From Acidobacteriota bacterium (GTDB lineage Bacteria; Acidobacteriota; Terriglobia; 20CM-2-55-15): 33,051 bases of DNA. A model generated the notes under the pieces. The model saw only the letters and a list, made by a program, of their open reading frames with translations. It did not search any database and was not told the DNA's origin. The translations under genes were made by a program, and so were the position numbers. The stretch covers positions 1 to 33,051 of the forward strand of contig JAJEDW010000176.1 of NCBI GenBank assembly GCA_022821265.1. Direction: 5' to 3'. Of this stretch, positions 1-33,051 are shown piece by piece; within the stretch, counting starts at the first letter, position 1; each line of letters begins with the position of its first letter.

Positions 1-1
1 A

Positions 2-910
2 GAGCACCGCCATCCGCACCGCGACGCCGGATGCCACCTGATCCAGGATCAGCGAGCAGGTCGCGTCGGCGACCGTGTCGTCGATTTCGATCCCGCGGTT
101 GATCGGACCGGGATGCATGACGGCCACATCGGGTCTCGCGCACCGGACTCGCTTCGGCGTGAGACCGAACAGGCGAGCGTACTCCCGCGTCGAAGGGAAG
201 AAGGACTCGTTCATGCGTTCGAACTGGACTCGCAGCATCATCACGACGTCGGCGTCAGCGACCGCCTCGTCCATCGAATGGGTCACGTTGAGGCACGCGC
301 CCCCGCTTCGGGCGAGCGTTTGGATCGCAGGCGGAATCAGCGTCGGGGGGGCGCAGAGCCAGACGCGGGAACCCAACGCCGTCAGCACGTGTACGTTCGA
401 GCGGGCCACCCGGCTGTGAAGGATGTCGCCCACGATGGCGACCTTCAGTCCTTCGAACCGGCCCTTGTGTTGCCGGATCGTGAACGCGTCGGACAGGGCC
501 TGCGTCGGATGTTCGTGCGCGCCGTCGCCGGCATTGACGACCGAGGCGTTGGAGTGCCGGGCGATCCAGTGCGGCACGCCCGATGCCGAGTGCCGGATCA
601 CGATGCAGTCCGGCGACATGGCGTCGAGCGTCCGGGCCATGTCCAGCAGCGACTCCCCCTTGGAGACGCTGCTGCCCGACGCCGAAACGTTGATCACGTC
701 GGCGGAGAGCCACTTGCCCGCGACCTCGAACGAGGTCCGTGTTCGCGTGGACGATTCGAAGAACAGGTTGACGACGGTCTTCCCGCGGAGCGCGGGCACT
801 TTCTTGATGGGCCTATCGGCAATTTCGCGGAAAGCCTCGGCCGAGTCCAGGATCGCGACGATCTCTTCGGCCGACATCCCTTCGGTGCCGAGCAGGTCCT
901 CCTTCGACAT
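2..910 (-). CDS. pyrB: Aspartate carbamoyltransferase catalytic chain (3' end cut by window edge)
   Basis: Transfers a carbamoyl group from carbamoyl phosphate to L-aspartate, the committed step of cytoplasmic UMP synthesis. About 303 codons are visible before the window edge and no stop is reached, so only a short C-terminal part should be missing (family about 305-320 residues). Visible motifs are the carbamoyl-phosphate loop STRTRTSFE (residues 54-62), the SxxKGES loop with Lys84, [10 protein letters not shown], and the aspartate-binding MHPGPINRG near the C-terminus. The ATG lies 2 nt after the pyrR stop (TGACCATG), so the two are almost certainly cotranscribed and coupled. No regulatory chain gene (pyrI) is seen. 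Confidence 0.96.
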
Positions 911-912
911 GG

Positions 913-1455
913 TCAGGTCGATTCGGTCTCCATCCAGCCCCCATCCTCGCCGTCGATTTCGGAGACGCGGACATGGACGATTTCATCGGCCGTGGTCTCC
1001 AGGCTTCGGCCCACGAAATCGGGTTGGATCGGCAACTCCCGCAAGCCGCGGTCGATGACCACCGCGAGCTGAATCCTTCGCGCCCGGCCGTAGTCGTTCA
1101 GGGCCTCCAGGGCCGCCCGGACCGTCCGGCCCGTGTAAAGCACGTCGTCAACGAGAACGACGTCGCGACCGTTGATGTCCCTCGGTTGGTCAGTCTTCCG
1201 AACAATCGGCTGAGAGGCCACCATGGTCAGGTCGTCACGGTAGAGGTTGATGTCCAGCGTGCCGACATCGACCCGGACGCCCCGGCTCGTCATGATCTCC
1301 GCCAGTCGCCGCGCCAACGGGACGCCCCGACGCTCGATGCCGATCAGAATAATCGGAAGGTCCGGATGGGATTCGAGGATGCGCGACGCCATCGACTGCA
1401 GAAGATCCCCCATCGCGTCGGCGTCGAACAAAAGGGCGCGGGTCTTCGATGCCAT
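913..1455 (-). CDS. pyrR: Bifunctional pyr operon regulator / uracil phosphoribosyltransferase PyrR
   Basis: A 180-residue type I phosphoribosyltransferase. In the family it binds pyr mRNA in response to UMP/PRPP and usually also makes UMP from uracil and PRPP. The PRPP-binding loop [10 protein letters not shown] is at residues 102-111, and the N-terminal [14 protein letters not shown] segment is typical of PyrR. The ATG at 1455 gives the normal family length; the frame stays open far upstream, but that part is antisense to pyrD and is not homologous. It heads a pyrR-pyrB unit. A TATAAT hexamer on the minus strand (1470-1465) lies only 9 nt before the ATG, so there is little room for the leader RNA that PyrR normally controls. 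It may act mainly as an enzyme here, or on another transcript (inference). Confidence 0.95.
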
Positions 1456-1464
1456 CGGCTTCCG

Positions 1465-1474
1465 ATTATATGAT
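1465..1474. promoter_or_regulatory. Interleaved divergent -10 elements of pyrR and pyrD
   Basis: The minus strand reads TATAAT at 1470-1465 and the plus strand reads TATGAT at 1469-1474, so the two -10 boxes share two bases within the 33-bp gap between divergent start codons. No convincing -35 box is seen on either side. Transcripts would start about 0-3 nt before the pyrR ATG and about 6-8 nt before the pyrD ATG. Only one polymerase could occupy this site at a time. Confidence 0.5.
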
Positions 1475-1488
1475 AGGTTCCAACCGAT

Positions 1489-2460
1489 ATGGGGAGCGTT
1501 CCAGGTTCGGCGGACGGCCTGCTCCGCTCCGGCGGTTCCGGACGCGCCCCGGATCTCTCGGTCGAAATCGCCGGTGTCGTGTTCCCGAACCCGGTCTTCC
1601 TGGCCAGCGGCACGGCCGGCTACGGCGAAGAGCTCGACGGGCTGATCGACCTGGGGCGCGTGGGCGGCATCGCCGTCAAGGGAACGTCCCCGGAACCCAT
1701 CGAAGGCCATCCCCCTCCGCGTCTGTTTCCGACACCCTCGGGAATGTTGAACGCCATCGGCCTGCAGAACGTGGGCGTGGACCGCTTCGTTTCCGAGAAG
1801 ATGCCCTTCCTGCGGGCGGCGGGCTGCCCGGTCATCGTGAACGTGTTCGGATCGACGATCGAGGACTACGCCACCGTCATACGCAAGCTGAACGACTGCG
1901 ACGGCATCGCCGCCTATGAACTGAACGTCTCGTGCCCGAACACGGAGGAAGGCGGCATGGCCTTCGGCTCGAGCGCCGCGTCCATCCGCAACCTCGTCGG
2001 ACAGGCGCGCACCGCCTCGGCACGGCCCCTGTGGGTCAAGCTCTCGCCCAACGTGACCGACATCGGGGAGATGGCGCGCGCCGCCGAGGACGTCGGCGCC
2101 GACGCGCTGACAGTCGCCAACACGTACCTGGCGATGGCGATCGATCCGGAAACCTACGAGCCGCGCATCCGGAACGTCACGGCGGGGCTGTCCGGGCCCG
2201 CGATTCGCCCCATCACGCTTCGGCTCGTCTACCAGTGCCGCCAAGCCGTGAGTATTCCGATCATCGGTCTGGGCGGCATCGAGCGCGGCGCGGACGCCGT
2301 GGAGTATCTTCTCGGCGGCGCCTCGGCGGTCCAAGTGGGAACGGCCAGCTTCAAGGATCCCCGCGCCTCGATCCGCGTGATCGAGGAGCTTGCGGATTTC
2401 CTCTCCAGGAAGCGTCTGGGTTCGGTAGCGGATCTGGTCGGCCGGGTGAAGACGCCGTAG
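1489..2460 (+). CDS. pyrD: Dihydroorotate dehydrogenase, class 1B catalytic subunit
   Basis: Oxidises dihydroorotate to orotate with FMN, the fourth step of pyrimidine synthesis. The 323-residue protein has the class 1 signature NVSCPN with the catalytic base Cys149, the FMN-binding GLGGI and VQVGTA segments near the C-terminus, and the N-terminal FPNPVFLASGTAGYG. Class 1B enzymes normally pair with PyrK, which is not in this window. The first 22 or so residues are low-complexity and lie upstream of the usual N-terminus (around DLSVEIAG), so the true start may be later, although no better ATG is visible. Divergent from pyrR; its 3' end faces the thiE-like gene across 41 bp. Confidence 0.95.
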   Translation: MGSVPGSADGLLRSGGSGRAPDLSVEIAGVVFPNPVFLASGTAGYGEELDGLIDLGRVGGIAVKGTSPEPIEGHPPPRLFPTPSGMLNAIGLQNVGVDRFVSEKMPFLRAAGCPVIVNVFGSTIEDYATVIRKLNDCDGIAAYELNVSCPNTEEGGMAFGSSAASIRNLVGQARTASARPLWVKLSPNVTDIGEMARAAEDVGADALTVANTYLAMAIDPETYEPRIRNVTAGLSGPAIRPITLRLVYQCRQAVSIPIIGLGGIERGADAVEYLLGGASAVQVGTASFKDPRASIRVIEELADFLSRKRLGSVADLVGRVKTP

Positions 2461-2501
2461 TCCGGGGCGCGCCCATCATCGCGACGTCTCACGCCGACGC
2501 G

Positions 2502-3038
2502 TCACCCGGCGCCCTGAAACAGCCGGATTCCGGCAATCCCGGCCGCCCCGGCGTCGGCGACCCGCGCCGCGTTCTCCATCGTGACGCCGCCGATGGCGTA
2601 GACCGGCGTCCGGACGGCGCGGACGGCCTCTCTGAGCCTGTCGACGCCCACCGCGGTCTTGCCGGGAGTATCGAACACGGGGCCGAACACGATGAAGTCG
2701 GCCCCCCCGGCCTCGGCGCGCCGGACTTCATCGAGCGTATGCGTCGAAACGCCGACGCGTCCGACCATGCCGCGGACCGCCGCGGCGGGCAGGCCGTCCG
2801 CCGGCAGATGGACACCGTCGGCGCCGGCCGCCAACGCCACATCCAACCGGTCGTTGACGAGCACCTGGGTCGGCGAGCCGCGGGCCAGGCGCACGACCTG
2901 GCGGACCAGCTCCAGGAGTCGCCGCGCGTCCAGGTCCTTTTCCCGCACCTGAACCATGTCCACGCCGTCGGCCAGCGCGCGGCGGGCGCACGCGATCACG
3001 TCTCCGCGCGTGCGGTCCGTAACGTAGCAGCGCCGCAA
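2502..3038 (-). CDS. ThiE/TenI-family thiamine phosphate synthase-like protein
   Basis: A 178-residue TIM-barrel protein of the ThiE/TenI family. ThiE joins HMP-PP and thiazole phosphate to make thiamine phosphate. Motifs seen: CYVTDR at the N-terminus, VQVREKD, LVNDRLDVALAAGADGVHLP, GPVFDTPGK and the phosphate-binding IGGV near the end. It is shorter than typical ThiE (about 210 residues), so TenI-like or partial function is possible. The start is a TTG at 3038, 7 nt after the stop of the preceding small membrane gene; no in-frame ATG precedes it. It is the last gene downstream of the rpsP-rplS operon. thiL lies elsewhere in the window (12320-13255). Confidence 0.85.
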   Translation of the reverse strand: MRRCYVTDRTRGDVIACARRALADGVDMVQVREKDLDARRLLELVRQVVRLARGSPTQVLVNDRLDVALAAGADGVHLPADGLPAAAVRGMVGRVGVSTHTLDEVRRAEAGGADFIVFGPVFDTPGKTAVGVDRLREAVRAVRTPVYAIGGVTMENAARVADAGAAGIAGIRLFQGAG

Positions 3039-3045
3039 CGCGGCC

Positions 3046-3285
3046 TCACGCCCGGCGCGGCCGGAAGAAGCGACGCGCCGCGGAAACGCCGATCAGCAAG
3101 TTCAGACAGCCCAGGGCGGCGACGCCGCCGCGGATGAACGGATGCAGCAAGTACCCCCGCAATTCGGGGAGGTAGGCGAATAAGAGGTTGTTTTCCCAGA
3201 GCTCGGTCCAGGGAACGATGACCAGAAATGCCGCCAACTCGAAGCAGAACAGGATGGCCACGATCTCGATGGCTCGATTCGTCAA
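3046..3285 (-). CDS. Small two-helix membrane protein of unknown function
   Basis: A 79-residue protein with two hydrophobic stretches (about residues 6-25 and 50-68) linked by a short loop rich in aromatic residues, and an Arg-rich C-terminus (RRFFRPRRA). I do not recognise the family. It sits between rplS and the thiE-like gene, with the thiE TTG 7 nt after its stop, so it is probably in the same transcript. Codon usage looks like that of its neighbours. Likely an inner-membrane protein; no function is assigned. Confidence 0.65.
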   Translation of the reverse strand: MTNRAIEIVAILFCFELAAFLVIVPWTELWENNLLFAYLPELRGYLLHPFIRGGVAALGCLNLLIGVSAARRFFRPRRA

Positions 3286-3298
3286 GACGGAAGAGGAG

Positions 3299-3314
3299 CC
3301 GGCCGCGCGGCCGG
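3299..3314 (-). terminator. GC-rich palindrome after rplS, possible terminator
   Basis: CCGGCCGCGCGGCCGG is a perfect 16-bp palindrome starting 5 nt after the rplS stop. On the transcribed strand it is followed by a pyrimidine-rich CTCCTCTTCCGTCTT tract. It may terminate or attenuate the ribosomal operon before the small membrane gene. The U-run is broken, so efficiency is uncertain. Confidence 0.4.
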
Positions 3315-3318
3315 TCGG

Positions 3319-3663
3319 CTATCGCTTGAGTTCCTTGATCCGAGCCGCCTTCCCACGGAGAGCCCGCACGTAGTAGAGCTTCCCGCGCCGGACCCGGCCG
3401 CGCCGGACCAGCTCGATACGGTCGATCACCTTCGAATGGAGGGGAAACACGCGCTCGACGCCGTGCCCGAACGAGATCTTCCGAACCGTGAACGTTTCCC
3501 GGACGCCCCCGTGCTTCCTGGCGATGCAGACGCCCTCGAAGACCTGGATGCGCTGTTTGTCGCCTTCCCGGATCTTGACGTGGACCTTGACTGTATCCCC
3601 CGGCTTGAATTCGGGATGGTCGTCCCGTACCTGTTCCCGTTCGATCGCGTCGATGACGTTCAT
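3319..3663 (-). CDS. rplS: 50S ribosomal protein L19
   Basis: Ribosomal protein at the 30S-50S interface, 114 residues, the usual family length. Clear motifs are [29 protein letters not shown] and the C-terminal [25 protein letters not shown]. The ATG at 3663 overlaps the trmD stop as ATGA, indicating translational coupling. The frame is open further upstream, but the extension is trmD read out of frame. The order trmD-rplS is the common bacterial arrangement. Confidence 0.97.
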
Positions 3664-4409
3664 GGCTTCCTCATTTCTTCGAGCATCCGGAGGTCCGCTT
3701 CCTCGAGGACATCCGGATCGATCAGATCCGGTCGATTCCGAATCGTTTTCTTCAGCGACTCCCTTCGCCGCCATGCCGAGATGGCCGCGTGGTCACCGGA
3801 CAGCAACACGTGCGGCACCTGGTAGCCGCGGAATTCGGCGGGCCGCGTGTAATGCGGGTGTTCCACCCTCGGCGCCGCCTGCGACGGATCCGAAAAGGAA
3901 TCCCTCAAGACCGACTGTTCCTTGCCGACAGCCCCGGGCACGTACCGCGTCACCGCGTCGACGACGACCGCGGCCGCGACCTCGCCGCCCGAAACGATGA
4001 AGTCACCGATCGACAATTCCACGGTCGCCAGATGATCGACCACGCGTTCGTCGATGCCCTCGTACCGTCCGCAGACCAGGATCACCTGATCCGCCCTCGC
4101 CAGCCTCAGCGCTTCGCCCTGGTCGAAGACCCGTCCGGCAGCGCTCAGGACGACGACTTCCGAAACTCTCGGCGCGGCTTCGCGAATCGCCTCGACGGCC
4201 TCGAACAACGGCTCGGGCTTCAGCACCATGCCCTCGCCCCCGCCGAACGGCCGGTCGTCGACGACCCGGTGGCGGTCACGCGCGTAGCCACGCAGATCGT
4301 GAACCCGCGTCCGGATCAGACTCCGTTGCCGGGCCCTCCAGACGATCCCGTGATCCAGCGGGCCCCGGAAGAACTCCGGAAAGATCGTGATGACGTCAAA
4401 GCCGAGCAA
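3660..4409 (-). CDS. trmD: tRNA (guanine37-N1)-methyltransferase
   Basis: SPOUT-family methyltransferase that makes m1G37 in tRNAs for Leu, Pro and Arg and so prevents +1 frameshifting. About 249 residues. Motifs seen: [11 protein letters not shown] at the N-terminus, [12 protein letters not shown], the trefoil-knot segment [13 protein letters not shown] and the [11 protein letters not shown] stretch. I chose the TTG at 4409 (reading LGFDVITIF after it) because it gives the family N-terminus and leaves 23 nt after the rimM stop; no ATG is available nearby. It overlaps rplS by ATGA. Confidence 0.94.
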
Positions 4410-4432
4410 TCGTCGTGACCCCGGCGCGGCCG

Positions 4433-4960
4433 TTAGCCGTTCAGATCGATCAAACCTTCCGGAAGCTCCATGTCGATCCGCTTCCCGCGGATGTCGACGG
4501 ACTTCAAATATGCCTTCGCGAACGGGATCAGCACCTCCCTGCCGTCCTGCTCGACTTCCAGGAGCGCAGAACCTCCGTAGTCGAGGAGCCGCCGAAGCGA
4601 CCCCACACTGCGCCCGCCCGAATACACCGCGCAACCTTCCAGATCGAAGCTGAAGTAGGCGCCTTCCTCCGCATCCGGAAGATCGGTCTTCGGGATCGAA
4701 ACGCTCGCCCCGATCCAAGCCTCGGCGTCGGGGATCGACCGGAGCGACTCCAACTGCAGCACCCAACGGCCGTGTTGCCGACGGCAATCCTCGATCCGCG
4801 TCTCCGCCGTTTTCTCCCCGAGGCTCAGGATCACACGCCGCCCGGGGGCGAACAAGCGGTCGTCATCGAAGTCGATCCGTATCCGAACCGCTCCCCGACG
4901 CCCCTGCGTTCGAGTGATGCCGGCAATGGGAAGCAGGGGTTCCTGGACTGGCCCCGTCAC
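4433..4960 (-). CDS. rimM: 16S rRNA processing protein RimM
   Basis: Ribosome maturation factor for the 30S head, binding S19. It has 175 residues in two parts: an N-terminal RimM barrel (IAGITRTQGRRGAVRIR, residues about 12-28) and a PRC-barrel half with EGAYFSFDLEGC, LEVEQDGREVLIPF and the closing LPEGLIDL. The GTG start at 4960 directly follows the khpA TAG (TAGGTG), so translation is probably coupled. Third gene of the rpsP operon. Confidence 0.93.
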   Translation of the reverse strand: MTGPVQEPLLPIAGITRTQGRRGAVRIRIDFDDDRLFAPGRRVILSLGEKTAETRIEDCRRQHGRWVLQLESLRSIPDAEAWIGASVSIPKTDLPDAEEGAYFSFDLEGCAVYSGGRSVGSLRRLLDYGGSALLEVEQDGREVLIPFAKAYLKSVDIRGKRIDMELPEGLIDLNG

Positions 4961-5191
4961 CTACTCCAGGATTTCCAGCGTGAACCGCTTCTTCAGCTTC
5001 ATCCCGGCAGCGCTCAGGATGGTTCTAATGGATCGCGCCGTCCGGCCCTGTTTCCCGATGACCTTGCCGAGATCGGCTTGCGCGACACGCAATTCCAGCA
5101 CGGTGGTCTGCTCGCCTTCGATCGCTCGAACGGAGACTTCATCGGCATTGTCCACAAGCGCTTTCGCAATATCCTCGATGAGCTCTCTCAT
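4961..5191 (-). CDS. khpA: KH-domain RNA-binding protein KhpA
   Basis: A 76-residue single KH-domain protein. In other bacteria KhpA works with KhpB/Jag as an RNA chaperone linked to cell elongation and division. The GxxG loop appears as [14 protein letters not shown] after LGKVI, and the C-terminus is [11 protein letters not shown]. Length and position between rpsP and rimM match the conserved neighbourhood. An AGGGGGTGG stretch just before the ATG is a plausible ribosome binding site. Confidence 0.93.
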
Positions 5192-5259
5192 GCCACCCCC
5201 TGGACAACGTCAACCCATGACATAGCACAGCGGCCGAGCCCGAACAGGACATTCCGCTC

Positions 5260-5275
5260 CGCGGCGGCAGCCGCG
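5260..5275 (-). other. Inverted repeat in the rpsP-khpA gap
   Basis: CGCGGC-GGCA-GCCGCG forms a 6-bp GC stem with a 4-nt loop in the 97-nt gap between rpsP and khpA. It may be an attenuation or RNA-processing site setting the ratio of S16 to the downstream products. No U-tract follows. Confidence 0.3.
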
Positions 5276-5288
5276 AAGGGCCGGTGTC

Positions 5289-5528
5289 CTACACGATCGC
5301 CTTCCTGCGCAGAATGCTCCGCACGGTTTCGGAAGGCTGTGCGCCCTTCGACAACCAGTAGCGGGCCCGATCGTCCTTCAACTCGATCCGGGCCGGGTCT
5401 GACAACGGGTCGTAGTGGCCGACGATTTCGAGAAATCGGCCATTCTGCGCCCGGCGCTTGTCCATGACGACGATCCGGTAGAACGGGCGCTTCTTCGACC
5501 CGATCCGGGTCAGACGCATCGCTACCAA
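5289..5528 (-). CDS. rpsP: 30S ribosomal protein S16
   Basis: Ribosomal protein of the 30S body, about 79 residues, with the signature RLTRIGSKKRPFYRIVVMD, GRFLEIVGHYDPL and the C-terminal WLSKGAQPSETVRSILRR. I prefer the TTG at 5528, which gives MVAMRLTRIGSKKRPFYR, colinear with the common MVTIRLARHGAKKRPFY type N-terminus and 5 nt after a GGAGGAG ribosome binding site. The ATG at 5519 would leave 14 nt. First gene of the ribosomal operon. Confidence 0.95.
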   Translation of the reverse strand: MVAMRLTRIGSKKRPFYRIVVMDKRRAQNGRFLEIVGHYDPLSDPARIELKDDRARYWLSKGAQPSETVRSILRRKAIV

Positions 5529-5628
5529 AGTTTCTCCTCCGAAATTCGAAAGCCAAAAAAGAAGCCACCACCGACCCGTACACACGTCCCCGTCAACGGA
5601 CGGCGAGGCCTACGCTCTTGTTCGTTAC

Positions 5629-5658
5629 AGTGTAGATTTTACTGGGAATAACGGTCAA
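5629..5658 (-). promoter_or_regulatory. Sigma-70 promoter of the rpsP operon
   Basis: The minus strand has TTGACC (5658-5653), an 18-bp spacer and TACACT (5634-5629). Predicted transcription start is around 5622, giving a leader of roughly 95 nt before rpsP. Confidence 0.7.
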
Positions 5659-5678
5659 CCTGCAATCGGCTCCGGGCA

Positions 5679-5699
5679 GGTTCGGGCCCGAGCCGAACC
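5679..5699 (-). terminator. Hairpin after ypdA, possible terminator of the long operon
   Basis: GGTTCGG and CCGAACC form a perfect 7-bp stem around a 7-nt loop, starting 10 nt after the ypdA stop and before the rpsP promoter. No U-tract follows on the minus strand, so it may be Rho-assisted or only protect the 3' end. Confidence 0.4.
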
Positions 5700-5709
5700 G
5701 CCGCGTGCT

Positions 5710-6678
5710 TCACCCGGCCCCTGGAATCCTGTCGGCGATCGCGCGCATCACGGCCTCGCCGTGGAATCGCCCGTTCTCGATGAATATCTCCTTGTGGCGG
5801 CGTCCGGCGACGACCGATCCGGCCAGGAACACTCCCGAAACGTTCGTCTCGAAGGTGTCCGGGTCGTAGGCGGGAAGCAGTATTTCGGGGTCGTATTCGA
5901 CGCCAAGCTGGTCGAAGAACGTGGTGTCGGGGTGGTATCCGGTCAGGGCGAACACGTGTTCGGCCGGCAACTCGAATGTCGTCGATCCCTGGCGCGCCCG
6001 GACGCGCCCGGGAAGAATCTCCTCCACGACCGTGTCGAGAAACGCGCGCACCTCCTTGCGCTCGATCCGGTTCTCGATATCGGGCTTCACCCAGTATTTC
6101 AAAGATTTTCCCAGCTCCGGCCGACGGTGAAGCAGCGTCACGCGGGCGCCGGCGCGGAAGAGATCCAAGGCCGCCTCGGCGGCCGAGTTCTGACCGCCGA
6201 TCACCACGACGTCCCGATCGAAGAAGCCGTGCGCCTCGGTGTAGTAGTGCGAAACGTGGGGCAGGTCTTCGCCGGGAATTCCCAGCATGTTGGGATTGTC
6301 GTAATAGCCGGTGGCGATCACCACGTTACGCGTTTCGTAGGTGTCGGCGGCCGTGACGACGCCGAAGCCGCCGTTCTTCCGCGCGATCCGCCGGACTTCC
6401 TCGTATTGCCGAACGTTCAGCGTTTGCGTCTGCACGGCCCGGCGGTAATACTTGAGCGCCTCGAGCCGGGTGGGTTTTTCCCCGGCGCACACCATCGGCA
6501 GATCCCCGATTTCCAGAAGCTCCGGCGTCGTGAAGAACACCATGTGCGTCGGGAAGTGGAAGATGGAATTGACCACGCACCCCCGATCGAGCACCACGCA
6601 GCCGAGACCGAGCTTGCGGGCATGGAGCGCGCAGGCCAGACCCGTCGGTCCGGCGCCGATCACGACGGCGTCAAGCAT
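5710..6678 (-). CDS. ypdA: YpdA-family FAD/NAD(P)-binding reductase (bacillithiol-disulfide reductase-like)
   Basis: A 322-residue two-dinucleotide-fold flavoprotein of the YpdA/Bdr family, which in Firmicutes reduces bacillithiol disulfide with NADPH. Evidence: FAD motif GAGPTGLACALHA (residues 8-20), the YpdA-typical NSIFHFPTHMVFFTTPELLEIGD-like region, IATGYYDNPN, the NADPH motif VVIGGQNSAAEAALDL, ALTGYHPDT and IFIENGRFHG. The ATG at 6678 overlaps the dapF end by 8 nt. Odd point: the Cys of the Firmicutes GGGPCG motif (Cys14 in S. aureus) is Thr12 here; a Cys occurs four residues later. The substrate is therefore uncertain. Last gene of the long minus-strand run. Confidence 0.88.
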   Translation of the reverse strand: MLDAVVIGAGPTGLACALHARKLGLGCVVLDRGCVVNSIFHFPTHMVFFTTPELLEIGDLPMVCAGEKPTRLEALKYYRRAVQTQTLNVRQYEEVRRIARKNGGFGVVTAADTYETRNVVIATGYYDNPNMLGIPGEDLPHVSHYYTEAHGFFDRDVVVIGGQNSAAEAALDLFRAGARVTLLHRRPELGKSLKYWVKPDIENRIERKEVRAFLDTVVEEILPGRVRARQGSTTFELPAEHVFALTGYHPDTTFFDQLGVEYDPEILLPAYDPDTFETNVSGVFLAGSVVAGRRHKEIFIENGRFHGEAVMRAIADRIPGAG

Positions 6679-7525
6679 CGTGATACCCGCCCTCGGCCAC
6701 CACCTCGGCGGTGGAAACCAGACGCAGGCGGTCGTCATCGTTCCGCCACTCGACTTCCAAAACGCCGTTCTCGGTGTGCACCGTCACACGCCGTCCCGTT
6801 CGACCATTCAGCACGGACGCGACGACGGCGCCGCACGAACCCGTGCCGGAAGCCGGCGTCGGTCCGGCTCCGCGTTCCCAGAACGCGACGTCGATCGCGT
6901 CGCGCCCGCGCACGTGCACGAACTCGACATTGGTCTTGTTGGGAAACGCCGGGTGACGCTCCAACAGCGGGCCCAGCGCGTGGACCTCGCCGGCGTCGAT
7001 CGCGTCCACGAACAACGTGCAGTGCGGGTTGCCCGTCGCGCAGGCCGAAATCCGCACCGTCCGCCCGTCCACTTGCAACGGATAGTCGACCACCTTCTCC
7101 GCCGCGGATACGGCCCGGAACGGGATCTTCTCCGGAACCAGCTCCGGACGGCCCATGTCGGCCGCGTAGCGGTCGCCTTCGCGCCGCAGGGTATAGACCC
7201 CCGACGCTGTCCGAAGCCGGACCGCATCACCGGACGCGGCGCCGTTGCCGAACAGGTAGGCCGCCAGGCAGCGGAGTCCGTTGCCCGAACACTCGGCCTC
7301 GCTGCCGTCGCTGTTGATGATGCGGAGCCGGACCGCATCCGAGCCCGCGTGCCAGACGATCAGGCCGTCACCGCCGACCCCGGACCGCCGGTCGCAGATT
7401 TTCCGGCCGAGCGCGGCGTAGTCGCGGCCGGGGACATGGCTCTCCTCGACGAGGACGAAGTCGTTGCCCAGAGCCTGGGTCTTGACGAAAGGAACCATCC
7501 GGATCATCCGCTTCGGTCGATTCAC
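6671..7525 (-). CDS. dapF: Diaminopimelate epimerase
   Basis: Interconverts LL- and meso-diaminopimelate for lysine and peptidoglycan synthesis, without cofactor, using two cysteines. Both are present: Cys79 in SEAECSGNGLRC and Cys231 in SGTGSCG (numbered from the GTG at 7525). Other signatures are FVKTQALGNDFVL, SGVGGDG and TGNPHC. With the GTG at 7525 it has 284 residues and overlaps the PfkB kinase stop as GTGA. ATGs at 7507 and 7498 (MVPFVKTQALGNDF) are equally good alternatives giving nearer the usual 275 residues. Its 3' end overlaps ypdA by 8 nt. Confidence 0.95.
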   Translation of the reverse strand: MNRPKRMIRMVPFVKTQALGNDFVLVEESHVPGRDYAALGRKICDRRSGVGGDGLIVWHAGSDAVRLRIINSDGSEAECSGNGLRCLAAYLFGNGAASGDAVRLRTASGVYTLRREGDRYAADMGRPELVPEKIPFRAVSAAEKVVDYPLQVDGRTVRISACATGNPHCTLFVDAIDAGEVHALGPLLERHPAFPNKTNVEFVHVRGRDAIDVAFWERGAGPTPASGTGSCGAVVASVLNGRTGRRVTVHTENGVLEVEWRNDDDRLRLVSTAEVVAEGGYHDA

Positions 7526-8433
7526 AGCGACTCGAAATGCGTCAGCTGCTTGAACTGCTCGAACCGCCCCTGGATATCGGTCCGTGTCAACGCGGACAGC
7601 TTGTTCAGGCTGAACGCCTCGACGTTGAACGAGGCCATGACCGATCCGAAGACTATGGCCTGCCGCAACGTGGAATCCGACATGTCTCCCGCCCGCGCCA
7701 AGTGCCCCATCAGCCCGCCCGCAAACGTGTCGCCGGCGCCCGTGGGATCGAAGACCTCTTCCAGCGGAAACGCCGGAGCGCCGAATATGGAGTCCTCATT
7801 GAACATCAGGACGCCGTACTCGCCGCGCTTGATGATCAGCCGCTCCGGACCCATGGCGCGAATCTTGTTCGCCGCCTGCACCAGGTTCGCCTCGCCCGAC
7901 AGCATGCGCGCCTCGCCGTCGTTGATGACGAGCATGTCGATCCGCGCGAGCGTGCGCTTCAAATCGTCGAGCTTGGAATCGATCCAGAAGTTCATCGTGT
8001 CGCAGGCGACGAGCTTCGGGCTCTTGATCTGATCGAGCACCCGGGACTGCAGGACCGGGTCGATGTTGCCGAGGAAGACGTATGCCGAGTCCGTGTAGCT
8101 GTCCGGAATTTCCGGATCGAACGTCTCCAGCACGTTCAGCCGCGTGTCCAACGTCTGCGCCTCGTTCAACTCGTACCCGTACTGTCCCTTCCACCTGAAG
8201 GTTTCCCCGTCGGTCTGGACGAGGCCGGAGGTATCGATGTTGTGCCGCTTGAAAACGCCCTGGTGCTCGTTGGTGAAGTCGCGGCCGATGACCCCGACGA
8301 CGTTGACGGGCGAAAAGTAGCTGGCGGACACGGAAAAGTACGTGGCCGAGCCGCCGAGAACGTCATCGGCCTCGCCGAACGGCGTCTTCACCGAATCGAA
8401 CGCGACCGAACCCACGACAAGAATAGAGCTCAT
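7522..8433 (-). CDS. PfkB-family (ribokinase-like) sugar or nucleoside kinase
   Basis: A 303-residue ribokinase-fold kinase with N-terminal GSVAFDSVKTPFG, a GGSATYFSVSAS substrate/lid region and the catalytic DPTGAGDTFAGGLMG with the base Asp (about residues 231-245). It phosphorylates a hydroxymethyl group of a sugar or nucleoside; the exact substrate cannot be read from the sequence. It lies two genes downstream of mtnP with only a CPBP gene between, so a role in methylthioadenosine, adenosine or pentose salvage is plausible (inference). It overlaps the dapF GTG as GTGA. Confidence 0.88.
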   Translation of the reverse strand: MSSILVVGSVAFDSVKTPFGEADDVLGGSATYFSVSASYFSPVNVVGVIGRDFTNEHQGVFKRHNIDTSGLVQTDGETFRWKGQYGYELNEAQTLDTRLNVLETFDPEIPDSYTDSAYVFLGNIDPVLQSRVLDQIKSPKLVACDTMNFWIDSKLDDLKRTLARIDMLVINDGEARMLSGEANLVQAANKIRAMGPERLIIKRGEYGVLMFNEDSIFGAPAFPLEEVFDPTGAGDTFAGGLMGHLARAGDMSDSTLRQAIVFGSVMASFNVEAFSLNKLSALTRTDIQGRFEQFKQLTHFESL

Positions 8434-8452
8434 GTTCCCCCTGACGGCGACG

Positions 8453-9379
8453 CTAGCCGCCTCGGGCGGATTCGCGCCGATAGACCCTGTCGGCGTGCCG
8501 CGCCAACAGCGCGTCGACGCTGGGGCTCACCCCCATTCGCCGTGTCGCCGCGACGGCGACCAGCGCCGCGCACATCACTCCCGTAACGAGAAGTCCGGCT
8601 TCGGGGCCGTACGCCCCGCCCGTCATCCAGTCCGGCCCTCCTGCTTCCGAAACCCAGACCGAACTCAACTCGATGCCCGAGAGCGGGAATCCCAAGATCG
8701 GCCCCAGGCCCAGATTCCAGCCGATGTGGATTCCATAGGGAAACCACAGGGAACGCGTCCGGACGTAAGCCAAACACAACAGTATACCCGCAAGAAACGT
8801 GTTCGCGGTGCCCAGCCACGTGGCGTTGGGATTCACGTGGTGCCCGAGCCCGAAGAGCGCGGACATGAAGATCATGGCCGGCCACGGTCCGATTCCCTTC
8901 ATCAGGACCTGCAGCGGGTATCCGCGGAAGATCAGCTCCTCGTTGGCGGCCGGCAGCAGCAGCGCCAGCATGATGGCGATGGCCGCCGCGGGCGGCTCTC
9001 CTGAGGCCCGAACCCCCAACTGCCCTGTCAGAGCATGGATGCCGACGAACGCCCCCAGCATCAATCCCGCCAGCGCAACGCCCAGACCGAGGTCGCGAGG
9101 CCACCGTTCGTGAAACCCGACGCCGAACGCCAGCACGGGGACGTGATCCACGAAGCGGACCATGAACACCAGAGTCAGGACGGCGGGCACGGCGAGCACG
9201 GCGGCGTTCAGCCATAGCACGGTCAGCCCGTCGAGCGGCGCATTCCCGACGACCGTCGACAGGACGATGCCCGTCGCGGAAAGAATCACGACGAAGACGG
9301 CCGCGTAGAGGACGAAGCGCCATCCCGACCGCAGGCCCAACGTTTCGTTCAGGAAAACGGATTCGATCGAGAAGCTCAT
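8453..9379 (-). CDS. CPBP-family intramembrane metalloprotease
   Basis: A 308-residue polytopic protein of the CPBP (Rce1/Abi) family, glutamate-type intramembrane proteases. The conserved motifs are present: ANEELIFRGYPLQ (EExxxR), the first His motif in FGLGHHVNPN, and the second in HIGWNLGLG. About eight hydrophobic segments. The ATG at 9379 (MSFSIESVFLNE) is chosen over the GTG at 9430, whose extra residues are Arg/Pro-rich. It lies 19 nt upstream of the PfkB kinase start and 76 nt after mtnP. Function in this setting unknown; relatives act in peptide maturation or bacteriocin immunity. Confidence 0.87.
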   Translation of the reverse strand: MSFSIESVFLNETLGLRSGWRFVLYAAVFVVILSATGIVLSTVVGNAPLDGLTVLWLNAAVLAVPAVLTLVFMVRFVDHVPVLAFGVGFHERWPRDLGLGVALAGLMLGAFVGIHALTGQLGVRASGEPPAAAIAIMLALLLPAANEELIFRGYPLQVLMKGIGPWPAMIFMSALFGLGHHVNPNATWLGTANTFLAGILLCLAYVRTRSLWFPYGIHIGWNLGLGPILGFPLSGIELSSVWVSEAGGPDWMTGGAYGPEAGLLVTGVMCAALVAVAATRRMGVSPSVDALLARHADRVYRRESARGG

Positions 9380-9455
9380 CAGCCGATTGACGACCGCCCT
9401 TGGAGCACGTCTTCGACGGGGCGCGGCCACGAAGCCCGCGTCGCGCCCGGCGCGT

Positions 9456-10319
9456 TCACAGGTACTTCCCGATCAGCAGGCTCAGACGCTCCCGCGTCTC
9501 GGCCGGCACCATGGCCGGATCCGTGATCAAAGCGTGCCGGAGCGCGTGTTCGCATCCGCATGCCCGTGGGTCGGACATCCGGCGCACCGAGGCCCGGATC
9601 AGGGCCTGGGCGTTCCGGCTGTTCTTCTGAAGGTTGCTGATGATATCGGCCACGGTGACGGCGTCGTGGTCGGGGTGCCAGCAGTCGTAGTCGGTCACCA
9701 GCGCCATTGTCGTATAGCAGATCTCGGCTTCGCGCGCGAGCTTGGCTTCCTGAAGGCCCGTCATTCCGATCACGTCCAGCCCCCAACTCCGATACAACTC
9801 GGACTCGGCCTTCGTGGAGAATTGCGGGCCTTCCATGCAGAGGTACGCTCCGCCGTTCTTCAACGGCACGCCGGTCTCGGCAGCGGCCGAGGCGACCACG
9901 CCGGCCAGGTCGGAGCAGACCGGATCTCCGAAACTGATGTGAGCGACCAGGCCGTCGCCGAAGAAGGTCGACGCGCGGGCCTTCGTGCGGTCGACGAACT
10001 GATCGGGCAGGATGATATCCAGCGGCTGGTGTTCTTCCTTGAGCGAGCCGACCGCGCTGGCCGAGAGGATCCGCTCGACCCCCAGCTTCTTGAACGCGTA
10101 GATGTTGGCGCGGTAGTTCAGCTCGGACGGCGAAATCGTATGGCCCCGTCCGTGGCGGGCGAGGAAGGCCACGCGGCGCCCTTCGAGCGTACCGGTCCGG
10201 AAGCTGTCCGACGGCGCGCCGAACGGCGTTTCCACCGCCACTTCCTCCACGTCGGTCAACCCGTCCATGTGGTACAGGCCGCTGCCCCCGACGATCCCGA
10301 TCCTGATCTCACTCTCCAT
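9456..10319 (-). CDS. mtnP: S-methyl-5'-thioadenosine phosphorylase
   Basis: A 287-residue class II purine nucleoside phosphorylase that splits methylthioadenosine, a polyamine and SAM by-product, into adenine and methylthioribose-1-phosphate. Signatures: GIVGGSGLY (residues 8-16), [39 protein letters not shown] and [18 protein letters not shown], followed by the TDYDCW segment. Length matches the family. Its ATG overlaps the end of the epimerase gene by 11 nt. No other methionine-salvage gene (mtnA, mtnB, mtnD) is visible in the window. A purine-preferring PNP is less likely. Confidence 0.94.
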
Positions 10320-10707
10320 GTTCCACCAACTCCAGCAATACGCCGTTCATCGACGAGGGGTGAATGAATGCGATACGCGAGTTTCCGGCGCCCGGCCGCG
10401 GGCTCTCGTCGATCAGGCGCACCCCTGCCGCCTTCAGACGGCGGAGCGAATCTTCCAGGTCGTCGACCCGCAGAGCCAGATGATGGATTCCAGGGCCCCG
10501 TTTCGCCAGGAACCGCGCAACGGTCGATTCGGGCCGGGTGGGCTCGAGCAGTTCGATCCGGCTATCTCCGACCGGCAGCATGGCCACCCGCACGCCCTGC
10601 TCCTCCACCTCCTCACGGCCGGACACGTCCAGCCCCAGGCAGTCGCGGTACGCTTCCAGGGCTTCGTCGAGCGAAGCCACGGCGATTCCGATGTGTTCGA
10701 TGTTCAT
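10309..10707 (-). CDS. mce: Methylmalonyl-CoA epimerase
   Basis: A 132-residue VOC-superfamily metalloenzyme that interconverts (R)- and (S)-methylmalonyl-CoA in propionyl-CoA metabolism. Family features: [20 protein letters not shown] at the N-terminus with metal-ligand His5, a second ligand in [11 protein letters not shown], and the closing [15 protein letters not shown]. The ATG overlaps the meaB stop as ATGA, with a GGAGGG site just upstream. The mutase itself is not in the window, but meaB-mce pairing strongly supports the role. Confidence 0.94.
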
Positions 10708-11705
10708 TCCGCCCTCCCGAAGCGGAACCGGCCGAGAACCTCGTCCACGACCGAATAGGGATCGCGCTCCCGGCGTTCGACGGCGTCGACGGCGGCTTCG
10801 AATTCGCCGTCGTCGAGCAGGTGATCGTGCGCCAGCCGCGCCAGCCGCTCCTCGAGCACGGCCGTGAGGCGGGCGCGGGCGGCGCGGCGGCGCCGTGCGC
10901 GTTCCGGCGGCGCGTCCCGCGCGCCACCGCGCCGGTCGATGGCGTCCCGGAGTTCGTCGATTCCCCGACCGTCGGTGGCGATGGTGCGAACGATCGGCGC
11001 ATCCGGCGTGCGGACCGACTCGTCGAGGGCGAACATGGCCCGGAGCGCCCGTTCCAGCGCGTCCACGCCGGGCCGGTCGCACTTGTTGATGACGAAGACG
11101 TCCCCGATTTCCAGGATGCCGGCCTTCATGGCCTGGACGTCGTCGCCCATGCCCGGAACGAGGACCACGACCGATACGTCGGCCAGGCGCACGACGTCGA
11201 CTTCGTCCTGTCCCACGCCGACCGTTTCCACGATGACCGGATCGCGGCCCGCCGCGTCCAGGACCGTCACGACGTCGGCCGTCGCCCCCGCCAAGCCGCC
11301 CAGGCGGCCTCGGGTCGCCATGCTGCGAACGAACACGTCCGGATTCTCCTCCAGATCCGACATACGAATCCGGTCACCCAGGATCGCGCCTCCGCTGTAA
11401 GGACTGCTCGGGTCCACGGCGACGACGCCGACCCGCCGCTGCGAAGCCGCATACGCGGCGGCCAGGCGGTCGACGAGCGTGCTCTTGCCCGAACCGGGGC
11501 TGCCGGTGATGCCGACGACGGCGGCGCGTCCGCTCTTCGGATAGAGGGCGCGCAGGAGGGCTTCGCACTCCGGCGCGCGGTTCTCGATGGCCGTGATGGC
11601 GCGCGACAACGCCCGCGCGTCTCCATCCTCGATCCGATCCAGGAGTTGGCTCGTCGCGGGCGGCCGGGCGCTCGGCGTCAGAGCGTGGGATCGATCATCG
11701 TCCAT
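10704..11705 (-). CDS. meaB: Methylmalonyl-CoA mutase-associated GTPase MeaB
   Basis: A 333-residue G3E-family P-loop GTPase that loads and protects the B12 cofactor of methylmalonyl-CoA mutase. Motifs: Walker A GSPGSGKST (residues 68-76), VVAVDPSSPYSGGAILGDRIRM, the IVETVGVGQDEVDV switch region and the base-specificity motif NKCD. The ATG at 11705 (MDDDRSHALTP) overlaps the upstream gene by 28 nt; no later ATG leaves an intact N-terminal helix. It implies a B12-dependent mutase elsewhere in the genome. Confidence 0.94.
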   Translation of the reverse strand: MDDDRSHALTPSARPPATSQLLDRIEDGDARALSRAITAIENRAPECEALLRALYPKSGRAAVVGITGSPGSGKSTLVDRLAAAYAASQRRVGVVAVDPSSPYSGGAILGDRIRMSDLEENPDVFVRSMATRGRLGGLAGATADVVTVLDAAGRDPVIVETVGVGQDEVDVVRLADVSVVVLVPGMGDDVQAMKAGILEIGDVFVINKCDRPGVDALERALRAMFALDESVRTPDAPIVRTIATDGRGIDELRDAIDRRGGARDAPPERARRRRAARARLTAVLEERLARLAHDHLLDDGEFEAAVDAVERRERDPYSVVDEVLGRFRFGRAE

Positions 11706-12265
11706 GCGACTTCGCAGTCGCCGCACTTGTAGCGATGTCCGGAGGTCTCGAAGCTGTCCAGGCGAACGAACGAAGAGGAACAGAACGGGCAATAGTTGAT
11801 GGCGCCGTCGGGTTGATACTCGGCGTTCAACTGGTCGCGGAACTCTTCGACGGACGACAGGAAAGCCTCGATGATCAGGGCCTGCCCGCGGCGCCAGTCG
11901 TCCTTGACGGGCCAGAACGTTTCCAGGACGATCGGAAACCATCCGTGCGGCGTTCGTGGAGGATCGTCTTGGGGCGCCTCGGCATGGCCGGCCTCATCGG
12001 AGTCGTCGTCCTCGCCCTGGCCGTAGTTGACCAGGCAGTCGGTCCGACATCCGGTGCCCGCCAGCTTCCCCTCCAGAACGCGCAACCATACCGTCAACCG
12101 GTGCAGCCCCGAGTTGCCCCTCACCTCGGTCTCGAACCAGATGCTGTCCTCGGGCTGATGCCCGGCGCAACACGCCGTGACGTTCAACCACGGTATTTCC
12201 GCAAGCTTGAGCAGCACCGGCCGCAAGATCTTGTCGGACTGGTTCAGAAGGTCCGGATTCGACAT
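11678..12265 (-). CDS. Hypothetical protein with C-terminal zinc ribbon
   Basis: A 195-residue soluble protein I cannot assign to a family. Near the N-terminus is NVTACCAGHQPED; the middle holds an acidic Asp-rich linker (about residues 85-105); the C-terminus has a CPFC...YKCGDC pair (two CxxC knuckles about 20 residues apart) typical of a zinc ribbon. The ATG at 12265 is chosen over a GTG 18 nt upstream. An extended -10 (TGCTATCCT) ends 8 nt before this ATG, suggesting a leaderless internal promoter. Its end overlaps meaB by 28 nt, so it is probably cotranscribed with the meaB-mce-mtnP group. Confidence 0.72.
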   Translation of the reverse strand: MSNPDLLNQSDKILRPVLLKLAEIPWLNVTACCAGHQPEDSIWFETEVRGNSGLHRLTVWLRVLEGKLAGTGCRTDCLVNYGQGEDDDSDEAGHAEAPQDDPPRTPHGWFPIVLETFWPVKDDWRRGQALIIEAFLSSVEEFRDQLNAEYQPDGAINYCPFCSSSFVRLDSFETSGHRYKCGDCEVAWTMIDPTL

Positions 12266-12273
12266 GTCCGGCA

Positions 12274-12282
12274 AGGATAGCA
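12274..12282 (-). promoter_or_regulatory. Extended -10 just before the zinc-ribbon gene
   Basis: The minus strand reads TG-C-TATCCT (12282-12274), followed by 8 nt and the ATG at 12265. A start here would give a leaderless or nearly leaderless transcript. No clear -35. Confidence 0.4.
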
Positions 12283-12319
12283 CGGTCGTCCGGCCGAATC
12301 GGGCCGCCCCGGGGCAAAT

Positions 12320-13255
12320 TCAAGCCGATGCCTGACGCGCGTCCGGACGGAAGTGTTGCCAGCCCCGGGGTTCCAGAATCGCTTCGCCGGAGTCCCCGAC
12401 AAGCACGATCCGATTCGACTCGCCGGCGATGATCTCGCCGATGCGCACGACGGGGACGCCGTCGACTTCGGCGGGGAGATCCGGCGCCGTGACGAGCAAC
12501 TCGTAGTCCTCGCCGCCGTGCAAGGCCATTTCGATGCCGGCTCCGGGATGACAAGGAACGGAATCGCGCTCGATGCGCGCCGATACCCCGGATTCGGTCA
12601 CGATGTGCCCGAGATCGATCGAGAGGCCGTCGCTGACGTCGATCATCGCCGTCGCCTGAGGCGCGAATTGCCGGCCGAGCCGGTGCCGTGGTTCGGGGTA
12701 GAGATGGCGCCGAATCGCGGGATCGGTCCGGGGGCCGGACTCGAGCCGCGTCGAACCGAGCGCCGCGCCGCCAAGGCACCCGGTGACGTAGATCCGATCG
12801 CCGGCGCGGGCGCCGTTCCTCCGAACGGCCCGGCCCGCCTCGACGTGCCCCATCATCGACACGTCCACGAAGATCCGTTCGGACGAGGACGAATCGCCGC
12901 CGACGATCGCGACGTTGAAACTCCGGCAGGCCTCGGCGGCGCCGTCGAGGAAACCGTCGATCCAGCTTTCCTCGAGATCGGCCGGCACGGCCATGGAAAT
13001 CAGGCACCGGGTCGGGACCGCCCCCATGGCGCCGATGTCGCTGACGTTGACGGCGATCGACTTGAATCCGACGGAGTCGGAAGGATGCGTGCGCCGCTCG
13101 AAGTGCGTGTTCTCGACGAGCAGGTACGAGCACAGGACCGCCCGGCAACCGTCGGGCAGGTCGACGACGGCCGCGTCGTCGCCGATTCCGACTTCCGCGC
13201 CGGACTCGGAGAACCGGCGGCGTATCTTCCGAACGAGCGCAGCCTCGGAGTACAC
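12320..13255 (-). CDS. thiL: Thiamine-monophosphate kinase
   Basis: Phosphorylates thiamine monophosphate to thiamine diphosphate. 311 residues, typical for ThiL (PurM-like fold). Motifs: GIGDDAAVV (residues 23-31), LVENTHF, FKSIAVNVSDIGAMGAVP, VGGDSSSS, IYVTGCLGGAALG, MIDVSDGLSIDLGHI and GGEDYELL. The GTG at 13255 gives the normal N-terminus (YSEAALVRKIRRRF) and sits 4 nt after the lon stop. Odd point: the conserved TD.LV motif that helps hold Mg-ATP reads SYLLV, so the Asp is Tyr44; a single T-for-G change in the codon would explain it. Either an adaptive change, reduced activity or a sequence error. Confidence 0.92.
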   Translation of the reverse strand: MYSEAALVRKIRRRFSESGAEVGIGDDAAVVDLPDGCRAVLCSYLLVENTHFERRTHPSDSVGFKSIAVNVSDIGAMGAVPTRCLISMAVPADLEESWIDGFLDGAAEACRSFNVAIVGGDSSSSERIFVDVSMMGHVEAGRAVRRNGARAGDRIYVTGCLGGAALGSTRLESGPRTDPAIRRHLYPEPRHRLGRQFAPQATAMIDVSDGLSIDLGHIVTESGVSARIERDSVPCHPGAGIEMALHGGEDYELLVTAPDLPAEVDGVPVVRIGEIIAGESNRIVLVGDSGEAILEPRGWQHFRPDARQASA

Positions 13256-13259
13256 GCCG

Positions 13260-15659
13260 CTATGCCTTCCGCGACGCCGCGTTGCGGCGCGCGCGGACGC
13301 GGCCGCCGATGACGGCGGCTTCCACGACATCGGCCACCGTGTCCGCCAGAACGAACTCCATGTCGCGCCTGGATTCCGCATGGACGTCTTCAAGATCGCG
13401 CTGATTCAACCTGGGCAGAATCACAGTCCGGATGCCGGCCCGGCGCGCGGCCAGAACCTTCTCCTTGATCCCGCCGACGGGAAGAATCTCGCCCCGCAAC
13501 GTGATCTCTCCTGTCATGGCGATGTTGCGATGGATGGGGCGGTTCGACAGCAGGGAGATGATCGCGGCCGCCATCGTGACTCCGGCCGACGGGCCGTCCT
13601 TGGGAATGGCGCCGGCTGGAACGTGTACGTGAAGATCGTGAGTCGCGAAGAAGTTCTCGTCGATCCCCAGCTCCGCGGCCCGCGACCGCGCGTAGCTCAC
13701 GGCGGCCCGGGCCGATTCCTTCATCACGTCGCCGAGTTGCCCGGTCAACGTCAGGTCTCCGGCGCCTTTCATGGCCGTGGCCTCGACGAAGAGGATATCG
13801 CCCCCGACCGGCGTCCAGGCCAGCCCGGTCGACACGCCGACGACGTCCCGCTTCAGCAGCGCGTCGCGGAAGACCTCGGGACGGCCGAGATAGGCTTCGA
13901 GCTTCCGGACCGTCAGCTTCACCTTCCGCGACCGGCCCGTCGCGACATTGCGCGCGATCTTGCGGCAAACACTCGCGATACACCGTTCCATGTGCCGCAG
14001 GCCCGCTTCCTTCGTGTAACCGGAAATGATGTGGCGAATCGCGGCTTCGGTGAACTCCACGCGGGCCGGACCGAGCCCGTGTTCCTCGAGTTGTTTCGGT
14101 ATCAGGTGCCGACGCGCGATGGCGATCTTTTCCTCTTCGGTGTACCCGCTCAGCGAGATCACTTCCATTCGGTCGCGGAAAGCCGGCTGGATCGGATCCA
14201 GCATGTTCGCCGTCGTTATGAACATCACGTTCGAGAGGTCGAACGGCACCCCGAGGAAGTTGTCGCGGAACGCGTGGTTCTGTTCCGGATCCAGCACTTC
14301 GAGAAGCGCCGAGGAGGGATCTCCGCGGAAGTCGGCGCCGATCTTGTCGACCTCGTCCATCATGAACACCGGATTGTTCGTGCCGGCCTGCTGAATGCCT
14401 TGGATGATGCGCCCCGGCATGGCTCCGACGTACGTGCGCCGATGGCCGCGAATTTCGGCCTCGTCGTGCACGCCGCCCAGGCTGAGCCGGACGAACTTGC
14501 GCCCCAGCGCGCGGGCGATGGATCGTCCCAGCGAAGTCTTTCCGACCCCCGGCGGGCCTGCGAAACAGAGGATGGGACCGCGGGAATCCCGTTTCAGCTT
14601 GCGCACGGCCAGGTGCTCGACGATCCGGTCCTTGACCTTGTCCAGCCCGAAGTGATCGTCATCGAGAATCGCCTGGGCCTTTTCCAGGTCCAGGTTGTCT
14701 TTCGTGGACTTCGACCACGGGAGGTCGACCATCCAATCCAGGTAGTTTCGAAGCGTTGCCGTCTCGGCGGATTCCGGTTGCATGCGCTCGAGCCGGTCGA
14801 CCTGCCGCGTGGCCTCCGCGACGGCCTCCTCCGGCATCCCGGATTCGGCGATCCGCGTCCGGTACTGCTCGATTTCTTCCTGGATCTCGTTGCCCTCGCC
14901 CAGCTCCCGCTGAATCGCCTTGAGTTGCTGGCGCAAGTAGTACTCGCGTTGAGTCTTGTCGATCTCGCCCTTCGCCTGCTTATTGATGTCGTCCTGGAGC
15001 TCGAGCAACTCCAGTTCGCGGGCCAACAGGCCGCGTACGCACCGAAGGCGCTCGGACGGATCGGTCAACTCGAGCACTTCCTGGGACTCCTCGACCCGGA
15101 GGTCCAGGTTCGAGGCCACCAGATCGGCCAGACGCCCGGGATCGTCCAGGTTGGCCGCGATCACCGCGACGTCCTGAGACACGTTCCGGCCCAACGCGAT
15201 CACGCGCGCGAGCAGCTCCTTGATGCTGCGTTTCAGCGCTTCGAGCTCCATCGACGCGGGCGGCGTTTCTTCATCGATGGGGCGCACCTGCGCCCGGAGA
15301 AAACCGGACGAGACGTCCAGATGCTCGGCGCGGGCGCGAGCGAAGCCCTGCACCAGGACCTGAACCCGGCCGTCGGGAAGCTTGAGCATCCGCATTATCA
15401 GGGCCACGGTGCCGAACGCGTGCAGGTCCGCGGCGGCCGGCTCCTCGACACGTGCATCCTTCTGCGCCGCCAGCAGGACCATACGGTTCTCGGCCAGGGA
15501 TTCGTCCACGGCTCGAATCGATTGGGGACGGGTGACGAAGAGCGGCACGATCATGTACGGAAACGCGACCACCTCCTGCAGCGGAAGGACCGGCAGTACG
15601 TCGGGAATCGCCAGCTCCTGTTCCGCCCCTTCTTCCAACCGGCCTTTCAGAATCTGCAT
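13260..15659 (-). CDS. lon: ATP-dependent Lon protease
   Basis: Homo-oligomeric AAA+ serine protease for misfolded and regulatory proteins. 799 residues: N-terminal substrate-binding domain (about 20-215, starting with [20 protein letters not shown]), a coiled-coil linker, AAA+ module with Walker [10 protein letters not shown] (Lys374) and VFMMDEVDK Walker B, and the protease domain with Ser691 in [10 protein letters not shown] and Lys734 in [10 protein letters not shown], the Ser-Lys dyad. The ATG at 15659 follows a GGGGAG ribosome binding site. It lies directly downstream of hsp20, a natural protein-quality-control pair. Confidence 0.97.
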
Positions 15660-15673
15660 GCGCTCCCCGATAA

Positions 15674-15695
15674 CGGCCGCGGACCGACGCGGCCG
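15674..15695 (-). other. Perfect inverted repeat between hsp20 and lon
   Basis: CGGCCGCG and CGCGGCCG form an 8-bp stem with a 6-nt loop in the 61-nt gap between the hsp20 stop and the lon ATG, just upstream of the lon ribosome binding site. It could be an RNA attenuator or stability element. It does not match the CIRCE heat-shock operator and has no U-tract. Confidence 0.4.
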
Positions 15696-15720
15696 CGGCG
15701 CCCGTTGCGAATTTCCGAGT

Positions 15721-16098
15721 TCAACGTTCCTCGATGGGTATGGTGGCTTCCGGTCCGCGGCTCGCCGTCTTCGCGAGCCGCACCCTCAAGACCCCGTTGC
15801 GCAGTTCCGCCGCGGAGTTCCCCAACTCGATCGGGGCCTTGATCGCGATGTCCCTTCGGAATCGGCCGTATTGGCGCTCCATGCACAGGAAACGGCCGTG
15901 TCCGGGCCGAGGGATCTGCCGCTCTTTCGTTCCGGTGATGGTCAGAACGCCGTCGCGCCACCGAAGATGAATGTCGTTTCGCCGAACGCCGGGAAGCTCG
16001 GCCCGGATGACGATTTCTCGCGCGTTCTCGTAGACGTCGATCACCGGGCCCCATGTCGACCGGAAGCGTTCGTCGGGCTCGAAACCGAAATAGGCCAT
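15721..16098 (-). CDS. Small heat-shock protein of the Hsp20/alpha-crystallin family
   Basis: A 125-residue ATP-independent holdase chaperone. The alpha-crystallin domain runs from about residue 17 ([21 protein letters not shown]) to the conserved GVLRVRLAK (about 102-110); the N-terminal arm is short (about 16 residues) and the C-terminus ends with an IPI oligomerisation motif (IPIEER). The ATG overlaps the stop of the nrdR relic as TGATG, so translation of hsp20 may be coupled to the relic. Directly upstream of lon. Confidence 0.93.
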
Positions 16099-16322
16099 CA
16101 GTCGCCGTGCTCGAAACGATCCGTCAACGCGGTCGTGAATACGAGCACGTCCTTGAATTCCGGGTGGACGGACGCGAATCGGATGTAGGCGCCCTCGTCC
16201 AGGTTCTGCAGTTCGGTCATGACGGTTTCGCCCAATCGGTCCGACGACACCGTCGCGAAGGCGCCACCAAAGGGGCGTTTCATGCGGGCCCCGCGTTCAC
16301 CGGGTGGAACCGGCCGATTCAT
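16098..16322 (-). pseudogene. nrdR: Truncated nrdR relic (C-terminal part only)
   Basis: The frame encodes up to 74 residues (a second ATG at 16283 gives 61). Residues from about 25 onward, VSSDRLGETVMTELQNLDEG then AYIRFASVHPEFKD, match the C-terminal end of the ATP-cone of NrdR, the repressor of ribonucleotide reductase genes. The N-terminal zinc ribbon (CPxC) and most of the ATP-cone, about 100 residues, are missing; upstream sequence belongs to a membrane protein ending at 16338. It therefore cannot work as NrdR. It keeps an intact frame and a TGATG junction with hsp20, so it may persist as a leader peptide for coupling (inference). Confidence 0.72.
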
Positions 16323-16337
16323 GCGGCGACGGACGCT

Positions 16338-17327
16338 TTACGGCCCCCAGCCGGAATCGGTCCGGAGTTCCCGGACCAGCGCTTTCGTTGAGAACCCCTT
16401 CCATGCCATGTAGAGGGCCGCCGCGGACAACGTCGGGATGTAGACGATCCACCAGGCGAGCAACGCGCCCGCCAGAGCCGTTTCGCTCGCGATGCCCCCG
16501 AACACCGTCACGCTGAACACGAACGCGGCCTGAAAACCCCCGCCGATTCCGGGCAGTTGCGCCAGCGACCCGATCCCGGTCACGGCCAGGACCAGAACGG
16601 CGGTCGCGGGCGGCAGACCCAGGTTCAGGCCCACCAGCATGAGCCAGAATTGTAGCGCAATCGCAATCCACACCAACGCGGAGTGGCCGGCCACGACGGC
16701 TACCGCCCCGGCGTTCGACAAGGCGCCGGCGCCCACCGCAAACATCTCGAAGAGGCGGCGGAGGCGCCCGAACCGGAGTCGAGCCTTGATTCCGGCGGCA
16801 TTCCGATGGGACAAGAACAGGAGCCCCATGGCCGTCAACGAACCGATGAGCAAGAGCCACGCCGCGCGCGACAGCGCGGCGACGCTGCCGCCGGCGCCGG
16901 CAGGAGCGTCGGCGGCGCCCAGACCGACGGCGAGCAGCAGCACGATCATCAGGGAATCGAAGACGCGTTCGACGACAATGGTGGCGACGGCGCCCGTAAC
17001 CGGAAGGTCTTCCTGGCGGGCCACCCAGAGGGGGCGGACGACTTCGCCCGGCCGCCCCGCCGCATAGATCGCGGCAAAGCCCAGAATCGTGCCGTGAAAC
17101 AGGAGCGACCAACGGACCGACTTGAAGGGCGCGAGCAGCCGGCGCCACCGCACGGCGCGGAGGGCGTAGCTCACGAAGGTGGCGAAGACGGAGGCGGCGA
17201 TCCAGCCGGGACGCATCTCACGGAAGCTCTCCATGAAGAGCATCCGATCGAAGTCGCGGCTGAGCAGAAGATACGACGCACCCAGGAGAGCCGCAATGCC
17301 CATTAAATACAACAACTTCCGCCGCAT
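16338..17327 (-). CDS. Flippase-like membrane protein (LPG_synthase_TM / UPF0104 family)
   Basis: A 329-residue protein with about eight transmembrane helices and the family's conserved features: FVSYALRAVRWRRLL near residue 51, AAGRPGEVVRPLWVAR with the acidic/basic core, VVERVFDSLMIV, and PGIGGGFQAAFVF in the C-terminal half. The domain is shared with the flippase half of MprF and with many uncharacterised lipid-linked proteins; it has no catalytic C-terminal domain here. Probably moves or handles a lipid or lipid-linked intermediate. First gene of the long minus-strand run; an extended -10 ends 8 nt before its ATG. Confidence 0.85.
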   Translation of the reverse strand: MRRKLLYLMGIAALLGASYLLLSRDFDRMLFMESFREMRPGWIAASVFATFVSYALRAVRWRRLLAPFKSVRWSLLFHGTILGFAAIYAAGRPGEVVRPLWVARQEDLPVTGAVATIVVERVFDSLMIVLLLAVGLGAADAPAGAGGSVAALSRAAWLLLIGSLTAMGLLFLSHRNAAGIKARLRFGRLRRLFEMFAVGAGALSNAGAVAVVAGHSALVWIAIALQFWLMLVGLNLGLPPATAVLVLAVTGIGSLAQLPGIGGGFQAAFVFSVTVFGGIASETALAGALLAWWIVYIPTLSAAALYMAWKGFSTKALVRELRTDSGWGP

Positions 17328-17335
17328 GGTGTCGG

Positions 17336-17344
17336 ATTATCCCA
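17336..17344 (-). promoter_or_regulatory. Extended -10 before the flippase-like gene
   Basis: The minus strand reads TG-G-GATAAT (17344-17336), then 8 nt to the ATG at 17327. This probably starts the long operon with a leaderless transcript. -35 not recognisable. Confidence 0.45.
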
Positions 17345-17411
17345 GAAACCGCGCCCGAGGACGGAACTTTTGCCGCCACCGATGCGTTTGCATGGATGAG
17401 TCCGACAAAAT

Positions 17412-18014
17412 GTGGGCGCCGCGGCGTGCGGGACTCTGAGATTGGAGCGACCGGATCAAGAACTCGTCGAGCGTTGCCTTCGAGGTGATCGCGGCGCTTG
17501 GGAGATCATCGTCCACGAGCACCACAGGCGCGTCTACAACCTGGCCTACCGGTACTGCGGCCGGTTCGACGAGGCGGAAGACCTGACACAGGAGATCTTT
17601 CTGAAGGTCTACCGGACGATGGCCGCCTACCGGCCGGAATCCGGAGCGTTCGTGACGTGGCTGTTGCGCGTTGGCCGGAACCAGATCATCGATCGTTACC
17701 GAAAGCTCAAGAGGGAGCGGTCGATGACCGACCCGATCGATGCCGCGTTCGAGCGGATCGAGGAAAACCCGGCACGTTACGACACCCCGGGAGAGGCGCT
17801 TCGCAAGCGGGAACTGACGGACGCGGTTCACCGGGCGCTGCTGGACATGGCCGTGGACCTGCGGGAAGCCGTGATATTGAGGGACCTGGAGGGTTGCACC
17901 TACGAGGAAATGGCGTCGATTCTCGACGTGCCGTTGGGCACGGTCAAGTCCAGGATCAGTAGGGGTCGGACCGCGTTGGGACGCCGGCTCCGAGGCTTGA
18001 AGGGCCGTCTGTGA
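17412..18014 (+). CDS. ECF-type RNA polymerase sigma factor
   Basis: A 200-residue group 4 (ECF) sigma factor. Region 2 (about residues 27-95) has IIVHEHHRRVYNLAYRYCG, DEAEDLTQEIFLKVYRTM and FVTWLLRVGRNQIIDRYRK; region 4 (about 136-192) has LREAVILRDLEGCTYEEMAS and the recognition helix VPLGTVKSRISRGR. The start is uncertain: the GTG at 17412 gives an odd N-terminus (GAAACGT), and a TTG at 17442 just before LERPDQELVERC is a good alternative. The anti-sigma gene follows after 31 nt, so this is the regulator of the module to its right and probably of itself. Confidence 0.94.
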   Translation: MGAAACGTLRLERPDQELVERCLRGDRGAWEIIVHEHHRRVYNLAYRYCGRFDEAEDLTQEIFLKVYRTMAAYRPESGAFVTWLLRVGRNQIIDRYRKLKRERSMTDPIDAAFERIEENPARYDTPGEALRKRELTDAVHRALLDMAVDLREAVILRDLEGCTYEEMASILDVPLGTVKSRISRGRTALGRRLRGLKGRL

Positions 18015-18045
18015 CGCGGAACCGCGGCGGCGTTCGGCAAGTACG

Positions 18046-18792
18046 ATGTTCGACTGCGAGACCATAGAGGAACGGCTGTCCGACTATCTCGACGCGCTGC
18101 TGCCGCCCGAGGAGCGCTCCGGGATCGCAACGCACCTGGAGGCTTGCGGCGAGTGCCGGCAGTTGCGCGACATGATGCTCGAGACTCGCCGCGCCGCGCG
18201 AACGTTTCCTTCCCATCCGGCGCCTTCGAGCCTGGCGTCCCGAATACTGGCCGCCACCGCCGACGAGCCGATTCTCAGCTGCGCCGAGGTGCGCGAGCAC
18301 TTGTCCGAGCGACTGGACCGGCGATCGGCCGGCTACGGGGCTCCGCTGGACACGCATCTGGCCGCATGCCCGGAATGCCGAGAAGCGCGTGAGGTCATGG
18401 CCGAGGCCATGGACTGGGCAAAGCGGATTCCCAGCCGCGAGCCGCCGCGCTGGCTGGCGGCCCGAATCGTGGCCGTCACGCCGCCCCTCCGCCCGAAGTC
18501 GGTCCGCGAAGCCGGGTTCGATGCGCTGGCCGGTGTCCGGCGCTGGTTCGTCGAGCCGCGGATCGCGATGAGCGTTTTTTCGGCGGTGCTGGTGTTGAGT
18601 TGGATGACCCGAATCACGGGCGTGCCGCTGGACCCGTCCGCGCTTCGAAACCCGTCCGCGGTGTACCACGGCGTGGAGACGCTGGCCGGGGACGTCTACG
18701 ACCGCTCCGTCCGGTTCTACTACGGTGTCCCGCATGCCATAATCGAAGCGCTTCAGCCACGAATCGATCGCCTGACGGGAAGTTCGCGATGA
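18046..18792 (+). CDS. Transmembrane anti-sigma factor with two zinc-binding domains
   Basis: A 248-residue zf-HC2/ZAS-type anti-sigma factor, expected to hold the neighbouring ECF sigma at the membrane. It has two zinc modules in tandem with nearly identical spacing: Cys4, His30-x3-Cys34-x2-Cys37 and Cys79, His104-x3-Cys108-x2-Cys111. One transmembrane helix follows (about 173-189) and then a 58-residue periplasmic tail without obvious domain. A single ZAS domain is usual, so the duplication is noteworthy. The stop overlaps the next ATG as ATGA. Confidence 0.9.
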   Translation: MFDCETIEERLSDYLDALLPPEERSGIATHLEACGECRQLRDMMLETRRAARTFPSHPAPSSLASRILAATADEPILSCAEVREHLSERLDRRSAGYGAPLDTHLAACPECREAREVMAEAMDWAKRIPSREPPRWLAARIVAVTPPLRPKSVREAGFDALAGVRRWFVEPRIAMSVFSAVLVLSWMTRITGVPLDPSALRNPSAVYHGVETLAGDVYDRSVRFYYGVPHAIIEALQPRIDRLTGSSR

Positions 18793-19526
18793 AGTGCGCG
18801 TATCACCCGGAACTGGACGGCGTCGCCTACTGCCTGTTGTGCGGCAAGGCCCTCTGCGCGCCCTGCCGACGTGAAGTCGACAAGGGCGTCTATTGCGAAA
18901 CCTGTCTGGCGGACATCGTCCGCCGCACGATGCGGGAGGCCGCGGACGACGGTTCACCGTCGAGCCACGGGGCCTCGCCCGAGGGGGCGCCGACTCGCGG
19001 CGAGAATCCGGGAGTCGCCTTCGCGTTGGGTCTGATTCCGGGTGTCGGCGCCGTCTACAACGGCGATTTCTTCAAGGCCGCGGCGCACATCGCGGTCTTC
19101 GCCGTGCTCATCCAACTGACCGAAGCTGCGGGACCCGACTCCGGCGCGCTGTTCGGACTGCTCACCGCCGGGTTCTATTGCTACATGCCGTTCGAGGCGT
19201 ACTACACGGCCAAGAAGCGGAGTCTCCCGACCGCGGGTATCGACCTGGAAACTCCCATCGACCGTCTCCATCGACAGCTCGGCGCGATCCGCAACCTGGA
19301 GCTTTGGGGCGGAATCGGGATGGTCGCCGTTGGCGTCGTCTTTCTGGCCGACAGCCTGGATGTTCTTGCATTGTCGAGGATCGCGCGCTACTGGCCGGTA
19401 CTCCTGATCGTCTACGGCGCGTGGCTCGTTTTCGTGCGTGTCCGGCGGCGCGGCGTTTCCGAGGCTGAAGCAGGCGCTTCCCCGCCGGTCGAGCCGGGAA
19501 GCCGCGAACAACGGAGCGACGCATGA
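18789..19526 (+). CDS. B-box-type zinc-finger membrane protein with LiaF-like transmembrane domain
   Basis: A 245-residue protein. The N-terminal cytoplasmic zinc finger has Cys3, His6, Cys15, Cys18, Cys23, Cys26, Cys36 and Cys39, a B-box-like pattern. A Gly/Ser/Pro linker leads to membrane segments starting at GVAFALGLIPGVGAVYNGDF, and a C-terminal pair (LWGGIGMVAVGVVFLADS, IARYWPVLLIVYGAWLVF) resembles the DUF5668/LiaF-type helix pair also seen in the next two genes. Role unknown; its place between anti-sigma and DUF4097 genes suggests envelope-stress sensing or response. ATGA overlaps at both ends. Confidence 0.82.
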   Translation: MKCAYHPELDGVAYCLLCGKALCAPCRREVDKGVYCETCLADIVRRTMREAADDGSPSSHGASPEGAPTRGENPGVAFALGLIPGVGAVYNGDFFKAAAHIAVFAVLIQLTEAAGPDSGALFGLLTAGFYCYMPFEAYYTAKKRSLPTAGIDLETPIDRLHRQLGAIRNLELWGGIGMVAVGVVFLADSLDVLALSRIARYWPVLLIVYGAWLVFVRVRRRGVSEAEAGASPPVEPGSREQRSDA

Positions 19527-19774
19527 TCTGGCCGCTGTTGCTGATCACGTTGGGTATCCTCTTTCTCTTGAACAACATCGCTCCGGAACGGTTCGATATC
19601 GGGCGCATGTGGCCCGTCATTCTGATCGTGATCGGGCTGGTGAAGATCTTCGAGTACGTCGGAGTGTCGGGCGGCGCCGGCGCCCGCCGCCGGGGTGCGG
19701 AAACTCCCGCCCACACGGCGGACCCACCGAACCGGCCCGACTTGCCGGCCGGCCGCGAAAAGGAGGACCGATGA
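19523..19774 (+). CDS. Small DUF5668/LiaF-like membrane protein
   Basis: An 83-residue protein with two helices (about 2-18 and 29-46; IWPLLLITLGILFLLNN and MWPVILIVIGLVKIFEYV) repeating the WPxxLIxxG pattern of the family, followed by a hydrophilic, probably cytoplasmic tail rich in Arg, Pro and Glu. It overlaps both neighbours by ATGA. An AGGAGG ribosome binding site for the next gene lies inside its last codons. Function unknown. Confidence 0.78.
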   Translation: MIWPLLLITLGILFLLNNIAPERFDIGRMWPVILIVIGLVKIFEYVGVSGGAGARRRGAETPAHTADPPNRPDLPAGREKEDR

Positions 19775-21135
19775 CGGCCAACCGCGTGAGTGTGGGACGC
19801 GTATTCTGGGCGGCGACGCTGGTCGCGGTCGGGGGCCTGTTGCTTGCGCGCAATTTCGGGTATGCGATTCCCGCGTGGCGGATCCTGGCCGTGTACTGGC
19901 CCGCGCTGATCATCGGATGGGGCCTGCTGAAGCTTGTCGATTACTTCCGGTTCAAGGACGAGGGGAAATCGCTCTTCAGCGCGGGCGAGGTCGCCATGCT
20001 GGTGTTCGTGCTGGTTGTCGGTACGGGCTTCACGGCTGCCGCGAACATGGATCGCGACTTCGGATTCCTCGAAGTGATCGGGGAAGAGTTCGACCTGTTC
20101 GACATGCTCGGAGAGAACCACGCGTTCGCGTCCAGCATCGAGGTCGCGATCGACCCGGACCGCGTGGTCGAGATCCGCAACCGCTACGGCACGGTCGAAG
20201 TCGAACCCGGAGACGACGGCGTACTCCGGGTCGCGATCGAGAAGCTCGTGCGGGCTTCGTCCGCGGATGCCGCAACCGAGCTGGAAGGGGAACTGGAGTT
20301 TTCGATCGAGACGGAGGACGGGCGCTACGTGGTGGCTTCCAATCGCAACGGTCTGAGCGAGGCCGTCCGGCGCCGATTCCGGACGAACCTTCGGGTGCAG
20401 GCGCCGGCCGGCAGCTCGCTTTCGATCGACAACCGTTACGGCGCGGTGCGCGTCACCGGCCTCGGCGGCGATCAGGTCGTCGAGAACGGCTACGGCGGCA
20501 TCATCCTGAACGGAATACGGGGAAACGTCGGTGTCGAGAACCGGTACGGTTCCGTGTCCGTCGACGACGCGTCGGGGGATGTTTCGGTTTCCAACCGCTA
20601 CGGCAGAGTCACGTTGAACGAAATCGGCGGCAACGTCGCGGTCGAGAACGCGTTCGCCCCGGTCCGGCTCAGCGGCATCGGGGGATCCACCGCCGTCAGC
20701 AACGCGTACGCCACAGTCGAGGTGAGTCGGGCCTCGGGCGATGTCCGCGTCGACGGCCGGAACAGCCGCGTCGAACTGGAAGACATTCAGGGCGCGGTGA
20801 ACGTGGACGCGTCCTACCGCGACGTCGAAGGCCGGAACCTCAGGCAGTCGGTCAACGTCGCCACCCGGCACGCGGACGTTGTGCTGCGGTTCGAGTCGGC
20901 TCCGACGGCGCCGGTCACGGTGACGGGCGAATATGCCGACGTGCGCCTGGAGTTGCCTCCCGAGCCGGATTTCTTCCTCGAGGCGCAGGTGCGGAGCGGA
21001 TCGTTCCTATCCGAATTCGACGGTTTCGAGAGGGAGGCGGCGGGCCGGGACGTGCGGGTCACCGGGGCGACGGGCGACGGCGGCCCGAGGGTTTCGATCC
21101 GCACGTCCTACGGCGACGTGCGAATCGTTCGATAG
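19771..21135 (+). CDS. Membrane-anchored DUF4097 beta-solenoid protein
   Basis: 454 residues. The N-terminal 95 or so residues hold a LiaF-like helix pair (VFWAATLVAVGGLLLARNFG, ILAVYWPALIIGWGLLKLV) and a third helix (VAMLVFVLVVGTGFTAAAN). The rest is a DUF4097-type right-handed beta-helix made of about 20-residue turns with recurring NRYG and related motifs (IRNRYGTVEV, IDNRYGAVRV, VENGYGGI, VENRYGSVSV, VSNRYGRVTL, VENAFAPVRL, VSNAYATVEV). The solenoid is probably periplasmic. Relatives sit beside LiaF/PspC-like stress systems; here it is the end product of the sigma-factor module. Strong AGGAGG site; ATGA overlap. Confidence 0.88.
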   Translation: MTANRVSVGRVFWAATLVAVGGLLLARNFGYAIPAWRILAVYWPALIIGWGLLKLVDYFRFKDEGKSLFSAGEVAMLVFVLVVGTGFTAAANMDRDFGFLEVIGEEFDLFDMLGENHAFASSIEVAIDPDRVVEIRNRYGTVEVEPGDDGVLRVAIEKLVRASSADAATELEGELEFSIETEDGRYVVASNRNGLSEAVRRRFRTNLRVQAPAGSSLSIDNRYGAVRVTGLGGDQVVENGYGGIILNGIRGNVGVENRYGSVSVDDASGDVSVSNRYGRVTLNEIGGNVAVENAFAPVRLSGIGGSTAVSNAYATVEVSRASGDVRVDGRNSRVELEDIQGAVNVDASYRDVEGRNLRQSVNVATRHADVVLRFESAPTAPVTVTGEYADVRLELPPEPDFFLEAQVRSGSFLSEFDGFEREAAGRDVRVTGATGDGGPRVSIRTSYGDVRIVR

Positions 21136-21149
21136 GACCCCCCGTGGCC

Positions 21150-21659
21150 ATGAAACACGTGTACCTGGTCGGGTTCATGGGGTCGGGCAAGTCCACGGTG
21201 GGCCGCCTGGTCGCCGAACGGCTCGGTCTGGAATGCGTCGACCTCGACGTCCGGATCGAACAATACGACGGCCGCCGGATCGGCGAGATCTTCCGGGAAT
21301 CGGGAGAGCCGGGCTTTCGAAACATCGAGAGCACCGTGCTTCGCCGCGTCGCCGCGGCGGCGCGACAGGTGGTTGCATTGGGAGGCGGAACCTATTGCAG
21401 TGCGGCGAACCGTGACATCGTCGACCGCACCGGGATCGCCGTCTACCTGGAAACCGCTCTGGACACCATACTCGACCGCGTCCGCCTCGACGGCGCCCGC
21501 CCGCTGTTCACGAGCCGGGATCAGGTTGCGACACTCCTGGCGACGCGTCTCCCGTCGTATGAGAAAGCACCGGTTCGCGTACGGACCGACGACCTCGAAC
21601 CCGTCCAGATTGCCGACCTCGTCATCGGCCGCATCGAGCCCGTAGAACGGCCAGGTTAA
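21150..21659 (+). CDS. aroK: Shikimate kinase
   Basis: Phosphorylates shikimate at the 3-hydroxyl in the chorismate pathway. 169 residues, normal length. Walker A GFMGSGKSTVG (residues 8-18), the shikimate-binding DLDVRIEQ, FRESGEPGFRNIE with the substrate Arg, ALGGGTYC, and the lid Arg in DGARPLF. The ATG at 21150 is used; an in-frame GTG at 21144 is an alternative. It is 14 nt after the DUF4097 gene, so may share its transcript. Its TAA is shared tail-to-tail with the STAS gene through a TTAA palindrome. aroA lies about 3 kb away. Confidence 0.95.
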   Translation: MKHVYLVGFMGSGKSTVGRLVAERLGLECVDLDVRIEQYDGRRIGEIFRESGEPGFRNIESTVLRRVAAAARQVVALGGGTYCSAANRDIVDRTGIAVYLETALDTILDRVRLDGARPLFTSRDQVATLLATRLPSYEKAPVRVRTDDLEPVQIADLVIGRIEPVERPG

Positions 21660-22000
21660 CGGAAGCTCTTCAGCGCCCGTGCTTCGTTGTCGTACACGTC
21701 GAAAACGGTCAGAAGCTTCGTGATCTGCATCAGGTCGCGAACCCGGTGCGTCAGGCCGAGCAGCTTGAGCTGGCCCTGCTGATTACGGACCCTCGTGTAG
21801 GAGGACACGAGCAGGCCAAGGCCCGAGCTGTCGATGTAGCTCACTTCGGAAAGGTTGAGCAGGAAGTTCTTGTCGCCGGCTTCGAGCATTTCCTGGATCC
21901 GATCGCGAAGCACGACCGTTTCCTCGCCGATGGTGATCCGGCCGGCGAGATCCATGATCACCACATCGTCCAGGCGCCGGAGCGTGACGGTAATGCTCAT
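21656..22000 (-). CDS. STAS-domain anti-sigma factor antagonist
   Basis: A 114-residue SpoIIAA/RsbV-like protein. The phospho-acceptor serine is in YIDSSGLG (Ser58), in the same position as in SpoIIAA. In the family, dephosphorylated STAS protein binds the partner kinase and frees a sigma factor or other target. It is coupled by an ATGA overlap to the RsbW-like kinase upstream. No matching sigma-B-type factor or PP2C phosphatase is in the window, so the output is unknown. Confidence 0.92.
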   Translation of the reverse strand: MSITVTLRRLDDVVIMDLAGRITIGEETVVLRDRIQEMLEAGDKNFLLNLSEVSYIDSSGLGLLVSSYTRVRNQQGQLKLLGLTHRVRDLMQITKLLTVFDVYDNEARALKSFR

Positions 22001-22437
22001 TCCGGATGCTCCGCATCGAGTTGCTTGACCATCCGCAACCGATTGCCGCCGTTCTCCCCGCCCGTGATCTCGACCGTGTCCATGAACGAACGGATGATCA
22101 GGATACCGCGGCCACCCGGCTTCAGAAGGTTCTCCGCGTCCCGCGGGTCGGGAACCTCGGCGAGATCGAAACCCGGCCCCTGGTCCTCGACGATGATCTC
22201 GATGGCTTGGCCGGTACCGGAAATCCTGAGGAACACCGTCTTGGACGGGTCCAGACCGTTCCCGTGCCGCATGGCGTTGATGGCGCCCTCGTTGACCGAA
22301 AGCTCGAGCCAGTGCGCGAGTTCCTCCTCCAGGTCGAACGCGGCCACCGCCTTGCCGACGAAATCATGAACCGTGGTCAGTTCCTCTATGCAACTGGAGA
22401 CCGTCAGCTCGAAAGCGGCGGTATTGCCTGGAACCAT
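21997..22437 (-). CDS. RsbW/SpoIIAB-like serine kinase / anti-sigma factor
   Basis: A 146-residue HATPase_c protein. ATP-binding boxes are present: N box LSVNEGAINAMRHGNG, G1 box EDQGPGFDL and G2 box GGRGILIIRSF. It should phosphorylate the STAS protein encoded next and bind a target when not so engaged. The ATG at 22437 is preceded by a consensus -35 TTGACA and lacks a Shine-Dalgarno sequence. Confidence 0.92.
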   Translation of the reverse strand: MVPGNTAAFELTVSSCIEELTTVHDFVGKAVAAFDLEEELAHWLELSVNEGAINAMRHGNGLDPSKTVFLRISGTGQAIEIIVEDQGPGFDLAEVPDPRDAENLLKPGGRGILIIRSFMDTVEITGGENGGNRLRMVKQLDAEHPE

Positions 22438-22444
22438 TCATTCA

Positions 22445-22472
22445 GCGTTACATGCGCCATTTGGGTTGTCAA
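22445..22472 (-). promoter_or_regulatory. Promoter of the rsbW-STAS pair
   Basis: The minus strand has TTGACA (22472-22467), a 16-bp spacer and TAACGC (22450-22445), then 7 nt to the ATG. The -35 is perfect, the -10 weak. Predicted transcript starts at or next to the start codon. Confidence 0.5.
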
Positions 22473-22513
22473 TACGGCCCGGCCCGCGGCCACCGCACGC
22501 GGCGCGGCGCCTG

Positions 22514-22673
22514 GGAGCCTGTGGTGAAACCCCGCGTGGCGCCGAGACCGGCGAGGCGCCCGACCGGCAAGGCGCGAGAAGGGAGCATATTCCCGATATG
22601 TGACCGTCGAGCAACGCAGTCCGGACGGGATCGATCGCCGGTCGAATGCAGCAGGGGTTTCACCACAGGCTCC
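22514..22673. repeat. 160-bp inverted-repeat element, copy 1 (MITE-like)
   Basis: It begins GGAGCCTGTGGTGAAACCCC and ends with the exact reverse complement, a perfect 20-bp terminal inverted repeat. It differs from copy 2 (29187-29346) at 11 of 160 positions by hand count, with no indels. Inside is CATAT-TCCCG-ATATG, a short hairpin, identical in both copies. It carries no convincing ORF, so it would have to be moved by an enzyme encoded elsewhere. Flanks are TG on the left and TA on the right. The right end abuts the TAG stop of the ARPP-1 gene, whose last base is the outermost base of the repeat. Confidence 0.85.
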
Positions 22674-23677
22674 TAAGCGTAACGCCGGCGCAGGTTGCGG
22701 CGACGCTCGCGGTAACTCGCCGCCGGCTCGGACCCATCCGATTGCCGCCGGGAACCACCGGGATTCGAAAACGCGGTCAGATGCACGACAACGTCGTCCA
22801 CGACCAGCGCTCCGGCCACCAGGTCCTCGCTCACGACGCCGCAATCGCGCCCGAGCCCGACCCCGGATTGTTCCGCGAAGGGCGCCTCGAGGATGCTCTC
22901 GACGAACGCGTGGGCATCGGTCCGCAACCGGGATTCCGGGCGCGAACCGGGCCGCTCGATGACGTCGACCGCGTAACTGCGCACCAGCCTGGGCAGGACG
23001 GCGGCGAAGGTCTCCGGCTTGTCGAACAGGTCCAGACCGAAACGCTCGTTCCCGACGACGAAGAGTGCCCCGACCTGGCCCGGCAACGCGTCAACGGAAT
23101 TGACGTATTCGTCGAGCCGCGCGGCGTGACGCTCGAAGATCGAGCTCATGGCCCCGGTCGGCGACCCGGCGTCCATCGCGTAGGCCTTCTCGCGGATGGA
23201 ATTCCAGACTTCGCCCTGGTTGGAACGTCTCGCTCCAGTCCTGGCCAACGATCGGCGCACGCTCGCGTGCCGCGCCGCCCGGCCCCGGGCGTACTGGACC
23301 CGGTTCGTGACGGCGAAGTCCACGGTGTCATAGTCCCAGCGGCCCTGCTCGACGCAGGACACCGGAATGATCGTCTTCCGCGTCCCGGGAAGCAGCATCG
23401 TGAGATTCGCGACCCGGTTCTGCTTGGCTCCCACCAACTCTTCACCGTCGAGTATCAGGACGGGCTGTTTCGATCGATTGTCCACCGCGAGGTCGGGAAC
23501 GCTGCCCTCGCCGGAGAGCTCCCGGACCGTGACGAGCCCCTCCCGCAAGCCGTCCGCGAGCATTCGGTAGATCACACGGCTCCGGACCTCCGACAGCAGC
23601 GGAAACAGGGTCAGGCCGTCACGGCCCATGGGTTTGCCGATCGTCAATTGCGACAGGGCGTTTTTGAGTGGATGCAT
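22673..23677 (-). CDS. ARPP-1 domain protein
   Basis: A 334-residue protein matching the ARPP-1 family (ARG and Rhodanese-Phosphatase-superfamily-associated protein). Recognisable stretches: TLFPLLSE near residue 23, PVLILDGEELVGAKQNRV, LTMLLPGTRKTIIPVSCVEQ and GRWDYD. A second half (ALPGQVGALFVVGNERFGLD) is followed by an Arg-rich tail. Molecular function is not known; the family is linked computationally to ADP-ribose and conflict-type systems. The ATG at 23677 has a GAGGAG site 6 nt upstream and its own sigma-70 promoter. Divergent from a MerR regulator. The TAG stop forms the border of a 160-bp repeat. Confidence 0.82.
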   Translation of the reverse strand: MHPLKNALSQLTIGKPMGRDGLTLFPLLSEVRSRVIYRMLADGLREGLVTVRELSGEGSVPDLAVDNRSKQPVLILDGEELVGAKQNRVANLTMLLPGTRKTIIPVSCVEQGRWDYDTVDFAVTNRVQYARGRAARHASVRRSLARTGARRSNQGEVWNSIREKAYAMDAGSPTGAMSSIFERHAARLDEYVNSVDALPGQVGALFVVGNERFGLDLFDKPETFAAVLPRLVRSYAVDVIERPGSRPESRLRTDAHAFVESILEAPFAEQSGVGLGRDCGVVSEDLVAGALVVDDVVVHLTAFSNPGGSRRQSDGSEPAASYRERRRNLRRRYA

Positions 23678-23719
23678 ACGCGACTCCTCTGATATGGTCA
23701 GCAAACAACAGTTGAAAAC

Positions 23720-23748
23720 ATTATGAGGAAAGTCGGCGAGCTAGTCAA
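23720..23748 (-). promoter_or_regulatory. Sigma-70 promoter of the ARPP-1 gene
   Basis: The minus strand has TTGACT (23748-23743), a 17-bp spacer and CATAAT (23725-23720). It lies in the 124-bp gap shared with merR. Three ACAGT-type motifs (CAACAGTTG, CAACAGTCAG, CGACAGTTAC) and a CTCATT/AATGAG inverted pair nearby could be operator sites for the MerR protein. Confidence 0.65.
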
Positions 23749-23801
23749 CAGTCAGTCTCATTATTCGACAGTTACTATCACTGAAATGAGGTGCTGATAT
23801 A

Positions 23802-24530
23802 ATGATGCAGGGCTACACGGCCGCGGAACTGGAACGAGAGACGGGTTTCGATCGGAGAACCATCGCGTTCTACGTGCAGGAAGGGGTGCTGCCGAAAGTC
23901 GGGCGGCGTGGGCCGCGGAGCCGGTATCCGAAGCGGGTCCGGGACCGCCTGCTGTTCATTCGACGCGTCCGGGAGGCCGAGCGCGCGGGAACCGTGGAAC
24001 CGGTCTCCCTCCACGACATTCGCATGGTCTTCGAGAACGCGCCGTCCGAGCTGATTTCCAGCGTCGCGGACGGGCGTGTGCCCGTGACTCCCAAGATCGT
24101 TGCCTCTCCATCGACCGGCACGCGGCCTCGGCGCCTCGCCAGACGTCGCGAGGCGCTCGCCGAACGATGGGCAACGCTCCGGCCCGGCGCGCTCCCGGGT
24201 TCGCTCGCGATGGCGGTACTCCCTGACGAGCATCCGATCCCGCCTCGAGGCGGCGTCGCCTATTCCGCGGCGGGCATCGAAGGCGCCGGAACGTCGGAGG
24301 AAACGGCTCTGGCCGATTCCCTGTCCGCTCTCCAGGAAATCGCGGACCGCCAGGAAGGCCCCGGCGAGGGGGTCCGCCGATGGCTCGAAGTCGAAGTGTC
24401 CCCGGGGGTCAAGCTCTCCGTCCGCGGCGCCCCGGATGAAGCGGCGCCGTTGCTGGCGCGAGCCGGCGAGACCCTCGGGCGTCTCATGGGCCGCCGCCCT
24501 GCGACGGAACCCACGGAACCGGAAACCTGA
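23802..24530 (+). CDS. MerR-family transcriptional regulator
   Basis: 242 residues. The N-terminal winged HTH is of MerR type: YTAAELERETGFDRRTIAFY (residues 5-24), then VQEGVLPKVGRRGPRSRYPK as the wing and a second helix pair (LLFIRRVREAERAG). The long C-terminal part has a Pro/Arg-rich linker and a terminal segment WLEVEVSPGVKLSVRG, not a standard drug- or metal-binding domain; no Cys metal site is seen. Divergent from the ARPP-1 gene, which it probably controls. ATG at 23802 preceded by GAGGTG. Confidence 0.85.
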   Translation: MMQGYTAAELERETGFDRRTIAFYVQEGVLPKVGRRGPRSRYPKRVRDRLLFIRRVREAERAGTVEPVSLHDIRMVFENAPSELISSVADGRVPVTPKIVASPSTGTRPRRLARRREALAERWATLRPGALPGSLAMAVLPDEHPIPPRGGVAYSAAGIEGAGTSEETALADSLSALQEIADRQEGPGEGVRRWLEVEVSPGVKLSVRGAPDEAAPLLARAGETLGRLMGRRPATEPTEPET

Positions 24531-24583
24531 GACACGGTCCTTGCGGAGCGCCGCCGCTCCCGCCGCCGGCCCCGACGCGCGCG

Positions 24584-24592
24584 TGTTATTCT
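24584..24592 (+). promoter_or_regulatory. Extended -10 before aroA
   Basis: TG-T-TATTCT at 24584-24592, then 9 nt to the aroA ATG. No Shine-Dalgarno sequence lies between, consistent with a leaderless transcript. No clear -35. Confidence 0.4.
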
Positions 24593-24601
24593 GAAATTCT
24601 C

Positions 24602-25906
24602 ATGGACACCGTCGAGATCCGGCCGGCACGGCGGTTCCGCGGCGACACGCGTGTCCCTGGTGACAAATCCATAAGCCATCGAGCCGCGCTTATCGGCGCC
24701 ATATCCGAAGGGGAAACCTCTACAAAGGGTTTCCCCATGAGCGGGGACTGCGTGAGCACGCTCCGTTGTCTCGGACGGCTCGGCGTCCGCATCGACCGGC
24801 ACGGCTCCGACGGTGTTCGCATTCATGGGCGGGGACTCCGGGGCCTGGAGGCGCCCACCGGCGACCTGGACGCCTCGAACGCCGGTACGCTGCTGCGCCT
24901 GTTGTCGGGCATCCTCGCCGGACATGCGTTCACGGCGACCCTCGTCGGCGACGACTCCCTTAGCCGGCGCCCCATGCGCCGGATCGCCGAGCCGCTGGAA
25001 CAGTTCGGCGCGCGTATCCGGACCACGGACGGCCACCTCCCGATGACCATCACCGGCGGTCCGATCCGAGCGATCGACTACCGCGTTCCGGTGGCCAGCG
25101 CGCAAGTGAAATCGGCGGTGGCGCTCGCCGGCCTCCACGCCGACGGCGTGACGAAGGTCCACGAACCGGTTCGCACGCGCGACCACACCGAGATCGCATT
25201 GGCGGCGGCCGGCGCGGCCATCCGGGTCGTCGACCACGACGACGGGGGCCGGCGCGTGGAAGTCGAAGGCGGTCATTCGCTGGACGCCCGCTCGTTCACC
25301 ATTCCAGGCGATCCGTCGTCGGCGGCCTTCCTGATCGCGGCCGCGTTGCTGGTTCCGGACTCGCAGCTCCGCCTGTCCGGCGTCGGCGTCAACCCGACGC
25401 GTACGGACTACATTTCCCTGCTCCGCCGGTCCGGCGCCGACATCCGGATCGAGGCGCCTCGCGAAGAAGACGGCGAAGCCGTGGCCGACATCGTGGTCCG
25501 AGCCGGCGCGTTGCCGCCGTTCGCGATCGGGGGCGCCGACACCGCGGGCCTCATCGACGAGTTGCCGATTCTGGCCGTCCTGGGCATCGCCGGGGCCGGG
25601 CGGGTCTCGATTCGGGGCGCCGGAGAACTGCGTCTGAAGGAAACCGATCGCATACGGGCGCTGGCCGTCAACCTGGAGGCCATCGGCGCGAGGGTCGCGG
25701 AGTCGGACGACGGCCTGGAAGCGGAATGCGATCCGCCGATCGAAGGCGGTACGGTGACGTCGTTCGGCGACCACCGCATCGCGATGGCGTTCGCGGTGGC
25801 CGGCCTCGCCAGCCGGAAGGGCGTCCGCATCGAGGACGCCGGCTGCGCGGCGATTTCGTTTCCGGGTTTCTTCGCGCTTCTGGACAGCCTGGTTGAACGC
25901 TACTGA
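24602..25906 (+). CDS. aroA: 3-phosphoshikimate 1-carboxyvinyltransferase (EPSP synthase)
   Basis: Transfers enolpyruvyl from PEP to shikimate-3-phosphate. 434 residues in two inside-out domains. Motifs: VPGDKSISHRAALIGAI (residues 18-34), SNAGTLLRLLSG with the PEP-loop Gly retained, SRRPMRRIAEPL, SAQVKSAVALAGL, ELRLKETDRI with the catalytic region, and FGDHRIAMAFAVAGL. The RPMRR.AEPL form resembles class II-type enzymes, though the NAGT loop is as in class I. Its end overlaps the convergent CBS-protein gene by 7 bp. Confidence 0.96.
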   Translation: MDTVEIRPARRFRGDTRVPGDKSISHRAALIGAISEGETSTKGFPMSGDCVSTLRCLGRLGVRIDRHGSDGVRIHGRGLRGLEAPTGDLDASNAGTLLRLLSGILAGHAFTATLVGDDSLSRRPMRRIAEPLEQFGARIRTTDGHLPMTITGGPIRAIDYRVPVASAQVKSAVALAGLHADGVTKVHEPVRTRDHTEIALAAAGAAIRVVDHDDGGRRVEVEGGHSLDARSFTIPGDPSSAAFLIAAALLVPDSQLRLSGVGVNPTRTDYISLLRRSGADIRIEAPREEDGEAVADIVVRAGALPPFAIGGADTAGLIDELPILAVLGIAGAGRVSIRGAGELRLKETDRIRALAVNLEAIGARVAESDDGLEAECDPPIEGGTVTSFGDHRIAMAFAVAGLASRKGVRIEDAGCAAISFPGFFALLDSLVERY

Positions 25907-27201
25907 GGCGGCTCCGGCTCGTCCGCAACGGCCGAAGCTTCCGTCGCGGCGCGCGTCTCGGGAGCCCCGCGGATCAGGTGGACGCGCATGATGCGGCGGC
26001 CGACGACCTGCTCGACCTGGTACCGGTCACCGTCGAACTCGACGGTCTCCCCCTCGCCCGGCAGCCTTCCCGTCTGCATCATGATGAAACCGGCGAGGGT
26101 CACGTAGTAGCCGGTCTCCGGGACGTGCAGCCCCAACCGTTCGTTGAGCTCGCGGACGGCAATGCCGGCGTCGACGAGATAACTGCCGTTCGGCTGGGGA
26201 ACGATGGCGTCCATCTCGACGTCGTGTTCGTCCTGGATCTCCCCGACGATTTGCTCGATCAGGTCTTCCAGCGTCACGATGCCCTCCACGCTCCCGTGTT
26301 CGTCGACCACGATGCCCAAATGGGTCTGTGCGGACTGGAGCACGCGAACGGCGCTGTTCAACGGGGCCGTGTCGGGAATGAAGACGGGCTTGCGGAGGAG
26401 TTGCGATAGACGAAACGGCTTGCCCGAACCGAGATACGGCATCAAATCCTTGCCGTGAAGGATCCCCAGGATATTGTCCAGACTGCCCTGGTACACGGGA
26501 AAACGCGTCAGCCGCGTGTTCTCGACAACCTGCAGCACTTCGTCGATCGGCTTGTTGATCGCGAGCGAAACCGTTCGAATTCGCGGAACCATCACGTCGC
26601 GGACCTGTCGGTCCGAAAAATCGATGATCCGTTGCAGCATCTCTCGACGATCCTGCGAATAGCTGCTGATGATCGATTTCAATTCGACGTCGGTCAGTGT
26701 CGCCGCCAGCGATGAACGCTCTTCGCGAACGCTGCGGAAGAAGAACCCGGACAGGTTGATCATCAAGCGAACGATCGGATATGTGACCCGCATCCACAAT
26801 TGGATCGGAACGACCAGGTTCAGAGCGATCTTCTCCGGAGACCGCGTCGCGAACGCCTTGGGCCCGAGTTCGCAGAACAGCAGGACGATGACCGTCAGAA
26901 GAACCGTCTCGGCAGCCAGGACGAGGTCGCGCTGGGAAGTATCGACGGCGTTGACGACGATGGAGGCGGCCACGGTCGCGGCCCCGATGTTCGCGAAGTT
27001 GTTGCCCAGCAGGATCGTGGCCAGAAGCTTCTGGGGCGCCTCCAGCCACTGGGCCAGTGTCCGGGCCCTCGAGTTGCCGCTGGTGGCGAGATGCCGGATG
27101 CGGTACCGGTTGCTGGAAAGGACGGCCGTTTCCGACAGCGAAAACAGCCCCGACAACAACAGGAACAGGGACAACAGAATAAGGAGAAAGAAGGACGGCA
27201 T
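25900..27201 (-). CDS. CNNM/CBS-domain hemolysin-family membrane protein (CorC/YfjD-like)
   Basis: 433 residues. The N-terminal CNNM (DUF21) domain has four hydrophobic segments (about 1-22, 60-85, 95-115, 130-155) with FSLSETAVLSSNR and LGNNFANIGAA. Then two CBS domains (about 200-320: VMVPRIRTVSL, RFPVYQGSLDNILGILHGKDL, HLGIVVDEHGSVEGIVTLEDL) and a CorC_HlyC domain (about 335-410). Family members are implicated in Mg2+ or Co2+ efflux and resistance. Downstream of carD with a gap of about 20 nt, so likely cotranscribed. Confidence 0.93.
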   Translation of the reverse strand: MPSFFLLILLSLFLLLSGLFSLSETAVLSSNRYRIRHLATSGNSRARTLAQWLEAPQKLLATILLGNNFANIGAATVAASIVVNAVDTSQRDLVLAAETVLLTVIVLLFCELGPKAFATRSPEKIALNLVVPIQLWMRVTYPIVRLMINLSGFFFRSVREERSSLAATLTDVELKSIISSYSQDRREMLQRIIDFSDRQVRDVMVPRIRTVSLAINKPIDEVLQVVENTRLTRFPVYQGSLDNILGILHGKDLMPYLGSGKPFRLSQLLRKPVFIPDTAPLNSAVRVLQSAQTHLGIVVDEHGSVEGIVTLEDLIEQIVGEIQDEHDVEMDAIVPQPNGSYLVDAGIAVRELNERLGLHVPETGYYVTLAGFIMMQTGRLPGEGETVEFDGDRYQVEQVVGRRIMRVHLIRGAPETRAATEASAVADEPEPPQ

Positions 27202-27221
27202 CGCAGCCCGGGCGTCAGCCC

Positions 27222-27731
27222 TCAGGCAACGGGAATCTTGTCGCAGGCCTGATTGACCTGCTGGTCGACCTGGCCTTCGATTTCTTCCTCCGGCACGTTC
27301 ATCACCGAGGCCAGCTCGGAAACAAGCAGAAAGCGCGCCCGATCCTGCATCCGTTTTTCACGGAACGAAAGCGGCTTGATCCGATTCAGATAGACGAGGT
27401 TCTTGTAGACCTCGGCCACGTGAAGGATCGAGCCCGACCGCATCTTTTCGGAGTTCTCCTTGAAACGGTCTTTCCAGTCGCGCTGCGAGAAGAACTCGCC
27501 GTTGGCGAGGAAGGCGAACAACTTGTCCACCTCCTTGCCGTCGATGGTGCGCCGCAACCCAACGTCTTCGGCGTTGGAGGTGGGCACCATGACCAGGATG
27601 TCGTTGGAGCAGATCCTGAGCAGGTAGAAGCGCTCGAAATGGCCCTGCACCAGGCGATCCGAGATCTTCTCGATGATGCCGACCCCATGGTTGGGATAGA
27701 CGACCTGATCGCCGATTTCAAACTCTTCCAT
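27222..27731 (-). CDS. CarD-family transcriptional regulator
   Basis: A 169-residue CarD/CdnL-type protein. The N-terminal RNA-polymerase-interaction domain is FEIGDQVVYPNHGVGIIEKI followed by FYLLRI and MVPTSNAEDVGLR; the helical C-terminal domain includes SGSILHVAEVYKNLVYL and REKRMQDRARFLLVSELA. In mycobacteria and myxobacteria such proteins stabilise the open promoter complex, especially at rRNA promoters. It has a strong promoter of its own and probably leads the CNNM/CBS gene. Confidence 0.95.
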   Translation of the reverse strand: MEEFEIGDQVVYPNHGVGIIEKISDRLVQGHFERFYLLRICSNDILVMVPTSNAEDVGLRRTIDGKEVDKLFAFLANGEFFSQRDWKDRFKENSEKMRSGSILHVAEVYKNLVYLNRIKPLSFREKRMQDRARFLLVSELASVMNVPEEEIEGQVDQQVNQACDKIPVA

Positions 27732-27759
27732 TGAAACCTGCCGGCAAACGATAACATGA

Positions 27760-27789
27760 ATTATACGATCGTTCGGGAGACAGCGTCAA
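27760..27789 (-). promoter_or_regulatory. Sigma-70 promoter of carD
   Basis: The minus strand has TTGACG (27789-27784), an 18-bp spacer and a perfect TATAAT (27765-27760). Predicted leader about 20-25 nt. Confidence 0.75.
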
Positions 27790-27972
27790 GCGACCGAAGG
27801 CGGCGGATGGACTTCGCTCCATGGCAGCGTGGCACTCAACCTACTGAATAAAAGGCATTTGGTGTCACTGGCCGCGAGGCCGCGCGGCACTGGCCCATGC
27901 CCCGGCCGCCTCGTGAGAATACCGGGTTGTCCGAGCGGCGGCCCTCGCGAAACGGTGATTCGTTTCCTCCGC

Positions 27973-27978
27973 TATAAT
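27973..27978 (+). promoter_or_regulatory. -10 element before the M24 peptidase gene
   Basis: Perfect TATAAT, then GCCGGCCC (8 nt) and the ATG at 27987. No Shine-Dalgarno and no clear -35. The predicted transcript starts at the ATG. The rest of the 255-bp gap to carD holds the carD promoter and short weak inverted repeats only. Confidence 0.55.
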
Positions 27979-27986
27979 GCCGGCCC

Positions 27987-29156
27987 ATGACGGACCACGT
28001 CCCCCGCGAGGAATTGGAGCGCCGGTGGTCCCGCCTGCGGCGCCACATGGAATGCGACGCGCTCCTCGTCCTCCAGAACGTGGACCAGTTTTACCTGACC
28101 GGGACGGTCCAGGACGGCGTGCTCTGGTTTCCCGCCGACGGCGAACCGGTCTTCGCGGTCCGAAAGAGCCACTCGCGCGCCGTGGCCGAGTCGCCGTTAC
28201 GCCAAGTCGTCCCGTTCCGGCGCTATTCCGAGTTGCCGGAACTGATCCCGCACGCGGGTGCGGTGCTGGGACTGGAACTGGACGTGCTGCCCGTCTCGAT
28301 GTATCGACAGGTCGAGAAGACGTTCCCCGGATCGACGCTCGTCGACGGTTCCATGTGGATTCGCCGGGCGCGCTCGGTCAAGACGGCCTACGAGCAGGAA
28401 CGCATTCGCCGCGCCGCGTCGATGCTGGACGCGGCTTTCCTGGACATCCCGACCCGTCTCCGCGAAGGCATGGAAGAACTCGAGCTCGCCGTCCGGATCG
28501 AGCAGGTCATGCGCGAGGCCGGGCACCAGGGTCTGATCCGCGTGCGCCGGTTCAACATGGAGCTCTATTTCGGCGCCGTCGCGTTCGGGGACACGTCGGC
28601 CTATCCCCACAACTTCGACGGGGCGGTCGGGGTGCGCGGGCTCTATCCCGCCGTCCCTCTCATGGCCAGCCGTCGGAAACTCGCCCGGGGGGAGCCGGTC
28701 ATGATCGATATCGTGGCCGGATGCGACGGTTATCTGGCCGACGGATCGCGGGCCTATTCGGTCGGCGCCCCTTCGGCCGCGATCCTGGACACTCACCGCT
28801 TCATTCTGGACCTGAACGCCTGGCTGGAAGAGCAGCTCCGAGCCGGAACCGTGCCGAGCGAAATCTATCGCATCGCGCGGCAACGCATCGAGAACACCCC
28901 GTACTCGCCCCACTTCATGGGCGCGGCCGAGAACCAGGTGCGCTTCATCGCGCACGGAATCGGCCTCGAAATCGACGAGTTGCCCGTCATTGCTCCCCGC
29001 TTCGACGAGCCGTTCGAGACCGGCACGGTCATGGCCGTCGAGCCGAAGGTGTTCTATCCGGACATCGGCGGCGCCGGCGTCGAGAACACGTTCATCCTGA
29101 ACGACGGCGGCTGCGAGCGGCTGCTCCACGCCCCTATGGAATGGGTCAGCGTCTGA
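27987..29156 (+). CDS. M24-family metallopeptidase (Xaa-Pro aminopeptidase-like)
   Basis: 389 residues: an N-terminal creatinase-like domain (about 1-130) and a C-terminal pita-bread catalytic domain. All five expected dinuclear-metal ligands can be placed: Asp241 (VMIDIVAG), Asp252 (YLADGSRAY), His323 (IAHGIGLEIDE), Glu352 (MAVEPKVF) and Glu366 (GVENTF). Likely removes N-terminal residues before proline or cleaves Xaa-Pro dipeptides; substrate specificity cannot be settled. The cytoplasm is likely, as no signal peptide is present. It appears to be leaderless. Followed by a 160-bp repeat. Confidence 0.9.
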   Translation: MTDHVPREELERRWSRLRRHMECDALLVLQNVDQFYLTGTVQDGVLWFPADGEPVFAVRKSHSRAVAESPLRQVVPFRRYSELPELIPHAGAVLGLELDVLPVSMYRQVEKTFPGSTLVDGSMWIRRARSVKTAYEQERIRRAASMLDAAFLDIPTRLREGMEELELAVRIEQVMREAGHQGLIRVRRFNMELYFGAVAFGDTSAYPHNFDGAVGVRGLYPAVPLMASRRKLARGEPVMIDIVAGCDGYLADGSRAYSVGAPSAAILDTHRFILDLNAWLEEQLRAGTVPSEIYRIARQRIENTPYSPHFMGAAENQVRFIAHGIGLEIDELPVIAPRFDEPFETGTVMAVEPKVFYPDIGGAGVENTFILNDGGCERLLHAPMEWVSV

Positions 29157-29186
29157 GCACACGGACCCGGACTTGCGCCGCGGCTA

Positions 29187-29346
29187 GGAGTCCGTGGTGA
29201 GACCCCGCGTCGCACCGAAACCGGTGAGGCGCCCGTCCGGCAAGGCGCGAGGAGGGAGCATATTCCCGATATGTGACCGACGAGCAACGCAGTCCGGACG
29301 GGATCGATCGCCGGTCGAATGCAGCAGGGGTTTCACCACAGACTCC
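29187..29346. repeat. 160-bp inverted-repeat element, copy 2 (MITE-like)
   Basis: Same length as copy 1 and 149 of 160 bases identical by hand count. Terminal repeats are GGAGTCCGTGGTGAGACCCC and the complement of GGAGTCTGTGGTGAAACCCC (2 mismatches). The element is flanked by TA on both sides (CTA left, TAG right), like the TA duplication made by IS630/Tc1-type transposases. Position 5 of the repeat has changed on both arms relative to copy 1 (C-G to T-A), keeping the pair. It lies between convergent genes, and its right end abuts the TAG stop of the NUDIX gene. Confidence 0.85.
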
Positions 29347-29870
29347 TAGCGGAAGACCGTCAGCAGGCCGACGATCGTCTTGGCGTCCCGGATCCTTCCG
29401 TCGGTGATCATGGCCAGAGCATCGTCGCGCCGCGCCCGGATCACCGAGATGAACTCGTCGTCCTCGAGCCGCTGCGCCCTTGGAACCAGGCCGGTGGCCT
29501 CGAACAGGTGCATGCGCTCGTCCGTGAACCCCGGCGCGGTATAGAAGCTGGACAGCTCCCGAAGCCGGGCCGCCCTGTAACCGGTTTCTTCCTCCAACTC
29601 GCGCTTCGCAGTGACGATGGGGTCTTCGCCTTCTTCACGCGTGCCGGCGGGCAACTCCAACAGTTCTTCGCCGGCGGCGTGACGGTACTGGCGGACCAGA
29701 ATCACCTCGTCCGGCGCCGGCAAGGCGACGACGGCAACCGCCCCCGGATGCTCCACGATATCGCGCGTGATTTCTCTTCCGTCCGGATTGAGCAGCCGAT
29801 CCGTCCGCACGCGTATTCGCCATCCCCGAAAACCCACGCTGCTCTCCAGCAGCTTCCACGTCGCGTTCAT
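29346..29870 (-). CDS. NUDIX hydrolase, ADP-ribose pyrophosphatase-like
   Basis: 174 residues. A complete Nudix box GX5EX7REUXEEXGU is at residues 76-98, from GTREEGE through RELEEETGY, with the metal-binding Glu residues intact. ELPAGTREEGE, SSFYTAPGFTDERMHLF and FEATGLV fit the ADP-ribose pyrophosphatase subgroup (NudF-like), which splits ADP-ribose to AMP and ribose-5-phosphate. The ATG overlaps the argD stop as ATGA. Confidence 0.92.
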   Translation of the reverse strand: MNATWKLLESSVGFRGWRIRVRTDRLLNPDGREITRDIVEHPGAVAVVALPAPDEVILVRQYRHAAGEELLELPAGTREEGEDPIVTAKRELEEETGYRAARLRELSSFYTAPGFTDERMHLFEATGLVPRAQRLEDDEFISVIRARRDDALAMITDGRIRDAKTIVGLLTVFR

Positions 29871-31078
29871 GCCTTCTCCAACTCGGCGCGCAGAGCCGCG
29901 ATGAACTTGTCGATCGGCTTCTTCTGGATGATCAGCGGCGGAAGAAAGCGAAGGACGGTGTCCCGGGTCGAATTCGCAATGAACCCGGCCTGGATCAGGC
30001 GTTCCACCACCGGACGCGCGGCGACGCCGAGCTCGAGGGCCAGCATCAGGCCGTCGCCGCGCGCTTCCCGGACGGCGGGCAACACCAACAGCTCTTCCAA
30101 CCGCCGCTTGAAGTACGACCCGACTTCACGGGCCCGATCCAGGAGGCGTTCCTCCTCGATGACTTTCAGCACCTCCAACCCGATGCGGCACGCCAGCGGG
30201 CCGCCTCCGAACGTCGTGCCGTGGATTCCGGCGCGAATCGGATCCGCCACGGCCGCTTTCATCAGGACGGCCCCCATGGGGATGCCGCCGGCAAGCGGTT
30301 TGGCGATCGCGATCAGGTCCGGCCGGTCCGCGTACGCCGCGCCCGGGGGGAGGCATCTCTCGAACGCGAACCAGCGTCCGGTGCGGCCGAGGCCGCACTG
30401 GATCTCGTCGGCGATCAACGCCGCGCCGGAGGCGCGCGTGAGCTCGCGGGCACGGCGGTAAAACGCGTCCGAAATCGGCCGTACACCGCCTTCCCCTTGC
30501 ACGGCCTCGAGGATGACCGCCCCCACGTCCTCCGAAAACCGTCGCTCGAGATCCTCCACGTCGTCGAACCTGACGAAGTCGAATCCCGGAACCAGCGGTT
30601 CGAACGGGTCCCGGTACCGGGCGGGATGCGTCGCCGACAACGCCCCCATCGTCCGCCCGTGAAACGACCCGTCGAGGGCGAGCACCCGGTGCTTCCGCGC
30701 TCCGCCGCGCCCGGAATTCGCGAACAGGCGCGCAAATTTCAAGGCCCCCTCCACCGACTCCGCCCCGCTGTTCGTGAAGAAGGTCTTCTCGAGTCCCGAG
30801 ATCGCGTACAGCCGCCGGGCCAGCCGGCCCGCGTGCTCGTGGTAGAGCAGGTTCGAAACATGCAACGGGCGCTTGATCTGCTTTCGCAGAACACGCACGA
30901 TCCGCGGATGGTTGTACCCCAGGACATTGACGCCGATCCCGGACAGGAGATCGAGATACCGCTTGTTGCTCCGGTCGATCAGGTACGGCCCGCGGCCCCG
31001 GTCGACGAGGATGTCGTACCGGTTGTAGGTGCCGAGCAGGTGCTCCGCTTCCAGCTCGTGGACGCTCTTGAGAGACAT
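29867..31078 (-). CDS. argD: Acetylornithine/succinylornithine-type aminotransferase
   Basis: A 403-residue class III PLP aminotransferase. Motifs: LDLLSGIGVNVLGYNHPRI near residue 43, TNSGAESVEGALKFAR (102-117), DGSFHGRTMGALSAT, LEAVQGEGGV, ADEIQCGLGRTGR (223-235), and the PLP-binding Lys260 in IAIAKPLAGG. Overall length and motif set match ArgD, which transaminates N-acetylglutamate semialdehyde in arginine synthesis; a related omega-aminotransferase cannot be excluded as no other arg gene is nearby. Divergent from the selenoprotein gene, 224 bp apart. Confidence 0.88.
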   Translation of the reverse strand: MSLKSVHELEAEHLLGTYNRYDILVDRGRGPYLIDRSNKRYLDLLSGIGVNVLGYNHPRIVRVLRKQIKRPLHVSNLLYHEHAGRLARRLYAISGLEKTFFTNSGAESVEGALKFARLFANSGRGGARKHRVLALDGSFHGRTMGALSATHPARYRDPFEPLVPGFDFVRFDDVEDLERRFSEDVGAVILEAVQGEGGVRPISDAFYRRARELTRASGAALIADEIQCGLGRTGRWFAFERCLPPGAAYADRPDLIAIAKPLAGGIPMGAVLMKAAVADPIRAGIHGTTFGGGPLACRIGLEVLKVIEEERLLDRAREVGSYFKRRLEELLVLPAVREARGDGLMLALELGVAARPVVERLIQAGFIANSTRDTVLRFLPPLIIQKKPIDKFIAALRAELEKA

Positions 31079-31147
31079 CGGGCCGGCGGAGATCGGTGGA
31101 TCCCCGTTACTGACTGAAATCGTTGGACTTCACACGCTTCGGATGCC

Positions 31148-31177
31148 TTGCGTGCAGTGCGAATGTTAGCATATGAT
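31148..31177 (+). promoter_or_regulatory. Predicted promoter of the selenoprotein peroxiredoxin
   Basis: TTGCGT (31148-31153), an 18-bp spacer and TATGAT (31172-31177). It would give a leader of about 120 nt. A CGAAT-N11-ATTCG dyad (31160-31180) overlaps the -10 and could be an operator. Confidence 0.5.
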
Positions 31178-31237
31178 TCGTGCCTCGGCTGCTGTTCCCC
31201 GCATCCGTGGGGTGGCTGCACCGACACTGAAGGGAGT

Positions 31238-31264
31238 GATTCCCGCGCCGCGGCGCAGGGAATC
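31238..31264 (+). other. Hairpin in the peroxiredoxin 5' leader
   Basis: GATTCCC and GGGAATC enclose the palindrome GCGCCGCGGCGC with a single unpaired A, forming a strong stem-loop ending 38 nt before the ATG and 23 nt before the GGGAGG ribosome binding site. It may be a leader RNA control element or an operator. Confidence 0.45.
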
Positions 31265-31302
31265 GTAACGAGCAGACACACAAAATCGGGAGGACCCCCT
31301 CA

Positions 31303-31845
31303 ATGAAAAAGGTCTTCTGGCTGTTGCCGGCCGTCATGGTGCTGTCGACGGCCACGGCGTTCCCTCAATTGCAGGCGCCCGGCGCCGACAACACGCCGGC
31401 CCTCGGACAGCCGGCCCCGGATTTCGAGGGCCCCGCGGGAATGGGCCCGGCGACCTTGGGCCTCAAGGACTTCGACGGCTACGTGCTGCTCGCGTTCTTC
31501 CCGGCGGCTTTTACGGGCGGCTGAACGCGCGAGTTCACCGAGTTCGGTGAAAGACACGACGACTTCCAGGCGTTGGACATCGACATCGTGGGCATTTCCC
31601 GCGACATGGCCCCGGCGCAGAACGTTTTCAGGGAACAGGTCGGCGCGCAGAACCAGTTCATCAGCGACCCGTCCATGCGCGTGATCAACATGTACGGCGC
31701 GGGGCGGGAAGGCGCCAACGCGCCCGCGCAGCGGTTCTACTTCCTGATCGATCCCGACGGGACGCTGGTGTGGAAGAACGTGACCAACCAGCTCATCCCG
31801 GTGGAAGCCCTGCTCGATGAGTTGACCGAAGTCGTTCAAGGTTGA
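31303..31845 (+). CDS. Exported peroxiredoxin with selenocysteine (in-frame TGA at codon 74)
   Basis: Reduces hydrogen peroxide or organic hydroperoxides. Read through the TGA at 31522-31524, the frame gives 180 residues of the AhpC/TSA (AhpE-like) fold. Residues 1-19 are a signal peptide (KK, hydrophobic core, ATA site). GQPAPDF opens the domain; FFPAAFTGG-Sec-TREF places the TGA exactly at the peroxidatic Cys of the PxxxTxxC motif. The same frame continues with VGISRDM, FISDPSMRVINMYG, the conserved Arg in APAQRFYFLIDPDGT, and ends DELTEVVQG. The thioredoxin fold is colinear on both sides without any frame change, and a SECIS-like hairpin follows the TGA. There is no Cys anywhere, so no resolving Cys. 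Clear GGGAGG site. The alternative is a Cys-to-stop pseudogene, less likely given the hairpin. Confidence 0.88.
31522..31551 (+). promoter_or_regulatory. Bacterial SECIS-like element after the in-frame TGA
   Basis: TTCACCG (31534-31540) and CGGTGAA (31545-31551) make a perfect 7-bp stem with loop AGTT (31541-31544). The loop begins 16 nt after the TGA and has G as its second base, meeting the usual bacterial SECIS rules (loop 16-37 nt from UGA, a G in the first two loop positions). It should recruit SelB with Sec-tRNA. Confidence 0.75.
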
Positions 31846-31849
31846 AAGC

Positions 31850-31882
31850 GCGGGGACGGACCGCGCCCAAGTCCGTCCCCGC
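31850..31882 (+). terminator. 12-bp-stem hairpin between peroxiredoxin and nnr
   Basis: GCGGGGACGGAC and GTCCGTCCCCGC form a perfect 12-bp stem with a 9-nt loop, starting 5 nt after the peroxiredoxin stop and ending 10 nt before the nnr ATG. It is probably a terminator or 3'-end protector and would also cover the nnr translation start region. The tail (CGCTGCTTGC) has no U-run. Confidence 0.5.
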
Positions 31883-31892
31883 CGCTGCTTGC

Positions 31893-33051
31893 ATGAAGAT
31901 CCTCACCGCGGCCGAAATCCGGCGGATCGATCGGCTGTCCCACGACGAGTACGGCATTCCGGGAACGATTCTCATGGAGAACGCCGGCATGCGCGTCGTC
32001 GAAGCCGTTGACGCGTGCGTCGACGACCTCGACGGGGCGTCGGTCCTCGTGCTCTGCGGCAAGGGCAACAACGGCGGCGACGGCTTCGTCGCCGCCCGTC
32101 AACTGATCCAGCGCGGCGCCGCGCCCCACGTTTTCCTGTTCGCCCGGCCCGACACCGTGGCCGGCGACGCGCGGCAGAATCTGGACATACTCACGGCTCT
32201 CGGCCACGCGCCCGTCGTCGTCGATGGCCAGGAGGCCTGGGACGAGGCCGCATCGCGGATCGGCCAGGTCGACGTCGTCGTCGACGCCTTGTTGGGAACG
32301 GGGCTGTCGAAGCCGGTCGAGGGACTTCTGGCGCGGGTGATCTCCTCGATCAACGACGACTTCCCGCGGGCCGCCGTCGTCTCGGTCGACGTGCCGTCGG
32401 GAAGCGCCGCTGACAGTGGGGAAGTTCAAGGTCCCGTGGTCGAGGCCGACGTCACGGTCACGTTCTCCGCGCTGAAACACTGCCTGGTATCGCCCCCGGC
32501 ATGCCATTTTGCCGGCGAGGTCATCGTCGCCGACATCGGCAACCCGCATACGCTGATCGATTCCGCGCGCGGCGCCGTCGAGCTGCTCGACCCGGAATCG
32601 TTTCCCGATGCGGCGTTTCCTCGGGACCTCGACACGCACAAGGGGGACTACGGGAAGATCCTGATCGTCGGGGGGTCGTTGGGCAAGGGGGGCGCGGCCG
32701 CGATGGCCGCTCGGGCCGCGCTGCAGTCCGGGGCGGGCCTCGTCACGGCTGCCGTGCCGCGAGGCACGCTTCCGGTAGTGGCCTCCCACACGCCCGAGGT
32801 GATGACGGAAGCGTTGCCGGAAACCGCCGAAGGGACCTTGTCGGCGGAAGCGTTGCGCCGCGTCGGCAACCGGCTGGTCGAAGGCAAGTCGGTCGTCGCC
32901 ATCGGTCCGGGAATCGGCGATCATCCCGAAACGTTCGACGCCGTGCGCGGCCTGGTGAAGGGGCTGGCGCTACCCTGCATCGTGGATGCGGACGGAATCA
33001 ACGCGTTCGCCGGACATACCGAGGCCCTGGCTCCCGACGGTCCGGTCGCTC
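31893..33051 (+). CDS. nnr: Bifunctional NAD(P)H-hydrate repair enzyme (3' end cut by window edge)
   Basis: Repairs damaged NAD(P)H hydrates: the N-terminal domain epimerises and the C-terminal domain dehydrates with ADP or ATP. 386 codons are visible with no stop, so about 100-130 residues are missing. N-terminal YjeF_N part: ILTAAEIRRIDRLSHDEYG, LMENAG, LCGKGNNGGDGFVAAR (about residues 50-70), DALLGTGLSKPVEG and SVDVPSG. C-terminal carbohydrate-kinase-like part begins THKGDYGKILIVGGSLGKGG with the nucleotide loop and SGAGLVTAAVP, then IGPGIG and DADGINAF. No convincing Shine-Dalgarno sequence; a hairpin precedes the ATG. Confidence 0.94.
   Translation, partial: MKILTAAEIRRIDRLSHDEYGIPGTILMENAGMRVVEAVDACVDDLDGASVLVLCGKGNNGGDGFVAARQLIQRGAAPHVFLFARPDTVAGDARQNLDILTALGHAPVVVDGQEAWDEAASRIGQVDVVVDALLGTGLSKPVEGLLARVISSINDDFPRAAVVSVDVPSGSAADSGEVQGPVVEADVTVTFSALKHCLVSPPACHFAGEVIVADIGNPHTLIDSARGAVELLDPESFPDAAFPRDLDTHKGDYGKILIVGGSLGKGGAAAMAARAALQSGAGLVTAAVPRGTLPVVASHTPEVMTEALPETAEGTLSAEALRRVGNRLVEGKSVVAIGPGIGDHPETFDAVRGLVKGLALPCIVDADGINAFAGHTEALAPDGPVA

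Follow-up and report, generated by a model that had tools for sequence, protein, structure and literature searches.

An in-frame TGA occupies the codon of the catalytic cysteine in a peroxiredoxin gene of an acidobacterium. The gene lies near the 3' end of the window, the whole 33,051-nucleotide contig that was analysed here. We put at roughly 95% the probability that it encodes a probably exported peroxiredoxin with selenocysteine (Sec) as the attacking residue, inserted at UGA codon 74 by means of SelB and a hairpin in the mRNA. We favor this reading because the same TGA is conserved among relatives, the genome contains the Sec machinery, cysteine codons are the only alternatives found at the site and the hairpin covaries. 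The selenocysteine interpretation given in a preliminary description of this DNA is supported. The protein family, the position and conservation of the TGA, the Sec machinery and the covariation of the hairpin are computed results.

The reading frame and its product

The coding sequence extends on the plus strand from the ATG at 31303 to a terminal TGA at 31843..31845 (31303..31845), and direct reading places the internal TGA (31522..31524) at codon 74. A Shine-Dalgarno-like GGGAGGA (31288..31294, plus strand) is found 8 nt 5' of the ATG. Reading through the internal TGA yields a product of 180 residues including Sec74, with the sequence FFPAAFTGG-U-TREF across the codon. The read-through product matches the Pfam families AhpC-TSA (86.1 bits, cut-off 26), over residues 35-157 and spanning the TGA, and Redoxin (56.9 bits, above the curated cut-off). 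Alignment of Sec and Cys forms puts the UGA at the peroxidatic position of the PxxxTxxC motif. The preliminary description had located the TGA in frame and exactly at the catalytic Cys of this motif, with coordinates that are right to the base. It had also expected gene callers to report fragments of 73 and 90 residues, and the standard list of open reading frames (ORFs) does give a 73-codon stretch ahead of the TGA and, at 31573..31845, a 90-aa ORF. ORF lists of this kind split such genes in two, and the enzyme is easily missed both here and in relatives. On the opposite strand, an antisense ORF of 179 aa (31300..31839, minus strand) is one of 141 ORFs of at least 80 aa in the window.

The 180-residue product contains no cysteine at all. 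The resolving Cys of the 2-Cys peroxiredoxins is absent with the rest, and the protein is therefore assigned to a 1-Sec type. The parts before and after the TGA both look like constrained coding sequence. Relative to the copy in the other species of the genus (G001), the 73 codons before the TGA have 15 synonymous and 3 amino-acid-changing differences (dN 0.019, dS 0.397), and the 106 codons after it have 9 and 5, respectively (dN 0.021, dS 0.138).

Conservation of the TGA

The protein was used as a query against 41 genomes (the window's own and others of the genus, family and class) at 1e-10, which gave 65 matches. A hand count of the listed rows found 40 with an internal TGA, 25 free of stops and none with TAA or TAG; the second TGA of one match (L035) is its terminator. 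Further stops and frameshifts in relatives had been named beforehand as evidence that would count against selenocysteine. The 65 matches have no further stops, and those that are interrupted carry the same single TGA.

Within the family the TGA form is present in 8 of 11 genomes (the window's own, G001, G002, G003, G004, G006, G007 and G008), that is, in 7 of the 10 others, at 54-95% identity; the G006 copy is cut at a contig end. Four genera are represented among the TGA-bearing copies of the family. The codon is TGC in three Cys copies: G005 and G010 have this form only and G006 has both forms, while G009 has no match. Because these close relatives have a Cys form, Sec is not indispensable. 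Three genomes of a second family (f8) share the same TGA and the same hairpin shape.

Alignment of Cys homologues across the TGA, as the preliminary description proposed, was obtained by running an HMM over loci from L025 on, some of which were fetched twice. In the 148 aligned rows the catalytic codon is TGA (74), TGC (41) or TGT (33) and nothing else. Removal of 26 duplicates left 122 rows, 56 Sec and 66 Cys, although one of the latter (L047) has a UPFC motif and carries a TGA of its own three codons before the aligned position. The Sec/Cys label changes 7 times on a quick tree of the 122 rows, in which several branches are long and many forks weak; the mean for shuffled labels is about 40, and 0 of 500 shuffles were as low. 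Each of the 56 Sec rows either has an acidobacterial title or comes from the class of the window, and every row from another phylum is Cys. The PxxxT motif is not strict in the Sec rows, with Val in place of Pro in L035-L037. On these alignments, the placement of the TGA at the catalytic codon is beyond chance.

A profile search across the class (399 genomes) gave matches at 1e-30 in 188 of them; the profile was made from the Sec rows with the Sec column left blank, so its ranking leans to their relatives. Among the 150 class-wide matches listed, 135 have exactly one internal TGA, 15 have none and 0 have TAA or TAG (hand count), the TGA being placed at the catalytic column for those matches that were fetched as loci. 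Three further genomes of this class have Sec-peroxiredoxin genes in neighboring pairs, approximately 0.5-0.6 kb apart: L053 (1677, 2286), L054 (317, 912) and L051 (1160, 1632).

These comparisons bear directly on the idea that the gene is decaying, a nonsense mutation having split a Cys-peroxiredoxin into two halves that persist as remnants. Such decay would agree with the two fragments of the standard ORF list and with the intact Cys form in some relatives. It is very improbable, however, given that four genera share the stop at this codon in a frame with no other stop, that dN/dS is low 3' of the TGA and that neither TAA nor TAG appears in the 65 matches or among the class-wide matches listed.

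Selenocysteine machinery

The window corresponds to all of contig C229 in a 3.88 Mb draft genome (351 contigs, 85.6% complete). The preliminary description predicted that SelA, SelB, SelD and a tRNA-Sec would be encoded in this genome and that none would be in the window. All four were found, outside the window: SelA on C56 (550 bits), SelB on C125 (384 bits) and SelD on C109 (362 bits), each above cut-off, and a tRNA-Sec with anticodon UCA at C71:789-886 (75 bits). The SelD of C109 is itself a Cys form, reading SAGCAGK. A SelD-like match within the window (12539..13195) was considered as the genome's SelD and rejected; it is below cut-off and inside an AIRS-domain protein (12320..13393, minus strand).

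AhpC-TSA matches number 14 in the genome, and 6 of these have one TGA. The TGA-bearing genes are of the TxxU type (C71, C207:36821 and the gene described here on C229) or the UPxC type (C178, C207:8501 and C115). Two of the three UPxC genes start with a signal-like sequence, as judged by eye. The 8.7 kb contig C71 holds both the tRNA-Sec (789-886) and the second Sec-peroxiredoxin (6624-7007), which has no signal-like start.

SelB is above cut-off in 35 of the 41 genomes. By hand tabulation, 29 of the 30 genomes that have a TGA-bearing match carry such a SelB, versus 6 of the 11 that lack one (Fisher p 0.003, kinship uncorrected). The exception is G023 (88% complete), which has two TGA-bearing peroxiredoxin matches and no SelB above cut-off.

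The complete Sec machinery also argues against a selenium-free product, in which the TGA would specify some other amino acid or a near-cognate tRNA would read through it. Reassignment of TGA and read-through are known in some bacteria, but elsewhere in the window TGA behaves as an ordinary stop. It ends three of the five clear window genes that were checked and is the terminator of the peroxiredoxin gene itself. Moreover, wherever the aligned site does not have TGA it has a Cys codon. We give this explanation the same slight chance as decay. Least probable of all is an error of sequencing or assembly in which the true codon is TGC, one base away, in a draft genome as fragmented and incomplete as this one, since the TGA recurs in separately assembled records, among them JAJEEE010000025.1, QHWY01000237.1, MNKP01000005.1 and JAHFTY010000060.1.

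The bSECIS-like hairpin

A bSECIS-like hairpin (31534..31551, plus strand) starts after an interval of 9 nt from the UGA, the distance given in the preliminary description. It has a 7 bp stem, the loop AGUU (31541..31544) and a folding energy of -8.7 kcal/mol. The bSECIS model, as outlined in the relevant part of a review (PMC13188914), comprises a loop of 3-9 nt, a stem of 4-16 bp, a G in the first two loop positions, a distance of 16-37 nt from the UGA and an energy of -7.5 kcal/mol or lower. The window hairpin agrees with this model in stem, loop size and energy, its G is second in the loop and its loop lies 16 nt after the UGA, as the preliminary description had held for spacing and loop.

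Hairpins of this kind are common in the window. A bSECIS-like hairpin (-7.5 kcal/mol or lower) follows 102 of the 724 TGA triplets on both strands, and one at least as stable as the hairpin described here (-8.7) follows 66 of the 724 in this GC-rich window. Among shuffled sequences 34 of 200 fold as well, for a z-score of only -0.89. The mere presence of the hairpin would thus be weak evidence, and it is persuasive only through covariation. The support that the preliminary description drew from the hairpin holds in so far as the stem covaries in Sec copies and is lost in Cys copies; presence alone does not provide it.

Covariation was assessed in 11 Sec copies (10 distinct rows) that come from two families. 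In these copies 91% of the stem cells are paired and 5 of the 7 pairs have changes on both sides. The covariation score is 0.498 versus 0.209 when shuffled (0 of 500 as high) and at most 0.219 when slid, and a run without L135 gave a similar result. Two of the five covariation measures are unexceptional: for the number of pairs with changes on both sides 33 of 500 shuffles scored as high, and for further pair types 370 of 500 did. Several compensatory changes only separate the two families. The last three letters of the loop (GUU) and the loop-closing G-C pair are constant, whereas a large part of the stem varies. All three Cys copies of the window's family have lost two inner pairs, and pairing among them drops to 62%.

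The wider set shows the same tendency in a comparison of related rows under a model without bulges. The best hairpin has a median of -5.5 after Sec codons (56 rows) versus -1.6 after Cys codons (66 rows), but a hairpin of -4 kcal/mol or lower is found in only 35 of the 56 Sec rows, and in 14 of the 66 Cys rows. The bSECIS shapes of the 56 Sec rows include a 4-nt loop of the AGUU type at 16 nt in 11 (families f1 and f8) and a triloop at 23 nt in 32; the other 13 have other shapes.

Structure, active site and predicted export

An AlphaFold model built with 10 alignment rows has a pLDDT of 74.2 and a pTM of 0.73, and a helix begins directly after residue 74. In the PDB the nearest folds belong to peroxiredoxins, BCP/PrxQ among them; the matches listed have TM-scores of about 0.5-0.75, and a sequence search of solved proteins points to the same families. 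Thr71 and Arg144 (codon 31732..31734, plus strand) are invariant in both protein alignments (A1 and A4), and Pro67 in A1 only. Arg144 is the probable catalytic Arg, presumably acting with Pro67, Thr71 and Sec74 as in peroxiredoxins in general.

The N terminus resembles a signal peptide over about residues 1-22 (31303..31368, plus strand). It is positive by a crude, home-made signal rule based on hydrophobicity, relatives show the same pattern and residues 1-26 have a pLDDT below 50 in the model. The window protein probably leaves the cytoplasm by way of this signal. The rule is passed by 52 of 56 Sec rows versus 11 of 66 Cys rows, a contrast that stems mainly from the Cys rows of other phyla; among the four Sec rows that fail, L108 has too little DNA 5' of the catalytic codon. 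It is also passed by 10 of the 15 acidobacterial Cys rows, so predicted export goes with the clade and not with selenium. The Cys-free state is not general either, as one or two further Cys are present in 44 of the 56 Sec rows and none in 12.

We infer Sec insertion, export, the catalytic cycle and the nature of the reductant as follows. At UGA codon 74 the ribosome would accept Sec-tRNA-Sec delivered by SelB, which would recognize the mRNA hairpin just after the UGA, and translation would continue to the real stop at 31843. The N-terminal signal would move the protein out of the cytoplasm. There Sec74, together with Pro67, Thr71 and Arg144, may attack hydrogen peroxide or organic peroxides and become a selenenic acid. 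Because the protein has no cysteine it would be reduced from outside, by a thiol or a thioredoxin-like partner. For a product of this composition the simplest mechanism, on the pattern of peroxiredoxins in general, is a 1-Sec cycle that draws on an external reductant.

Genomic neighborhood

The divergent upstream neighbor is a class-III aminotransferase (29867..31078, minus strand). An NAD(P)HX epimerase/dehydratase (YjeF_N and Carb_kinase; 31893..33051, plus strand) follows 47 nt after the peroxiredoxin stop and is cut by the contig end. Both were identified with Pfam. The same aminotransferase/YjeF pair flanks the peroxiredoxin gene in L055 and L056. In L058 YjeF is found 3' of the gene, and the upstream frame tested there matched no Pfam family. 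TsaE is next after YjeF in L055 and L058. This conserved gene order gives no clear clue to the reductant. A plasmid search gave no match.

Relationship to known peroxiredoxins

Sec-peroxiredoxins with a TxxU motif are an established bacterial selenoprotein family, for which the pertinent part of the review gives the Eubacterium acidaminophilum enzyme as reference (PMC13188914). Selenoproteome tables listed 12 members in 2006, when the count of selenoproteins in Acidobacteria was 4 (PMC1794560), and 91 members in 78 organisms in 2016 (PMC5029168). For the acidobacterium Occallatibacter riparius, another report gives 3 known selenoproteins (PMC12013277). The precedent invoked in the preliminary description is therefore real, but its phrase "a few bacteria" understates a family that is established in these tables (PMC13188914, PMC1794560, PMC5029168). 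The window protein shares with the reference type the AhpC-TSA family and the Sec at the peroxidatic position in PxxxTxxU, and we hold with high confidence that its gene is a real selenoprotein gene of this known kind. Features that may set it apart from the members in the TxxU tables are its signal-peptide-like start, its lack of any Cys and a host genome with heme-copper oxidase genes.

The window protein is homologous over residues 32-159 to the thioredoxin-dependent peroxiredoxin PrxU of NCBIfam (NF040737). At 50.2 bits against a cut-off of 270 it is not a member of that family. The matched stretches of six other Sec rows score 46-69 bits with PrxU, and no NCBIfam cut-off was reached among the matches listed. 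BCP/PrxQ proteins (2cx3; Sulfolobus Bcp1, 3drn, and Bcp4, 3hjp) are among the nearest solved sequences and folds. In 2cx3 a Cys takes the place of the Sec, and the window protein differs from BCP/PrxQ in having no second redox residue. The Prx-like UxxC thiol:disulfide oxidoreductases belong to the same Pfam family, but their Sec is the first residue of UxxC whereas that of the window protein is in TxxU.

Breadth in the class and implications

Heme-copper oxidase subunit I (COX1) is above cut-off in 40 of the 41 genomes, the window's own included, which shows capacity and not lifestyle. One COX1 match (G034:C39:17496-18905) has one internal TAG. Aerobic bacteria rarely retain selenoproteins, according to the part of the 2026 review that treats their distribution (PMC13188914). 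Among the papers listed in searches of the open-licence literature there was neither a survey of selenoproteins in acidobacteria nor a Sec-peroxiredoxin described as exported. The combination of a signal-peptide-like start, the lack of any other Cys and the class-wide occurrence of similar Sec-peroxiredoxins in genomes with heme-copper oxidases is possibly new.

We lean towards the view that a whole class of acidobacteria equipped to respire oxygen, as judged from its genes, has evolved a family of exported peroxiredoxins that use selenium, contrary to the rule that selenocysteine is avoided in aerobes. The window's clade would have the leanest form of the family, a Cys-free 1-Sec enzyme with a bSECIS shape (AGUU-type loop at 16 nt) that differs from the triloop at 23 nt. 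The breadth of probably exported Sec-peroxiredoxins in the class is the larger point, and it is less certain than the identity of the gene itself. If the class-wide pattern holds, it would call into question the view, as expressed in that part of the review, that aerobes rarely retain selenoproteins (PMC13188914). It would also provide a natural Sec/Cys series within a single enzyme, itself probably exported, with which the advantage of selenium in the presence of oxygen may be measured.
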